Shown: positions 1 to 64,000 of the stretch, piece after piece
Layout of the letters: the number at the start of each line of letters is the position of its first letter
How positions within the stretch are numbered: the stretch's first letter is position 1
Assembly: GCF_003633895.1 (NCBI RefSeq)
Contig: NZ_RBID01000013.1
Location: 62,001-126,000, forward strand
Length of the DNA: 64,000 nt
From: Vogesella indigofera
GTDB taxonomy: Bacteria > Pseudomonadota > Gammaproteobacteria > Burkholderiales > Chromobacteriaceae
Direction of reading: 5' to 3'
Notes under the pieces: model-generated
Databases searched by the model: none
Told to the model about the DNA's origin: nothing
Seen by the model: only the letters and a program-made list of their open reading frames with translations
Translations under genes and position numbers: made by a program

Positions 1-79
1 GCTGGTTGGCACATCCGCTCATGACCGCCGCCAGCAGCAAGCCGGCGCCGATGCTCATGCCTCGCGATAACATCATCAT
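1..79 (-). CDS. Partial lipoprotein, N-terminus only
   Basis: Only the first 26 codons lie in the window; the gene runs off the left edge. The visible peptide starts MMML, has a hydrophobic stretch and a lipobox-like end (VMSGC), so a type II lipoprotein signal is likely. It follows the CsgG-type gene on the same strand by 18 bp, so the two are probably co-transcribed. In many proteobacteria a CsgG-like gene is followed by a small DUF4810 lipoprotein and a DUF799/GNA1162 lipoprotein. That would fit, but the part that could prove it is missing. Confidence 0.6.
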   Translation of the reverse strand, partial: MMMLSRGMSIGAGLLLAAVMSGCANQ

Positions 80-97
80 TGTGTTTACCTGACAGGG

Positions 98-769
98 TTA
101 GGGCGCCGGTTGCCATGCACCGGAGTGGATGCCGGCGACCAGATTGTTCACCGCTTCCCGCACCGCCAGATCCAGCACCTTGCCGTTCAGGGTGGAGTCG
201 TAGCTGGCGGTACCGCCAAAACCGATGATCTCGCGATTGGACAGGCTGTACTCACCGGCCCCCTGTGCCGAGTACACCACTTCAGAAGTCTGCACCTTGA
301 CGATGTTCAGGTTGACCTTGGCGTAGGCGATCTGCTGCTTGCCGCGCCCGAGGATGCCGAACAGCTGATGGTCGCCCACTTCCTTGCGCCCGAACTCGGT
401 GACATCGCCGGTGACCACGAAATCGGCACCCTTGATGGCCTGTGCCTGTTTCTTGAAGCCCGCTTCCTGGCCGATCTCGGTCATATTGTCGCGATCCAGC
501 ACATTGAAACGGCCGGTCTGCTGCAAATGGGTAATCAGGATGGTCTTGGCCTGGCCGCCCAGACGATCAACACCGTCGGAGAAGATGCCGCGCATATAGC
601 TGGAGCGGTTATCGAACTTGCCGACCGAAATCAGGCTGCGCTGTCCCTGGTAAGTCGTGCCGGCGGTGGCGACCTTGGCCACCTCCAGACTGCGCGAACT
701 CTCGGTGGCACAACCCGTTGTCGCCGCCAGCAGCGCCAGCAGGGAAAGGGAAAGTAACGGTTTCTTCAT
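98..769 (-). CDS. CsgG-family outer-membrane lipoprotein
   Basis: The 223-aa protein starts MKKPLLSL and has a lipoprotein signal ending in a TGCA lipobox near residue 20. The body has the CsgG pattern: VGKFDNRSS near the start, a GRFNVLDRDN segment, then GADFVVTGDVTEFG. CsgG proteins form secretion channels in the outer membrane. In the curli system they export amyloid subunits; paralogues with small lipoprotein partners have unclear roles. No curli genes are visible, so I assign family only. The start is the ATG just before the signal peptide; a longer reading frame exists but would put residues in front of the signal. Confidence 0.8.
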   Translation of the reverse strand: MKKPLLSLSLLALLAATTGCATESSRSLEVAKVATAGTTYQGQRSLISVGKFDNRSSYMRGIFSDGVDRLGGQAKTILITHLQQTGRFNVLDRDNMTEIGQEAGFKKQAQAIKGADFVVTGDVTEFGRKEVGDHQLFGILGRGKQQIAYAKVNLNIVKVQTSEVVYSAQGAGEYSLSNREIIGFGGTASYDSTLNGKVLDLAVREAVNNLVAGIHSGAWQPAP

Positions 770-847
770 CGGATGCTCCGGCCTCAACATGATCACCTCG
801 TCACCGCCGGCTTCGGCGCCATGGCGACCCCACCACGCAATGACGAG

Positions 848-890
848 TATTTAATAAAATTTATAAATATAGCCATATATCATCACACGA
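848..890 (-). promoter_or_regulatory. AT-rich probable promoter region upstream of the CsgG-type operon
   Basis: The stretch between the CsgG-type start and the condensin operon end is strikingly AT-rich (tataaat and tatatat words) in otherwise GC-rich DNA. Such a segment 80-120 bp ahead of a start is typical of a promoter for the leftward operon. I cannot assign -35 and -10 boxes with confidence. Confidence 0.35.
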
Positions 891-973
891 TCCGATGGCC
901 CTCTCCAAGCAAAAAATGACGATCGGGCAGCTTGTCCGGTCTGCCCCGCGGTCATTCTCGGCCACCTTGGCCG

Positions 974-1003
974 CAAAAAACCCCGGTCACCGGAACCGGG
1001 GTT
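974..1003 (-). terminator. Intrinsic terminator of the condensin operon
   Basis: A 9-bp perfect stem (AACCCCGGT at 979-987, ACCGGGGTT at 995-1003) is followed on the minus strand by six T. It begins 7 bp past the stop codon of the SMC-like ATPase gene, as expected for a Rho-independent terminator. Confidence 0.85.
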
Positions 1004-1010
1004 GTATACA

Positions 1011-3821
1011 TCAGGTTTCCGCCTCCAGCCTTCGCCGCGTCTGCAGGATCGCCGGCGCCCACTGCTCGCCGGGGCGTTTCTTGCGCGTGGCCAGCGTCAG
1101 CCCGGACGGCGCGAAGATGTTGATGTTGTGGGTATTGGGCGTGGTGATCAGGTACTGCGCCTCGGTGGCCTTGAGGAAGCCGGCGACGCGGTCGATGTTG
1201 AAGATGTCCAGATGCGCGAACGGCTCGTCGATGAACACGAAGCCGGACGGGTTGGCCTCGTCCATCATCAGCCCGATCAGCAGGATCAGCGATTTCATCA
1301 CCTGCTGGCCGCCGGAGGCCTCACCGTCGTTCATGCCCATCATGCCCTTCTGGTCGAAGTTGAACTTCAGCGTGAGGCCAGCCTGTGCCAGCGCGGTGTC
1401 GTCGTTGGACAGCAGCGGCAGCTCGACCTCGACGCCGATGCCGGCCAGCTCGCCCAGGCGCTTGATGTTGCTGCCGTAGGCGCGCACCGTGGCGCGCAGC
1501 TTGCCCAGATAGGCCTCGCGCGCGTCGGTGGTCAGGCCGGCGGCGCGTTCCACCTCCGCCTGGCGACGCTGGCATTCACGCGCCAGCGCGCTCAGGTCTT
1601 CCTGCAGCTTGTCCTTCAGCTGCAGCACCGCGTCGTCGCACTCCCAGTCGCCGGCGGCCAGCTTTTCTTCCAGATAGTGGATTTCGTGGCGCACGTCGGC
1701 GGCGGTTTCGAATTCCTCGGTCAGCTGCGCGACGTAGGCGGCATCCTGCGCCGCGGCCGGCAGGCGGCTCTGGCTGTCGCGCAACTCGGCCAGCAGGCGG
1801 CGCAGGGTGCGGCGCGCCTGCTCCGCTTCCAGCCGGCGCGCCACCTGACGGTTCAGGCTGTCCTGTTCGCGCTGGCAGACGCGATCGTGCGCCAGCCGCG
1901 CGTCGCTGTGCCGGCTTTCGGCGTCGCGGCAGGCGCTGTCGGCGTCGGCCAGCGCGGCGCCGTGTTCGGCGACGCTGGCCTGCAGCGTGGCCAGCTGCGC
2001 CTCCAGCGCGGCGAATTCGTCGGCGCGGCTGGCCAGCTGGGCGATGGAATCCATGCCCGACAGGTAGTCGGCCAGCGCGGCGATGTCGCGGCTGGCGGCC
2101 ACCAGCTGCTCTTCGCCGGCGATGATGCGCTGGTTCAGCGCCGTCAGCGTGGCGCGCAGGTCCAGCAGCCGCGACTGGCGCGCCGCCTCGCCAAAGGCGA
2201 AGTCGCGCTGCGGCACGCCGATGTGGCGCGCGCCGCGGCGTTCGCGGAAATAGCCTTCCGGCGTGATCCAGTCGCCGTCTTCCTTCGCGCCTGCCGCCAC
2301 GTCGGCGACGCGGCTGACGCGGTTCATCTGCTGGTACAGCCACTCCGGCGCCGGCTCGGCAAAGCGCACCACTTCCAGCAGGCTGCCGCTGCGTGCACGC
2401 GGCGCGGCCGCGGTATCCGGCACCACGAAGTGGCGGTAGCGCAGCTTGTCGCCCAGCTGCCAGGCGGCGCGGCGGTCGCCGGCATCGGCCAGCAGCACCA
2501 CGTGGCGATAGGGCTTGAGCAACGCCTCGACCGCGCCCTGCCACGCGGCATCGGTCACCTCGACGATATCGCACAGCATGCTGTGCGCGATGCCGGCCTC
2601 GTCCAGCGCGGCGCGGAAGTGGCGCACGTCGTCCGGCGCGCGCGGCTTGCCGCTTTCCAGCGCCGCCAGTTCGGCGCCGTGCTCGTCGCGCTCGCGTTTG
2701 GCGGCGCGCAGGCTGTCGCGCAGGGTGTCGGCATCGTGGCGCAGTGCGGCCAACCTTTGCGTCAGCGTGGCGGCGTCGTCACCGTATTGCTGGCCGGCCA
2801 GCGCCTGCAGCCGGTCGCGCTCCTTGAGCTGGCTTTGCACGTCGCGCAGCGCGTCGCGGGCGTGCATGAAGGCCTGCTGCGCGTGGTGGCGCTCGCTGTC
2901 GGCCTGGGCGCGGGCTGCCTGCGCCTCGCTCTCGGCGCGACGCAGCGTGGCCATCAGCTGCAAGGTGGCGCGGTGGTCGGCACTGACGTTCAGGTAATCG
3001 TGCTGCACGCGGCGGTAATCGCCCCATTGCCGGGTGATGGCGCTGCGGCCGTCGATCAGGCCCAGCACCGGCAAGGCCTCGTCGCGCAGGCGGGTGACGC
3101 GCTTGTGCAGGCCGGTCCATTCCAGATAGCGGTTGGCGCGCGTCTTCATCGCCTCGACGCGCACTTCCAGCGCCTCCTGCTGCTGCGACAGCGCGTTCAG
3201 CTCGGCCTCGGCGGCGCGCTGCTCGTCACGCGCGTGCTGGTAGTTGTCGAGCACGTCCTTGTCGCCGAACACCTGGAACACCAAGTCCAGCAGCTGCTTG
3301 GGCGTGTATTCGGTGAGCTTGTCGGTGTCGCCCTGCTCCAGCGCCAGCACCTCGCCGACGGCGGCGGTGAGGCCGGCCGCTTCCAGGCGGCGACGGTATT
3401 CCTGCACCCCCAGCCACGCCAGTGCCGGATCGGCCACCGCGCTGTCCAGCGCCACGTCGCCCTCGGCGATGGCGTAGTGGCGCACCCAGTCGCCGCCCTG
3501 TTTCTTGATGCGGCACAGCAGGGTGACCTCCTCGCTTAGCAGCGGGAAGAACGGCGTCGGGTACAGCCCGCCGTTCAGGCGGCGCGGATTGGCGACCACG
3601 CCCTTGAGAAAGGCGAACGGCTCGCGGTTGTTGCGCACGTAGCGCTTGTAGTCGCGCTTGCCGGAGCACTTGATCGCCAGCAGCGTGCGCAGCGCGTCCA
3701 GCAGCGTGGTCTTGCCGGAGCCGTTGGGGCCGATGATGGTGACGATCTGCGCGTCCAGCGGCACGGTCAGCCGCTGCCAGAAGTCCCAGTGCACCATTTC
3801 TACCGATTTCATCTGGAACAT
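1011..3821 (-). CDS. MukB/MksB-like SMC condensin ATPase
   Basis: A 936-aa SMC-type ATPase. Walker A GPNGSGKT lies at residues 31-38; the signature SGGQQ is near residue 835 and Walker B (GFVFIDEP) near 860, separated by long charged coiled-coil stretches. A hinge-like segment (SMLCDIVEVTDAAWQGA) sits in the middle. It is much shorter than E. coli MukB (1486 aa) and fits the MksB/JetC class. The ATG overlaps the stop of the preceding gene by one base (TGATG), so translation is coupled; this start also puts Walker A where the family has it. It is the last gene of a three-gene operon. Expected role: ATP-driven DNA loop extrusion or chromosome organisation. MksB versus Wadjet JetC cannot be decided from sequence alone. 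Confidence 0.85.
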   Translation of the reverse strand: MFQMKSVEMVHWDFWQRLTVPLDAQIVTIIGPNGSGKTTLLDALRTLLAIKCSGKRDYKRYVRNNREPFAFLKGVVANPRRLNGGLYPTPFFPLLSEEVTLLCRIKKQGGDWVRHYAIAEGDVALDSAVADPALAWLGVQEYRRRLEAAGLTAAVGEVLALEQGDTDKLTEYTPKQLLDLVFQVFGDKDVLDNYQHARDEQRAAEAELNALSQQQEALEVRVEAMKTRANRYLEWTGLHKRVTRLRDEALPVLGLIDGRSAITRQWGDYRRVQHDYLNVSADHRATLQLMATLRRAESEAQAARAQADSERHHAQQAFMHARDALRDVQSQLKERDRLQALAGQQYGDDAATLTQRLAALRHDADTLRDSLRAAKRERDEHGAELAALESGKPRAPDDVRHFRAALDEAGIAHSMLCDIVEVTDAAWQGAVEALLKPYRHVVLLADAGDRRAAWQLGDKLRYRHFVVPDTAAAPRARSGSLLEVVRFAEPAPEWLYQQMNRVSRVADVAAGAKEDGDWITPEGYFRERRGARHIGVPQRDFAFGEAARQSRLLDLRATLTALNQRIIAGEEQLVAASRDIAALADYLSGMDSIAQLASRADEFAALEAQLATLQASVAEHGAALADADSACRDAESRHSDARLAHDRVCQREQDSLNRQVARRLEAEQARRTLRRLLAELRDSQSRLPAAAQDAAYVAQLTEEFETAADVRHEIHYLEEKLAAGDWECDDAVLQLKDKLQEDLSALARECQRRQAEVERAAGLTTDAREAYLGKLRATVRAYGSNIKRLGELAGIGVEVELPLLSNDDTALAQAGLTLKFNFDQKGMMGMNDGEASGGQQVMKSLILLIGLMMDEANPSGFVFIDEPFAHLDIFNIDRVAGFLKATEAQYLITTPNTHNINIFAPSGLTLATRKKRPGEQWAPAILQTRRRLEAET

Positions 3822-4522
3822 CAGGCGTTCTCCACTTGGCTGTTGTCGGTTGCGGCGGCCGGCGCGCTCGCGGCGGCCTCCTGCAGCAAGGCCTGGCGGC
3901 GGCCGAGCACGTCCGCCAGCGCGCCTTCGATGATGCGCGGCGCCAGCGCGGCGTAGTCGATCATCAGGTCCAGCATCGGCCCTTCTTCCAGCCACTTGTT
4001 GCGGCGGTTGAGGAAGCCGAGGTTGACCAGGCGGCCAAGGTTGGCCGCAAAGCGGGTGCGGCCGCCGAGCTGCTTGCCGAAGTCGGCGTACAGCGCGTCC
4101 TCGGAGATGCCGACCGATACCGTGTCGCCGGTTTCCAGCGGCTTTTGCGCGCCGAACATGTCGTGCTGGCCCTCGCGGCCGGCCTCGACGCGGCTGATCT
4201 GGCGTTCGCGCTTGGGCAGGATGATCAGCGCCCACACGATCACCAGCAGCGCCACACCATCGCGCGGCAGGCCCAGATTGTTGTTCAGCCACGCTTCGCC
4301 CGAGCCGAACACCGGCTCGGTCATCGCCGGCAGCAGCGCCACCGCGATGTGTTCGGCGTAGGGGTTTTCCACCAGGCGCAGGCCGACCGCGGCCAAGCGC
4401 TGATCCAGCTCGGCGCGGAAGGCGTCGTCCAGCAGCGCGCGGCGCGCCAGCGCGTCGCTGCGCGGGATCACGCGGTGCGCCAGCAGGCGCGACACCAGTA
4501 CGGTGAGGGATTGTTCCATCAT
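3821..4522 (-). CDS. MukE/MksE-like condensin accessory subunit
   Basis: A 233-aa protein starting MMEQSLTVL, between the kleisin-like gene and the SMC ATPase gene, overlapping both (ATGA upstream, TGATG downstream). The position and size match MukE/MksE/JetB winged-helix subunits, which bind the kleisin and regulate the ATPase. Visible segments such as ISEDALYADFGKQLGG and a conserved GRLVNLGFL helix fit a winged-helix fold, but the assignment rests mainly on the operon. The gene carries one copy of the window-wide repeat at 4039-4048, read here as AANLG. Confidence 0.7.
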   Translation of the reverse strand: MMEQSLTVLVSRLLAHRVIPRSDALARRALLDDAFRAELDQRLAAVGLRLVENPYAEHIAVALLPAMTEPVFGSGEAWLNNNLGLPRDGVALLVIVWALIILPKRERQISRVEAGREGQHDMFGAQKPLETGDTVSVGISEDALYADFGKQLGGRTRFAANLGRLVNLGFLNRRNKWLEEGPMLDLMIDYAALAPRIIEGALADVLGRRQALLQEAAASAPAAATDNSQVENA

Positions 4523-5808
4523 GATGTTGAGTCTCGGGATGTCGGGATCACGGTCAGCTGCGCGTCGGACAGGCTGGCCACCTCGGGGTGGTCCAGCGCC
4601 AGCACGGCAGCGCCACCGGAAAGCGCCAGCGGCAGCTTGGCCAGCGCGGCAATCACGCCACGGTCGCTGCGGCTTTCCGGGTCGCCCAGCAGCGACAGCA
4701 GCGACAGGCGGTAGGCGGTTTCGTTGTAGCTGGCGGCCAGTACCGCGTCGGCAATCGGCACGCCGTCCGCCGGCGCCAGCTGCAGCGCCGCCAGCGTGGC
4801 GTACAGCGCTTCGGCCTCCAGCAGGCGTTCGGCCTCGACCGCGTCGGCGGTTTCGGCGCTGGCCGCCGCCGGCAGCGCATGGTCGTGCTCGCGCGCGCGC
4901 TCGCGGCCGAGCAGCTCGTACTCGGCGACATCGGCCAGCTCCGGCGTGGTCAGGAAGGCCGGCTCGACGTTGGCCGCGATCACGCCATCGGCCAGCCCCG
5001 CCAGCCGGGCCAGGCCCTGATGGCGCAGCCAGTCGGCGATGTCGGTGGAAGTCAGCCCGGAGCTGCCCAGATGCACGCGCTGCGCCGCCAGCTGCGCCAG
5101 CCGGCGCTCGAAGGTGCCGGCCAGCGCCAGCATGCGGCTTTGCGCCAGCGCGATCGCCTGCGCCTGGCTCAGCGTGGTCAGGCTCAGCCGCTCGTCACAG
5201 GTCAGGCCGCGCACCACGTCGGTGGATTTCGCCACCCAGCGCCACACCGACTCCAGCCGATGCTGCGCGGCGCGGATGCGGAATTCGGACTGCGACTCCA
5301 GCGCATCGGCAAACTCGGCGTGCAGCTCGTTGAGGCGCGCCAGCAGATGCTGCAGCGCCTCGTCCGACACCTGCCCCACCGCCTGCCCCGCCGCCACCTG
5401 GCTGGCGAGATAGCCCAACTCGACGTCGTCGCCGGCAAAGTCGATCAGTGTCGCCAGCGCCGACAGCGCCACGCGTGCCGCCTCGGACAGCGCGTAATGG
5501 CCGCCATCGCTGTCGTAGACCAGCAGCTCGCCCTCGCGCAGGCGGCCGAGAATGGTGTTCAGCTTGGTGTCGTTGAGATAGGCGAAGCGCTGCGCGATGT
5601 CCTGCGGCGTCCAGTACGGCGCCTCGGCACGGCTGCCCAGCTCGCGCAGCACCAGGAGCCGCATCAGCACCTCCTCGTCACCGCCGCGAAACAGCGTGAC
5701 GAAAACCGCCAGATACGGCCACGCCGCCGACAACCGGTTCAGCGCCGGCAGCGCGTCCGGGCTCAGCCCGGGGCGGAAAAAATCGGAAAGGGAATCCAAG
5801 ACAAGCAT
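4519..5808 (-). CDS. MukF/MksF-like kleisin subunit
   Basis: First gene of the condensin operon, 429 aa, starting MLVLDSLSDFF. The N-terminal half has a winged-helix-like part (TPQDIAQRFAYLNDTKLNTILGRLREGELLVYDSDGGHYALSE), followed by long helices, which is the layout of MukF/MksF kleisins. It overlaps the next gene by four bases (ATGA). Kleisins bridge the heads of the SMC dimer. Sequence similarity in this family is weak, so the name depends on the neighbours. No nuclease gene (MksG/JetD) is found on either side. Confidence 0.65.
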   Translation of the reverse strand: MLVLDSLSDFFRPGLSPDALPALNRLSAAWPYLAVFVTLFRGGDEEVLMRLLVLRELGSRAEAPYWTPQDIAQRFAYLNDTKLNTILGRLREGELLVYDSDGGHYALSEAARVALSALATLIDFAGDDVELGYLASQVAAGQAVGQVSDEALQHLLARLNELHAEFADALESQSEFRIRAAQHRLESVWRWVAKSTDVVRGLTCDERLSLTTLSQAQAIALAQSRMLALAGTFERRLAQLAAQRVHLGSSGLTSTDIADWLRHQGLARLAGLADGVIAANVEPAFLTTPELADVAEYELLGRERAREHDHALPAAASAETADAVEAERLLEAEALYATLAALQLAPADGVPIADAVLAASYNETAYRLSLLSLLGDPESRSDRGVIAALAKLPLALSGGAAVLALDHPEVASLSDAQLTVIPTSRDSTS

Positions 5809-6044
5809 CCAGCGGCGTTAAACAGCCGTGGATTGTCGGAGCGGACAGGCTGATCCGTCAATGCCGGCGGGGTGATCGGTACGGCCGGGGTAGCTCGGGG
5901 TGGCGTATCGCAAGCCGGCATGGCTTGCGGCCAACGTTGAGGCGGTAACCGTTTTCTGTTTTTGGCCACGAAACCCACGAAAAAATACAAAAGTAAAAAC
6001 AAATGATGGGCAGCAAACCATTTCAAACGCCAGCCAGTTCGTAA

Positions 6045-6070
6045 GTCGGGTTAGCGGAGCGTAACCCGAC
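6045..6070. repeat. REP-like palindrome
   Basis: GTCGGGTTA and TAACCCGAC flank a short GC-rich centre (gcggagcg), giving a near-perfect 26-bp hairpin. A second version with a slightly different centre lies at 6215-6240. I recall similar gtcgggtta...taacccgac palindromes as dispersed repeats in many beta- and gammaproteobacteria. Confidence 0.75.
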
Positions 6071-6214
6071 ACGGCTTGCGGCCAACGTTATGGCGATAAC
6101 CGGTTTTGATGTTTGGCCACGGAAGCACACGGAAAGACACGGACAAGGGCAAAGGCTATTTGGACCACGAAAAGCAAGAAAACAAAACCGGAAACAGAAC
6201 CGACCGAAAAACTT

Positions 6215-6240
6215 GTCGGGTTACGCTGCGCTAACCCGAC
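6215..6240. repeat. REP-like palindrome, second copy
   Basis: Same arms as the palindrome at 6045-6070 (GTCGGGTTA/TAACCCGAC) with centre cgctgcgc. The two share orientation-independent symmetry and lie 170 bp apart. Confidence 0.75.
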
Positions 6241-6288
6241 CTACGACTAACTCGACCTACGATAATTGGACAAGCAATACCGTCAGTC

Positions 6289-6632
6289 AAAACCGAACCG
6301 ATGCACCCCATCCCGTGGGCGCAAGCCGTGCAAACTGTTGCCAGCCCGGAAGCAAGCCGCCCTCTTTTGAGCGCAGCGGATGGGCGGCGCCGGGATGGCG
6401 GCGGTTTGCACGGGAATTCTTGCGCCTTCGGGAGAGCGGGGATTGGAAAGGGGGATGCGGCATCCCCCTTCCCCGCCGCCGCGCGGCAAGCGGCAAATAA
6501 AAACCATCCGCGCAGCGGATACCCAAGACAAAACAAGGTTGGCCGCAAACCCGTTACAGTTTGCGGCCAACCCTAGTCATTAATTCGCGGTAAACGTTGG
6601 GCTTCGCTACGCTCAACCCAACCTACAGTACT
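6289..6632. repeat. Tandem repeat unit A
   Basis: Unit A and unit B (6659-7021) share long blocks in the same order: gcgcaagccgtgcaaa, a block around ccctcttttgagcgcagcg, the atgggcggcgccgggatggc region, cacgggaattcttgcgcc, a paired AAGGTTGGCCGCA stem, and an end block gttgggcttcgctacgctc followed by cctacagtact. Unit A has an extra ggattggaaagggggatgc region that unit B replaces with a hairpin. Confidence 0.8.
6535..6574. repeat. Head-to-head pair of the dispersed word
   Basis: GGTTGGCCGCAAAC (6537-6550) and its exact complement (6559-6572) form a 14-bp stem with an 8-nt loop. It lies inside tandem repeat unit A; no T-tract follows, so it is not a clear terminator. Confidence 0.85.
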
Positions 6633-6825
6633 ACGACCTACCTGAACACCACGCCTCACAAAAACCAGAACCGCACCGACGCCCCCCCATTCCCGTTGGC
6701 GCAAGCCGTGCAAATTGTCGTCAGCCCGGAAACAAGCCGCCCTCTTTTGAGCGCAGCGTATGGGCGGCGCCGGGATGGCGGCAGTTTGCACGGGAATTCT
6801 TGCGCCGTCGGGTCGCCTTTTCTTT

Positions 6826-6861
6826 GGCTACTTTCTTTTGGCGAAGCAAAAGAAAGTAGCC
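6826..6861. repeat. Perfect 15-bp hairpin inside repeat unit B
   Basis: ggctactttcttttg (6826-6840), loop gcgaag, caaaagaaagtagcc (6847-6861). The sequence resembles the ctttctttggctactttcttt-type hairpins I know as common dispersed elements of beta- and gammaproteobacteria. Confidence 0.75.
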
Positions 6862-6923
6862 CGCCACCGCGCGGCAAGCGGCAGATAAAAAACATCCGCA
6901 CAGCGGATACCCCAGACAAAAAC

Positions 6924-6963
6924 AAGGTTGGCCGCAAACCCATCACGGCTTGCGGCCAACCTT
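6924..6963. repeat. Head-to-head pair of the dispersed word
   Basis: AAGGTTGGCCGCAA (6924-6937) and its exact complement (6950-6963), 14-bp stem, 12-nt loop, inside tandem repeat unit B at the place matching the pair in unit A. The two loops differ but the arms are kept. Confidence 0.85.
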
Positions 6964-7020
6964 GGTCATTAATTCGCGGTAAACGTTGGGCTTCGCTACG
7001 CTCAACCCAACCTACAGTAC

Positions 7021-7491
7021 TTAGTGCGTTCCCCCATCGTACTGCCGCAACAGCATCAAAACCTCCGCGTGCTGATACAAATCAGCATAGCGCACCGCAT
7101 CCTGAATATGATCGGCAGTAGGACGTAGCTTCAATAGCTGGCTCACGCGCAGCGCGTCACCCTGGCGTGCCGCATCTTTCAACGCGTTGGCCAAATCATC
7201 GCCAATCAAGCCGCGCACTGCCGCCGGCAGATCCGCTACCGGCACCAGCGCCCCTCCGCAGTGCTTGCACTTCACCGCGTCATTCCGCACCAGTTCCTTA
7301 CAGTCCGGGCAGCGCACATGCGTATCTGGATGCGGCGCCTCCACATCCCTTTTCAGCGATGGCAGCACCACCACAAATATCACCCCGATCCAGCCCAGCA
7401 GCCACCACCAGCCAGAACGACCACGACTTTTCGCCGCCAGATATGCCAGTACGCACCCCGCAAGCGTGAAAAAGAAAAACTCCACAATCAC
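7021..7491 (-). CDS. Small membrane protein with zinc ribbon
   Basis: About 156 aa, function not recognised. The N-terminus has two hydrophobic stretches (FFFFTLAGCVLAYLAA and WWWLLGWIGVIFVVVLP), then a CPDC...CKHC zinc ribbon near residues 60-80, then a helical C-terminus (LKDAARQGDALRVSQLLKLRP) that resembles a single ankyrin-like or TPR-like repeat. The start is GTG; 7491 gives the longest frame, but a GTG at 7485 sits five bases behind a GAGAGG ribosome site and is the better candidate. The stop codon abuts the repeat island. Confidence 0.6.
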   Translation of the reverse strand: MIVEFFFFTLAGCVLAYLAAKSRGRSGWWWLLGWIGVIFVVVLPSLKRDVEAPHPDTHVRCPDCKELVRNDAVKCKHCGGALVPVADLPAAVRGLIGDDLANALKDAARQGDALRVSQLLKLRPTADHIQDAVRYADLYQHAEVLMLLRQYDGGTH

Positions 7492-7587
7492 CTCTCATAA
7501 TCTTTTGCTGTAACAGGCAAAGCCGTAAGCTGTGACTGTAAAGCACCGCCCTGCAAAACCCACTTATCATACCACCGCCAAAATGAC

Positions 7588-7616
7588 AAAAGGGCAAGCC
7601 ATCCGGCTTGCCCTTT
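7588..7616 (-). terminator. Terminator after obgE
   Basis: AAGGGCAAGCC with complement GGCTTGCCCTT around an ATCC loop, with further A/T on both sides, 40 bp past the obgE stop codon. On the minus strand it ends in TTTT. It may work in both directions. Confidence 0.8.
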
Positions 7617-7656
7617 CTCACTACAGCTTGCGGCCAACCTCGGCCGCAGCAGCTGA

Positions 7657-8877
<1,221 letters not shown>

Positions 8878-8984
8878 CTAAATGCTTGCGAGGAGTCAGG
8901 CGCAAACGGCCGCCGGCTGCCCAAGGTTGGCCGCAGCCCCTTGCGCCTCACACCTCGTGTGGCCAATACGATAATCGGACAAAC

Positions 8985-9015
8985 AAAAAAGCCCTATCGT
9001 GCGATAGGGCTTTTT
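8985..9015 (-). terminator. Terminator after rpmA
   Basis: AAAAAGCCCTATCG and CGATAGGGCTTTTT form a symmetrical stem with a short TG loop and T-tracts at both ends, 16 bp past the rpmA stop codon. Confidence 0.88.
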
Positions 9016-9030
9016 CCGGTGGCTACAGAA

Positions 9031-9306
9031 TTACTCTGCGTCAACACCAGTGTACGGAACAACGCTAACGGTCTTGCGCTGGGCAGCGCCTTTAACCGCG
9101 AAGTTCACGTAGCCGTCAACCTTGGCGAACAGGGTGTGATCCTTGCCCATGCCAACGTTTTCACCAGCGTGGAAACGGGTGCCACGCTGACGGATGATGA
9201 TGGAACCAGCCGGGATCAGCTCGCCGCCGTAGGCTTTGGTGCCCAGACGTTTGGCTTCGGAATCACGACCGTTGCGGGAACTACCGCCTGCTTTTTTGTG
9301 TGCCAT
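9031..9306 (-). CDS. rpmA: 50S ribosomal protein L27
   Basis: 91 aa starting [20 protein letters not shown], the conserved L27 N-terminus that reaches the peptidyl transferase centre. There is no N-terminal extension of the Firmicutes type. It follows rplU by 13 bp and is co-transcribed with it. Confidence 0.98.
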
Positions 9307-9319
9307 GTCTATTTATCCC

Positions 9320-9631
9320 TTACTTGGAAATCGCATCGATGCGGATTTCGGTGTAGTTCTGACGATGACCCTGATGCTTCTGGTAGTGCTTACGACGACG
9401 CATCTTGAAGATGCGGATCTTGTCGCCACGACCATGAGCAACCACGGTTGCCTGGACAGTTGCGCCAGCTACCAGAGGCGCGCCTACGGAAACTTGCTCA
9501 CCGTCAGCAATCATCAGCACTTCTTCAAGTACGATCTGGCTGTCGACGTCTGCAGGTATCTGTTCTACTTTAAGTTTTTCGCCAACGGAAACTTTGTACT
9601 GTTTACCGCCAGTTTTTACGACCGCATACAT
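9320..9631 (-). CDS. rplU: 50S ribosomal protein L21
   Basis: 103 aa starting [14 protein letters not shown], the L21 signature; the C-terminal basic part [16 protein letters not shown] is also typical. First gene of the rplU-rpmA pair. The promoter must lie in the 183-bp divergent region shared with ispB. Confidence 0.98.
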
Positions 9632-9814
9632 TCGTATAGCTCCTAATATTCTTTCTTGCGCGCAGTGTGCGCGAAGAACGCGAAAATATACGCAAGTGCC
9701 TGATAGATGTCAATATTTTTGTCGACACTGCGTGGCAAACGTGTTTGCCATGGCAACACAGCGGCCTTGTCTGCTAATATCGCGCGGTTTTCCCGACCAT
9801 TTGAACCGGTAGCA

Positions 9815-10786
9815 ATGTCCTCCACTCCGCTGTTTCGCACGCTGACCGCCGACGATATGCAAGCTGTCGACCAGGTCATCCGCACGCGCCTGCATTCCGA
9901 CGTCGTCCTGATCCGCCAGGTAGCGGAATACATCATTTCTGCCGGTGGCAAGCGTCTGCGCCCGGTGCTGACGCTGCTGGCCGGCCGTGCCATGGGTTAC
10001 GGCGAGCCGTATCTGCACGAGCTGGCGGCGATGGTGGAGTTCATCCACACCGCGACCCTGCTGCACGACGACGTGGTCGACGAATCCGACATGCGCCGCG
10101 GCCGCCAGACCGCCAACGCGATGTTCGGCAATGCCGCCAGCGTGCTGGTCGGTGATTTCCTGTACACCCGCGCCTTCCAGATGATGGTCGCCAGCAACAA
10201 TATGCGCATCCTGGAAGTGATGGCCGGCGCCACCAACATCATCGCCGAGGGCGAGGTGCTGCAACTGCTGAACATCGGCGACACCAGCCTCACCGAAGAA
10301 CAGTATCTGTTGGTGATCCAGTACAAGACCGCCAAGCTGTTCGAGGCCGCCACCCGCGTCGGCGCCATCATGGCCGGCGCCAGCGCCGAGCAGGAACAGG
10401 CACTGGCCGACTACGGCATGCACCTGGGTACCGCGTTCCAGATCATCGACGACGTGCTGGACTACAGCGGCGACGCCGGCACCATCGGCAAGAGCGTCGG
10501 CGACGACCTGGCCGAGGGCAAGGTCACCCTGCCATTGATCTACACCATGCGCCAGGGCAGCGAACAGGCCGCCACCACCGTGCGCGAGGCACTGGAAGCC
10601 GCCAGCCGCGAGCGTTTCAGCGAAGTGATGGCTGCGGTACAATCCTGCGGCGCGCTGGACTATGCGCGCGGCGAGGCGGAAAAAGCCGCCGAACGCGCCA
10701 TCGCGGTGCTGGCCCCGCTGCCGGACAGCGACTACAAGACCGCGCTGGCCGAGCTGGCGCGACTGTCGGTACGCCGCGACGCCTGA
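9815..10786 (+). CDS. ispB: Octaprenyl diphosphate synthase
   Basis: 323-aa trans-isoprenyl diphosphate synthase that makes the side chain of ubiquinone. Both aspartate-rich motifs are present: DDVVDESDMRRG and DDVLDYSGD, with GGKRLRP near the start. The frame is open for 36 further codons upstream, but the ATG before SSTPLFRTLTADD gives the normal length. It is divergent from rplU, the usual arrangement in proteobacteria. Confidence 0.95.
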   Translation: MSSTPLFRTLTADDMQAVDQVIRTRLHSDVVLIRQVAEYIISAGGKRLRPVLTLLAGRAMGYGEPYLHELAAMVEFIHTATLLHDDVVDESDMRRGRQTANAMFGNAASVLVGDFLYTRAFQMMVASNNMRILEVMAGATNIIAEGEVLQLLNIGDTSLTEEQYLLVIQYKTAKLFEAATRVGAIMAGASAEQEQALADYGMHLGTAFQIIDDVLDYSGDAGTIGKSVGDDLAEGKVTLPLIYTMRQGSEQAATTVREALEAASRERFSEVMAAVQSCGALDYARGEAEKAAERAIAVLAPLPDSDYKTALAELARLSVRRDA

Positions 10787-10803
10787 CCCCCGTTTCATTG
10801 GCT

Positions 10804-10878
10804 GTCTCCGTAGTTAAATGGATATAACAGCCCCCTCCTAAGGGGCAGTTACAGGTTCGATTCCTGTCGGGGATACCA
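10804..10878 (+). tRNA. tRNA-Arg (anticodon CCT)
   Basis: 75 nt including an encoded CCA. The acceptor arm GTCTCCG pairs with CGGGGAT using G-T wobbles; the anticodon loop CTCCTAA sits on a CCCC/GGGG stem; the T arm reads ACAGGTTCGATTCCTGT. It lies 17 bp after ispB. Confidence 0.95.
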
Positions 10879-10889
10879 TCATCACCACC

Positions 10890-10917
10890 AACGCTACCGC
10901 CACCGGTAGCGTTTTGC
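10890..10917 (+). terminator. Terminator after tRNA-Arg
   Basis: AACGCTACC (10890-10898) pairs with GGTAGCGTT (10905-10913), followed by TTGCTT. It starts 12 bp after the tRNA. Confidence 0.8.
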
Positions 10918-10936
10918 TTATTACGGAAGCTTTCCC

Positions 10937-11062
10937 ATGAACCTGCTGCAACGCCTTGGCCTGCTGATCATCCTCGGCATCATCCTGGCCACCGCCATCA
11001 ACCACTTCACCCGCCCGCAGGCGCCAAGCGACGCCGGCCACAGCGCCAGCCAGCCGCAGTAA
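10937..11062 (+). CDS. 41-aa putative membrane miniprotein
   Basis: A short frame starting MNLLQRLGLL with one strong hydrophobic helix (LGLLIILGIILATAIN) and a polar proline-rich tail ending SASQPQ. It lies between the tRNA-Arg terminator and the DUF3025 gene, whose start is only 7 bp downstream. No family is recognised. The helix-plus-tail layout and tight spacing support a real gene, but the length leaves room for chance. Confidence 0.5.
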   Translation: MNLLQRLGLLIILGIILATAINHFTRPQAPSDAGHSASQPQ

Positions 11063-11069
11063 GCCGGCG

Positions 11070-11930
11070 ATGCAGGCCCGCACCACCCTCGCCCATCTGC
11101 CGACCACGTTCGGCCCCTGGCCCGGGCATCCGCTGTACGACAGCATCGCGCGCTGGCGCGACGCCGCCGCGTGCCAGGCTTGGCCGCAACAGGCCGACTT
11201 CGACCGCCTGATCGAACACGCGCGCGCCTGCGGCCAACCTTTGCCGCCGCGGCAGCGCTTCCTGCGCGACGCCGACCCCGAGCTGTACTACGAGATGCAC
11301 ATCGGCAGCACCGGCGAGGTGCCGACGCGCGGCGACAACTGGCACGACTGGTTCAATGCGCTGTGCTGGCTGAGCTGGCCGCGCAGCAAGCTGGCGATGA
11401 ATGCAAGACAGGTGGCGGCCATCAACGGCGACGAGTTCCGCCGAGGCCCGCGCCGCGATGCCGGCACGCTACTGGACGAAAGCGGCGTCATCGTGCCGTA
11501 TTGCGATGCCGCGCTGGCGCAGGCGCTGCACGACATGCAGTGGCGCACGCTGTTTGTCGAACAGCGCGCGGCGTGGGGCACGCGCATCGGCGCCCACGTC
11601 ATCGGCCACGCGCTGCTGGAACAGGGGCTGGCGATGCACATCGGCTGGTGCGGCAAGGCGCTGCTGCTGCCGGTGGAGGAAGGATTTTTCCGGCTGGATG
11701 GCGCGGAACAGGTGGACACGCTGGATAAAATGCTGGCGGCACGGCTGGCGGGCGACGACGACTTTGCCGCCAGCCCGCGCGAACTGCTGCCGCTGCCGCT
11801 GCTGGGCATCCCCGGCTGGTGGGACGCCAACCACGACGCGGCGTTCTACGACAATACGGCTTATTTCCGCCCGACGCGGCGCGCGAAATCGGCCACCGAG
11901 ATCGCTTCCAGCTCGCCCATCATCGGCTGA
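11070..11930 (+). CDS. DUF3025 family protein
   Basis: 286 aa. Conserved features of the family are present: a DxxNWHDWFNALCWLSWPRSKLAMN block near residue 90 and GHALLEQG, WWDAN and DNTAYFRP near the end. The function of DUF3025 proteins is unknown; they occur mostly in beta- and gammaproteobacteria. The last 70 bp overlap the 3' end of the convergent YihY gene, so both stop codons lie inside the other gene. Confidence 0.8.
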   Translation: MQARTTLAHLPTTFGPWPGHPLYDSIARWRDAAACQAWPQQADFDRLIEHARACGQPLPPRQRFLRDADPELYYEMHIGSTGEVPTRGDNWHDWFNALCWLSWPRSKLAMNARQVAAINGDEFRRGPRRDAGTLLDESGVIVPYCDAALAQALHDMQWRTLFVEQRAAWGTRIGAHVIGHALLEQGLAMHIGWCGKALLLPVEEGFFRLDGAEQVDTLDKMLAARLAGDDDFAASPRELLPLPLLGIPGWWDANHDAAFYDNTAYFRPTRRAKSATEIASSSPIIG

Positions 11931-13075
11931 AACACCTCGGCCAGCGCGGCGGCGATGTCGTCGTCGCACTCGCGCAGTTCCGGACGGTAGACAAACAGGC
12001 GGAAGAGGTCGGCCAGCGCGATCGCCTCCGCGCGCCGGGTCAGCACCCAGGTCTCGCGCTGGCCGCACTGCACGTAGCCGGCGGCGGCGAGGCGGTCCAG
12101 CACGTGGCCCAGCTCGTCGTAGCCGACCAGCACCTGCTGCCGCAGCGCTTCCGGCCGCAGTGCGCGGCCTTCGCCCTGCGCCTGGTCCAGCAGCACCAGC
12201 AGCTCCACCGCATCGAGGAAACGGCGCCGCGACTCGTTGCGCCGTTGCCAGGCGCGCCCCTCCCAGTACGACAGCGACGCGGTCAGCACCGCGCCGGTCA
12301 GCACCACCAGCCACAGGCAGAACAGCCACAACAGCAGCACCGGCAGGCTGGCGAAGGCGCCGTACACCAGCTGGTAGCTGGCGATCTCGCCGATGTAGAA
12401 GCCGAAGATCAGCTTGGTCACCTCCAGCATCAGCGCGGTGCACAGCGCGCCGAGCAGCGCGTGGCGACGCGGCACGTAGCGGTAGGGCACGATGCGGAAC
12501 AGCAGCGCCAGCATCAGCGTCGCCAGCAGCAGGCCGCCGCCGAACTGCAGCGCCTCGTCCAGCAGCGTGGAGTAGCGCTCGATATGGGTGTACTTGAACA
12601 GCACGCGCCAGCCGAGCAGGCCGCCGCCCAGCGCCAGCGGCCCCAGCGTCAGCACCGTCCAGTACACCATGCTCTGCTGCAGCCACGGCCGCGCGCGGCG
12701 CACCCCCCAGATGCTGTTGAAGGTGCGCTCCACCGTCGCCATCAGCATCAGCGAGGTGGCGCCCAGCATCACGATGCCGGCGGCGGTGAGCTTTTCGGCG
12801 TTGTCGGCGAACTGGCGCATGTAGACGGTAATCACCTTGCCGGCGAATTCCGGCACCAGCGTCGACAGCAGCATCACCTTGAAGCGGGTGCTGTAATCGC
12901 CGAATACCGGGAATGCCGACATCACCGTCAGCGCGATGGTCAGCAGCGGCACCAGCGCCAGCAGGGTGGTAAAGGTCAGGCTGCCGGCCACTTGCAGCAC
13001 GCGCTGCTGCGCCAGCCGCGCGGCGACAAAACGGGCAAAACCGGTCAGGGGCAGGGAGGTAAACGACACGATCAT
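11861..13075 (-). CDS. YihY/BrkB-family membrane protein
   Basis: 404 aa. The first 290 residues carry about six membrane segments with the family pattern: AGSLTFTTLLALVPLLTIALTVMSAFP, then GATSLMLMATVERTFNSIWGV and a YWTVLTLGPLALGGGLL segment. The last 110 residues are a soluble, winged-helix-like domain (LLDQAQGEGRALRPEALRQQVLVGYDELGHVLDRLAAAGYV) seen in betaproteobacterial members. The family was once called ribonuclease BN; that role has been withdrawn and the function is not settled. The ATG before IVSFTSLPL is preferred over an upstream TTG at 13102. Convergent overlap of 70 bp with the DUF3025 gene. Confidence 0.88.
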   Translation of the reverse strand: MIVSFTSLPLTGFARFVAARLAQQRVLQVAGSLTFTTLLALVPLLTIALTVMSAFPVFGDYSTRFKVMLLSTLVPEFAGKVITVYMRQFADNAEKLTAAGIVMLGATSLMLMATVERTFNSIWGVRRARPWLQQSMVYWTVLTLGPLALGGGLLGWRVLFKYTHIERYSTLLDEALQFGGGLLLATLMLALLFRIVPYRYVPRRHALLGALCTALMLEVTKLIFGFYIGEIASYQLVYGAFASLPVLLLWLFCLWLVVLTGAVLTASLSYWEGRAWQRRNESRRRFLDAVELLVLLDQAQGEGRALRPEALRQQVLVGYDELGHVLDRLAAAGYVQCGQRETWVLTRRAEAIALADLFRLFVYRPELRECDDDIAAALAEVFQPMMGELEAISVADFARRVGRK

Positions 13076-13116
13076 CCGATCAAACACGCTAGAATCCAGC
13101 AATTCGCCAATGTTAA

Positions 13117-13725
<609 letters not shown>

Positions 13726-13730
13726 TCGCG

Positions 13731-13769
13731 GCGCAAGGTTGGCCGCAAGCGTTGCGGCCAACCTTGCGC
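13731..13769. terminator. Perfect 18-bp stem made of two dispersed words, after wrbA
   Basis: gcgcaaggttggccgcaa (13731-13748), a 3-nt loop, then its exact complement (13752-13769). It begins 5 bp after the wrbA stop codon. There is no clear T-tract, so it may end transcription by structure alone or protect the 3' end. Confidence 0.7.
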
Positions 13770-14019
13770 TGCCCGCCGCATTGCTCCACGCCTTATTTCT
13801 CCGCGCCTCACCTCGCCAGCCGCCCCCCTCCACCCCATATTTCCCGCCAAGCCGCGCCGGCAACGGAACCGCGCCCCCGGCCGCCGGTCAAATCGACGCG
13901 CAACGGCTGGACAAGCCCACCGTCCGCGCCCACAACAAATGGCCGCGCCCCGCCCGCCGCATGGCGTTCGGGGTCAACGCGTGCCTTATATTTTCTACAC
14001 ACAAGGAGTCATCAACACC

Positions 14020-14991
14020 ATGGAACAGGCCCTCCCCTCGATCGGATCGCCTTTCTTTTACGCTGTCTTTTTCGTGGCCGTACTGCTCATGATCGCCGTC
14101 GACATGCTGGCACTGAAGCAGAGCGGCTCCCACAAGGTGTCGATCAAGGAAGCCGGCATCTGGTCGGCGATCTGGGTCGGCGTCGCCTGCAGCTTCGGCG
14201 GCTGGCTGTGGTGGTATCTGGCCAATGATCCGGCCTACGGCCCCGCCGTCGCCAACCAGAAAACACTGGAATACTTCACCGGCTACGTGATCGAAAAATC
14301 GCTGGCCGTCGACAACATCTTCGTGTTCCTGCTGATCTTCGGCTTCTTCAAGGTGCCGGTGGAGTACCAGCGCCGCGTGCTGCTGTACGGCGTGTTCGGC
14401 GCCATCGTACTGCGCACGGTGATGGTGTTCCTGGGCGCGGCGCTGGTAAAGGAATTCAGCTGGATCCTGTACGTGTTCGGCGCCTTCCTGCTGTTTACCG
14501 GCCTGAAAATGATGCTGCCGGAAAAAGAGGAAAAGGAAGACCTGACCAATAACGCGCTGCTGCGCTTCCTGCGCCGCCACATGCGCATTACCGACGACTA
14601 CCACGGCGAAGCCTTCTTCGTGATGAAGAACGGCCTGCGCTACGCCACGCCGATGTTCCTGGTGCTGATGATGGTGGAGCTGTCCGACGTGGTGTTCGCG
14701 GTGGACAGCATCCCGGCCATCTTCGCGGTGACCATGGATCCGTTCATCGTGCTGACGTCCAACATCTTCGCCATCCTCGGCCTGCGCGCGATGTTCTTCC
14801 TGCTGGCGGATGTGGCGGACCGCTTCCACCTGCTGCGTTACGGTCTCGCCATCGTGCTCAGCTTCATCGGCGTCAAGCTGCTGATGCTGGAGTTCCTGCA
14901 CATCCCGGTGGCGGTGTCGCTGGGCGTGGTGTTCGTGGTCATCATCGGCTCGGTGATCGCCTCGCTGCTGTTCCCGAAAAAAGCCGCCTGA
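14020..14991 (+). CDS. TerC-family integral membrane protein
   Basis: 323 aa with eight or so membrane segments. TerC hallmarks: EKSLAVDNIFVFLLIF, the GALVKEFSWILYVFGAFLLFTGLKM segment and VELSDVVFAVDSIPAIFAVTMDPFIVLTSNIFAILGLRA. These acidic membrane residues are implicated in metal transport; family members (Alx, MeeF/MeeY) export Mn or supply metal to secreted proteins. The start has AAGGAG 11 bp ahead. I looked for a yybP-ykoY Mn riboswitch in the 250-bp leader and did not see one. Confidence 0.92.
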   Translation: MEQALPSIGSPFFYAVFFVAVLLMIAVDMLALKQSGSHKVSIKEAGIWSAIWVGVACSFGGWLWWYLANDPAYGPAVANQKTLEYFTGYVIEKSLAVDNIFVFLLIFGFFKVPVEYQRRVLLYGVFGAIVLRTVMVFLGAALVKEFSWILYVFGAFLLFTGLKMMLPEKEEKEDLTNNALLRFLRRHMRITDDYHGEAFFVMKNGLRYATPMFLVLMMVELSDVVFAVDSIPAIFAVTMDPFIVLTSNIFAILGLRAMFFLLADVADRFHLLRYGLAIVLSFIGVKLLMLEFLHIPVAVSLGVVFVVIIGSVIASLLFPKKAA

Positions 14992-15000
14992 CCCGGCTGT

Positions 15001-15045
15001 GCCTGCGGCCAACCTTGGCGTCACAAGGTTGGCCGCAGGCTTTTT
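15001..15045 (+). terminator. Terminator of terC built from a pair of dispersed words
   Basis: gcctgcggccaacctt (15001-15016), 8-nt loop, and the exact complement (15025-15040), followed at once by TTTTTC. It starts 9 bp past the terC stop codon. This is a textbook intrinsic terminator whose stem is two opposed copies of the AAGGTTGGCCGCA word. Confidence 0.92.
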
Positions 15046-15213
15046 CACCCTTCCCCGCCGCCACGACCGCCACTCCCCACTCGCGGCAGGCCGGCTCTCG
15101 CGTATGATTTGGCGTGGCACAGCGAACATTTTTCGCAAAAATGATGCCGACATCCTACAAAGGATGTGAACACCGCCCGAACCCGTGACCCCTTGCCCGC
15201 GCCAGAGCCAGAC

Positions 15214-17109
15214 ATGCACAAGCCCCGATTGCCCGCCAACGAGCACGACCGCCTGGCCGCCCTGCAGCGCCTGGGCGTGCTGGATACGCCGCCCGCCGCC
15301 GAGCTGGACCGCCTCACCCGGCTGGCGCAGCGCGTGTTCAAGGTCAAGACCGTGCTGGTGACGCTGGTCGACGCCAAGCGGCAGTGGTTCAAGTCGCGCG
15401 TCGGGCTGGACGTCAGCGAGACGGCGCGCGACATCTCCTTCTGCGGCCACGCCATCCTGCAGCCACAGGCGCTGCTGGTCGCCGATGCGCGGCAGGATCC
15501 GCGCTTTGCCGACAACCCGCTGGTAACGGCGGCACCGCACATCGTGTTCTACGCCGGGCAGCCGATCTTCTCCCACGCGGGCCACGCGCTGGGCACGCTG
15601 TGCCTGATCGACGACCAGCCACGGCAGCTCGACGACGGTGAACTGCAGACGCTGCAGGACCTGGCGCGCATGGTGGAGCAGTATTTGTGGGGGCTGGAAG
15701 CGGCGCACGACTTGCAGCAGCTGCAGGCCGAACTGGAGCAGCGCGTGCAGCAGCGCACACAGGAGCTGGAGACCACGCTGGCGCGGCTGCACCAGGAAAT
15801 CGCGCAGCGCAACGCCTACGAAAGCGCGCTGCTGGCGGAGAAGGAACACTTCCACGCCACGCTGGAAAACACCACCGACGCCTTCATCGAGATCGACGAG
15901 CAGGGGCTGGTGGTCGGCTGGAACCGCGCCGCGGAAACCACCTTCGGCTGGACGCGGGAGGAGGCCGGCGGCCAGCTGCTGGCCGAGCTGATCATCCCGC
16001 CGCCGCTGCGTGCCGCCCACCACGCCGGCCTGTGCCGCTTCGTGCGCACCGGCCAGCCGCGGATGCTGGGACAGCGCGTCGAGGTCAGCGCCTGCCGCAA
16101 GGACGGCAGCACCTTCCCGATCGAGCTGACGCTGAGCGCGATCCACAGCCAGGGGCGGATGCTGATCAACGCCTTCCTGCACGACATCTCGCAGCGCAAG
16201 GCCGACGAGGCCGAGATCCTCGACAGCCGCGCCCGCATCAAGATGATCACCGACAATGTGCCGGCCATCATCGCCTATATCGATACCGGGCTGCACTACC
16301 GCTTCGTCAACCTCGGCTACGAGAAATGGTTCGGCTGGAAGGCGGAAACCATCACCGGCAGCAAGGTTGCCGACGTGCTCGACGCCGCGGTGTACGCGGT
16401 GGCCTGCCCGCATTTCGACAAGGTGCTGCGCGGCGAGCAGAGCGAATACGAAGTGCTGATGCCCAGCCTGCACGGCAAGATCTGGGTCCAGATCACCCTG
16501 ATCCCGCACTACAACCCGCAGCGGCAGCAGCAGGGGTTCTACGTGCTGGGCGTGGACATCACCGAACGCAAGCAGCTGCAGGACCAGCTGCAATTCGAGG
16601 CCTACCACGACTCGCTGACCGGATTGCCCAACCGCCGCGCGCTGATGCAAAGCCTGCGCGAGGCGATGGCCCGCAGCCGCCGCAGCGGCAACAGCATGGC
16701 GCTGCTGTTTCTCGACCTCGACGGCTTCAAGGCGCTCAACGACAGCCACGGCCACGACTTCGGCGACATGGCGCTGCAACGCTTCGCCCGCGAACTGCGC
16801 GGCGCGGTGCGCGAAACCGATAGCGCCGCCCGCCTGGCCGGCGACGAATTTACCGTGATCCTGGAAAACCTGGTGCAGCCGCAGCAGGACAGCGCGCTGG
16901 TGGCCGGCAAGCTGTTGCAGCAGATCGCCGCCATCCACAGCATCGCCGGCGTGGCGGTCACCCTGTCCAGCAGCATCGGCATCGCCCTCTACGACGGCCG
17001 CCACGACAGCAGCGCCAATACCCTGCTCAATGCCGCCGACAAGGCGATGTACCAGGCCAAGCGCGCCGGCAAGAACGGCTTTGCCTTTTACGGCGACACC
17101 ACGCCATGA
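15214..17109 (+). CDS. GAF-PAS-PAS diguanylate cyclase with AGDEF motif
   Basis: 631 aa, no membrane segment or signal. Order: GAF domain (about 1-160; typical RLAALQRLGVLDTPP start and DISFCGHAILQ), coiled coil (165-210), PAS (about 220-335), PAS (about 345-465), GGDEF domain (470-631). The active-site motif is AGDEF at 542-546, not GGDEF; the inhibitory RxxD site (RETD) five residues earlier is intact. AGDEF versions are known that still make c-di-GMP, so activity is likely but not certain. A GTG at 15166 would add 16 residues, but its AAAGG is too close; the ATG starts at the normal GAF boundary. Confidence 0.88.
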   Translation: MHKPRLPANEHDRLAALQRLGVLDTPPAAELDRLTRLAQRVFKVKTVLVTLVDAKRQWFKSRVGLDVSETARDISFCGHAILQPQALLVADARQDPRFADNPLVTAAPHIVFYAGQPIFSHAGHALGTLCLIDDQPRQLDDGELQTLQDLARMVEQYLWGLEAAHDLQQLQAELEQRVQQRTQELETTLARLHQEIAQRNAYESALLAEKEHFHATLENTTDAFIEIDEQGLVVGWNRAAETTFGWTREEAGGQLLAELIIPPPLRAAHHAGLCRFVRTGQPRMLGQRVEVSACRKDGSTFPIELTLSAIHSQGRMLINAFLHDISQRKADEAEILDSRARIKMITDNVPAIIAYIDTGLHYRFVNLGYEKWFGWKAETITGSKVADVLDAAVYAVACPHFDKVLRGEQSEYEVLMPSLHGKIWVQITLIPHYNPQRQQQGFYVLGVDITERKQLQDQLQFEAYHDSLTGLPNRRALMQSLREAMARSRRSGNSMALLFLDLDGFKALNDSHGHDFGDMALQRFARELRGAVRETDSAARLAGDEFTVILENLVQPQQDSALVAGKLLQQIAAIHSIAGVAVTLSSSIGIALYDGRHDSSANTLLNAADKAMYQAKRAGKNGFAFYGDTTP

Positions 17110-17242
17110 CGCGGCGGGGCCAGTGGCGGTCGCCGGCGCTTCTGGCATAATCGCTGGCACCACCGCCTTGATCCGGCGTTGCCGCCACCGCAACCGGCAG
17201 CCCACCGCTGCCACCGGATCCAGCACCGCCGGAGCCGTTGTC

Positions 17243-18304
17243 ATGCTGCACTACCTGCCAGATTCACTCTACGTTCGCAATCGCCTGACCCAGAGCAGCG
17301 ATCTCGAAATCTGGCTCAGCGCCGGAGAAAAGCAGCGCCGCCAGGCGCGCGCGCGCAGCCATTTCCACGACCCGCAGCCGGTGTGCCCGCCACAGCACGA
17401 ACAGGACCCGTTCCTGGCGCTGCCGTGGGCCTATGCCCAGCTACAGTGGCTGACCACCCGCCTGCTCGACCACGACGACAGCGAACAGCAGCTGCGCGCG
17501 CTGGCCGGCAGCCTGCGCCGGCTGGCCAATCACGCCCCGGAGGCCACGCTGGCCGCCGGCCTGCTGCTGCCCTACGCCCACTACGCGCACGCCCATGCCG
17601 TACATGTCGCGCTGCTGGTGGCGCGGCTGACGCAGCGGCTGGCACAGCCGGAGGCCGAGTGCGAATCCCTGGTCTGCGCCGCGCTGACCATGAATATCGC
17701 GATGGTCAACCTGCAGCAGCAGCTCAGCCACCAGGCCGAGGCGCTGTCCTCGCTGCAGGCCAAGCAGCTGCACCTGCACCCGCTGGCCAGCTCCGCCATG
17801 CTGCGCGAGGTCGGCATCGATGACGAGATCTGGCATCTGGCGATTCTGGAACATCATGAACAGTGGAACGGCAAGGGCTATCCGTTCGGCCTCGGCCGCA
17901 GCAAGATCAGCCCCGGCGCCCACCTGCTGCATGTCGCCGATGTCGCCATGGCGCGGCTGCACCCCCGCCACTACCGCCGCCCGCAGCTGCCCAAGAGCGC
18001 GATGGTGCAGCTGTTCCAGCAACGCGACACGCTGGCCGACGCCAAGCTGGCCGATTGCCTGATCAAGGAGGTCGGTCTGTATCCGCCGGGCAGCTTCGTC
18101 AAGCTGGAGCAGGGCGACACCGCCATCGTGGTGCAGCATGGCGACGACATCACCACGCCGCTGACCGTCCGCTTCGGCCGTGACACCAATATCGTGCCGA
18201 CGGCAAGCCGTATTGCCAGCCCGGCACAAATGACGGTCGAAGCGCGCCACCTGCCGGCACTGGCCAGGCTCTGGCAGTGCCGGGTCGATAGCCCGGCGGG
18301 CTAG
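17243..18304 (+). CDS. HD-GYP-type protein with altered HD motif
   Basis: 353 aa, soluble. The C-terminal HD-GYP pattern is clear: HLHP near residue 177, EHHEQWNGKGYPFGL at 203-217 and HLLHVADVAMA at 228-238. The metal-binding HD dyad, normally in a HDIG sequence, is replaced by MNIA at 150-153. An N-terminal domain of about 100 residues (SLYVRNRLTQSSDLEIW) matches the DUF3391-like part of some HD-GYP proteins only weakly. Known HD-GYPs hydrolyse c-di-GMP; loss of the dyad suggests a non-catalytic or sensing role. It follows the AGDEF cyclase by 133 bp on the same strand, so they may form a pair. Confidence 0.8.
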   Translation: MLHYLPDSLYVRNRLTQSSDLEIWLSAGEKQRRQARARSHFHDPQPVCPPQHEQDPFLALPWAYAQLQWLTTRLLDHDDSEQQLRALAGSLRRLANHAPEATLAAGLLLPYAHYAHAHAVHVALLVARLTQRLAQPEAECESLVCAALTMNIAMVNLQQQLSHQAEALSSLQAKQLHLHPLASSAMLREVGIDDEIWHLAILEHHEQWNGKGYPFGLGRSKISPGAHLLHVADVAMARLHPRHYRRPQLPKSAMVQLFQQRDTLADAKLADCLIKEVGLYPPGSFVKLEQGDTAIVVQHGDDITTPLTVRFGRDTNIVPTASRIASPAQMTVEARHLPALARLWQCRVDSPAG

Positions 18305-18393
18305 ACGGCGACAGACAGGAAAAGAGGAGTAGTACGGAGGACAGCCGGGGCATGTTACTGAGCAAGCGCGCCACCGCAGGACGCGCAGAAAAA

Positions 18394-18420
18394 CAAAAAG
18401 CCCAGTCTGATGACTGGGCT
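18394..18420 (-). terminator. Terminator after tRNA-Lys
   Basis: AGCCCAGTC (18399-18407) pairs with GACTGGGCT (18412-18420); on the minus strand it runs into TTTTTGTTTTT. It lies 15 bp beyond the tRNA 3' end. Confidence 0.88.
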
Positions 18421-18435
18421 TGATGTCTGTATTCT

Positions 18436-18511
18436 TGGTGGGTCGTGCGGGATTCGAACCTGCGACAAACGGATTAAAAGTCCGCTGCTCTACCAACTGA
18501 GCTAACGACCC
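18436..18511 (-). tRNA. tRNA-Lys (anticodon TTT)
   Basis: 76 nt with encoded CCA. Acceptor GGGTCGT/ACGACCC, D arm TAGCTCAGTTGGTAGAGCA, anticodon loop CTTTTAA, T arm GCAGGTTCGAATCCCGC. All arms pair. Confidence 0.96.
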
Positions 18512-18633
18512 CCGAGAGAACGAAACTATACCGAAGCCGATTTTTCGCGTCAAGATTTTCTTGGCCGATAATTTGAAATTTGTGCTATCCGCCAATATTC
18601 CGTAGCAAAACACACGCAAAAACAATTTTTGCG

Positions 18634-18957
18634 TCAAGGGCTTGAAAGAACTTCCGCGGCCACCCATGTCAAATAAGCCGGCAAGCCGGCCGCCAGCGGC
18701 AGCACGACGATCTCCGGCACCTCGTAGGGATGCAGCTGCAACAAGCGCGCCTGCAGTGCCGGATAGGCCGCCGCGGTGGTCTTGATCTGCAACGGCACCT
18801 CGCTGGCGTTTTCCAGCTTGCCCTGCCAGCGATACACTGAGCGGCACGGCGCCATGATATTGACGCAGGCGGCGAGTTGCTCGCCGACCAGCGCCTCCGC
18901 AATTTGTTGTGCCAGTGCCGCATCCGGCACATTGCACAGCACCATGATCACTTCCAT
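18634..18957 (-). CDS. cutA: CutA-like divalent-cation tolerance protein
   Basis: 107 aa. CutA features: ALAQQIAEALVGEQLAACVNIMAPCRSVYRWQGKLENASEVPLQIKTT followed by HPYEVPEIVVLPL. CutA forms trimers of PII-like fold. It was named for copper tolerance but its role is uncertain. The start lies only 15 bp from the divergent fxsA start. Confidence 0.93.
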   Translation of the reverse strand: MEVIMVLCNVPDAALAQQIAEALVGEQLAACVNIMAPCRSVYRWQGKLENASEVPLQIKTTAAAYPALQARLLQLHPYEVPEIVVLPLAAGLPAYLTWVAAEVLSSP

Positions 18958-18972
18958 CTGGATACCTGTTTT

Positions 18973-19413
18973 ATGCGTGCGTTTCTGATCGTATTGTTGC
19001 TGTACCCGTTTGCCGAGATCTTCTCGCTGATCACGCTGGCCGACGCCATCGGCGGCGGCTGGACCATCGCCTGGCTGCTGTTCACCGTGCTGCTCGGCGT
19101 GGCGATGATGCGTAACAGCAAGCTGGCCAGCCTGCTGACCATCGGCTCGGTGCTCAAGCAGGGCCAGGTGTCGCTGCTCGCCCTGCTGTGGCCGCTGCGC
19201 GTGATGCTGGCCGGCCTGCTGTTTGCCATTCCCGGCCTGATCAGCGACGTGCTGGCCCTGCTGCTGATGTTGCCGTGGCGCGGCCCGTCGCTGGCGAACA
19301 TGGCACCGCCGTCGCCACCGCCCACCGCGGATGGCAGCGCCGGCGGCGACATCATCGAAGGCGAGTACCAGCGCGTCGACAAGACCGTCGATCCCAATTC
19401 ACGGCTGCATTAA
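18973..19413 (+). CDS. fxsA: FxsA-family membrane protein
   Basis: 146 aa with the FxsA pattern: MRAFLIVLLLYPFAEIFSLITLADAIGGGWTIAWLLFTVLLGVAMMR and LLFAIPGLISDVLALLLMLP. In E. coli FxsA overproduction blocks exclusion of phage T7 by F plasmid. The polar C-terminus is short. Convergent overlap of 15 bp with the DUF167 gene. Its promoter must lie inside the divergent cutA coding region. Confidence 0.9.
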   Translation: MRAFLIVLLLYPFAEIFSLITLADAIGGGWTIAWLLFTVLLGVAMMRNSKLASLLTIGSVLKQGQVSLLALLWPLRVMLAGLLFAIPGLISDVLALLLMLPWRGPSLANMAPPSPPPTADGSAGGDIIEGEYQRVDKTVDPNSRLH

Positions 19414-19701
19414 GGCCTGTAGACGGGCCAGTGCCGTGGCGGCATCGATGCCGCGGATGGCGACGATCTTGTGGCGGTTGCGCTCGCCGCTGAGCAGTGT
19501 CACCGACGACTTGGACACCGCCAGCGCCTGCGCCAGCCACAGCAGCAGCGCGGCATTGGCCTTGCCCTCCACCGGCGGTGCGGCCAACCTGATCTTCAGC
19601 GCGTCGCCGTATTCGCCGGCCAGTACCGTCTTGCGCGCGCCGGGCTGCAGATGCAAGGTCAGCCGGATACCGTCCGGCTGCGAAGTTAACCAGGGGTTCA
19701 T
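19399..19701 (-). CDS. yggU: DUF167 (YggU-type) protein
   Basis: 100 aa. Family block: [47 protein letters not shown] followed by [18 protein letters not shown]. Function unknown. The frame runs open far upstream through the dps gene, but the ATG at 19701 gives the family size. It carries a dispersed word at 19580, read as RLAAP. Confidence 0.9.
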
Positions 19702-19779
19702 GGCCTGCCCCACGTCAAAAAAGGCTATTGTAAATCGGGCGTATACTGCAACGACACCCATAAAAGACAGGAGATCACC

Positions 19780-20244
19780 ATGGATATTGGAATCAGCGAA
19801 CAGGATCGTACCCGCATTGCAGAAGGCCTGTCGAAACTGCTGGCCGACACCTACACCCTGTATCTGAAGACCCACTATTTCCACTGGAACGTCACCGGCC
19901 CGATGTTCCAGACGCTGCACCTGATGTTCGAACAGCAGTACAACGAACTGGCGCTGGCCGTCGACCAGATCGCCGAGCGCATCCGCGCGCTGGGCCACGT
20001 CGCCCCCGGCAGCTACGGCGACTACGCGCGCCTGACCTCGATCGCCGAAAGCCAGGGCGTGCCCAAGGCGCAGGACATGATCCGCGAGCTGGTGCAGGCG
20101 CACGAGACGGTCTGCCGCACCGCGCGCTCGCTGTTCCCGGTGACCGAGCCGGCCCACGACGAACCGACCGCCGACCTGCTGACCCAGCGCCTGCAAGTGC
20201 ATGAAAAGACGGCATGGATGCTGCGCAGCCTGCTGGAAAGCTGA
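19780..20244 (+). CDS. dps: Dps-family ferritin-like protein
   Basis: 154 aa. Dps signature [44 protein letters not shown], which supplies the ferroxidase His, Asp and Glu at the subunit interface. Dps 12-mers bind iron and protect DNA in stress. The N-terminal tail is short and has few lysines, so DNA binding by the tail is doubtful. An AGGAG site lies 8 bp before the ATG. Confidence 0.93.
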
Positions 20245-20294
20245 GGCCGCGGCGCGCGTGATACACTGCCGCAAAGTGTAACCGCACGCTCACC

Positions 20295-21134
20295 ATGACA
20301 CGTTTCACACCTACGCCAGCGCCACCGGACAAATCGCTGTTTCATGCCGCGATCCTGGTGTCGCTGGCGCTGCATTTACTGCTGCTGCTTGCCGTCGGCC
20401 GGCATGGCCTGCCACGCATTCCCTCATGGCAGCCGGCGGCGCTGCAAGTCACGCTGCTGGCGACGCCGCCGGCCAGCACCCCGCCGCCGCTGGCCACGCA
20501 ACTGGCGCAGCACGACAGCCAGGCCGGCAGCGCCGCTCCGGCCGCCAAGCCAGCGCCGGCGGCAGTCGCCACTACCACCGCTGCCACCAGTGTCAGGGCC
20601 ACGCAGGCACCGGCCGCTCCCAAGGCCGAGTCCACCGCAGTGCTCAGCCGTGCACAGTCCGGCTACACCACACCACCGCCCGCCCCGGAAGCGGCGCCGC
20701 GCAGCGCCCAGGACTGGCTGAGCCAGGCGCGGCAGCTGGGCAGCAACGCCAATGCCGCTGGCGGCGAAGCGCAGGACAAGGCCAAGGCGGTGTTCGGCGT
20801 CAGCGCCACCGGGGTCAGCTGGGCGCGCTACGTCGAGGACTGGCGCCTGAAAATCGAACGCATCGGCAAACGCAACTACCCGGCAGAAGCGCGGGCGCAA
20901 AACCTGTACGGCAGCCTGGAGCTGGCGGTGGTGATCCGCGCCGACGGCGCGCTGCAGGAAGTGCGCCTGCTGCGCAGCTCCGGCCACGCGGTGCTGGACC
21001 AGGCCGCGCAGAACATCGTGCGCATGGCCGCCCCCTACGCCCCGTTCCCGCCAACGTTGGCCGCAGAATTCCGCAGCCTGGAGGTGGTACGCAAATGGAG
21101 CTTCACCACCGCCAACCAGCTCTCCGCCAATTGA
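20295..21134 (+). CDS. TonB-like energy-transducing protein
   Basis: 279 aa. One N-terminal membrane helix (SLFHAAILVSLALHLLLLLAVG), a long alanine/proline-rich periplasmic linker (about 60-170), then a TonB C-terminal domain with RNYPAEARAQNLYGSLELAVVIRADGALQEVRLLRSSGHAVLDQAAQNIVRMAAPYAPFP. No exbB or exbD is adjacent. It could serve outer-membrane receptors, or be one of several TonB paralogues. A one-base variant of the dispersed word lies at 21055. Confidence 0.88.
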   Translation: MTRFTPTPAPPDKSLFHAAILVSLALHLLLLLAVGRHGLPRIPSWQPAALQVTLLATPPASTPPPLATQLAQHDSQAGSAAPAAKPAPAAVATTTAATSVRATQAPAAPKAESTAVLSRAQSGYTTPPPAPEAAPRSAQDWLSQARQLGSNANAAGGEAQDKAKAVFGVSATGVSWARYVEDWRLKIERIGKRNYPAEARAQNLYGSLELAVVIRADGALQEVRLLRSSGHAVLDQAAQNIVRMAAPYAPFPPTLAAEFRSLEVVRKWSFTTANQLSAN

Positions 21135-21147
21135 TACAGGATCCACC

Positions 21148-21510
21148 ATGTTTGAAGTCAATCGCAGCGTCGTCATTCTGAAACCGCGTCAGCCGTTCGC
21201 CGACTGGCTGGGCAGCCTGCCCGGCGCCCCGGCCGTGGCGCTGGACGAGCTGCGCCGCAACGGCAATGCACTGCTGATCCCGCACGTCGACGACGTCGAC
21301 CCCGCCGATTTCCTCGCCGAGCACTACCACACACTGTTCAGCGCCGAGCTGGCCGACTGGTGCGAGGACGACACGCTGTGGCCGCCGACGCTCAGCGCGG
21401 CGCTGTTCATGGACTGGTTCGACATCGACATCCACCCGGTACTGACCGATCTGGTCAGCAGCCCGCTGGCACGCGAGGCGTTCCAGCCGTTTGATCTGGA
21501 TAGTCAGTAA
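21148..21510 (+). CDS. Conserved-looking small protein of unknown function
   Basis: 120 aa, acidic, no signal or membrane segment. Visible segments are VVILKPRQPFADWL, LLIPHVDDVDPADFLAEHYHTLFSAELADWCEDDTLWPP and LFMDWFDIDIHPVLTDL. I do not recognise the family with confidence; I believe similar 115-125 aa proteins occur near TonB-like genes in betaproteobacteria. The gene follows the TonB-like gene by 13 bp and is likely co-transcribed. Confidence 0.75.
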   Translation: MFEVNRSVVILKPRQPFADWLGSLPGAPAVALDELRRNGNALLIPHVDDVDPADFLAEHYHTLFSAELADWCEDDTLWPPTLSAALFMDWFDIDIHPVLTDLVSSPLAREAFQPFDLDSQ

Positions 21511-21598
21511 GCGCCGGCGCCGGCTGCTCACCGCCGGCACGGCAACAAAAACTGACACCACCTTGCCGGCAACGGCACTCCCACACGAAGGGGCAATC

Positions 21599-22009
21599 AT
21601 GATTCACAGTACCAGCATCAAGGTCCGCGGCTATCACCTCGACCTGTACAGCCACGTCAACAATGCGCGCTACCTCGAGTTCCTGGAAGAAGCGCGCTGG
21701 ACCTTCTTCGAGGAATGCGCCGACCTGCCGGCCTTTCTCAGCTCCGGCATCGCGCTGATCGTGGTCAATATCAACATCGACTACCGCTACCCGGCGACCA
21801 TGAACGACCAGCTGGCGATCGAGACCGCGGTCAAGTCGGTCGGCAACCGCAGCGCGGTGATCCACCAGTGTGTGAAGCTGGCCGGCAGCGACACCGTGGT
21901 GGCCGAGGCCGACGTCACCTTCGTCGCGTTTGACGGCAAGCAGAACAAGGCGGTGGCGATCGAGGGTAAACTGCGGGAACTTCTGACCGGGCTGCAACAC
22001 CAAGCCTGA
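21599..22009 (+). CDS. Hot-dog thioesterase, YbgC/4HBT type
   Basis: 136 aa. The active-site region VRGYHLDLYSHVNNARYLEFLEEARW is of the 4-hydroxybenzoyl-CoA thioesterase type, with Asp near residue 15. It hydrolyses acyl-CoA of unknown chain length. YbgC-type thioesterases often sit beside tol-pal genes; here the tol-pal cluster is 34 kb away. An ATG at 21599 gives the family start; the frame is open upstream. Confidence 0.88.
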   Translation: MIHSTSIKVRGYHLDLYSHVNNARYLEFLEEARWTFFEECADLPAFLSSGIALIVVNINIDYRYPATMNDQLAIETAVKSVGNRSAVIHQCVKLAGSDTVVAEADVTFVAFDGKQNKAVAIEGKLRELLTGLQHQA

Positions 22010-22043
22010 TCCTCACCGCCTTCGCAACAGGACAGACTCAGTC

Positions 22044-22535
22044 ATGAAAAAATGGATACTGGCACTGGTCGGCATCGCCGTACTCGCCATCGTCGCCTAC
22101 CTCGCGCTGTTCAACAAGCCGCAGGCGCCGCAAGTCCACTACACCAACCTGTCGGGCCAGACCGCCAGCACCGACAGCCTGAAAGGCAAGGTGGTGCTGG
22201 TCAACTTCTGGGCCACCAGCTGCAGCGGCTGCATGGCCGAAATGCCGAAACTGCGCGCCACCCACGAGAAGTACGCGCCGCAAGGCTACGAAACCGTGGC
22301 GGTGGCGATGAGCTACGACCCGCCCAACTACGTGCAGACCTACGTCAAGGACACCGCGCTGCCCTTCTTCGTGACGCTGGACAGCAGTGGCAGCATCGCC
22401 AAGGCCTTCGGCGAGGTGCAGCTGACCCCGACCTCGGTGCTGATAGACAAGCAGGGCAATATCATCAAGCGCTATGTCGGCGAGCCGGACTTCACCGAAC
22501 TGCACCAGCTGATCGAGCAGAACCTGAAGGCCTGA
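22044..22535 (+). CDS. TlpA-like thioredoxin, membrane-anchored
   Basis: 163 aa. One N-terminal hydrophobic segment (ILALVGIAVLAIVAYLALF) acts as anchor or uncleaved signal; then a TlpA/ResA fold with active site WATSCSGCMAEMP and the cis-proline region QLTPTSVLID. A periplasmic disulfide reductase or cytochrome c maturation role is usual for the family. It follows the thioesterase gene by 34 bp. Confidence 0.9.
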   Translation: MKKWILALVGIAVLAIVAYLALFNKPQAPQVHYTNLSGQTASTDSLKGKVVLVNFWATSCSGCMAEMPKLRATHEKYAPQGYETVAVAMSYDPPNYVQTYVKDTALPFFVTLDSSGSIAKAFGEVQLTPTSVLIDKQGNIIKRYVGEPDFTELHQLIEQNLKA

Positions 22536-22548
22536 TCGCGCAGGCCGC

Positions 22549-22588
22549 AAAAAAGCCGTTGCCATCTTTCGATGGCAACGGCTTTTTT
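22549..22588. terminator. Bidirectional terminator
   Basis: An 18-bp perfect stem (AAAAAAGCCGTTGCCATC at 22549-22566, its complement at 22571-22588) with TTTC loop. It serves both the rightward thioredoxin gene and the leftward moeB-like gene that converge on it. Confidence 0.93.
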
Positions 22589-22605
22589 CATGCCGCCGCT
22601 AGTGG

Positions 22606-23364
22606 CTAACGTTGGCCGCACACCGGGCAATCCGGATCGCGCGGCACCTTCAGCTGGCGGAAGCTGCCGTCCAGCGCGTCGTACAGCGTCAGCTGTCCCA
22701 ACGCAGGACGACGCCCGGCCAGCAGCTTGATCGCCTCCACCGCCTGCAGGCTGCCGATGACACCGACCAGCGGTGCCAGTACCCCGAAGGTGGCGCACGG
22801 CCCGTCGCTGGCCTCACCCTCGTCCGGAAACAGGCAGTGATAGCACGGCGACGCGTCGTCGCGCACGTCGTACACCGCCAACTGCCCGCTAAAGCGCACC
22901 GCGGCACCGGACACCAGCGGCACCCTGGCCGCCACACAGGCGCGGTTGATGGCGTGGCGGGTGGCGAAGTTGTCGGAGCAGTCCAGCACCAGATCGTGCG
23001 CCGCCACTTCCGTCACCAGCCGCTCGCCGGCCAGCCGCTCGGCCAGCAGCCGCAACTGCACGTCCGGATTGATGGCGGCCAACCTTGCCGCCGCCGAATC
23101 CACCTTGCGCTGCCCCAGCGTGCCCATATCGTGGATGATCTGCCGCTGCAGGTTGGTCAGCTCAACGGTATCGTCGTCGACCAGCGTCAGCTGACCGACA
23201 CCGGCACTGGCCAGATACAGCAGCGCCGGCGCGCCGAGGCCACCGGCGCCGACCACCAGCACCCTTGCGGCCAGCAGGCGCTGCTGGCCGTCGATGTCGA
23301 TTTCCGGCAGCAGGATGTGCCGGCTGTAGCGCAGCAGGGCTGCGTCGTTCAGTTCTTGCGTCAT
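22606..23364 (-). CDS. moeB: E1-like adenylyltransferase, MoeB/ThiF family
   Basis: 252 aa. RYSRHILLPEIDIDGQQRLL start, GAGGLGAPALLYLASAGVG nucleotide loop, DSAARLAAINPDVQL, SDNFATRHAINRACV, and zinc-binding CYHC and CPVC pairs. These enzymes adenylate the C-terminal Gly of MoaD or ThiS for molybdopterin or thiazole synthesis; MoeB versus ThiF cannot be settled without neighbours from either pathway. A dispersed word lies at 23075. The start codon nearly touches the ntrX terminator. Confidence 0.9.
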   Translation of the reverse strand: MTQELNDAALLRYSRHILLPEIDIDGQQRLLAARVLVVGAGGLGAPALLYLASAGVGQLTLVDDDTVELTNLQRQIIHDMGTLGQRKVDSAAARLAAINPDVQLRLLAERLAGERLVTEVAAHDLVLDCSDNFATRHAINRACVAARVPLVSGAAVRFSGQLAVYDVRDDASPCYHCLFPDEGEASDGPCATFGVLAPLVGVIGSLQAVEAIKLLAGRRPALGQLTLYDALDGSFRQLKVPRDPDCPVCGQR

Positions 23365-23369
23365 GATGC

Positions 23370-23393
23370 AAAAATGGCCGCAAACGCGGCCAT
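23370..23393 (-). terminator. Terminator of ntrX
   Basis: ATGGCCGC (23374-23381) pairs with GCGGCCAT (23386-23393), followed on the minus strand by TTTTGC. It lies 24 bp past the ntrX stop and just upstream of the moeB-like start. Confidence 0.75.
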
Positions 23394-23416
23394 CTCCCTT
23401 GATCTTGATTCAGGTT

Positions 23417-24685
23417 TTATTCTTCCACACCCTTGCGGCTGAACTTGACGCCCAGCTGCTTCAGCTTGCGGTAGAGGTGGGTGCGCTCGAGGCCGACCTT
23501 TTGCGCCACCCGGCTCATATTGCCGTTTTCCAGCACGATGTGGTACTCGAAATAGCGCCGTTCCAGCTGTTCGCGCAGTTCGCGCAGCGGCAGGCTGAAG
23601 TCGAAACCGGTTTCTTCCGCCGGCTTGTCGTGGCGGAACTGCGCCAGCACCTTGTTCACTTCCGGCGCGTCCAGTTCGCCGGATTCGGCGGTCAGCGCCA
23701 GGCTCTTGATGATGCTGCGCAGCTGCTCCAGGTTGCCCGGCCAGTCGTACTGGCGCAGCGCGTTCAGCGCCGCGGTGGTCAGCTTGCGGCTGGGCACCTG
23801 CTTCGACTCCACCAGCTCGTGCAGGATCTGCTCGGCGATCGAGGTGATGTCCTCCGGGTGCTCGCGCAGCGCCGGGATCGGCACGATCACGCTGGACAGC
23901 GCGGTCAGCATGCGGTTGTCGCACTCCGGATCGACCAGCAGCTCCTGCAGCGGACGGCTGCAGGAACAGATCAGCCGCACATTGAAGCGATCGAGCTTGG
24001 ACAGCAGGAACAGCAGGCCCTGCTGCGTGCGGCGGCTGTACTGGCCGATTTCCGGCAGGAACAGCACGCCGTTATTGGCCTTCTGCAGCAATTCCAGCGG
24101 CGCGTCGGCCAGTTGCTCCACCTTGGCCGGGGTCACCCACGGCGTATTGCCCTGGTGGAAAAAGCGCGCCACCAGCTCGAAGCCGGCGCCGGATTCACCG
24201 GTCAGCAGCACCGGCGACTTCAGTTTCGATACCCGCTCCAGCTGCTTCTTCAGCTCCTGCACGGTTTCGCTCTTGCCCATCTTGTCGAGATTGAGCGAGG
24301 TATTGGCCTGCATGTCGCCGTATTTCAGCGCGCGCTGCACCGTGGTCAGCAGTTTCTGCAGGGCAATCGGTTTTTCGAGGAAATCGAAGGCACCGATGCG
24401 CGTTGCCTCAACGGCGGTGTCGATGCTGGCGTGACCGGACATCATCACCACCGGCATGTTCAGTTGCCCGGATTTGGCCCACTCCTTGAGCAGGGTGACG
24501 CCGTCACAATCCGGCATCCAGATATCCAGCAGCACCAGCGCCGGTCGGGTCTGGTTGCGCAATTGACGAGCCACTTCGGCATTTTCAGCCAGCGCGACGG
24601 TATAGCCTTCGTCCTGCAAAATCTCCGAGAGAAGCTCCCGGATACCGATCTCGTCATCAACAATCAGAATATCGCTGCTTCGCAT
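23417..24685 (-). CDS. ntrX: NtrX-like response regulator with degenerate AAA+ domain
   Basis: 422 aa. Receiver domain 1-120 with phospho-acceptor D54 (LVLLDIWMPD) and KP near residue 105; AAA+ region about 140-320; Fis-type helix-turn-helix at the C-terminus (MSRVAQKVGLERTHLYRKLKQLGV). The AAA+ domain has lost key parts: Walker A reads GESGAGFE (163-170) with Phe for the catalytic Lys, Walker B reads LFLPEI with Pro for Asp, and the sigma-54-contacting GAFTGA loop is absent. It can probably bind DNA on phosphorylation but not drive sigma-54 promoters. Coupled to ntrY (TAATG overlap). Confidence 0.92.
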   Translation of the reverse strand: MRSSDILIVDDEIGIRELLSEILQDEGYTVALAENAEVARQLRNQTRPALVLLDIWMPDCDGVTLLKEWAKSGQLNMPVVMMSGHASIDTAVEATRIGAFDFLEKPIALQKLLTTVQRALKYGDMQANTSLNLDKMGKSETVQELKKQLERVSKLKSPVLLTGESGAGFELVARFFHQGNTPWVTPAKVEQLADAPLELLQKANNGVLFLPEIGQYSRRTQQGLLFLLSKLDRFNVRLICSCSRPLQELLVDPECDNRMLTALSSVIVPIPALREHPEDITSIAEQILHELVESKQVPSRKLTTAALNALRQYDWPGNLEQLRSIIKSLALTAESGELDAPEVNKVLAQFRHDKPAEETGFDFSLPLRELREQLERRYFEYHIVLENGNMSRVAQKVGLERTHLYRKLKQLGVKFSRKGVEE

Positions 24686-26796
24686 TAAGCCTCCAGCAAG
24701 GGCAGGGTGAGAAGGATGCGCGCACCGCCGCTCTGTGCATTGGCAAGGGTGATCTGTCCATGGTGTTCCTCCACTATCTTTTTCACCACGGCCAGTCCCA
24801 ATCCTGTCCCCTTGGCCTTGTTGGTAACATAAGGCTCAAACGCACGGGGAAGGATGTCCGGACTGAAGCCAACACCGTTGTCCTCTACGCAGACGAGCAC
24901 GTTCCTTCCTTCTAGTCGGGTGCTAATTTGAATCATCGGGATGTCAGCGTCAAGGATTGCATCTTGTGCGTTCTGCAAAAGATTGTGCAGCACCTGACGC
25001 AGCAAAGCCGCGTCCCCCATGACTGGCAAGGCTTGCAGGCTTAAATCCACCTTCAGCGCGGGGTTACTTTCGTACAGCACCAGCACCTCGCGCAGCAGCG
25101 TATTCAGCTCCAGTTTGACCAGTTTGATCTTCGGCGCCCGCGCATAATCGCGGAAAGCGTCGACCATGCCCTTGAGCGCGGTCACCTGTTTGATGATGGT
25201 ATCGGTGGCGCGCTTCAGCATCTCGGCGTCCGACGGCTGCAGCTTGTCGGCCAGTTTCATCGCCAGCCGTTCCGCCGACAGCTGGATCGGCGTCAGCGGG
25301 TTGCGGATCTCGTGCGCCAGCCGTTTCGCCACCTCGCCCCACGCCGCGTCGCGCTGCGCGCGGCCCAGTTCGGTGATGTCGTCGAACACCACCACGTAGC
25401 CGGTGGCCGGCTGTTCCGGCAGGATGGCGCCGCGCGCCACCAGCTGCCGCGGCCCTTGGGCACCAAGGTAGTCGATCTGCTGCTGCCAGTCGTGCGGATT
25501 GGTGGTCGCCGCCTCGCGCAGGATGGTCTCCACCAGCGGCGACAGTTCCGGGCGCAGCACCGGCCACACCTGCAGCTCGTGGCCGGACAGCTCGCCGAAG
25601 TCGACGCCGAGAATGCGCGAGGCACTGGTGTTGGCCGCACGCAGCTGCCAGTTGTAGTCGAAGGCGATCACCCCGGTCGACAGGTTGGCGAGGATGCTCT
25701 CCAGGTAAAGCTTGCCCGATTCCAGCAGGCGCCGGCTCTCGTCGGCGGTCAGCCGCGCCTCGTCCAGCTGCTGCGTCATGCGGTTGAACATGGTGGTGAG
25801 GATGCCCAGCTCGTCCTTGCGGTACACCGGGTGGCGCTTGGAAAAGTCGCCCTGCGCCACCGCGCGGGTGCCGGCGGCCAGCTCCGACAGCGGCGCCGAC
25901 AGCCGCTCGGAGATGAACAGCGCAAACGCCAGCGCCGCGGTCAGCGCCAGCAGGAACACCAGCGCCAGCGTCAGCATGTAGAAGGTTTTCAGGCCGTCGC
26001 GCGACAGCACCAGCTGCCGGTACTCGGCGCGTGCGTCCTCGATCAGCTCCGCATCGCGGGCGATGTCCACCGGCGCCGGCTGGATGATCTGGATGATCTG
26101 GGTCTGGTCGTTGACATAGCTGCGGTACGACAGCAGCACCTTCAGCTCCAGCGTGCCGTCGGGATCACTGTCGATGATCTCGTGGCTCTTGCGCTGGCGC
26201 AGGCTGCGCAGCACGTCCGGATCCGGCGCCCGCGGCAGGTAGCGCACGTCATCCGGCCCGGCAAAGCTCAGCAGCCGCCCCTGCTGGTTGTAGACCGCGA
26301 TCTCCTGCACCCCCAGCTGTTCGCGCATGCGCAGCAGCTGGCTGTTGAGGCTGTGGTCGCTGTAGTCGGCGATGTCGCGTGCCACCAGCCGCGACTTGCG
26401 GCTGAGATCGGACAGCACGAAGCCGAGCGCGTTGCGCCCCAGCTCCAGGCCGCGGTCGAGCGCGTTTTCCACCTCGACGTTGAACCAGCTCTCGATACTG
26501 CGCGTCAGGAACTGCGCGGAAACGGTGAACACCAGCATGCCGGGCAGCAGCGCGATCAGGGTGAACATCACCACCAGCTTCTGCGTCAGCTTGGCGCCGA
26601 ACTCGCGGCTCTTCACCCGCCGGCGCAGGCGCAGCATCTGCCGCGCCACCACCGCCAGCAGGCCAACCAGGCCGAAGGCGTTGAGGCCGAACACCCACCA
26701 GTAGTATTCCGCCAGCTTGGAGGTATTGCCGGTGGAAATTGCCAGCAGGTACAGCAGCACGAAGCCGAAGGCGGTGGCGATGACGGGATAGCGCAT
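24685..26796 (-). CDS. ntrY: NtrY-like sensor histidine kinase
   Basis: 703 aa. Membrane helices at about 5-60 and 80-105, a periplasmic or extracytoplasmic region, a further helix near 285-305, HAMP (LSAPLSELAAGTRAVAQGDFS), PAS (LANLSTGVIAFDYNWQLRAANTSASRILG), HisKA with phospho-His in RLAHEIRNPLTPIQLSAERLA, and HATPase with ENGVGFSPDI and NKAKGTGLGLAVVKKIVEEH. NtrY works with NtrX in nitrogen or redox control. The stop overlaps the ntrX start, so the pair is co-translated. Confidence 0.95.
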   Translation of the reverse strand: MRYPVIATAFGFVLLYLLAISTGNTSKLAEYYWWVFGLNAFGLVGLLAVVARQMLRLRRRVKSREFGAKLTQKLVVMFTLIALLPGMLVFTVSAQFLTRSIESWFNVEVENALDRGLELGRNALGFVLSDLSRKSRLVARDIADYSDHSLNSQLLRMREQLGVQEIAVYNQQGRLLSFAGPDDVRYLPRAPDPDVLRSLRQRKSHEIIDSDPDGTLELKVLLSYRSYVNDQTQIIQIIQPAPVDIARDAELIEDARAEYRQLVLSRDGLKTFYMLTLALVFLLALTAALAFALFISERLSAPLSELAAGTRAVAQGDFSKRHPVYRKDELGILTTMFNRMTQQLDEARLTADESRRLLESGKLYLESILANLSTGVIAFDYNWQLRAANTSASRILGVDFGELSGHELQVWPVLRPELSPLVETILREAATTNPHDWQQQIDYLGAQGPRQLVARGAILPEQPATGYVVVFDDITELGRAQRDAAWGEVAKRLAHEIRNPLTPIQLSAERLAMKLADKLQPSDAEMLKRATDTIIKQVTALKGMVDAFRDYARAPKIKLVKLELNTLLREVLVLYESNPALKVDLSLQALPVMGDAALLRQVLHNLLQNAQDAILDADIPMIQISTRLEGRNVLVCVEDNGVGFSPDILPRAFEPYVTNKAKGTGLGLAVVKKIVEEHHGQITLANAQSGGARILLTLPLLEA

Positions 26797-27407
26797 CAGT
26801 TGCCTCCTGACGGGGCGATGCCGTTCCAGCCGGAATCCATCGCCCAGTCATCGGCGCCCAGCGCGTTGAGCTGGAACGGGCGCGGCAGCTGGCCGAGGTC
26901 CAGCTCCAGCCGCAGCCGGCCGCGCAGCTGCTGCTGTTCCGCCGGCGACCAGTCGGCGATGTCCATCACCTTCCAGCCGGCGATGCTGCCGACCGCGGCC
27001 AGCGCCTCGTCGAGCGAGGTGTAGTTCTTGGACAGGCCGCCGATGGTGACGCGGTAGCGGCCGGTGAGGCCGTAGTGGCTCAGCTTGAAGCTGAGGCTGG
27101 CGGTCGGCTCGAACCAGCGCGACAGCTGCAGCCAGTAGGCCGAGCTGCGCGGTCGCGTCAGCTCGAAGGTCAGACGGAAGGTCAGCGGCACGCCCTGTTG
27201 CAGCGCCTGTTGCAGCATGGCGGGCAGGGTGATGCGGTAACGGCTGGCCACGCTGAGCGCGCCGTCCTGCGCCTCCAGCTGCAGCCGCTGTGCCACGATG
27301 CCGTCGGCGGCGTGGCACAGCCCGGCCTGCGCCAGCAACAGCAGGCTGGCGAGCAGTAGCAGCTGTTGCTTAAGCTTTTTCCAGCAGCGCGTAATAGAAA
27401 CCGTCAT
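26796..27407 (-). CDS. DUF4390 exported protein
   Basis: 203 aa. Signal peptide near residues 10-36 (QQLLLLASLLLLAQAGLCHAA), then a beta-rich domain with LTFELTRPRSSAYWLQLSRWFEP and SLSFKLSHYGLTGRYRVTIGG. DUF4390 proteins regularly sit between rsmB and ntrY in betaproteobacteria and have no known function. The ATG at 27407 overlaps rsmB by 38 bp; later in-frame starts would cut into the signal. Confidence 0.85.
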   Translation of the reverse strand: MTVSITRCWKKLKQQLLLLASLLLLAQAGLCHAADGIVAQRLQLEAQDGALSVASRYRITLPAMLQQALQQGVPLTFRLTFELTRPRSSAYWLQLSRWFEPTASLSFKLSHYGLTGRYRVTIGGLSKNYTSLDEALAAVGSIAGWKVMDIADWSPAEQQQLRGRLRLELDLGQLPRPFQLNALGADDWAMDSGWNGIAPSGGN

Positions 27408-28617
27408 GGTCTGCCGAGGGCAAGAGTTGTTCGGAGCCGGCCAGGCGTGCATCCGGATGACGCTGCAGGAAGGCGTCCAGCTGTTGCTGGTTCTCTTCCG
27501 GCATGATCGAGCAGGTGGCGTACAGCATCTTGCCGCCCTTGGCCAGCAGCGGCCACAGCGCGTCCACCATCGCCGCCTGTTGCTGGCCCAGCGCGGCGAA
27601 ATCGTCCGGCCGGCGCAGCCACTTGATGTCCGGATTGCGCCGCACCACGCCACTGGCCGAGCACGGTACGTCGGCGAGGATGCGGTCGAACGGTACGCCG
27701 TCCCACCAGCTGTCCGGCTTGGCGGCATCGGCTGCGGCCAACGTGGCCGTCAGCTGCAGGCGCGCCAGGTTCTCGGCCACCCGTTCCAGCCGCGTCGCGT
27801 CGATGTCCAGCGCGGTGAGCTGAATATCGGCCAACTCCAGCAAATGACCGCTCTTGCCACCGGGGGCAGCGCAGGCATCCAGCACCCGCATGCCGTCGGC
27901 GATATCCAGCCGCAGCGCCGCCTGTTGCGCGCCGAAGTCCTGCACCGACACGCGGCCCTCGGCAAAACCCGGCAGGTCGCGCACATTGCACGGTGCATCC
28001 AGCTTCACCGCGTAGTCGCCGAGCGCCTTGGCGCCGCGACCGGACGCCTGCAGCGCCTCGACATAGCTGGCGGCGGTGCCGTGGCGGCGGTTGATGCGCA
28101 GCGTCATCGGCGGATGGCGGTTGCTCTTTTCCAGGATGTCGGTCCAGCGCGTCGGATAGGCGGCGCGCACCTTCTGCACCCACCAGCGCGGGTGGTTGTA
28201 ACGCGCTTCGTTGTCGGCCTGGGCATCGGCCAGCAGCTGGTCCTTGTTGCGCAGGAAGTTGCGCAGCACGCCGTTGACCAGCCCCTTGAGGCGGCCGGCG
28301 GCCAGGTCCTGCGCCAGCGTCACCGCCTGGTCGACCACCGCATACGGTGCGGCACGGGTATGGATCAGCTGGTACAGCGCCACCAGCAGCAGGCGCTCGA
28401 CATCCACCGCCGGCAGCGGCTTGGGCACCAGTGCCCGCAGGATGAAGCGCAACTGGCCGAGATTGCGCAGGCTGCCGTAGGCAATGTCCTGCAGTGCGCC
28501 ACGCTCGCCGGGCGTCAGGGTCTCGCTGCGCTGGATATTGCCCAGCGCCTCGGTCAGGGTACGCCCTTCTTCTACACGCGCGATGATGCCCGCGGCCAAC
28601 TCCTGGATTCGATGCAT
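27370..28617 (-). CDS. rsmB: 16S rRNA (cytosine-967-C5)-methyltransferase
   Basis: 415 aa. N-terminal NusB-like RNA-binding domain (about 1-145), then a Rossmann methyltransferase: VLDACAAPGGKSGHLLEL (SAM loop), ADVPCSASGVVRRNPDIKW with the catalytic PC motif, and MLYATCSIMPEEN with the second cysteine. Start at the ATG before HRIQELAAG; the frame is open for 25 more codons. Confidence 0.95.
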   Translation of the reverse strand: MHRIQELAAGIIARVEEGRTLTEALGNIQRSETLTPGERGALQDIAYGSLRNLGQLRFILRALVPKPLPAVDVERLLLVALYQLIHTRAAPYAVVDQAVTLAQDLAAGRLKGLVNGVLRNFLRNKDQLLADAQADNEARYNHPRWWVQKVRAAYPTRWTDILEKSNRHPPMTLRINRRHGTAASYVEALQASGRGAKALGDYAVKLDAPCNVRDLPGFAEGRVSVQDFGAQQAALRLDIADGMRVLDACAAPGGKSGHLLELADIQLTALDIDATRLERVAENLARLQLTATLAAADAAKPDSWWDGVPFDRILADVPCSASGVVRRNPDIKWLRRPDDFAALGQQQAAMVDALWPLLAKGGKMLYATCSIMPEENQQQLDAFLQRHPDARLAGSEQLLPSADHDGFYYALLEKA

Positions 28618-28646
28618 GTCAGTCTGGTTCTTTCCAATGAAACCGG

Positions 28647-28678
28647 CCACCGTTCGCACAGGGAACGGTGGCCGTTTT
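28647..28678. terminator. Hairpin between htpX and rsmB
   Basis: CGGCCACCGTTC pairs with GAACGGTGGCCG around GCACAG. A TTTT follows on the plus strand; on the minus strand, the direction of both neighbouring genes, GGTTTC follows. It may end the htpX transcript. Confidence 0.5.
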
Positions 28679-28701
28679 AAATAATGGTGCAATGATACCG
28701 G

Positions 28702-29556
28702 TCAGCGACCGTTGCGCGCTATCTGATTGAGGCGGGCAATGCGTTCTTCGGTATGCGGGTGGGTACGGAACAGGCTGCTGAGACCGCCACCGGACAACGG
28801 GTTGATGATCATCATCTGCGCCGTTTCCGGATGCGCCTCGGCCGCCGGCATGATGCGGCCCTGCGCGTAGTACTCGATCTTTTGCAGCGCGCTGGCCAGC
28901 GCCAGCGGATCGCCGCTGATTTCGGCGCCGCCGCGGTCGGCCTCGAATTCGCGCGCGCGCGAGATCGCCATCTGGATCAGGCTGGCCGCCAGTGGTGCCA
29001 ACAGCGCCACCGCGATGCTGGCGATCGGGTTGGCCGGGCGCCCTTCCTCGTCACGACCGCCGAAGAACATCGCGAAGTTGGCCAGCGCCGAGATGGCACC
29101 GGCCATGGTGGCGCTGATGGTGGAGATCAGCGTGTCGCGGTGCTTGACGTGGGCCAGTTCGTGCGCCATCACCCCGCGCAGCTCCTGGTAGCTGAGCATG
29201 CGCATGATGCCGGTGGTGGCCGCCACCGCCGCGTGCTCCGGATTGCGGCCGGTGGCAAACGCGTTCGGCTGCTCCTCGTGGATCACGTACACGCGCGGCA
29301 TCGGCATCTGCGCGCGCTGCGCCAGCTCGGCCACCATGTTGTACAGCTCCGGCGCGGTGCGGGCATCCACCTCCTGCGCGTTGTACATGCGCAACACCAT
29401 TTTGTCGGAGTTCCAGTAGGCAAACACGTTCATCACGCCGCCGAACAGCAAGGCCAGCAGCATGCCGCTCTGGCCACCAATCATGCCGCCGATCATCCCG
29501 AACAGCGCCACGATCGCCGCCATCAGGATGGTGGTTTTCAGCCAGTTAAAGCCCAT
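28702..29556 (-). CDS. htpX: Membrane zinc protease HtpX
   Basis: 284 aa. Two N-terminal membrane helices, the zinc motif HELAHVKH near residue 135, further helices, and the third ligand region [13 protein letters not shown]. HtpX degrades misfolded membrane proteins in the inner membrane. A near-perfect AAAGGAGG ribosome site precedes the ATG. Confidence 0.96.
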
Positions 29557-29613
29557 CGCGTCCTCCTTTGTAGCAGTCCATGCTCCCGATATGGGGGCAT
29601 CGGCATTGGAATA

Positions 29614-30534
29614 TCAAGCCCCGAGCAGGGTTCCCGCCAGCGCGCTGCGACCGGCGACAAACTCGCGTGCGGCCAACCTTTTGCCGCCGGCGGCCTGCAG
29701 CTGGGTCAGCACCAGCAGGCCGGCACCGGTGCCGACCACCACGCCGTCGGCGTCGGCACGCAGCACCTCGCCGGCCGGCGCCGTGCCGGCGACGGCGTGT
29801 GCCTGCCACAGCTTCAGCGCCTCGCCGCCCAGCAGCGTGTGTGCGCCCGGTGCCGGGTTGTAGGCGCGAATGGCACGGGCGATATCGGCCGCCGGCTGCG
29901 TCCAGTCGATGCGCGCCTCGTCCTTGCTCAGCTTGGCGGCGTAGGTCACGCCCTCCTCCGGCTGCGGCTGTGGCGTGCAGCCGTCCAGCTGCGCCAGGGT
30001 GCCGACGATGGCGTCGGCGCCGAGCGCGGCCAGCTTGTCGTGCAGGCTGACGGCAGAGTCGTCGGCCGCAATCGGCAGCGGGTGGATGCTCAGCATGTCA
30101 CCGGTATCGAGGCCGACATCCATCTGCATGATGGTGATGCCGGTTTCCGCGTCGCCAGCGAGGATGGCGCGCTGGATCGGCGCCGCACCACGCCAGCGCG
30201 GCAGCAGCGAGGCGTGGATGTTGAGGCAGCCGCGCGCCGGCATGTCCAGCACCGCCTTGGGCAGCAGCAGGCCGTAGGCGGCCACCACCATCACCTCGGC
30301 GCCGACCTCGGCCACCAGCGCCTGAGCTTCCGGCGTCTTCAGTGTCAGCGGCTGTTCCACGCGCAGGCCGTGCTGCAGCGCCAGTTCCTTCACCGGGCTG
30401 GGCTTCAGCTTCATGCCGCGCCCGGCCGGGCGGTCCGGCTGCGTCAGCACCAGCGCGATGTCGTGGCCGGCATCAAGCAGCGCCTGCAATGCGGCGGCGG
30501 CGAATACCGGCGTGCCGGCAAAAATCAGTTTCAT
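29614..30534 (-). CDS. fmt: Methionyl-tRNA formyltransferase
   Basis: 306 aa. Starts [20 protein letters not shown]; catalytic [20 protein letters not shown] with the Asn-His-Asp set (NIHAS upstream), and [17 protein letters not shown]. The C-terminal domain binds tRNA. It follows def on the same strand, the usual pair. A dispersed word at 29669 reads as KRLAAR. Confidence 0.96.
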
Positions 30535-30557
30535 TCGGGCTATCCTTGCAAATGCAA

Positions 30558-30579
30558 AGGGACACGCGGCGCGTGTCCC
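30558..30579 (-). terminator. Hairpin between def and fmt
   Basis: GGGACACGC and GCGTGTCCC around a short GC loop; on the minus strand followed by TTTGCATTT. It could attenuate fmt transcription. Confidence 0.45.
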
Positions 30580-30618
30580 GACACCAGCTTGCGGCCAACC
30601 CTGGCCGCCGTCCCTGGC

Positions 30619-31122
30619 TTACAGGGTGTGCTTCTCGCGCTTTTTCATCTTGGTGCGGATGCGGTTCTGCTTCAGGTCGGACAGGTATTCGACGAACACC
30701 TTGCCGTCGAGGTGATCCACCTCGTGCTGCAGGCAGATCGCCAGCAGGCCGCCGGTCTCCAGCTCGAAGAATGCTCCCTTGGCGTCCTGTGCACGCACCT
30801 TGACGTGCTCGGCGCGGGTCACCTTGTCGTAGATGCCGGGCACCGACAGGCAGCCTTCCTCGTACACCGTCTCGCCGTCCTTGTGCAGGAACTCCGGATT
30901 GATGAACACGCGCGGCTCGTTGCGATCCTCGGAGATATCGATCACGATCAGGCGCTGGTGGAAATCCACCTGCGTCGCCGCGAGGCCGATACCCTTGGCC
31001 TCGTACATGGTCTCGAACATATTGTCGATCTGCTGCTGCAGCGCGCTGTCGAAGCTGGTTACCGGCCGGGCAACCTTGTGCAAACGCGGGTCGGGGTAAT
31101 GCAGAATGTTGAGCAGTGCCAT
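30619..31122 (-). CDS. def: Peptide deformylase
   Basis: 167 aa. All three motifs: [21 protein letters not shown] and [14 protein letters not shown], with the metal ligands Cys and two His. It removes the formyl group of nascent peptides. Start at [14 protein letters not shown]; the frame is open for 20 more codons. Confidence 0.97.
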
Positions 31123-31237
31123 AATCAAACCGTTATTCCAGTTGTAGGATGCCGTGACAGGCAACGATAATGTTGCCAGCATCCGGTTTCACTATAAATT
31201 ACTGAGCCAGTGCCGGTCAGGTGGGGTCAAATCATCA

Positions 31238-32254
31238 ATGTTTAAACCTATTATACCGCTCATCCTCGCGCTGGGCCTCTCTGCCGCCGCATTTGCCGAC
31301 ACCCTGGTGCTGCGGCCGGATGCGCCGCAACGCTACGTGGTCAAGCGCGGTGACACGCTGTGGGACATCTCCGGCCGCTACCTGACCGCGCCGTGGAAAT
31401 GGCCGCAGCTGTGGAACATGAACCGCGACGAGGTGAAAAACCCGCACTGGATCTATCCCGGCAACGTGCTGTACCTGGAAATGGTCGACGGCAAGCCGCG
31501 GCTGCGCCTGGACAGCAGCGCGCTGCGCGTGGTCAAGCTGTCGCCGCGGGTGCGCGCCGAGCAGCTGGACAGCGCCATTCCCACCATTCCGGCCAGGATC
31601 ATCGACCCCTTCCTCAAGCGCCCGCTGCTGATCGAGGACGAGGCCAGCTATCTGCAGTCGCCGAAGATCATCGCCGGCCCCGACAACCGCGTCATTCTGT
31701 CCACCACCGACCGCGCCTACAGTCAGGGGCTGGATTCCGGCGGCCTGTGGCAGGCCTACCGCCTGGGGCGCACCATAACCGACCCGGACAGCAACGAGGT
31801 GCTCGGCCATGAGGCCACCTACGGCGGCGACCTGATGGTCGACAAGCTGGACGAGGTGTCCACTCTCAGCGTGCGCAAGATCGCGGAAGAAGTGCTGGTC
31901 GGCGACCACCTGCTGAAGAGCCTGCCGGCGCCGCGGCTCAACTACACCCCGCACGAGCCGCCGCCAGAGCTGGAGGGCAGCATCGTCACCAGCTACGCCG
32001 GTGTCAACGAGATCGGCCAGCAGTTCAACGTGCTGATCAACCGCGGCGCACGCGACGGCGTCGAGGTCGGCCACGTGTTCGGCATCTACCGCGCCCCGCG
32101 CCAGATCAGCGTCGACAAGAAGCAGCAGGTGACCCTGCCCAGCGAGAAAGTCGGCCGCCTGATCGTGTTCCGAGTATTCAACAAGGCCTCCTACGCGCTG
32201 GTGCTGGACGCCACCCAACCGATCATGATCAAGGACCGCATCGCGCAACCGTGA
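31238..32254 (+). CDS. Exported LysM-domain protein
   Basis: 338 aa. Signal peptide ending in AAFADT near residue 17, a LysM domain just after it (QRYVVKRGDTLWDISGRYLTAPWKWPQLWNMNRDEVKNPHWIYPGNVLYL), then a beta-rich body. LysM binds peptidoglycan. This gene precedes dprA in many betaproteobacteria. It is divergent from def and overlaps dprA by four bases (GTGA). Confidence 0.92.
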   Translation: MFKPIIPLILALGLSAAAFADTLVLRPDAPQRYVVKRGDTLWDISGRYLTAPWKWPQLWNMNRDEVKNPHWIYPGNVLYLEMVDGKPRLRLDSSALRVVKLSPRVRAEQLDSAIPTIPARIIDPFLKRPLLIEDEASYLQSPKIIAGPDNRVILSTTDRAYSQGLDSGGLWQAYRLGRTITDPDSNEVLGHEATYGGDLMVDKLDEVSTLSVRKIAEEVLVGDHLLKSLPAPRLNYTPHEPPPELEGSIVTSYAGVNEIGQQFNVLINRGARDGVEVGHVFGIYRAPRQISVDKKQQVTLPSEKVGRLIVFRVFNKASYALVLDATQPIMIKDRIAQP

Positions 32255-33360
32255 CCCAGCAAACCCTGCTCGACTGGGCCACGCTGGCGCTGACTCCCGG
32301 CATCGGCCCGCAACGCTTCCTGCAGCTGCTGCAGCGCTTCGGCGATGCCGGCCACGCCTGCCGTGCCGGCCACGGCCAGCTGCGCGACATCCTCGACAGC
32401 AAGACGCTGGCGGCACTGGACGCCGGTGACGGTGCCCGCGCCGCCGAGGCGGCGCTGCAGTGGGCAGCGGGTGCGGACTGCCACCTGCTGACGCTCAATG
32501 ACGACGACTACCCGTGCCAGCTGGCCGAGGCCGGCAGCGCCCCGCCGCTGCTGTTCGCCCGCGGCCGGCGCAGCCTGCTTGCGCAGCCGATGCTGGCGGT
32601 GGTCGGCAGCCGCCACGCCACGCCGCAGGGTGCGGACAATGCCCGCGACTTTGCGCAAAGGTTGGCCGCGCACGGCTACAGCATCGTCAGCGGACTGGCC
32701 GGCGGCATCGACGCCGCCGCGCACGAGGGCGCGCTGCCCGAGGCCGCCAGCACCATCGCCGTGATCGGCACCGGCATCGACCGCGTCTATCCGGCGCGCA
32801 ACCGCGAGCTGGCGCACCGCATCGCCGGCCACGGCCTGATCCTGTCCGAGTTCGCGCTCGGCACCCCGCCGCTGGCCGGTCACTTCCCGCAGCGCAACCG
32901 CATCATCGCCGGCCTCGCCCGCGGCTGTCTGGTGGTCGAGGCCGCGCCGCAGAGCGGCTCGCTGATCACCGCGCGGCTGGCGCTGGAAGCCGGCCGCGAC
33001 GTGATGGCCATCCCCGGTTCCATCCACAACCCGCAGGCGCGCGGCTGCCACCGCCTGATCAAGGACGGCGCCCGGCTGGTGGAAAGCGCCGACGACGTGC
33101 TGGACGAGATCGGCCGACTGGCGACGGCCCCCGTCGTCAGCACCGCGGCAACGCCCGCTGCCAGCGACGCTGGCGCGCACCCGTTGCTGGCCGCCATCGG
33201 CTACGACCCGGTCGACAGCGACACCCTGGCGGCACGACTCAAGTTGACGGCAGGGGAGCTTTACGCGATGCTTCTTGAGCTTGAGCTGGCCGGACACATC
33301 GAAAGTCTGGACGGCGGGCGCTACCAGCGCCGATCACCGGCGCCAAGCCGTCCCACCTAA
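32251..33360 (+). CDS. dprA: DNA-processing protein DprA
   Basis: 369 aa. Rossmann-like core: VVGSRHATPQGADNARDFA, GYSIVSGLAGGIDAAAHEGAL, IAVIGTGIDRVYPARNRELA and FPQRNRIIAGLARGCLVVEAAPQSGSLITARLALEAGRDVMAIPGS; C-terminal winged helix (about 310-365). DprA loads RecA on incoming single strands in natural transformation. Start is GTG inside the stop of the LysM gene. The gene carries a dispersed word at 32660 (RLAAHG). Confidence 0.96.
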   Translation: MTQQTLLDWATLALTPGIGPQRFLQLLQRFGDAGHACRAGHGQLRDILDSKTLAALDAGDGARAAEAALQWAAGADCHLLTLNDDDYPCQLAEAGSAPPLLFARGRRSLLAQPMLAVVGSRHATPQGADNARDFAQRLAAHGYSIVSGLAGGIDAAAHEGALPEAASTIAVIGTGIDRVYPARNRELAHRIAGHGLILSEFALGTPPLAGHFPQRNRIIAGLARGCLVVEAAPQSGSLITARLALEAGRDVMAIPGSIHNPQARGCHRLIKDGARLVESADDVLDEIGRLATAPVVSTAATPAASDAGAHPLLAAIGYDPVDSDTLAARLKLTAGELYAMLLELELAGHIESLDGGRYQRRSPAPSRPT

Positions 33361-33378
33361 CCCGATGATTAAATAAAG

Positions 33379-33837
33379 ATGTTTGATGTTCTCGCCTATC
33401 TTCTCGAAGAATTCAACGACCCCGCAGCCTGCCCGGAACGTGACGACCTCGGTCGCCAGCTGGCGGCAGCCGGCTTTGAAAACGAGGAAATCAGCGACGC
33501 ACTGGACTGGCTGGACGGCCTGAACCAGCTCAATGACGGCAGCTACGACGGTGCCGATGCCGGCAGCGGTTTCCGCTGCTTCAGCGAGCAGGAAAATGCC
33601 CGCCTCAGCGGCGAGATTCGCGGCCTGATCCTGTTCCTGGAGCACAATGGCGCGCTGTCGCCGGCACAACGCGAAATGCTGATCGACCGCCTGCTGGCGA
33701 TGCCGGACGACGAGATATCCCTGCCCAGCGCCAAGCTGGCGGCACTGATGGTGCTGTGGGCACAAGGCGCGGAACTGCCGATCCTGCTCGGCGAAGACCT
33801 GCTGTGCGCGCTGCACGGCGAACCCACGATGCAATAA
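33379..33837 (+). CDS. smg: Smg/DUF494 family protein
   Basis: 152 aa, helical and acidic: MFDVLAYLLEEFNDPAACPERDDLGRQLAAAGFENEEISDALDWLDGL. Smg lies between dprA and topA in many beta- and gammaproteobacteria; no function is established. The TAA stop is the first part of the MITE-like element. Confidence 0.93.
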   Translation: MFDVLAYLLEEFNDPAACPERDDLGRQLAAAGFENEEISDALDWLDGLNQLNDGSYDGADAGSGFRCFSEQENARLSGEIRGLILFLEHNGALSPAQREMLIDRLLAMPDDEISLPSAKLAALMVLWAQGAELPILLGEDLLCALHGEPTMQ

Positions 33838-33978
33838 GAACGTGTTCACGATCTAGCGAGCTAGAGCGAGACAAGGCGAAAACGGCTGAGGAAGCGGAAT
33901 TTACAAGTAGTAAATGAGCATTCCGAAGCCGTTTTCAACGCAGTATTGCCGAAGCGCAGCAGATCGCGAACAGGTTCT
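33837..33978. mobile_element. MITE-like element with 18-bp terminal inverted repeats
   Basis: The left end AGAACGTGTTCACGATCT (33837-33854) and the complement of the right end (33961-33978) agree at 16 of 18 positions. Inside, AAAACGGCT and CGGAAT are mirrored by ATTCCG and AGCCGTTTT around a short centre, so the whole can fold into one long hairpin. It encodes nothing. The left end coincides with the smg stop codon. No clear target duplication is seen. Similar elements with gaacctgttc...ends recur in Neisseriales and related genomes as far as I recall. Confidence 0.75.
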
Positions 33979-34116
33979 AAGCCCCGGCTGCGGACCTCAA
34001 AGGTTGGCCGCAGCGGAAAAACGCCCGATCAAGAGCGCAAACCTTGCGCTCTTGTTTTGTTTGATGAATACACAATATTGTCGTGCCCCCCGGCGCACTA
34101 CCGAAAACAGACCGTT

Positions 34117-36411
34117 ATGCCCTCAAACCTGCTGATTGTCGAATCGCCGTCCAAGGCGAAAACGCTGAAAAAATACCTGGGTCCGGACTTCGAAGTCCTC
34201 GCCTCCTACGGTCACGTCCGCGACCTGGTGCCGAAGAACGGCGCCGTCGATCCGGAAAAAGACTTCGCGATGAAATACCAGGTCGTGGCGCGCAACAGCA
34301 AGCACGTTGATGCCATCGTCAAGGCAGTGGCCGAGGTGGACCATGTCTATCTGGCGACTGACCCGGACCGCGAAGGCGAGGCGATTTCCTGGCACCTGGT
34401 GGAAATCCTCAACAAGAAAAAACTGCTCAAGGACAAGACCGCGCAACGGGTGGTGTTTCACGAGATCACCAAGAACGCGGTGCTGGACGCCATCGCCAAC
34501 CCGCGCGCCATCGCGCAGGATCTGGTCGACGCGCAGCAGGCACGCCGCGCGCTGGATTACCTGGTCGGCTTCAACCTGTCGCCGCTGCTGTGGAAGAAAA
34601 TCCGCCGCGGCCTGTCCGCCGGCCGCGTGCAAAGCCCGGCGCTGCGCCTGATCTGCGAACGCGAGAACGAGATCAAGGCCTTCGTCGAGCAGGAATACTG
34701 GTCGGTGCACCTGGACAGCCACAAGGGCCGCACCAAGTTCAGCGCCAAGCTGACCACGCTGGCCGGCACACGGCTCGACCAGTTCGCGCTGCCGAACGAG
34801 GCGGAACAGGCCGGCGTGCTGGCACGGCTGCAGGGCCACGACGCGGTGGTCACCAGCATCGAGAAGAAAAAGAAATCGCGCAGCCCCGCCGCGCCGTTCA
34901 CCACCTCGACGCTGCAGCAGGAGGCGGTGCGCAAGCTGGGCATGACCACCGACCGCGCGATGCGCACCGCGCAGCAGCTGTACGAAGGCGTGGACATCGG
35001 CCAGGGCACCGTCGGCCTGATCACCTATATGCGTACCGACTCGGTGGCACTGGCCAACGAGGCGGTCGAGGAAATCCGCGGCTACATCGGCGAGCGCTTC
35101 GATACCGAGCACCTGCCGAAGAACCCGGTGGCGTACAAGAACAAGTCCAAGAACGCGCAAGAGGCGCACGAGGCGGTGCGGCCAACCTCCATCCTGCGCA
35201 CGCCGGAGGCGATGAAGCCGTTCCTGACCTCCGACCAGTTCAAGCTCTACGACATGATCTGGAAGCGGACGCTGGCCTGCCAGATGGCCCCGGCCAAGTT
35301 CGACACCACCAGCGTCGACATCAGCGTCGGCGAAGGCATCTTCCGCGCCAGCGGCCAGGTACTGGTGTTCGCCGGCTTCCTGTCGGTGTACGAGGAAGAC
35401 GTCGATGACGCAGAGGACGAGGAAAACGCCAAGCTGCCGCTGCTGAACGAAGGCGACGCGCTGCCGGTGGACAAGCTGTACGGCGAGCAGCACTTCACCC
35501 AGCCGCCACCGCGCTTCTCCGAAGCATCGCTGGTGAAATCGCTGGAAGAGTTCGGCATCGGCCGGCCGTCGACCTACGCCAGCATCATCTCGACGCTGAA
35601 GGATCGCGAATACGTGATCCTCGACAAGAAGCGCTTCTACCCGACCGACACCGGCGACATCGTCAACAAGTTCCTGACCGAGCACTTCGCGCAGTACGTC
35701 GACTACAACTTCACCGCCAAGCTGGAAAACCAGCTCGACGAAATTGCCAGTGGCACACGGCAGTGGGTGCCGGTGATGGACAGCTTCTGGAAGGGTTTCT
35801 CCAAGCAGCTGACCGAGAAGGAAGGCATCAGCCGCGCCGAAGTCACCACCGAAAGCCTGGACGAAGCCTGCCCGAAATGCAGCAAGCCGCTGTCGATCAA
35901 GTTCGGCAAGCGCGGCCGCTTCATCGCCTGTACCGGCTACCCGGACTGCGACTACACCCGCAACGTCGGCGAGACCGCGGAACAGGCCGCCGCCGAGGCG
36001 GAGGCACCGACCATCATCGAAGACCGCACCTGCCCGGAATGCGGTGGCGAGCTGCACATCAAGAAGGGCCGCTACGGCAAGTTCATCGGCTGCGCCAACT
36101 ATCCGAAGTGCAAGCACATCGAGCCGCTGGAAAAACCGCGCGACACCGGCGTGCAGTGCCCGGAATGCAAGACCGGCAGCCTGATCGAGCGCAAGAGCCG
36201 CTACGGCAAGCTGTTCTACAGCTGCAACACCTATCCGAAGTGCAAGTACGCGACCTGGAACCCGCCGGTGGCCGAGCCGTGCCCGCAGTGTCACTGGCCG
36301 ATCCTGACCATCAAGACCACCAAGCGCCGCGGCACCGAGAAGGTGTGCCCGCAGAAGGAATGCGGCTACGCCGAACAGATTGCGCCGCCGGAAGGCAAGG
36401 AAGAAGCCTGA
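34117..36411 (+). CDS. topA: DNA topoisomerase I
   Basis: 764 aa. Toprim domain with SNLLIVESPSKAKTLKKYLG and DPDREGEAISWHL; active-site Tyr in GLITYMRTDSVAL; RPSTYASIISTL. The C-terminus has four Cys4 zinc ribbons (starting at CPKC, CPEC, CPEC and CPQC, about residues 585-760). It relaxes negative supercoils. The ATG before PSNLLIVES is preferred; upstream open frame has no family match. A dispersed word lies at 35178. Confidence 0.97.
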   Translation: MPSNLLIVESPSKAKTLKKYLGPDFEVLASYGHVRDLVPKNGAVDPEKDFAMKYQVVARNSKHVDAIVKAVAEVDHVYLATDPDREGEAISWHLVEILNKKKLLKDKTAQRVVFHEITKNAVLDAIANPRAIAQDLVDAQQARRALDYLVGFNLSPLLWKKIRRGLSAGRVQSPALRLICERENEIKAFVEQEYWSVHLDSHKGRTKFSAKLTTLAGTRLDQFALPNEAEQAGVLARLQGHDAVVTSIEKKKKSRSPAAPFTTSTLQQEAVRKLGMTTDRAMRTAQQLYEGVDIGQGTVGLITYMRTDSVALANEAVEEIRGYIGERFDTEHLPKNPVAYKNKSKNAQEAHEAVRPTSILRTPEAMKPFLTSDQFKLYDMIWKRTLACQMAPAKFDTTSVDISVGEGIFRASGQVLVFAGFLSVYEEDVDDAEDEENAKLPLLNEGDALPVDKLYGEQHFTQPPPRFSEASLVKSLEEFGIGRPSTYASIISTLKDREYVILDKKRFYPTDTGDIVNKFLTEHFAQYVDYNFTAKLENQLDEIASGTRQWVPVMDSFWKGFSKQLTEKEGISRAEVTTESLDEACPKCSKPLSIKFGKRGRFIACTGYPDCDYTRNVGETAEQAAAEAEAPTIIEDRTCPECGGELHIKKGRYGKFIGCANYPKCKHIEPLEKPRDTGVQCPECKTGSLIERKSRYGKLFYSCNTYPKCKYATWNPPVAEPCPQCHWPILTIKTTKRRGTEKVCPQKECGYAEQIAPPEGKEEA

Positions 36412-36435
36412 TCCCGTTCCGGCCCTACCGCCACA

Positions 36436-36463
36436 ACGCCGCTGACCTCAGCGGCGTTTTTTT
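36436..36463 (+). terminator. Terminator of topA
   Basis: ACGCCGCTGA pairs with TCAGCGGCGT around a CC loop, then seven T. It lies 24 bp past the stop codon. Confidence 0.92.
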
Positions 36464-36479
36464 ATGGCCTGTCGCGCGC

Positions 36480-36508
36480 CTGCGGCCAACCTTGGCCGCA
36501 AAAAAACC
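36480..36508. repeat. Self-overlapping pair of the dispersed word
   Basis: TGCGGCCAA at 36481-36489 and TTGGCCGCA at 36492-36500 share a two-base centre, so one word and part of its opposite overlap. It is followed by seven A on the plus strand. It lies between the topA terminator and the leftward carbonic-anhydrase-like gene, whose stop is 46 bp away. Confidence 0.75.
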
Positions 36509-36553
36509 GCCGCGGCGGCAAGGCCGGGCGGCGGTGACGGGGTGAGCGCGGGC

Positions 36554-37123
36554 TCAGGTGCGGGCCACGATCTGCTGCACGCTGCCATCCAGCGCCATCA
36601 GGTAGCTCTCCACCTGCAGCTGCGGGTGCTTTTGCAGGATCGCCTTGCGCAGTGACATCAGCGTTTCGGCGTGGACGCGGGTTTCCTTGTCCGGCGCCTG
36701 GCCGAAGTCCTCGCCCAGTACCACCTTGTAGGCGCCGCAGTCGCGATGGTCGAGCAGCATCACCTTGTGGATGTGGTGCAGGCTGATGGCGACATCGAGG
36801 TGCTCCCAGAACGCGGTATTCCACGCCGGGAACTTGCCGGTCACCGCGCCGAGCGAGGCGCCGGCCAGCACGATGTGGTCGTACTTGTCCTTCATGCCCT
36901 TGCCGGCCATGAAGCGCTCGGTGTCGTCGACCAGCCGGTAATCCATGCACGACAGCAGCAGCGCCTCGGTGCCGCCGGCGGCGTATGCCGTACGCGGCAA
37001 GAAGCTGCCCAGCAGCGCCGCGGCGCCGCCCATGGCCGCGAGTTTCACGAACTGGCGCCGGCCGATCGGCCGCGCCGCGCTGCCGTGGCAGTCAACCGCC
37101 GGCCTCTGTTGTGCTTGGCACAT
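36554..37123 (-). CDS. Tat-exported beta-carbonic-anhydrase-like protein
   Basis: 189 aa. The N-terminus has a twin-arginine signal: IGRRQFVKLAAMGGAAALLGSFLP, cleaved near AYAAGG. The mature part has SCMDYR and HRDCGAY, the zinc Cys-Asp-Arg and His-x-x-Cys sets of beta-carbonic anhydrases, but is short and the rest is divergent. It may be an active periplasmic carbonic anhydrase or a relative of that fold. The ATG at 37123 follows AGGGG by five bases; a GTG at 37126 adds one residue. Confidence 0.78.
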   Translation of the reverse strand: MCQAQQRPAVDCHGSAARPIGRRQFVKLAAMGGAAALLGSFLPRTAYAAGGTEALLLSCMDYRLVDDTERFMAGKGMKDKYDHIVLAGASLGAVTGKFPAWNTAFWEHLDVAISLHHIHKVMLLDHRDCGAYKVVLGEDFGQAPDKETRVHAETLMSLRKAILQKHPQLQVESYLMALDGSVQQIVART

Positions 37124-37175
37124 CACATCCCCTCTCTCGTGTCTGGCCTTGACGCAGCGTCTGCGGCGCGGCGGA

Positions 37176-37520
37176 TCAGGCTTTCTTGACGAATTCCGAC
37201 TTCAGCTGCATGGCGCCGATGCCGTCGATCTTGCAGTCGATGTCGTGATCGCCGTCGACCAGGCGGATGCTCTTCACCTTGGTGCCGACCTTGACCACCA
37301 GCGACGAACCCTTGACCTTCAGGTCCTTGATCACGGTCACGCTGTCGCCGTCCTGCAGCACGTTGCCGTTGGCATCGCGTACCACGCGCTGCGGCTCGGC
37401 CTCTTCCGTTGCCGCGGCATCGGCGGACCACTCATGGGCGCACTCGGGGCAGACGAACATCGCGCCGTCCTGGTAGGTGAATTCCGAGCTGCACTGCGGG
37501 CATTGGGGCAAATTAGTCAT
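37176..37520 (-). CDS. PhnA/YjdM-type zinc-ribbon protein
   Basis: 114 aa. N-terminal zinc ribbon (CPQC, then CPEC), then the PhnA domain [44 protein letters not shown]. The name comes from the E. coli phosphonate region, but the family has no proven role in phosphonate use. It is followed on the same strand by the carbonic-anhydrase-like gene (52 bp). Confidence 0.9.
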
Positions 37521-39872
<2,352 letters not shown>

Positions 39873-40182
39873 GCGCCGGATAGTGCCCGTCCGGCGCGCC
39901 GGGCGCGGCCGGTGCCATCTCCCCCGCTTGCGGCCAACCTGCGCCCAGGGTTGGCCGCAACGCCTCATGGCTCATCGCAACGGCATTGTTGTGCATTGCC
40001 GCATTTCGATAGATTTTTCACCTCGTTTGCGCCAGATCAGTTCCCGTTTTTGCACCCGCCGCGTATTTGCTTCATCATTGGCGAGGCAATCGCGCAATTA
40101 AATTCCATTGTCATTGACGATCCTGCCATCGTGTCCATGCCGCAGCGCGCCATGGCGACCCAACGATAACGAGACTGGATGG
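39873..40182. other. 310-bp intergenic region
   Basis: Contains the paired-word stem at 39928-39960 after fadH and an AT-richer stretch at about 39985-40115 that probably holds the promoter of the binding-protein/GGDEF-EAL pair. I cannot name -35 and -10 boxes. No gene is seen. Confidence 0.65.
39928..39960 (+). terminator. Stem of two dispersed words after fadH
   Basis: ttgcggccaacc (39928-39939), 9-nt loop, ggttggccgcaa (39949-39960); 12-bp perfect stem, 55 bp past the fadH stop. No T-tract, so termination is uncertain. Confidence 0.55.
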
Positions 40183-41007
40183 ATGGCCAAGAACCTACTG
40201 ACCGCCGGCCTGCTGTGGCTGTGCCTGCTGCCAAGCGCGCACGCCGCCGCCTCGCTGGTGCTGGGCGTGGTGCCCTATATGTCGGCCCGCAAGCTGGCCA
40301 CGCTGTACGAGCCGCTGCGCGCCGAGCTGGAACGCACCCTGCAACAACCGGTGACGCTGGAAAGCGCCGCCGACTACAGTTTTTTCCTCGAGCGCACGCG
40401 CCAGGGGCGCTACGACATCATCGCCACCTCGCCCTACTTCGGACGCCTGGCGCAGCTGGAGCAGGACTACCAGCCGCTGGCGCGACCGCTGGCCGACCTG
40501 GAGCCGCTGCTGGTCACCCGCCGTGACGGCATCCGCGAGCTGGCGCAGCTGCGCGGCCAGACGGTGTCGACCAGCGACCGTCTGGCCAACCTGACCCTGG
40601 CGGCACAGCGCTACCTGAGCCAGGCCGGCTATCACCCCGGCCAGCACCTCGTGATCCACCCCACCGGCAGCCACGCCAATTCGCTGGCGGCGTTGCTAAG
40701 CGGCGAGTCGGCGGCCGCCATCATCTCGGTCAGCGCGCTGCACCAGTTCGGCGGCGACATCCATACCAGGATCCGCATCCTGGCCCGGCTGCCGCACACC
40801 ACGCCGCAGCTGTACCTCGGCCACAAGCGCCTCGGTAGCGCGCGGCTGGCACGGCTGCAGCAACAGCTGCTGACCTTTGCCAATGACACGCCGCAGGGGC
40901 GCGCCTTCAGCCGCGACCTCAACCACGGCGGCCTGCGCCCGGTCAGCGAGCAGGACATGCGCGCGCTGGATCCGTTCGTCCGGGATCTGAAAGGGCTGCT
41001 GCGATAA
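40183..41007 (+). CDS. PhnD-like periplasmic binding protein
   Basis: 274 aa. Signal peptide (NLLTAGLLWLCLLPSAHAA), then the phosphate/phosphonate-type binding fold: LGVVPYMSARKLATLYEPLRAELERTLQQPVTLESAADYSFFLERTRQGRYDIIATSPYFGRLAQ. No ABC permease or ATPase is nearby. The stop overlaps the start of the PAS-GGDEF-EAL gene (TAATG), so it probably acts as a periplasmic ligand sensor for that enzyme. The ligand is unknown. Confidence 0.85.
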   Translation: MAKNLLTAGLLWLCLLPSAHAAASLVLGVVPYMSARKLATLYEPLRAELERTLQQPVTLESAADYSFFLERTRQGRYDIIATSPYFGRLAQLEQDYQPLARPLADLEPLLVTRRDGIRELAQLRGQTVSTSDRLANLTLAAQRYLSQAGYHPGQHLVIHPTGSHANSLAALLSGESAAAIISVSALHQFGGDIHTRIRILARLPHTTPQLYLGHKRLGSARLARLQQQLLTFANDTPQGRAFSRDLNHGGLRPVSEQDMRALDPFVRDLKGLLR

Positions 41008-44000
41008 TGCGTCTGCCGCTGCGTCCCCGTTCGCTGAAATGGGCCATCATCCCGGTGCTGCTGCTGATCCAGCTGCTGGTGTTTGCCGGCATTGCCTGGC
41101 AGAGCGTGCGCGTGCTGCAGGACACCGCGGTGGCGCAGGCACAACTGCGCACCCGCAGCCTGCACAGCGAGCTGCAGGCTGCGCTGATCGCGCCGCTACT
41201 GGAGCGCGACTTCATCACGCTGCAGGAGATCGCCAGCGAGCTGACCCACGGCGGCGACATTGCCTACCTGATCATCCGCGACTCCAGCGGCAAGGAGCTG
41301 GCGCGCGCCGGCCTCGCCGATGGCCTGCAGCCGCAAGCGGACCGCTCGCTGCCGGACAGCGACGACGACATCTTCGACACCCGCTTCAAGATCAGCCAGG
41401 GCCAGATCCAGGCCGGCCTGCGGCAGAGCGAATCCAGCCGCATGCTCAGCGGCCTCGCGCAGCGCACCGGGCCGCTGATCGTCGCCGGCATCATCCTCGC
41501 CACCGGCTGGATGATCTGGGTCACGCTGTGGCTGAGCCGGCGGCTGCAATACCTGTCCCTCGCCGCCGAGGCGCTGGGGCAAGGCAAGCTGCTGACGCGG
41601 GCGCCGGAAAGCCGCCACGACGAGATCGGCCGCCTTGGCGCCGCCTTCAACCGCATGGCGGCGGCGGTGCAGTCCGCCGACGAGCACTGGGCCAAGAGCC
41701 AGCGCTTTGCCGACATGCTGCTGATGGCGATCCCGATCCCGATGTTCTACAAGGACGCGCAGGGGCGCTTCCTCGGCTGCAACGCCGCCTTCACCCGCGT
41801 CACCGGCTACGGCCGCATCGACATCCGCGGCAAGACCCCGGCCGAGCTGTGGCCGGCCGACATCGCCGCGGTGCACTGCCTGCACGACGCCGAACTGCTC
41901 GCCGGCCAGCCGCACCTCGACTACCAGGCCAGCATCGTCACCCAGCGCCAGCAGCGCCGCGAGGTGATCCTGTCCAAGGACGTGTTCTACAACGACCACG
42001 GCGACATCGCCGGCATCATCGGCGCCTGGAACGACATCACCGAGCAGACCCGCGCCGAAGAACGGCTGCGACTGCTGGCCGGCGTGTTCAAGCACTCCCA
42101 CGACGGCATCATCATTGCCGATGCCCGCGGCCGGCTGCTGGACGTCAACCGCGCCTGCTGCAGCATCACCGGCTACGAGCGCGACGAGCTGATCGGCCAT
42201 ACCCCGCGCAAGCTGCAGTCAGCACGCCACGACTCGGTGTTCTACCTCGCCATGCGCGACAAGCTGCAGAGCAGCGGCCACTGGCAGGGCGAGATCTGGA
42301 ACCGGCGCAAGGATGGCGAGGTGGCACCGCTGCTGCTGTCGGTGTCGGTGATCCACGACCAGTCCGGCAATGTGCGCCACTACATCGCGGTGTTCGCCGA
42401 CATCACGGTGATGAAGGCGCAGGAAAACCGGCTGGCGCAGATGGCGCACCACGACCCGCTCACCCAGCTGCCCAACCGCGTGCTGCTGGCCGACCGCATG
42501 AAGGTGGCCATCGCCCAGGCGCAGCACAGCGGCCACTGGCTGGCGATCTGTTTCATGGATCTGGACGGTTTCAAGGCGGTCAACGACCGCTACGGCCACG
42601 AGGTCGGCGACCGCCTGCTGGTGCAGGTCGCCGAGCGGCTGCAGCACACGCTGCAGGGCGGCGACACCCTGGCGCGGCTGGGCGGCGACGAGTTCGTGCT
42701 GCTGCTGTCCGGCCTGCCCGACCTGCAGACCTGCCGCCACAGCCTGCAGCGGGTACTGGACACCGTCGCCCACCCGGTCTTGCTGGGCGACATCCACATC
42801 GAGATCTCGGCCAGCATCGGCGTCACGCTGTATCCGCAGGACGAGCAGGACCCGGACACCCTGCTGCGCCACGCCGACCAGGCGATGTACCAGGCCAAGG
42901 AAAAGGGTCGCAACGGCTACCAGATCTTCGACGCCGAGCACGACCGCCAGAGCCGCTTCCGCCAGGAAGGGCTGGGGCGGCTGGCGCAGGCGCTGCAGCA
43001 AGGCGAGCTGTGCCTGTTCTACCAGCCCAAGGTCAATATGCGCGACGGCAGCGTGGTCGGCGCCGAGGCACTGATGCGCTGGCAGCATCCGGACAAGGGC
43101 CTGCTGACCCCGGCCCACTTCCTTGACGACGCCGAAGGCAGCGCGCTGGACATCGCGCTGGGCGAATGGGTGCTGCGCAGCGCGCTGGCGCAGATGCGCT
43201 TCTGGCAGGCGCAGGGCATGACGCTGCCGGTCAGCGTCAACATCTCCGCCTATCACCTGCAGCAGGACAACTTCGCCGAACGGCTGGCGGCGCTGCTGGC
43301 GGAATACCCGGAGTTGCCGGCCGGAATGCTGGAAATCGAGGTACTGGAAAGCACCGCGCTGAAGGACATCACCCGCGTCGGCGCGCTGATGACCACCTGC
43401 CGCGAGCTGGGGGTGGAGTTCTCGCTCGACGATTTCGGCACCGGCTACTCCTCGCTGCTGTACCTGAAGCGGCTGCCGGCCGGCAAGCTGAAGATCGACC
43501 AGTCCTTCATCCGCGACATGCACGAGGACGGCGACGACCTCGCCATCGTGCAGGGCATCATCGGGTTGTCGGAGGCGTTCAGCCGCTCGGTGGTGGCCGA
43601 GGGCGTGGAGAGCATCGAGCACGGCAGCCTGCTGCTGCACATCGGCTGCGACCACGCGCAGGGCTTCGGCATCGCGCGGCCGATGCCGGCGGACGCGCTG
43701 CTGGGCTGGGCGCAGCAGTGGCAGGGCGCCGCCGCCTGGCAGCTGGCCAGCAAACGGCGCTGGACCGGCGACGACACCAAGCTGTTCAACCTGGAGCTGG
43801 CGCACCGCCAGGCCAGCAACCGCCTGATCGACTGGCTGCAGCAGGGATCGCGCGAGCTGCCACAGCAGGAGAACAGCAACAGCTACCGCGATTTCGACAA
43901 CTGGTATCACGGTGCCGGCAGTGCCTACTTCGGCCAGCACCCGCTGTACCACCGCATCGGCCAGCTGCACCAGCAGCTGTACACCCTCAACGAGCGGGTA

Positions 44001-44165
44001 CTGACCTGGCGCCAGTTCGAACTGCAGGACGCCGACGAGCAGACCGTGAACCAGCTGCAGCAACTGCGCGACGAACTGCAGCAACAGGTGCGCCAGCTGC
44101 TGGATGCGCCGGCGACCGCGGCGGCGGCAGCAGCGGCGAAAACCGCCGCCGAAGTGATGATCTGA
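41007..44165 (+). CDS. HAMP-PAS-PAS-GGDEF-EAL protein with CZB-like tail
   Basis: 1052 aa. Two membrane helices (about 10-32 and 155-175) flank a periplasmic domain; HAMP; PAS (about 245-350); PAS (about 355-470); GGDEF intact (LARLGGDEF; no RxxD site); EAL intact (GAEALMRWQHP, SLDDFGTGYSS). The last 120 residues resemble a CZB zinc-binding domain (ELAHRQASNRLIDWL, NWYHGAGSAYFGQHPLYHRI, HQQL), but the expected cysteine before WY is not there. Predicted to make or break c-di-GMP in response to the co-translated binding protein. Confidence 0.9.
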   Translation: MRLPLRPRSLKWAIIPVLLLIQLLVFAGIAWQSVRVLQDTAVAQAQLRTRSLHSELQAALIAPLLERDFITLQEIASELTHGGDIAYLIIRDSSGKELARAGLADGLQPQADRSLPDSDDDIFDTRFKISQGQIQAGLRQSESSRMLSGLAQRTGPLIVAGIILATGWMIWVTLWLSRRLQYLSLAAEALGQGKLLTRAPESRHDEIGRLGAAFNRMAAAVQSADEHWAKSQRFADMLLMAIPIPMFYKDAQGRFLGCNAAFTRVTGYGRIDIRGKTPAELWPADIAAVHCLHDAELLAGQPHLDYQASIVTQRQQRREVILSKDVFYNDHGDIAGIIGAWNDITEQTRAEERLRLLAGVFKHSHDGIIIADARGRLLDVNRACCSITGYERDELIGHTPRKLQSARHDSVFYLAMRDKLQSSGHWQGEIWNRRKDGEVAPLLLSVSVIHDQSGNVRHYIAVFADITVMKAQENRLAQMAHHDPLTQLPNRVLLADRMKVAIAQAQHSGHWLAICFMDLDGFKAVNDRYGHEVGDRLLVQVAERLQHTLQGGDTLARLGGDEFVLLLSGLPDLQTCRHSLQRVLDTVAHPVLLGDIHIEISASIGVTLYPQDEQDPDTLLRHADQAMYQAKEKGRNGYQIFDAEHDRQSRFRQEGLGRLAQALQQGELCLFYQPKVNMRDGSVVGAEALMRWQHPDKGLLTPAHFLDDAEGSALDIALGEWVLRSALAQMRFWQAQGMTLPVSVNISAYHLQQDNFAERLAALLAEYPELPAGMLEIEVLESTALKDITRVGALMTTCRELGVEFSLDDFGTGYSSLLYLKRLPAGKLKIDQSFIRDMHEDGDDLAIVQGIIGLSEAFSRSVVAEGVESIEHGSLLLHIGCDHAQGFGIARPMPADALLGWAQQWQGAAAWQLASKRRWTGDDTKLFNLELAHRQASNRLIDWLQQGSRELPQQENSNSYRDFDNWYHGAGSAYFGQHPLYHRIGQLHQQLYTLNERVLTWRQFELQDADEQTVNQLQQLRDELQQQVRQLLDAPATAAAAAAAKTAAEVMI

Positions 44166-44226
44166 GCGGCGGCGTCAGCGTGCGCGCCGCCTCAGCGCCA
44201 GACGCCCAGGGTTGGCCGCAACGCCG

Positions 44227-44715
44227 TCAGCGCAGCGGCAGCGCCTTCATCAGCTCCGCCTCGCTCACCAGCCCGGCGAGGCGCGCCAGCGGCCGGCCCT
44301 GTTCGTCCAGCACCACGGTAAACGGCAGCCCGCCGCTGCGGTTGCCCAGCGCGCGCATCAGCGCGATGCCCTCACCATCGCTCATCAGCACCGGATAGCT
44401 GACCGGCAGCTGCTTCAGGTAGGCCGCCACCTCGCCCGGCTGGTCCAGCGCGATGCCGACGAAGCGCACCTGGCGTGCGGCCAACCTTGGCGCCAGCGCC
44501 GACAGCAGCGGCATCTCCTTGCGGCACGGCGCACACCAGGTGGCCCAGAAATTCACCACCGTGGTCTTGCCCTGGTAGCGGGCAAAGCTGGCCGGCTTGC
44601 CGTTAAGCTCGGTCAGCACGGCGCTGTCCAGCAGGCCGCCGGCCACGGCACCCAGCGGCAGCAGCAACAGGCCGCCCAGCAGCAGGCGGCGCGAAAGCAT
44701 GGTTTTTACAGACAT
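44227..44715 (-). CDS. TlpA-like thioredoxin, exported
   Basis: 162 aa. Signal sequence (RRLLLGGLLLLPLGAVAGG) and thioredoxin fold with WATWCAPCRKEMP, cis-proline region SGGLPFTVVLDEQG. A second TlpA-like protein in the window (the other is at 22044). Starts at 44715 or 44700 are both possible. A dispersed word at 44477 reads PRLAAR. Confidence 0.88.
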   Translation of the reverse strand: MSVKTMLSRRLLLGGLLLLPLGAVAGGLLDSAVLTELNGKPASFARYQGKTTVVNFWATWCAPCRKEMPLLSALAPRLAARQVRFVGIALDQPGEVAAYLKQLPVSYPVLMSDGEGIALMRALGNRSGGLPFTVVLDEQGRPLARLAGLVSEAELMKALPLR

Positions 44716-44838
44716 CAGTTTATTCCGGAGTAATGCGTCAGATGGCGTTAGATCGCCACCAGTACGCCACAGTTCAGCGCGGCACGGCCGCGGCTTCGTG
44801 ATAGAATGGTCGATTCCCCTTCTGTTGACGCACGGGCC

Positions 44839-45783
44839 ATGTCCATTCTCGTTTGCGGGGCGCTAGCCTACGACACGCTGTTCAATTTCGAAGACCGCTT
44901 CGATAACCATATTCTGCCCGATCAGCTGCACAAGATCTCGACCACCTTCAAGGTGCCGACCATGCGCCGCGAGTTTGGCGGCCCGGCCGGCAACATCGCC
45001 TACAGCCTGTGCCTGCTCGGCGAGACACCGCTGGTGATGGGCGCGGTGGGCGAGGACTTCGAGCCCTACCGCCAGCACCTGAAGCGCGCCGGCGTCGACG
45101 ACCGCTTCATCCGCACCATCCGCGGCCAGTACACCTCGCAGTGCTTCGGCATCGCCGACAAGGATGGCAACCAGCTGATGGCCTTCCATCCCGGCGCCAT
45201 GGACCACGCCACCGTCAACCACATCGCCGACGTGCCACAGCGCATCGAGGTGGCGATTGTATCGCCTGGCGGCCACGCCGCCTTCCTGCAGCACACCCGC
45301 GAGCTGCACGAGGCCGGCATCCCGTTCATCTTCGACCCCGGCCAGGAGCTGCCGCTGTTGTCGCGCGAGGAACTGAACGAGATCGTGGAACTGGCCAGCT
45401 ATGTCGCCATCAACGACTACGAGAGCGAGCTGATGCGCGAACGCGCCGGGCTGCCGGTAGAGGTGCTGGCCGGCAAGGTCGAGGCGCTGATCGTCACCCG
45501 CGGCTCCAAGGGCGCCGAGATCTACGCCGACGACACCATCCACCTGATTCCGCGGGTGCAGATGCCGATCAAGCCACTGGACCCGATGGGCTGCGGCGAC
45601 GCCTTCCGTGCCGGCCTGCTGTACGGCATCAAGCAGGGGCTGGACTGGAAAACCACCGGCCGCCTCGCCAATGTCATCGGCGCGATCAAGGTCACCAGCC
45701 ACGGCCCGCAGAACCACTTTTTCGACTGGGAAAAACTGCGCGCGCTGTACCAGCAGGCCTATAACGAACCGTGGCCGCTGTAA
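44839..45783 (+). CDS. PfkB-family carbohydrate or nucleoside kinase
   Basis: 314 aa. REFGGPAGNIAYSLCLLGETPLVMGAVGEDF (first PfkB signature) and PLDPMGCGDAFRAGLLYGIKQGLDW (second, with catalytic Asp). The substrate may be adenosine or a sugar; the protein resembles the adenosine kinase-like group of betaproteobacteria. The start is the ATG before SILVCGALAYDTL. Confidence 0.88.
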   Translation: MSILVCGALAYDTLFNFEDRFDNHILPDQLHKISTTFKVPTMRREFGGPAGNIAYSLCLLGETPLVMGAVGEDFEPYRQHLKRAGVDDRFIRTIRGQYTSQCFGIADKDGNQLMAFHPGAMDHATVNHIADVPQRIEVAIVSPGGHAAFLQHTRELHEAGIPFIFDPGQELPLLSREELNEIVELASYVAINDYESELMRERAGLPVEVLAGKVEALIVTRGSKGAEIYADDTIHLIPRVQMPIKPLDPMGCGDAFRAGLLYGIKQGLDWKTTGRLANVIGAIKVTSHGPQNHFFDWEKLRALYQQAYNEPWPL

Positions 45784-45956
45784 GCCGCCCGCGCTGAATC
45801 CGACTGGCGACCATCGGCGCGATGGCAGGCCGGCAACTGCCGCAGGCGACGGCATTTGCCGGCCTGTTTGCATTTTGACTTGAATAAGCCCTGTCGCGAC
45901 CCCACCATCCTGCAGTTAAACTGACACTCATCGATTGACGGGCAAGAGAGGGATTC

Positions 45957-47240
45957 ATGACTGTACCGCACCTGACCACGGCACTCACCGGACCGTTACT
46001 GGAACTGGAAAGCCGCATCCTGGCGGCACAGCCGCACATCGAGCACTGGTTCCGCAAGCAGTGGAACAACCACGCAGCCCCGTTCTACGGCTCGGTTGAC
46101 CTGCGCAACAGCGGTTTCAAGCTGGCTCCGGTGGACATGAACCTCTTTCCCGGCGGCTTCAACAACCTGAATCCAGACTTCCTGCCGCTGGCGGTACAGG
46201 CAGCGCAGAGCGCGGTGGAGCGAGCCTGTCCGGAAGCGAAGAGCATCCTGCTGATCCCCGAAAACCACACCCGCAACACCTACTACCTGCAGAACGTGGC
46301 GGCGCTGGTGCACATCTTCCAGCAGGCCGGACTGAAGGTGCGCCTGGGCTCGCTAAACCCGGAAATCACCGAACCGACGCAGCTGACTGCCGCGGGCGGC
46401 GACATCATCACCGTCGAGCCGCTGGAGCGGCGCGGCAACCGCGTGGTGCTGGCCGACGGTTTCAGCCCCTGCATCGTGCTGCTCAACAACGACCTCTCCG
46501 CCGGCCTGCCGGACATCCTGAAGAACATCGAACAGAACCTGCTGCCGCCGCTGCACGCCGGCTGGGCGGTGCGGCGCAAGACCAACCACTTTGCCGCCTA
46601 CGACAAGGTGGTCGCCGACTTCGCGCAGATGCTGTCGATCGACCCGTGGCTGATCAACCCCTACTTCTTCGCCGCCAAGGGCCTCGACTTCCAGTCTCGC
46701 CAGGGCGAGGACCAGCTCGCCGAGCTGGTGGAACAGATGCTGGAAAAAATCCGCATCAAGTACCGTGAATACGGCATCAGCCACGAACCGTACGTGATCG
46801 TGAAGGCCGACGCCGGCACCTACGGCATGGGCATCATGAGCGTGAAGAGTGGCGACGAGGTACGCGGCCTCAACCGCAAGGCGCGCAACAAGATGGCGGT
46901 GGTGAAGGAAGGACTGGAAGTCAACGAAGTCATCGTGCAGGAAGGGGTGTACACCTTCGAATGCGTCAACGACGGCGTCGCCGAGCCGGTGGTGTACATG
47001 ATGGACCGCTACGTGATCGGCGGCTTCTACCGCGTGCACACCGGGCGCGGCATCGACGAAAACCTCAACGCCCCCGGCATGCAGTTCGTGCCGCTGTCGT
47101 TCGAAGAGCACTGCCTGCCCGACCACAAGGCGGCGCCGAACGACGCCCCCAACCGCTTCTACGCTTACGGCGTGATCGCACGGCTGGCGATGCTGGCCGC
47201 CGCGCTGGAGCTGGAAGCGACCGACCCTGACGCCGAGTGA
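45957..47240 (+). CDS. gshA: Glutamate-cysteine ligase, betaproteobacterial type
   Basis: 427 aa. Different from E. coli GshA; it fits the GCS type 3 group ([87 protein letters not shown]). It makes gamma-glutamylcysteine, the first step to glutathione. It precedes gshB by 7 bp. A ribosome site AGAGAGG lies six bases before the ATG. Confidence 0.93.
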
Positions 47241-47247
47241 GGCCCGA

Positions 47248-48201
47248 ATGAAAATCCTGTTCATTGCCGACCCGCTGGCCGGCTTCAAGATCAAGAAAGA
47301 CAGCACCTTCGCGATGATGGAAGCGGCGGCGGCACGCCAGCACGCGATCTACTTCTGCGAGGCGCGCGACATCGCCATCGAGGGCGGCCGCATCCAGGCC
47401 GACGTCGTCAGCGTCAGCCTCACCGGCAAGGACGGCAAGGACTGGTTCCGCGCCAGCGACGGGCAGCGCCTGCCGCTGAATTCGTTCAGCGCGGTGGTGA
47501 TGCGCAAGGACCCACCGTTCGACCTGGAGTACCTGTACGCCACCCAGCTGCTGACGCTGGCCGAGGCCGAGGGCGCGCGCGTGTTCAACAAGGGCCAGGC
47601 GCTGCGCGACTTCAACGAGAAGCTGGCCATCCTCAACTTTGCCGAGTTCACCGCGCCGACGCTGGTCACCTCGCAACCGTCGCGGCTGCTGGCCTTCGTG
47701 CGCCAGCACCACGACGCCATCCTCAAGCCGCTGGACGGCATGGGCGGCAGCAGCATATTCCGCGCGCGGCCGGACGACCCGAACCTGAACGTGATCATCG
47801 AAACCCTGTCCGAACAGGGGCAGCGCACCATCATGGCGCAGCGCTACATCCCGGAAATCCGCGACGGCGACAAACGCATCCTGGTGATCGACGGCGTGCC
47901 GGTCGACTACTGCCTGGCGCGCATCCCGCAGGGCGGCGACAACCGCGGCAACCTCGCCGCCGGCGGCCGTGGCGAAGTGCGGCCACTGAGCGCGCGCGAC
48001 CGCGAGATCGCCGAGGGGCTGGCGCCGGAGCTGAAACGGCGCGGCATCCTGCTGGCCGGGCTGGACGTGATCGGCAACTACCTGACCGAAGTCAACGTCA
48101 CCAGCCCGACATGTTTCCGTGAAATCATGAACCACAGCGACATCGACGTCGCCGGCCTGTTCATTGATGCGCTGGAACGCGCGGTGACGGAACGGCGCTG
48201 A
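47248..48201 (+). CDS. gshB: Glutathione synthetase
   Basis: 317 aa, ATP-grasp. [24 protein letters not shown] start, [62 protein letters not shown]. Ends in a TGATG overlap with apbE, so translation is coupled. Confidence 0.97.
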
Positions 48202-49268
48202 TGCGGCCAACCTGCTTCACCACAAGGGCGGCGCTGGCCGCCCTTGTCATGTCCGGCCTCGCCGCCTGCAGCGAGCCGCCAGCGCCGTGGCAGCAGGAAA
48301 GCTACGTGTTCGGCACCCGTGTCGAGCTGAAGCTCAACGCCGCCACGCCGCAGCAGGCACAGCAGGCTGCCGCCGCGGTGCTGGCCGAGCTGGACCGCCT
48401 GCACCGGCTGCTGCACCCGTGGCAGCCGGACAGCGACGCCGGCCGCCTGAACCGCGCCCTTGCCAGCGGCCAGCCGTACCGGCCGTCGCCGGAACTGCTG
48501 GAACTGCTGCGCAGCGGACAGGCGCTGGAGGCGCGCAGCGACGGGCTGTTCTCGCCGGCGATCGGCCGGCTGGTGGCGCTGTGGGGGTTTCACCAGGACA
48601 CGCCGGCCAGCACGGCCGTGGACATGACGGCGCTGCAGGCGCTGGTGGCGAGCCGGCCGCGGCTGCGCGACCTGCGCATCAGCGCCGACGGCGAGGTGCG
48701 CAGCGACAAGCGCACGGTGCAGGTCGACGTCGGCGGCATGGCCAAGGGCTGGGCGCTGGATCGCGCGCGGCGGCAATTGCAGACCGCCGGCATCCGTTCA
48801 GCGTTGCTTAATATTGGCGGCAATATCATGGCGCTGGGGCAGAAAGCCGACGGCACGCCGTGGCAGGTCGGCATCCGCCACCCGCGCCGCAACGAGGCGA
48901 TGGCGACGCTGCCGCTGCACGATGGCGAGGCGATCGGCACCTCCGGCGACTACCAGCGCCATGTGCTGCGCGACGGTCGCCGCCATTGCCACCTGATCGA
49001 CCCGCGCGACGGCAACAGCGACTGCCACCTGCAGTCGGCGACGGTGCTGATCGCGCCCGCCAGCGATGCCGGACTGCGCTCCGACGTCGCCAGCAAACCG
49101 CTGTATCTGGACGGGCCAGGGTTGGCCGCACGCCATGCGCGCGCGCTGGGCGTGGCCGGCTGGCTGCTGATCGACGGACAGGGCCGCGCGTGGCTGAACC
49201 CCGCGCTGGCCGCACGGCTGCACTGGCGCGTGACGCCGGACAGCATTACCGAAACAGGAAACGGATGA
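48201..49268 (+). CDS. apbE: FAD:protein FMN transferase, lipoprotein
   Basis: 355 aa. Lipoprotein signal ending LAACSEPP; ApbE core with VDVGGMAKGWALDRA, ALLNIGGNIMALGQK and HLIDPRDG. It flavinylates periplasmic proteins such as NqrBC and RnfG on Thr. The first five codons (MRPTC) coincide with a dispersed word (48203). A second copy is at 49120. Confidence 0.93.
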   Translation: MRPTCFTTRAALAALVMSGLAACSEPPAPWQQESYVFGTRVELKLNAATPQQAQQAAAAVLAELDRLHRLLHPWQPDSDAGRLNRALASGQPYRPSPELLELLRSGQALEARSDGLFSPAIGRLVALWGFHQDTPASTAVDMTALQALVASRPRLRDLRISADGEVRSDKRTVQVDVGGMAKGWALDRARRQLQTAGIRSALLNIGGNIMALGQKADGTPWQVGIRHPRRNEAMATLPLHDGEAIGTSGDYQRHVLRDGRRHCHLIDPRDGNSDCHLQSATVLIAPASDAGLRSDVASKPLYLDGPGLAARHARALGVAGWLLIDGQGRAWLNPALAARLHWRVTPDSITETGNG

Positions 49269-49648
49269 CACCGCATCAAGAAAGCCCGTTCAAGGGCAAA
49301 ACCGGCGTACGCCGCCTGCTGAACGCCTTCGGCTACTCGCTGGACGGCCTGCGCGCCGCCTTCCGCCACGAGGACGCCTTCCGCCAGTTGTCGCTGCTGG
49401 CGCTACTGCTTGTGCCGCTGGCACTGTTCGTGGTCGATGCCACGCCGCTGGCGCGCGCGCTGCTGGTGGCCAGCTCCATCGCCACGCTGATCATCGAGCT
49501 GCTCAATTCCGCGATCGAGGCGGCGGTGGACCACACCTCGCTGGAACGCCACCCGCTGGCCAAGCGCGCCAAGGACATGGGCAGCGCGGCGCAGCTGCTG
49601 GGCCTCGTCAACCTGCTGCTGGTATGGGGACTGGTGCTATTTGGCTGA
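49265..49648 (+). CDS. dgkA: Diacylglycerol kinase, DgkA type
   Basis: 127 aa. Three membrane helices; the DgkA active-site block LNSAIEAAVDHTSLERHPLAKRAKDMGSAAQLL. It recycles diacylglycerol in the inner membrane. Start overlaps apbE by four bases (ATGA); its last 12 bp overlap the convergent hydrolase gene. Confidence 0.94.
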   Translation: MTPHQESPFKGKTGVRRLLNAFGYSLDGLRAAFRHEDAFRQLSLLALLLVPLALFVVDATPLARALLVASSIATLIIELLNSAIEAAVDHTSLERHPLAKRAKDMGSAAQLLGLVNLLLVWGLVLFG

Positions 49649-50557
49649 ACGGCAGACGCGGTTGAGCCAGGCCAGCAGATCGGCCTCGAACTCGGCGCGG
49701 TTGGTCTCGTGGTGCATCTCGTGGCGGGCGCCGGGATACACCGTCACCGTCACGTCGCGCAGCCCGGCCTTGCGGTAGCGCCGCGCCAACTGGCCGAGGC
49801 CGAACTTGCCGAGGCTGACCGGATCGCGGCTGCCGGCCTGCAGCCACACCGGGCAATCGTGCAGGCCGCGCCCGGCGGCCTCGCCCTGCTCCAGCGCGAT
49901 GATGCCGCCGAACAGGTCGATCCACAGCTGCGGTGTCGGAAACTGGCCGCACAGCGGATCGGCGAGATAGGCGTCCACCTGCGCCGCATCGCGCGATAGC
50001 CAGTCCAGCGTGGTGCGCGTCGGCATGAAGCCGAGATTGAAGCTGCCGAACACCAGCGCCGTCATCAGCCGGCTGGGGCTGGCGGCGCCGCCCAGCCTTG
50101 CGGCCAACCTTGCCACGCCGCGCATCAGCCGTGCCAGCACCCGCTGGCGATAGCCGGTGGCGGACAGCACCATGCCGGACAGGCGCTGGCCGTAGCGCAG
50201 GAAAAAGGCGCGCGCCACGAAGCTGCCCATGCTGTGGCCGTACAGCACCAGCGGGGTCTGCGGATGTGCCGCCGCGGCATGATCGACCACCTCGCGCAGG
50301 TCATCGACCACCAGCGACCAGCCGTCGTGCGCGGCGAACCAGCCCGGCAGCGGCGCCTCGCGGCCGTGGCCGCGGTGGTTGTGGGCGTAGACCCAGTAAC
50401 CGGCAGCGGCCAGCCGCCCGGCCAGCACATCGTAGCGCTCGGCGTGCTCGCTCATGCCGTGGGCAATCACCAGCACGCCGCGCGGCGCCTGCTGCGTCGG
50501 CCATGACACACCGTGGATTACGTGACCATCGCTGGCCGTCAGCTGAAAAGGCTTCAT
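49637..50557 (-). CDS. Alpha/beta hydrolase, monoacylglycerol-lipase type
   Basis: 306 aa. Ser-hydrolase nucleophile in YGHSMGSFVARA, oxyanion region VIAHGMSEHAERYDVLAGRLAAAGY, and the catalytic His in YPGARHEMHHETNR. The family includes lysophospholipases and monoacylglycerol lipases; substrate unknown. A dispersed word lies at 50100 (ARLAAR). Confidence 0.9.
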   Translation of the reverse strand: MKPFQLTASDGHVIHGVSWPTQQAPRGVLVIAHGMSEHAERYDVLAGRLAAAGYWVYAHNHRGHGREAPLPGWFAAHDGWSLVVDDLREVVDHAAAAHPQTPLVLYGHSMGSFVARAFFLRYGQRLSGMVLSATGYRQRVLARLMRGVARLAARLGGAASPSRLMTALVFGSFNLGFMPTRTTLDWLSRDAAQVDAYLADPLCGQFPTPQLWIDLFGGIIALEQGEAAGRGLHDCPVWLQAGSRDPVSLGKFGLGQLARRYRKAGLRDVTVTVYPGARHEMHHETNRAEFEADLLAWLNRVCRSAK

Positions 50558-50578
50558 CGCACACCCTGCAAGCGGGGA

Positions 50579-50881
50579 TCAGAACTTGTCGGCACGCAGC
50601 ACACCGACATCGGACACGTAGAGGATCAGGCCGTAGTGCGGCAGGTAAGCCTGCTGACAATGCGCGGCAATCGCCTCCGCCACCGCCGTATCGCATACCA
50701 CGTCGACGCGGATATTGCCCTCGAACGACCAGCCGCCGCCCTGCACGCCGTGGCTGCCGCCACCACGGGCATCGCTGACGGTATAGCCGTGGGCGCCGAG
50801 CTGCTGCAGCACTTTCACCAGCGGCGCTTCCAGCACCGCCTCGGTGACGATGGTCAACAGTTTCTTGGTATGAAAGGTCAT
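50579..50881 (-). CDS. PII-like protein, SbtB type
   Basis: 100 aa. MTFHTKKLLTIVTEAVLEAPLVKVLQQLGAHGYTVSDARGGGSHGVQGGGWSFEGNIRVDVVCD is a PII-like fold with a short T-loop. It follows the SbtA-type transporter by 10 bp on the same strand. In cyanobacteria SbtB binds SbtA and senses adenine nucleotides and cAMP to gate bicarbonate uptake. Start at 50881 is preferred over 50899. Confidence 0.85.
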   Translation of the reverse strand: MTFHTKKLLTIVTEAVLEAPLVKVLQQLGAHGYTVSDARGGGSHGVQGGGWSFEGNIRVDVVCDTAVAEAIAAHCQQAYLPHYGLILYVSDVGVLRADKF

Positions 50882-50891
50882 CGCACGCTCC

Positions 50892-51824
50892 TCAGGCATA
50901 CAGCCATTGTGTCAGCATCCAGTACAAAGGGATACCGAACAGCAGGTTGAACGGAAAGGTCACCCCCAGGCTGGCCGCCAGCGACAGCGCCGGATTGGCC
51001 TCGGGCACCGCGATACGCATCGCGGCCGGGGCGGCGATATAGGAAGACGAGGCGCACAGGGTCGCCAGCAGCAGCGCCCCGCCCGCCGACAGCCCCATGG
51101 CGTAGGCACTGCCAAGGCCGATGCAGGCAAAGCCGAGCGGCACCAGCAGCCCGAACAGCACCACGAAGCCGCCCTGGCGCCGCAAGCCGCCGAGCTTGGC
51201 CGCCGTCAGCAGCCCCATCTCCAGCAGGAACAGCGACAGCACCGGCTTGAACAGGTCGACATACAGCGGCGACAGGCTGACGATGCCCGCCGGCCCGGCC
51301 AGCCAGCCGATCACCAGCCCGCCGAGCAACAGCACCATGCTCTTGCCGAGGAACACCTCGTGCGCCAGCTGCCCCCAGCGCAGCTGCTGCCCGTCGCCCA
51401 GCCGCGCCAGCAGCACCCCCACCACCAGCGCCGGCATCTCCATCACTGCCAGGAACAGCGTCAGTTGCGGCTCGGCCTCGATGCCCTGCCGCGCGAGGAA
51501 GCTGGCGGCGACCGCAAAGGTCACCACGCTGACCGAGCCGTAATGGGCGGCGGTGGCCGCCGCATCGGCACGGTTCAGGCGCCAGCGCAGGATGCCGAAA
51601 GCGAGCAGCGTCAGCAGCGTGCCCAGCAGGATCACCAGCAGCACCTGCAGCAATACCTGCGGGCTGCCCGTTTTCGCCAGCGCCACGCCGCCCTTCAGGC
51701 CGATGGCCAGCAGCAGGAACACCGACAGCGTCTCGTACAGGGCCGGCGGCAGCTTCAGCTCGGAACGCGCCAGGGCCGCGAACAGCCCCAGCAGGAAAAA
51801 CAGTACGACCGGATCCAGTGTCAT
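50892..51824 (-). CDS. SbtA-type sodium-bicarbonate transporter
   Basis: 310 aa, about ten membrane helices. Family pattern: LKLPPALYETLSVFLLLAIGLKGGVAL, AAHYGSVSVVTFAVAASFL, ALVVGVLLARL, and LLATLCASSSYIAAPAAMRIAVPEANPALSLAASLGVTFPFNLLFGIPLY. SbtA (DUF897) imports bicarbonate with sodium. It is co-transcribed with the PII-like gene. Confidence 0.9.
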   Translation of the reverse strand: MTLDPVVLFFLLGLFAALARSELKLPPALYETLSVFLLLAIGLKGGVALAKTGSPQVLLQVLLVILLGTLLTLLAFGILRWRLNRADAAATAAHYGSVSVVTFAVAASFLARQGIEAEPQLTLFLAVMEMPALVVGVLLARLGDGQQLRWGQLAHEVFLGKSMVLLLGGLVIGWLAGPAGIVSLSPLYVDLFKPVLSLFLLEMGLLTAAKLGGLRRQGGFVVLFGLLVPLGFACIGLGSAYAMGLSAGGALLLATLCASSSYIAAPAAMRIAVPEANPALSLAASLGVTFPFNLLFGIPLYWMLTQWLYA

Positions 51825-51915
51825 CTCACTCCTTTCATTGGCTCGTGATCCTGCCGTCCGGCTGACGGCGGCGTCAGCTGGACAAGGCAGAGAAAGGGAA
51901 GTTTCGTGCCGGCGC

Positions 51916-52497
51916 TCAGGCCTGCAGCGGGGTGTGATCGTAGTTGCGGTTGATCAGCGCGGTCAGCACGTGGTCGCGCCAGGCGCCATTGAGGAACAGG
52001 TAGTCGCGGGCGTGGCCCTCGATCTGGAAGCCGAGCCGCTTCAGCAGCGCGGCGCTGCGCTCGTTCTCCGGCTGGTAGTTGGCCTGCACCCGGTGCAGCT
52101 TCAGCGTGCCGAAGGCAAAGGCGATCACCGCCTCCACCGCCTCGCGCATCAGGCCCTGGCCCTGGTGTGCGTGATCGATGTTGTAGCCCAGATGGCAGCC
52201 CTGGAACACGCCGCGGCTGATATTGGACAGGCTGACGGTGCCGATCACGCGGCCGGCTTCCTTCTCCGGCATCACCAGGAACAGCGCGCCGCGGCTTTCC
52301 TTCCAGTCCATTTCGCGCTGGCGCATGCGCATCGCCCAGAACAGCTCGGTGTAGAACATCCCGCCCGGGGTCGGGTCCCATGGCGCGAAATGCTCGCGGT
52401 TGCGCACCTGGTAATCCAGCATGGCACGCGCCCACGCACTTTCCGCCGGCAACAGGTGCAGACGCGCGGTGCTGAGCGATGGCTGGGTGGTTGGCAT
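51916..52497 (-). CDS. GNAT acetyltransferase, RimJ type
   Basis: 193 aa. Core GNAT fold with LFLVMPEKEAGRVIGTVSLSNISRGVFQGCHLGYNIDHAHQGQGLMREAVEAVIAFAF and LHRVQANYQPENERSAALLKRLGFQIEG. RimJ acetylates ribosomal protein S5; relatives act on other substrates. Start at 52497 is chosen because the 12 upstream codons have no family match. Confidence 0.88.
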   Translation of the reverse strand: MPTTQPSLSTARLHLLPAESAWARAMLDYQVRNREHFAPWDPTPGGMFYTELFWAMRMRQREMDWKESRGALFLVMPEKEAGRVIGTVSLSNISRGVFQGCHLGYNIDHAHQGQGLMREAVEAVIAFAFGTLKLHRVQANYQPENERSAALLKRLGFQIEGHARDYLFLNGAWRDHVLTALINRNYDHTPLQA

Positions 52498-52614
52498 GTC
52501 AGTACTCCGGAAAACGCAAGGAATGGGGAACAAGGTTGGCCGCAGGCCGCCGAAAGTGCGTCAGTATGCCATTGCCGGCGCCGCCCCGCATCCGTGGCGC
52601 AGGTGGCATAGGCA

Positions 52615-52642
52615 AACGCCCGTACCGGGGGGTACGGGCGTT
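52615..52642 (-). terminator. Probable terminator of purC
   Basis: AACGCCCGTACC pairs with GGTACGGGCGTT around a 4-base loop, 27 bp past the purC stop. The T-run on the minus strand is short (TTT). Confidence 0.65.
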
Positions 52643-52668
52643 CAGCGGCAAGCGGGCAGATGCCAGCC

Positions 52669-53544
52669 TTAGCCGGTCAGTTTTTCCAGCGCTTCGCGGT
52701 ACTTGGCGGCGGTCTTCTCGCGCACCTCCAGCGGTACCGCCGGGGCCGGCGCCTGCTTGTTCCAGCCGGAGGCTTCCAGCCAGTCGCGCACGAACTGCTT
52801 GTCGAACGACGGCGGATTGGTGCCTTCGGCATAGCTGTCGGCCGGCCAGAAACGGCTGGAATCCGGCGTCAGCGCCTCGTCCATCAGCGTCAGGGTGCCG
52901 TCTTCGTCGAGGCCGAATTCGAACTTGGTGTCGCAGATGATGATGCCACGCTTGGCCGCGAATTCGGACGCGGTCTGGTACAGCAGGATGGCGGTGTCGC
53001 GTACCTTGGCCGCCAGCTCGGCGCCGACGATGGCCTCGCACTGCGCGAAGGTGATGTTCTCGTCGTGATCGCCCACTGCCGCCTTGGTCGACGGCGTGAA
53101 GATCGGCTGCGGCAGCTTGCTGGACTCCTTCAGCCCGGCCGGCAGCGCGATGCCGCACACGGTGCCGGACTTCTGATATTCCTTCCAGCCGGAACCGGCC
53201 AGGTAGCCGCGCACCACGGCCTCGATCATCACCGGCTTCAGGCGCTTGGCCACCACGCCGCGGCCGGCCACCAGCGGCAGGTCTTCCGCCGACACCACGT
53301 CTTCCGGCTTGTCGCCGGTCAGGTGGTTGGGCACCACGTCCTTCAGCGTCTCGAACCAGAAGTTGGAGATCGCGGTCAGGATCTGGCCCTTGCCCGGAAT
53401 CGGGTCGTCCAGGATCACGTCGAACGCCGACAGGCGGTCGGAGGCGATCATCAGCATGCGTTTGTCGTCGATCTCGTACAGATCGCGCACCTTGCCGGAA
53501 TAGATTTTCTTCAGGCTGGTGAGAGTGGTATTGGTTGCGGTCAT
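52669..53544 (-). CDS. purC: SAICAR synthetase
   Basis: 291 aa. [33 protein letters not shown] at the start and [35 protein letters not shown] and [33 protein letters not shown]-like blocks. Eighth step of purine synthesis. A GAAGGAA ribosome site precedes the ATG. It lies downstream of fosA by 10 bp. Confidence 0.97.
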
Positions 53545-53554
53545 GGTAATTCCT

Positions 53555-53965
53555 TCAATCAAAAAACTGCATGTCCTGATAGGGACGTATCCTGCATGCC
53601 GCCAGACGGCTGGCGAGTGAGCCCACATGTAGCTCCAGCTGGTGGCCATCCGGGTCGAGAAAATAAAACGACTCGCCCTCGCTGCGGTTATCACGCCAGC
53701 AATGGACTCCGGCACGCTGAAGGCGCGCCACCCACAGCGAAAACTGCGCCTCGGCAACACCAAATGCATAATGCGTATAGCCAGCCTGCGGCGGCCCCTG
53801 CCAGTCATCCCGCGACAGGCACAGCCACAGTCCACCCAGCGTCAGGTAGCCGCCAGCAGCCCAACGAGCCTCCGGTTTCGCACCCAGCACGGCGGTATAG
53901 AACTGCCAGGCACGCTCCAGATCGCTTACTGCCAGAGTCAGGTGATTCAAACCTTGCAGCGTCAT
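53555..53965 (-). CDS. fosA: FosA-type fosfomycin glutathione transferase
   Basis: 136 aa, normal FosA length. [40 protein letters not shown] and [33 protein letters not shown]. The Mn ligands H8, H65 and E111 and the substrate-side T10, S95, S99, Y101 and R120 are present; a Lys usual at about 90 is Arg. Adds glutathione to fosfomycin, inactivating it. It sits between purK and purC; chromosomal FosA genes are known in several Gram-negative groups. Start at 53965. Confidence 0.9.
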
Positions 53966-54013
53966 GCATCGACTCATGAAAAAGACGATGCCTTATCGGC
54001 ACCGCCTGATTTC

Positions 54014-55144
54014 TTACAAGGTATCCTTCAGCGCGCGCGCCTGGTCCAGCGCGTCGTCAACGTTGGCCGCGAGCACGGTGAAGTGCCCCATCTTGCGGCC
54101 GGCACGCGCCTCTTTCTTGCCGTACAGGTGCAGGTGGGCGTTCGGTGCTTCCATCAGTACGTCCCACAGCGGCTCGCCGCCGTCCTCGCGCCACACGTCG
54201 CCCAGCAGGTTGACCATCACCACCGGCGACAGCAGCTCGGTACGGCCCGGCAACAGGCCGCACATGGCGCGCACCTGCTGCTGGTACTGGTCGGTGACGC
54301 AGGCGTCGATGGTGTAGTGGCCGGAGTTGTGCGGCCGCGGCGCGATCTCGTTCACCACCAGGCTGTCGTCGGCGAGCACGAAGAATTCCACCGCCAGCAC
54401 GCCGATGTAGTCCAGCGCCTCGGCCAGCTGCACCGCGTAATCCTGCGCCTGTGCGGCCAAGGTCGGGCTGATGCGCGCCGGCACGATGGACTCGTCGAGA
54501 ATGCCGTTCTTGTGGATGTTCTCCGACACCGGGAACACCGCCACCTGCGCCGCGCTTACGCGGGTGACGATGGCGGACACTTCCAGCTTCAGGTCCAGCA
54601 TCTTTTCCAGCACGCAGGCCTGGCCGCCGAGGTCGGCGTAGGCGGCGCGGGCTTCGTCGGCGGTCTTGACCCGCACCTGGCCCTTGCCGTCGTAACCGAG
54701 ACGCGCGGTCTTGAGGATGCCCGGCAGGTAGGGTGCCAGCTCGACCTGGATGTCGGCGACGCTCTCGATGGCCAGATACGGTGCGGTCGGCAGGCCGGCC
54801 TTGTTGATCCAGCTCTTCTCGGCGATGCGGTCCTGGGCGATGGCCACGCAGTCGCCGGACGGCGACACGCGCGTGGTTTTCGCCAGCGCGCGCATCGCGT
54901 CGGCGTTGACGTTCTCGAATTCGGTGGTTACCGCGGCGCAGCTTGCGGCCAACGTTTGCAACGCGGCGGCGTCATTGAACGGCGCACACAGGTGCACGTC
55001 GGCAAAGTCGGCGGCCGGCGCATTGGCGTCCGGGTCCAGCACGGTGACGCGATAGCCCATGCGCTTGGCGGCGGTAACGAACATGCGGCCCAGCTGGCCG
55101 CCGCCGAGTATGCCCAGCATCGCCGGGGGCAGGATGGCCGCCAT
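54014..55144 (-). CDS. purK: N5-carboxyaminoimidazole ribonucleotide synthase
   Basis: 376 aa ATP-grasp. MLGILGGGQLGRMFVTAAKRMGYRVTVLDPD start, LKTARLGYDGKGQ, VVNEIAPRPHNSGHYTIDACVTDQYQQQVRAMCGLL. Works with PurE in purine synthesis. It begins one base after the purE stop. Two one-base variants of the dispersed word lie inside it (54061, 54945). Confidence 0.97.
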   Translation of the reverse strand: MAAILPPAMLGILGGGQLGRMFVTAAKRMGYRVTVLDPDANAPAADFADVHLCAPFNDAAALQTLAASCAAVTTEFENVNADAMRALAKTTRVSPSGDCVAIAQDRIAEKSWINKAGLPTAPYLAIESVADIQVELAPYLPGILKTARLGYDGKGQVRVKTADEARAAYADLGGQACVLEKMLDLKLEVSAIVTRVSAAQVAVFPVSENIHKNGILDESIVPARISPTLAAQAQDYAVQLAEALDYIGVLAVEFFVLADDSLVVNEIAPRPHNSGHYTIDACVTDQYQQQVRAMCGLLPGRTELLSPVVMVNLLGDVWREDGGEPLWDVLMEAPNAHLHLYGKKEARAGRKMGHFTVLAANVDDALDQARALKDTL

Positions 55145-55145
55145 G

Positions 55146-55634
55146 TCAGTCCACCTCCGGCAGGCTCATCGCCAGCACGGTCTGTTCCTGTTGCTTGCGG
55201 AAGGCCTTCAGCTTGTCCGCCAGTTCCGGCTGCGCATTGCCCAGCATCGCCACCGCGAACAGCGCGGCATTGGCGGCACCGGCTTCGCCGATGGCGAAGG
55301 TGGCCACCGGAATGCCCTTCGGCATCTGCACGATGGACAGCAGCGAATCTTCGCCGCGCAGGTATTTGGACGGCACCGGTACACCCAGCACCGGAACGTG
55401 GGTCTTGGCGGCCAGCATGCCCGGCAGGTGCGCGGCACCGCCGGCGCCGGCGATGATGGCCTTCAGGCCACGCGCTTCGGCTTCTTCGGCGTACTGGAAC
55501 AGCAGGTCGGGAGTGCGGTGCGCGGAGACGACGCGGGTTTCGAACGCGACACCGAAGTCCTTCAGCACGCGCGCGGCGTTCTGCATGACTTCCCAGTCGC
55601 TGTTGCTACCCATCACGATGCCAACTTCGATCAT
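55146..55634 (-). CDS. purE: N5-carboxyaminoimidazole ribonucleotide mutase
   Basis: 162 aa. [70 protein letters not shown] and GVPVPS. First gene of the purE-purK-fosA-purC run. No clear ribosome site helps choose between ATGs at 55634 and 55649; the shorter form matches the family start. Confidence 0.96.
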
Positions 55635-55732
55635 GGAGGCGGGTTCCATCAAGGAGGGGAAAAACGCGATTTTACCTGATTCGGCAAGGGCTTGCCGAGC
55701 TGACTTGCAGCCGGCACCCGCGCCGGCGCCAC

Positions 55733-55758
55733 AAAAAAAGCGGCCAATGGCCGCTTTT
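55733..55758 (-). terminator. Terminator of the tol-pal cluster
   Basis: AAAAGCGGCC (55736-55745) pairs with GGCCGCTTTT (55749-55758); on the minus strand it ends in seven T. It lies 30 bp beyond the cpoB stop codon. Confidence 0.85.
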
Positions 55759-55789
55759 GACGTTTTCGGCGCGCCGGCAGGCCGCTACG

Positions 55790-56545
55790 TTACAGTTTTG
55801 CCAGCCGCTCGCGCGCCTTGGTCGCCGCCGCGCTGTTCGGGTACAGCTTGAGCAGCTTGCGCAGGGTGACCTTGGCCTGGTCCTTCTGCTGCAGCTCGAT
55901 CTGGTTTTCCGCCATCAGCCGCAGCGCCTCCGGCGCCCGCACGTGCGCCGGATACTGCTCGGCAAAACGGCGGTGGATGTCGATGGCGGCGTCGTACTGC
56001 TTGAGGTAGGTGTGCGCCACCCCCAGCCAGTAGCTGGCTTCCTGCGCCTCGCTGTTGGCCGGGAACTTGTCCATCACCGCCTTCAGCTCCGGCACCGCGC
56101 GGGCAAACTCGCGGTTGCGCAGCGTCGCCAGCGCCTTGTTCAGCGCATCCTGCGCCGGGCTGACCAGTGGTGCCGCCGGACTGGCGCCGGCCTCCGCCTC
56201 GCCACTCGCCGCCGGGTTGCTGGCCGGCTGCTCCAGCTTGCCCAGGCGCAGGTCGAGGTCGGCGTACAGGTCGTTCTGCCGCTTCAGCACTTCGCCCTGC
56301 TGGTGCTGCAGCATCTCGTTCTGGCCGCGCAGTGCCGCCATTTCGCTGCGCAGGGTGGCCACTTCCTTGACCAGGTCCAGCAGCCGCTCGTTGGACAGCC
56401 GCGCCTCGACCTCGGTCAGCCGCGCGCTGGTCTGCTGCTTGGCGGCGTCCAGTTCGCGGCGGGTCTGTTCGATATCGCTGGTGGTGGCACAGGCGCCCAG
56501 CAGCAGGCTGAGGGCGGCGACGGGCAACAGGCGGGGCAAGCTCAT
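55790..56545 (-). CDS. cpoB: Cell division coordinator CpoB (YbgF)
   Basis: 251 aa. Lipoprotein-like signal (ALSLLLGACATTS), coiled coil (about 25-95), then TPR repeats (about 125-250: ALATLRNREFARAVPELKAVMDKFPANSEAQEASYWLGVAHTYLKQYDAAIDIHRRFAEQYP). CpoB links outer-membrane constriction by Tol-Pal to septal wall synthesis. Last gene of the cluster; the E. coli protein has a cleaved signal without the Cys. Confidence 0.92.
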   Translation of the reverse strand: MSLPRLLPVAALSLLLGACATTSDIEQTRRELDAAKQQTSARLTEVEARLSNERLLDLVKEVATLRSEMAALRGQNEMLQHQQGEVLKRQNDLYADLDLRLGKLEQPASNPAASGEAEAGASPAAPLVSPAQDALNKALATLRNREFARAVPELKAVMDKFPANSEAQEASYWLGVAHTYLKQYDAAIDIHRRFAEQYPAHVRAPEALRLMAENQIELQQKDQAKVTLRKLLKLYPNSAAATKARERLAKL

Positions 56546-56606
56546 GGTGGCATCCTGAAAAACAGCGCGGGACGACGTGGCGCCATCCCGCAACCGGGTC
56601 AACACA

Positions 56607-57170
56607 TTACTGCGGGTAGACGAAGTCGGCGCGGCGGTTTTCGGCGTTGGCCGCTTCGCTGTCACCCTCGGCACGCGGTTTTTCCTTGCCGAAGCTGACC
56701 GCCTCGATCTGCACCGGCTTCACGCCCAGCACTTCCAGCGACTGCTTCACGCTTTCGGCACGGCGCTGGCCCAGCGCCAGGTTGTACTCGCGGCTGCCGC
56801 GGGCGTCGGTATTGCCCTGCACCAGCACCTTGCTGCTGAAGCGGTTGAGGAAGGCGGCATTGCCTTCCACCACGCCGCGCTGGTCGTCTTTCACCACCGA
56901 CTGATCGAAGTCGAAGTACACGCTGTGACCGTTGAGCAGCGCCTGCGCGCTGCGCTGGTCCGGCGCCGCCTTCACCGCTGCCGCCAGTTGCGCGGCGCTG
57001 ACCTTGCCACCCTGCAGCACCGGCTCGCTGCCGGTGACATCGACGGTGGCCACGCTCGGTGCGCTCGGCACGGTGGCGGCCGGCGGGTTGCTGACGACCG
57101 GCGCCGGGGTGCTGGCACACGCGGCCAGCAGCGCCGCCGCGATGGCGACGATAAACGGTGATTTTTTCAT
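56607..57170 (-). CDS. pal: Peptidoglycan-associated lipoprotein Pal
   Basis: 187 aa. Lipobox LAACAST; OmpA-like domain with YFDFDQSVVKDD, VQGNTDARGSREYNLALGQRRAESVKQSL and ENRRADFVY. Binds peptidoglycan and TolB. It follows tolB by 66 bp. Confidence 0.97.
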   Translation of the reverse strand: MKKSPFIVAIAAALLAACASTPAPVVSNPPAATVPSAPSVATVDVTGSEPVLQGGKVSAAQLAAAVKAAPDQRSAQALLNGHSVYFDFDQSVVKDDQRGVVEGNAAFLNRFSSKVLVQGNTDARGSREYNLALGQRRAESVKQSLEVLGVKPVQIEAVSFGKEKPRAEGDSEAANAENRRADFVYPQ

Positions 57171-57236
57171 TCGGCTCTCCTGCATCGGATGGGATGGATT
57201 AACTGGCAACATGATGCGCGTACCGCCGGCAGCGCA

Positions 57237-58535
57237 TCAAGGATTGAATGGCCCCCAGGCCGGATCCTGCACCTGGCCGCCGAGAGTGCCCAGCCGCACG
57301 CGGCCGGGATAGGCGGTGGCGGCGGCGTACAGCACGCTGCGGCCGCCCTCTTCGCTGGCGTACAGCACCATCTTGCCGTTGGGGGCGAAGCTTGGCGATT
57401 CGTCGAAGGCGCTGTTGCTGATCAGGCGGTTGTCGCCGCTGGCCAGATCGAGCAGCATCACCTTGAAACGGCCGCCTTCGCGGCGGACGTAGGCGATCTG
57501 GCGCCCATCGGGAGAGAACGTCGGCGACACGTTATAGTTCCCCTCGAAGGTGACTCGGCGGGCGTTGCGGCCGCCGTCCAGCGCCTGCACGTACAGCTGC
57601 GGGCTGCCGCTGCGGTCGGACACGAACACGATCTGGCGACCGTCCGGGCTGAACGCCGGCTCGGTGTCGATGGCGTCGCTATAGGAAAAACGCTGCACGC
57701 CACCGCCGTCGGCATTGATCAGGTACACCTGCGAGTTGCCGCTGGTGGTCAGCACCACCGCCAGCCGCCGCCCGTCCGGGCTCCACACCGGCGCCGAGTT
57801 GCTGCCGCGGAAATTGGCCAGCACGCGGCGCTGGCCGCTGACCAGGTCCTGCACGTAGATCACCGGCTTTTGCTGCTCGAAGGAGACATAGGCCAGCCGC
57901 GTGCCGTCCGGGCTCCACGCCGGCGACATGATAGGCAGGCGCGAGCGCAGCACCGTCTGCGCGCGGCGGCCGTCCATGTCGGCGATCTGCAGCCGGTATT
58001 CCTTGCCGCTCTGGGTGATGTAGGCGATGCGGCTGGAGAACAGGCTCTTTTCGCCCAGCAGCGCCTCGTACACCATGTCCGCCATGCGGTGCGCCATGTC
58101 GCGCAGCTGCTCCGGCGCCAGATCGAATTCCGCGCTCAGCTTCTGTTCGCGCGGGCTGATGGTGTCGGCCCAGAACGTCAGCCGCACCCGCTCGCCGCTG
58201 AGGCTGACCAGCTTGCCATACACCACCGCGCGCGCGCCGCGCTGCTGCCACGCCGCGGCGTTCAGCTGTGCCGGTGCCGCCAGCGCGTCGCCGGCGGCGG
58301 TTTCCAGCAGGCTGAAGGCGCCGGTCATCGCCAGATCGCTCTTCACCGTCGCGGTGATCGCCTCCGGCAGCAGGCTCTCGCCCTGCAGCGGTACGATCGC
58401 CACCGGGTAACGGTTGCTGCCGCCACCGATCACTTCCACGCTGAGGTCGGCGCGGGCAAGGTTGGCCGCAGCGGTCATGCTCAGCAGCAACAGGGCAAAC
58501 AGGCGCGGCCAGAAGCCGGAGACGGTGGCGGACAA
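57237..58535 (-). CDS. tolB: Tol-Pal protein TolB
   Basis: 432 aa. Signal peptide, N-terminal domain (about 30-160), then a beta-propeller with PAWSPDGTRLAYVSFE, PVWSPDGRRLAVVL, PAFSPDGRQIVFVSDRSGSPQLYV and PTFSPDGRQIAYV repeats. The start is TTG at 58535: it has AAGGAG seven bases ahead, while a nearby ATG is out of frame and an in-frame ATG at 58478 cuts the signal. A dispersed word lies at 58460. Confidence 0.95.
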   Translation of the reverse strand: MSATVSGFWPRLFALLLLSMTAAANLARADLSVEVIGGGSNRYPVAIVPLQGESLLPEAITATVKSDLAMTGAFSLLETAAGDALAAPAQLNAAAWQQRGARAVVYGKLVSLSGERVRLTFWADTISPREQKLSAEFDLAPEQLRDMAHRMADMVYEALLGEKSLFSSRIAYITQSGKEYRLQIADMDGRRAQTVLRSRLPIMSPAWSPDGTRLAYVSFEQQKPVIYVQDLVSGQRRVLANFRGSNSAPVWSPDGRRLAVVLTTSGNSQVYLINADGGGVQRFSYSDAIDTEPAFSPDGRQIVFVSDRSGSPQLYVQALDGGRNARRVTFEGNYNVSPTFSPDGRQIAYVRREGGRFKVMLLDLASGDNRLISNSAFDESPSFAPNGKMVLYASEEGGRSVLYAAATAYPGRVRLGTLGGQVQDPAWGPFNP

Positions 58536-58539
58536 GGCA

Positions 58540-59391
58540 TTACTCCTTAGGACGGAAAGACATGGTCACGCGCCGGTAATCGGCAAACGCCGCACCCTTG
58601 GGCAACGGCGGGAAGCGGCGCATCTCGCGCACGGCGGCTTGTACCGCCTCATCGTACAGGCTGTTGCCGCTGCTGCGCAGCAGGCGGATCTGGCGCACTT
58701 CCAGCGACGGCAGGATCTCGATCTGCAACACCACCTCCGGGTTGCCTTTCAGCGCGTCGGGGATGACCACGTAGGGGCGCACGCGGTTGCTCAGCGTCTG
58801 CGCGTACAGCGCCTTGGCGTCGGCCACGCCATGGCTGCTGCCGCCGGCGAAGCCGCCCTGGCCGCCATGCTGGCTCTGCTTGGCGTTGCCGGGGCCGGGG
58901 GGCAGGTCCAGCTCCGCCAGCAGATCGTTGTCCGCGCTTGGCGCCGGCTTGCTCGCGGGTTTGGCGGCCGGCTTGGCAGTGGGCACGCTGGCCTTGGCTG
59001 GCGCAGTCTCCGCTTTGACGGTCTTGGCCGGCACCTTCTCTGGCACTTTTTCCACTGGTTTCGGCTTGGGCTGCGGTTTTTCCGTGGCCACCGGGGGCGG
59101 CGGCGCTTTGTGCTGCGGCAGCGGGCGGCTGGCCTTCAGCTTGATGTCGGCATCGGCCAGTAAGGGGGTGGCGGCCTGTGCCACCGGCGCGGCCGGCGGG
59201 GCGGCACGCACTGGCGCCGCCGGTGTCGGAGCAGCCGACGCGCCACCGGCCCACAGCTCCACCGCCAGCGGTGGCGGCGTGTACACCGGCGTCGGCGCGT
59301 ACAGCCACCACAATGGCAGCAGCAGCGCCAGATGCAGCAGCAGCGACATGCCCCACGCGCCGTAACCGATGGCGCCAGTCTGCGGCGACAT
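58540..59391 (-). CDS. tolA: TolA-like protein
   Basis: 283 aa. One N-terminal membrane helix (GMSLLLHLALLLPLWWLY), a long Lys/Ala/Pro-rich region (about 60-165) shorter than in E. coli TolA (421 aa), and a C-terminal TonB/TolA domain (VRPYVVIPDALKGNPEVVLQIEILPSLEVRQIRLLRSSGNSLYDEAVQAAVREM). It overlaps tolR (TGATG) and precedes tolB by four bases. Confidence 0.92.
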   Translation of the reverse strand: MSPQTGAIGYGAWGMSLLLHLALLLPLWWLYAPTPVYTPPPLAVELWAGGASAAPTPAAPVRAAPPAAPVAQAATPLLADADIKLKASRPLPQHKAPPPPVATEKPQPKPKPVEKVPEKVPAKTVKAETAPAKASVPTAKPAAKPASKPAPSADNDLLAELDLPPGPGNAKQSQHGGQGGFAGGSSHGVADAKALYAQTLSNRVRPYVVIPDALKGNPEVVLQIEILPSLEVRQIRLLRSSGNSLYDEAVQAAVREMRRFPPLPKGAAFADYRRVTMSFRPKE

Positions 59392-59795
59392 CAGTTGCCC
59401 TGCCGTACCGTCAGCGCGACGCGGGTGATGCCGGCCTGGTGCAGGCGGTCGGCCACCTTCACCACGTCGCTGTACTTGAGATCGCGGTGCGCGGTGACCA
59501 CCACCGGGCGATTGTCGCGCAGCCGCGCCTTGACCTCGGCCACCAGCGCGTCAAGGTTGGCCGCAGGCTCGCGTTTGCCGCCCTCACCCAGCAGGTAGCG
59601 GCCGTCAGCCTCGATGCTGATTTCCAGCGGCGTGCTGTCCACCTGCGCGGCGCGAGTGACGCTGGGCACCTCGATCACGCCGGGGGTGAACATCGGTGCC
59701 GTCACCATGAAGATCACCAGCAGCACCAGCATCACGTCGATATAGGGGACGACGTTCATCTGGTTCATCATTCGGCGCGGGCGTCGCTGCAGCAT
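59391..59795 (-). CDS. tolR: TolR-like protein
   Basis: 134 aa. MMNQMNVVPYIDVMLVLLVIFMVTAP is the ExbD/TolR membrane helix with the essential Asp; then the periplasmic domain (GRYLLGEGGKREPAANLDALVAEVKARL). TolR should pair with TolQ, but no tolQ is found on either side or anywhere in the window. A dispersed word at 59555 reads AANLD. Confidence 0.93.
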   Translation of the reverse strand: MLQRRPRRMMNQMNVVPYIDVMLVLLVIFMVTAPMFTPGVIEVPSVTRAAQVDSTPLEISIEADGRYLLGEGGKREPAANLDALVAEVKARLRDNRPVVVTAHRDLKYSDVVKVADRLHQAGITRVALTVRQGN

Positions 59796-59898
59796 CGGAC
59801 ATTCCTGTGGCTAGAAGGGGCGGCCGGCACGGCGGGCCGCCGGAGAAACGGGTAATGACAGACCACCGCGGCACGGCATCGGTTCCGCGGCGCCGGCA

Positions 59899-60564
59899 TC
59901 AGCGGCGGGTAAGCAGGGTCATGCCGTCGCCGATCGGCAGTACCGACATCACCACCCGCGGGTCGTGTTTCAGGCTGGCATTGAAGGCCTGCATCGCCCG
60001 CACTGCCGGCGGGTCACCCGGCTTGGGACTGACCACACGACCGTTCAGGAAAATATTGTCGACCGCGATCACGCCGCCGGGGCGCACCAGCTGCAGGCAG
60101 GCTTCATAGTACTGCGGGTAGCTGGTCTTGTCGGCATCGATGAAGGCGAGGTCGAAGCTGCCGGCCTGGCCGTCGTCCAGCAGCATCTGCAGCGTCTGCA
60201 CCGCCGGCTGCACGTAGAGTGCGATGCTGTCCTCGACCCCGGCCTGGCGCCAGTAGTCGCGGGCGATGGTGGTGAATTCGACGCTCATGTCGCAGGCCAC
60301 GGTACGGCCCTGCTCGCCCATGGCCAGCGCCACGGTCAGCGCGCTGTAGCCGGTGAACACGCCGATCTCCAGGTAGCGGCGCACGCCGAGCAGTTTGACC
60401 AACCAGGCGAGGAACTGCCCCTGCTCCGGGGAAATCTGCATCTTGGCCATGCGGTGGGTGGCGGTGAACTCGCGCAGCGCGGTCTGCACCGGGTGCTCGG
60501 TGACGCCGATCTGCAGCAGGTAGGCGGCAAGCTGGTCGTCAACGGCGATGGTCGTGCGGGTCAT
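59899..60564 (-). CDS. SAM-dependent O-methyltransferase
   Basis: 221 aa. Motifs of the CCoAOMT-like family: VRRYLEIGVFTGYSALTVALAM, DLAFIDADKTSYPQYYEACLQLVRPGGVIAVDNIFLNGRV and LPIGDGMTLLTRR. Substrate unknown. It stands where tolQ would be expected (103 bp upstream of tolR), but is a different protein. Confidence 0.9.
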   Translation of the reverse strand: MTRTTIAVDDQLAAYLLQIGVTEHPVQTALREFTATHRMAKMQISPEQGQFLAWLVKLLGVRRYLEIGVFTGYSALTVALAMGEQGRTVACDMSVEFTTIARDYWRQAGVEDSIALYVQPAVQTLQMLLDDGQAGSFDLAFIDADKTSYPQYYEACLQLVRPGGVIAVDNIFLNGRVVSPKPGDPPAVRAMQAFNASLKHDPRVVMSVLPIGDGMTLLTRR

Positions 60565-60576
60565 GCTTTACTCCAG

Positions 60577-60603
60577 AAAAGCACAACGCCCTTGCGGGCG
60601 TTG
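60577..60603 (-). terminator. Terminator of the DUF3460 gene
   Basis: CAACGCCC (60584-60591) pairs with GGGCGTTG (60596-60603) around TTGC; on the minus strand TGCTTTTC follows. It lies 25 bp past the DUF3460 stop. Confidence 0.75.
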
Positions 60604-60628
60604 GTCGGCGATACGGCGGGCGTGATGC

Positions 60629-60808
60629 TCAGTCCGGCTGGTACACGTACGGCTTTTGCGGCACCTTGGACGCGTTCCAGCGACGCAGGTCCTCCAGATC
60701 CAGCTTGCGATCCCACCAGGTCAGGCGCAGCTCGCGGCGTTCGCTCTCTACCTGCGGGTTTTTCGCCAGGAAATCGTTCATGAATTGGGTGAATTCGGAC
60801 TGGTACAT
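60629..60808 (-). CDS. DUF3460 small protein
   Basis: 59 aa: MYQSEFTQFMNDFLAKNPQ followed by WWDRKLDLEDLRRW and KPYVYQPD, as in DUF3460 proteins of betaproteobacteria (about 60 aa, function unknown). The longer frame from 60847 has no match. Confidence 0.88.
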   Translation of the reverse strand: MYQSEFTQFMNDFLAKNPQVESERRELRLTWWDRKLDLEDLRRWNASKVPQKPYVYQPD

Positions 60809-60860
60809 GGTATGACCCCGGAAAATGATGCCCTGATTGTACTGCAAAACCGCGCCGCTT

Positions 60861-61742
60861 TCAGCTGTCGGCGAGGGAAAGGCCGCGTGCCAGCCGCCAG
60901 CGGAACCGCGCGCCGACCAGCAGCAGGCCTAGCAGCAGCAGCCACACCAGCAGCAGCGGCAGCCACAGCGAAATGCGGAAATCGCTGCCGCGCAGCGGCC
61001 GCTGCAGGCTGAGCCAGTAGCGCTGCTCGCCGACGATCACCACCTCGCGCACCTGCAGCATCGCCGGCCACGCCACCGCCGGGTGCGCATCGCCCATCAG
61101 CTGCAACGCACGGCCGATATCCGGCTCCGCCAGCGCCGGCAGCCAGCGCTGCGGCCGCAGCCACAGCGCGATGAAACGCCGGTCGCCGGCACGCGCCAGC
61201 GGGTAGATGCTCAGCAGCTGCGCCTGCTCGCCCTCGCCCTGCAGCATCTGCACCTGCGGCTGGCCCTGGCGCAGGCGGCCAAGGTTGGCCGCCACCGCCG
61301 GCTGCCGCGCCAGATCCTGCCACGGCACCACGCCGGCACCGAGGCGCAGCGGCACCACCTGCGTCACCAGCAGGCCGTCCTCGCTGTCACGCAGCAGCGC
61401 CACCCGCTCCAGCGCCGGAAAGCGCTGCAGCACCATGCCCGCCTGCCACGCCGGGATCTGCTCGCCGGGGGTGGTGGCGAACTGCTGCGCCAGCTCCAGC
61501 AGATGCTGGTGCAGCTGCAGCAGGTCGCGCGTCAGCAGCGCCGACTGCTGCTGCGCCTGCCGCTGCAGTGCCTGCTCGGCATCGGCGCGGCTGGCTTCCA
61601 GCGCCAGAAAGCCACTGCTGAGCACCAGCGCCAGCCAGCCCAGCAGCAGCAGCGCCAGCTGCAGGCTGCGGCCAACCCTGGCCAGCGGCGCGCTCAGAGC
61701 AGGAACTCCCGCTTGTCGTGCTGCTCGATCAGCAACCGCCAC
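60861..61742 (-). CDS. Membrane sensor-like protein of unknown function
   Basis: About 293 aa. Membrane helices near residues 28-48 (LQLALLLLGWLALVLSSGFLAL) and near 260-280 flank a periplasmic region (about 50-255). That is the layout of an extracytoplasmic sensor domain without any cytoplasmic signalling domain. The start GTG at 61742 overlaps the upstream gene by 49 bp; I see no strong ribosome site, so the start is uncertain. It follows the receiver-TPR gene, suggesting a functional pair. Dispersed words at 61283 and 61668. Confidence 0.7.
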   Translation of the reverse strand: MAVADRAARQAGVPALSAPLARVGRSLQLALLLLGWLALVLSSGFLALEASRADAEQALQRQAQQQSALLTRDLLQLHQHLLELAQQFATTPGEQIPAWQAGMVLQRFPALERVALLRDSEDGLLVTQVVPLRLGAGVVPWQDLARQPAVAANLGRLRQGQPQVQMLQGEGEQAQLLSIYPLARAGDRRFIALWLRPQRWLPALAEPDIGRALQLMGDAHPAVAWPAMLQVREVVIVGEQRYWLSLQRPLRGSDFRISLWLPLLLVWLLLLGLLLVGARFRWRLARGLSLADS

Positions 61743-63400
61743 GCCTGCATCAGCTTCTGCAGCTTGTTGTTGGTCGGCGCTACCTGCCGCACCTTCTGCA
61801 GGTAGTCGTAGGCCTGGCGCACGTGGCTTTCATGCCAGCCCTTGAGGTGTACCTGGGCGATGACGGCGTTGACCAGGTTCAGCATCAGCTGGATGCTGTC
61901 CGGCATCTCCTGCAGCGCCTGCTGGAACATGGCGATCGCCTTGTCGTGCTCGCCGGCCTGCGCCTCGCGCACCGCCTTGTTGTTGAGGTCGACCATGCCC
62001 TGCACGTTGTGCATGATCAGGTCGGCGCCGGCGTCGGCCATGCCCAGCTGGTCGAACATGGTCGACAGCCGCTGCAGCAGCAGCTCGTTGTCGTGGTTGT
62101 TGCGGATCAGCTGGCTGGCGACGCCGTCGCCGAGCACCTTCTGCCCCTGCGCGTAACAGGTGCGCGCGAACTCCATTTTTTCCTCGGCCGACAGCTGGTC
62201 CAGCTGCGGCAGGCGCTCGGCGGCGGACTGCAGCAGCTTTTCCGCCTGCTGCTTGTTGCCGCTGTGCTGCTGGATCTGGCTGTCGAGCACGTCGGCCATC
62301 CACTCGCCTTCCGGCTTGTACTTGTAGTCGCGGCGCAGCGAGGCCAGCGTCTTCATCGCCTCGCCCTTCTCGCCGCAGGCCAGCTGCGTGCGCGCCAGTG
62401 TCGCGTACAGTACCGGGTTGCGGTGCCAGCTGGCCTTGGACAGCTCCAGCGTGGTGCCGTAGGCGTCCTTCGCCTGCGCCAGGTCACCGTTTTCCAGCGC
62501 CACCTCGGCCAGCGCCTTGTGGCGGCGTACCGTCGCCGGCGACAGCTCGGTGGCGCGCTTGAGCACCTGCTGCGCCTGCGCCAGCTCGTGGTTGCCCTGG
62601 TACAGCCGCGCCAGCCAGTCGTAGGCCTCCATCACGTGCTCGTTTTCCATCACGATGTGGTGGAACATCGCCAGCGCCGGCTCCACCTGCTTCAGCGAGG
62701 CCAGCGACTTGGCCATGCCCAGCTGCGCCCACGGCAGTTCGCGGATCTTCAGCACCTGCTCGTACAGCGCGCGCGCGGTGTCGTAGTCGCCGATCTTCAG
62801 GCTCAGGCTGCCCTTCAGCTTCATGAAATCGAGGGTGAACTCGCTGCGCTCGCCGATCTTCTTGTTGCAGGCGTCGATGGCGGCCAGGTACTCGTGGTTC
62901 ATCAGCGCCTCGTCGACGAAACGGAAGGCGTCGCGGCGGCGCATCGCGCGCTCCAGCCGCTCGGCCAGCACCTCGCCGGTGAACGGCTTCAGCAGGTAGT
63001 CGTCCGGCACCAGCTCGGCGGCGGAGATCACCTTGGCCGCGCGGCGCTCACCGCTGACGATCATGAACACGCAGGACTGCTTCAGCAGGTTGCGCTCCTT
63101 CGCCTCCTCCAGCAGGTAGAGGCCGTCATTGCCGGTGCCGAGGTCGAAATCGCACAGCACCACGTCGAAGTCGTAGCGCATCAGTTTCACCAGCGCGTCG
63201 CTGGCCTTGCCGGCGTACTCCACCTTCTCGGCGCCGAACGACGCCAGCGTCATCGCCAGCGCGCGCTGCATCTCCGGCACGCTGTCGACGATCAGGAACT
63301 GCTTCTTGGCGTAAGGATTGCTGTATTCCTTGTGATGCCGGCTTTTCTGCACGCTGGTGATGGCGTTGAAGGTCGAGGAGTGGATCGGCTGCTCGCTCAT
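61694..63400 (-). CDS. Receiver domain fused to TPR repeats
   Basis: 568 aa. N-terminal CheY-like receiver (about 32-155) with phospho-acceptor D84 (VVLCDFDLG) and K in DDYLLKPF; then TPR repeats (about 190-560; for example MFHHIVMENEHVMEAYDWLARLYQGNHELAQAQQVLKRATELSP). No output enzyme or DNA-binding domain. Such proteins may sense phosphorylation and recruit partners. Partner kinase unknown. Confidence 0.88.
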   Translation of the reverse strand: MSEQPIHSSTFNAITSVQKSRHHKEYSNPYAKKQFLIVDSVPEMQRALAMTLASFGAEKVEYAGKASDALVKLMRYDFDVVLCDFDLGTGNDGLYLLEEAKERNLLKQSCVFMIVSGERRAAKVISAAELVPDDYLLKPFTGEVLAERLERAMRRRDAFRFVDEALMNHEYLAAIDACNKKIGERSEFTLDFMKLKGSLSLKIGDYDTARALYEQVLKIRELPWAQLGMAKSLASLKQVEPALAMFHHIVMENEHVMEAYDWLARLYQGNHELAQAQQVLKRATELSPATVRRHKALAEVALENGDLAQAKDAYGTTLELSKASWHRNPVLYATLARTQLACGEKGEAMKTLASLRRDYKYKPEGEWMADVLDSQIQQHSGNKQQAEKLLQSAAERLPQLDQLSAEEKMEFARTCYAQGQKVLGDGVASQLIRNNHDNELLLQRLSTMFDQLGMADAGADLIMHNVQGMVDLNNKAVREAQAGEHDKAIAMFQQALQEMPDSIQLMLNLVNAVIAQVHLKGWHESHVRQAYDYLQKVRQVAPTNNKLQKLMQAWRLLIEQHDKREFLL

Positions 63401-63437
63401 GCTCTGAATTCCCCTTTGCCGCCGTGGCGGACAGCGC

Positions 63438-64000
63438 TTACTGCGCGCTGAGTTTGTCTTTGGCGTAACGCAAATCCAGCCACTTGATGCCGTGCTCGGC
63501 AAAATTGATCTGCAGGCGCACATCGTCGCCGGCGCCCTCGGCATTGATCACCACGCCGTCGCCGAACTTGGTGTGGTGCAGGCCCTGCCCCATCTTCCAG
63601 CCGCCAAGGTTGGCCGCCAGCGGCGCCGCCGCGATGCGACCCTGCGCGTAGCCGTCGCGCGCCGGCACCGCCGTCTTTTTCACGGTAGCAGACAAAGTCT
63701 GCAACAGCTCGGCCGGCAGCTCGTCGACAAAGCGCGAACGGATCGGGTAGCGGCTCTGGCCGTGCAGCATGCGGCTTTGCGCGCAGGACAGGTACAGGCG
63801 CTTGCGCGCGCGCGTCATCGCCACGTACATCAGCCGCCGCTCCTCCTCCAGCCCCTTGCCGTCGTTCATGCTGTTCTCGTGCGGGAACAGCCCCTCTTCC
63901 AGCCCGCCGACGAACACCGCATCGAACTCCAGCCCCTTGGCCGCGTGCACCGTCATCAGCTGCAGCGCGTCGGCGCCGGCGTCGGCCTGGTGGTCGCCGG
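63438..64000 (-). CDS. uvrD: DNA helicase II (UvrD), C-terminal part
   Basis: The gene runs off the right edge; the frame is open to the last base. Seen from inside the window: GDHQADAGADALQLMTVHAAKGLEFDAVFVGGLEEGLFPHENSMNDGKGLEEERRLMYVAMTRARKRLYLSCAQSR (motifs V and VI of superfamily 1 helicases), then a C-terminal tail with GLHHTKFGDGVVINAEG, typical of UvrD/PcrA. Acts in nucleotide excision and mismatch repair. A dispersed word at 63608 reads AANLGG. Confidence 0.93.
   Translation of the reverse strand, partial: GDHQADAGADALQLMTVHAAKGLEFDAVFVGGLEEGLFPHENSMNDGKGLEEERRLMYVAMTRARKRLYLSCAQSRMLHGQSRYPIRSRFVDELPAELLQTLSATVKKTAVPARDGYAQGRIAAAPLAANLGGWKMGQGLHHTKFGDGVVINAEGAGDDVRLQINFAEHGIKWLDLRYAKDKLSAQ

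Follow-up and report, generated by a model that had tools for sequence, protein, structure and literature searches.

Mirrored copies of a word abundant in Vogesella genomes stand after genes and probably help to stop transcription

Background

At several gene ends in a 64,000-nucleotide stretch of the Vogesella indigofera genome (hereafter the window), two copies of one short word lie close together in opposite orientations. What such pairs do is the question that this locus raises. The first-pass annotation of the window proposed that the word has been recruited as a transcription terminator. There is a precedent: in the available part of Kingsford et al. (2007, PMC1852404), the terminator function of paired uptake words (DUS) in Neisseria is argued from the same kinds of evidence as we assemble here. 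Vogesella, a water bacterium, is placed in the Neisseriales, in the family Chromobacteriaceae.

Results

The 10-mer GGTTGGCCGC was found 36 times (17 + 19) in the window, against 0.45 copies expected from base composition. Our sample of the V. indigofera genome totals 864 kb in 41 stretches: besides the window, it includes 39 evenly spaced 20-kb stretches and one (C5) chosen for a pilin gene. In these, a purpose-built codon model called 779 genes (85% coding). The exact 10-mer occurs 371 times in this sample, from which a genome total of about 1,554 was estimated, and a second form, CGTTGGCCGC, adds 166 copies, so that one position tolerates C. Across the whole 3.62 Mb genome, the 12-mer GGTTGGCCGCAA has 323 + 318 copies, while its reversed-pattern control has 0. 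The consensus derived from the word flanks is approximately CAAGGTTGGCCGCAA, which can also be written as roughly CAA[G/C]GTTGGCCGCAA, and it is found on both strands. When 399 sampled genomes of the order were searched for the 12-mer, each of six Vogesella genomes held 319–654 copies, and none of the other 393 had more than 7 among the matches listed. Within this 399-genome sample, the word is confined to the genus. In one further Vogesella genome (G312), word copies also form a tandem array with 12-bp spacing (contig C28, 74196-74265).

Single words in the 864-kb sample (n = 287) lie mostly in coding sequence (188), with 64 in co-directional, 22 in convergent, and 13 in divergent gaps. Words inside coding sequence show a preferred orientation and frame, 71 of 187 being antisense in frame 0, where they read Ala-Ala-Asn. 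An A/T-rich extension was looked for in the flanks of single words and none was seen.

An abundant word will sometimes fall next to itself, and as the sample points to some 1,550 exact 10-mers in the genome, the pairs might be chance neighbours. For about 1,554 words, chance would give about 10 pairs of each kind, inverted and direct, at gaps of 0–30 nt. The whole V. indigofera genome holds 174 inverted pairs (107 in the order +- and 67 in the order -+) and 0 direct pairs at that spacing, counts that refute chance proximity and leave it a probability of practically nil. The 12 other Vogesella genomes each have 43–105 +- pairs against 0–10 direct pairs, the -+ order having been counted in V. 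indigofera only; the highest direct count, 10, is that of G312, its tandem array included. The excess of +- over -+ is weak, at 107:67 genome-wide and at 40 +- to 48 -+ among the 88 simple gene-end pairs described below. Near-loopless palindromes of the form GGTTGGCCGCATGCGGCCAACC recur in two other genomes (G399 and G367) and in V. indigofera.

The window contains five opposed pairs, three of them behind plus-strand genes. The terC gene (14020..14991, PF03741; start at 13981 in the codon-model call) is followed, 13 nt past its stop at 14991, by a -+ pair at 15005..15036 on the plus strand. Its extended 17-bp stem (15001-15040) adjoins a TTTTT tract at 15041..15045, also on the plus strand, which makes it by anatomy the complete intrinsic terminator that the first-pass annotation took it to be. 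That annotation also placed terminators behind two genes to which it gave the names wrbA and fadH. The wrbA-like gene (13132..13725, plus strand) belongs to the NADPH-dependent FMN reductase family (PF03358), and a +- pair at 13737..13763 (plus strand) lies 11 nt past its stop at 13725. The fadH-like gene (37851..39872, plus strand) encodes an NADH:flavin oxidoreductase plus pyridine nucleotide-disulphide oxidoreductase (PF00724, PF07992) and has a -+ pair at 39930..39958 (plus strand), 57 nt past its stop at 39872. The word-pair hairpin was found at both ends, but the U-tract is absent: the stems are directly followed by tgcccgcc (wrbA) and cgcctcat (fadH), so these are hairpins without a tract. 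The remaining two pairs, both +- and assigned to the minus strand, are at 6537..6572 and 6926..6961, the latter with TTTTT on its minus-strand side.

RNA folding gave −42.7 kcal/mol for the terC pair, −43.7 for wrbA, and −29.1 for fadH, with −33.6 and −37.6 kcal/mol for the pairs at 6537 and 6926. The z scores of the five stems range from −3.9 to −8.5, and for each of them 0 of 200 shuffles folded as well; opposed copies do form long stems at all five sites, as had been claimed. At the gathering threshold, Rfam returned only two tRNAs for the window, with tRNA genes at 10804-10875 and 18439-18511.

Stem-loops at gene ends had also been assigned to the pairs at 6537 and 6926. The opposed copies are there, but they are not simple gene-end hairpins, since their flanks are common to other copies of a longer, dispersed repeat, and they do not belong in a count of gene-end terminators. 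This composite repeat measures some 370–600 bp, is intergenic, and occurs in many copies in V. indigofera and other Vogesella genomes. Copies that carry a word pair were found at 6450-7020 in the window, at 13180-13797 of L060, and at 7950-8560 of L063. The repeat is clustered in places, for example at 42860-45335 of V. indigofera contig C2. The only gene call around the two window pairs is a weak one (7021-7383, score 13), with a zinc-ribbon match just above the cut-off.

To the 42 pairs of the 864-kb sample we added 48 more stretches around further listed pairs, which gave 103 pairs with a required gap of 0–40; the overlapping pair at L041 19098 counts towards the 42 and falls outside the 103. 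A text pattern assigned 94 of the 103 to a simple and 9 to a composite class. It missed the composite nature of at least one pair, at L060 13109, which is for that reason counted as simple.

Could all the pairs, then, be mobile palindromic repeats of the REP/BIME or MITE kind, spread by a transposase? A minority sits in the composite repeat with shared flanks (9 of 103 by the text pattern, plus at least one recognised by eye). The simple pairs, however, have only the word in common, with loops and flanks that vary by locus, and both arm orders are found. REP/BIME elements are known as strictly extragenic and as going with a REP-associated transposase (RAYT) in the genome; the Vogesella word departs from the first of these traits, 188 of its 287 single copies being in coding sequence. 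As an account of the pairs in general, we regard mobile repeats as highly improbable.

The position of the pairs relative to genes is far from even. In the 864-kb sample, 21 of the 42 pairs lie in convergent gaps, 20 in co-directional gaps, 1 in coding sequence, and 0 in divergent gaps. The 94 simple pairs divide into 47 convergent, 41 co-directional, 1 divergent, 3 in coding sequence, and 2 at stretch edges. Convergent gaps hold half of the simple pairs (47/94) and make up 93 of the 473 gaps that are at least 40 bp long. All but one of the simple gene-end pairs (87/88) have a stop no more than 100 nt away, the nearer of the two stops being used in convergent gaps. At co-directional ends, 34 of 41 are within 40 nt of the stop, where random placement in the same gap gave a mean of 18.6 and a maximum of 27 (5,000 simulations). 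The pairs cluster behind genes and all but avoid divergent gaps. A lack of enrichment after stop codons had been named in advance as grounds for abandoning the terminator proposal; the enrichment is present in the sampled stretches. A stable GC-rich hairpin, as found in the five window pairs that were folded, and a position close after a stop, as found for the 94 simple pairs, are both what a terminator would have.

Counted per gene end, a word pair lies within 100 nt past the stop at 32 of 204 convergent ends (a convergent pair may count for both genes), 15 of 283 spaced co-directional ends, and 2 of 252 operon-like ends, and upstream of 0 of 61 divergent starts. Hairpins with a T-tail that do not contain the word were found at 89 of 172 convergent, 104 of 268 spaced co-directional, and 22 of 250 operon-like ends (14, 27, and 10 after shuffling), and upstream of 10 of 61 divergent starts (3 after shuffling). 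Both kinds rank the gene ends in the same way, convergent above spaced co-directional above operon-like. Within co-directional gaps, the relative position of 19 pairs did not differ from that of 62 single words (p = 0.82). Single words there lean towards the stop as well. Pairs are therefore set apart by their inversion and their absence from divergent gaps, and not by nearness alone.

These positions bear on a further alternative, in which the pairs are kept for reasons at the DNA level, as a stronger uptake site, a cruciform, or a site for a dimeric protein, and gene ends merely tolerate them. Several pairs are almost loopless palindromes, such as GGTTGGCCGCATGCGGCCAACC, and intergenic space is permissive. 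Divergent gaps are equally non-coding, yet they hold 0 of the 41 intergenic pairs in the position-chosen sample, where they make up 25% of the intergenic length (gaps of at least 40 bp; p = 7e-6), and 1 of the 94 simple pairs. The pairs also show a T-bias in the sense direction, and we consider a DNA-level explanation quite improbable.

That bias was measured as runs of T within 20 nt of the stem. Among the 41 co-directional simple pairs, 8 have a run of at least four T on the sense side and 1 has such a run on the antisense side (p = 0.039); for runs of at least three, the numbers are 17 and 4, respectively (p = 0.001). Among the 47 convergent simple pairs, T4 flanks the stem on one or both sides in 32, where about 19% would be expected (p = 2e-13). 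The T-bias tracks gene direction. At the same time, 33 of the 41 co-directional simple pairs have no T4 downstream, wrbA and fadH among them. The tail is therefore real in sum and missing in most co-directional cases. Ordinary intrinsic terminators resemble the terC pair and many convergent pairs in combining a GC-rich hairpin with a T-tract; the Vogesella pairs differ from them in that the stem is a genome-wide word and in that most co-directional pairs lack the tract.

We compared the same gene ends across relatives. The terC loci nearest by identity among those named are from V. alkaliphila (98%) and V. margarita (97%), an identical or very near record possibly being left out of this ranking. 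A word pair follows terC at four loci, in V. alkaliphila, V. margarita, V. fluminis, and the window. The other five Vogesella-like terC loci among the matches listed (L003-L006 and L008) have, by eye, a different GC-rich hairpin with a T3 to T5 tail, and two Craterilacuibacter loci have a hairpin without a T-tract. Behind fadH, 5 of 13 Vogesella genomes carry a word pair without a U-tract, and the other 8 carry a hairpin that does not contain the word and has a T-tail. For three of those eight (G401, G402, and G404) the perfect-stem scan gave another stem and the hairpin was read by eye. In this, too, terC and fadH are like ordinary terminator sites, the relatives having other hairpins with T-tails at the same ends.

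Six further gene ends (slots A, B, C, E, G, and H), not selected for their terminators, came from two pair-rich stretches. Where a relative lacks the exact pair, a hairpin with a T-tail stands in its place in 8 of 8 cases at A and 7 of 8 at H, one of the seven (G392) being itself a near-word pair. The corresponding figures are 2 of 4 at G (slot placed in at least 6 of 12 relatives), 2 of 10 at B, 0 of 9 at E, and 0 of 7 at C (slot placed in at least 10 of 12 relatives). At slot A, an ordinary second hairpin with a T-tail lies 3' of the pair in the same genomes, so the pair may be redundant there. The pair at slot B overlaps the region just before the start of the next gene; G401 and G117 were counted there as lacking the exact pair, their own pair having one arm with a one-letter variant, and G392 was dropped for want of a clear match. 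At slot E, the distant matches may be paralogues. Summed over the six slots, a hairpin with a T-tail was found in 19 of 46 cases, which is not above gene ends generally (104/268 and 89/172). Exchange of one hairpin for another is clear at terC and fadH, both singled out by the first-pass annotation, and at slots A and H; it is partial at G, and B, C, and E show little or none of it. As a general proof we rejected it, the overall figure being the base rate. Given these uneven results, slot exchange speaks for terminators at certain gene ends but fails to do so at the rest.

The missing tails and the slots also bear on the alternative that the pairs are stabilisers of RNA 3' ends or processing stops, that is, stem-loops that block exonucleases behind Rho-dependent termination. 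In its favour, T4 is absent downstream of 33 of the 41 co-directional simple pairs; the five window stems are very stable; and the slot A pair is followed by a second hairpin with its own tail. Against it are the T-bias along the gene direction, strong in convergent gaps, and the relatives at terC, fadH, A, and H, in which a different hairpin with a T-tail follows the same gene. On balance, we think it unlikely that stabilisation is what the pairs are for.

Discussion

We conclude that mirrored word pairs after genes probably help to stop transcription, a reading drawn from sequence and predicted folding. To the proposal as a whole, in which a genus-specific word, paired after genes, forms hairpins that act as 3'-end signals, we give a probability of roughly three in four. 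The mechanism would run as follows. A word that is probably uptake-related is spread on both strands through Vogesella genomes, and would spread by uptake and recombination. Wherever two opposed copies come to stand just after a gene, the sequence and its folding give a GC-rich RNA hairpin of ten or more base pairs, and selection would keep pairs in this position for the sake of that hairpin. With a U-tract, as at terC and at many convergent gene pairs, the result would be a full intrinsic terminator acting alone. Without one, as at wrbA and fadH, it may be a weaker or assisted terminator, aided by Rho, or may serve to protect the RNA 3' end. The suggestion that the word was recruited as a terminator thus holds in part. 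The gene-end enrichment, the constant inversion at gaps of 0–30 nt in V. indigofera, the nearly empty divergent gaps, and the T-bias along the gene bear it out, but it does not extend evenly to wrbA, fadH, and the rest of the 33 of 41 co-directional pairs without T4, to the repeat-borne pairs at 6537 and 6926, or to the six slots with their 19 of 46.

The spread of the word over both strands and its density in coding sequence make it resemble an uptake word; DUS occur hundreds to thousands of times in a genome, on either strand and within coding regions as well, a trait that the Vogesella word shares. By these sequence traits it is likely to be a DNA uptake word. As far as the accessible text of PMC1852404 and PMC3630211 goes, paired DUS in Neisseria are similar in being an abundant short word on both strands, in that inverted pairs are enriched between tail-to-tail genes while direct pairs are rare, and in having the T-tail on the side to which the gene points. 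Tail-to-tail enrichment and rarity of direct pairs, as in paired uptake-word terminators, were both found in Vogesella. The systems differ in family and in word, in the strong +- bias of Neisseria, which in Vogesella is weak (107:67), and in the few U-tracts at Vogesella co-directional ends. Paired uptake words (USS) of the Pasteurellaceae, in the available part of PMC1852404, are likewise co-opted into terminator hairpins; theirs is an unrelated word, and Vogesella single words have no A/T-rich flank extension.

Eight DUS dialects share a CTG core according to the available text of Frye et al. (2013, PMC3630211). CTG is absent from both strands of the consensus CAAGGTTGGCCGCAA, and we therefore do not file the Vogesella word as a DUS dialect. 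In the part available, the same authors report on five genomes (Laribacter, Lutiella, Pseudogulbenkiania, and two Chromobacterium) in which they saw no obvious DUS, and on a BLAST search of C. violaceum that gave no ComP; they have DUS arise only once the lineage had separated from Chromobacterium. In a 2025 paper (PMC12616744), again in its accessible part, sequence-specific uptake systems are known in two families, Neisseriaceae and Pasteurellaceae. Our literature search, which covered sources other than subscription papers and preprints, returned no description of an uptake sequence for Vogesella, only matches unrelated by title for the word fragment GTTGGCCGC with 'uptake', and nothing related for Vogesella with natural competence.

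Neisserial DUS raise DNA uptake and transformation and have the minor pilin ComP as their receptor; for the Vogesella word, a receptor was sought among the pilins. The globular part of one minor pilin of C11, at locus L037 (1405-1830 of that locus, minus strand), matches the ComP chains 2nba (7.9e-10), 2m3k, and 5hz7, the segment ENAIFLEEFYHRHGSYKLTPTRWPALPV aligning with ENARFMEQFYAKKGSFKLTSTKWPELPV of 2nba; its strongest matches, however, are to ordinary pilins, along the N-terminal helix. Chain 2nba is used as a ComP structure in the available part of PMC12061091. Scored against a 35-residue piece of 2nba, L037 reached 110 of 182, a second pilin (L036) 16, and the twelve top PF16732 loci of the order 24–66. 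By its sequence, L037 is a candidate receptor of the word. Its globular part is more ComP-like than that of L036, the higher-scoring Pfam match. L036 had been put forward as ComP on its Pfam score (71 bits, with 0 of 14 control genomes matching) and was rejected: the same model, PF16732, has matches in 302 of the 399 genomes of the order, so a match alone means little as evidence of ComP, and the 23 matches of L036 include ordinary pilins and a PilE but no ComP chain.

Conclusions

Taken together with the pilin, the word suggests that Vogesella may have an uptake system of its own outside the two known families, in which a CTG-less word would be read by a diverged ComP-type pilin (L037), and that the word was separately made into gene-end hairpins, a third lineage of uptake-word terminators. 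We hold this to be somewhat better than an even bet. Gene ends that swap word hairpins and other hairpins between species would make the turnover of such signals testable. If the wider reading is true, a genus of the Chromobacteriaceae would offer a third lineage for testing how uptake words arise and how they become terminators.
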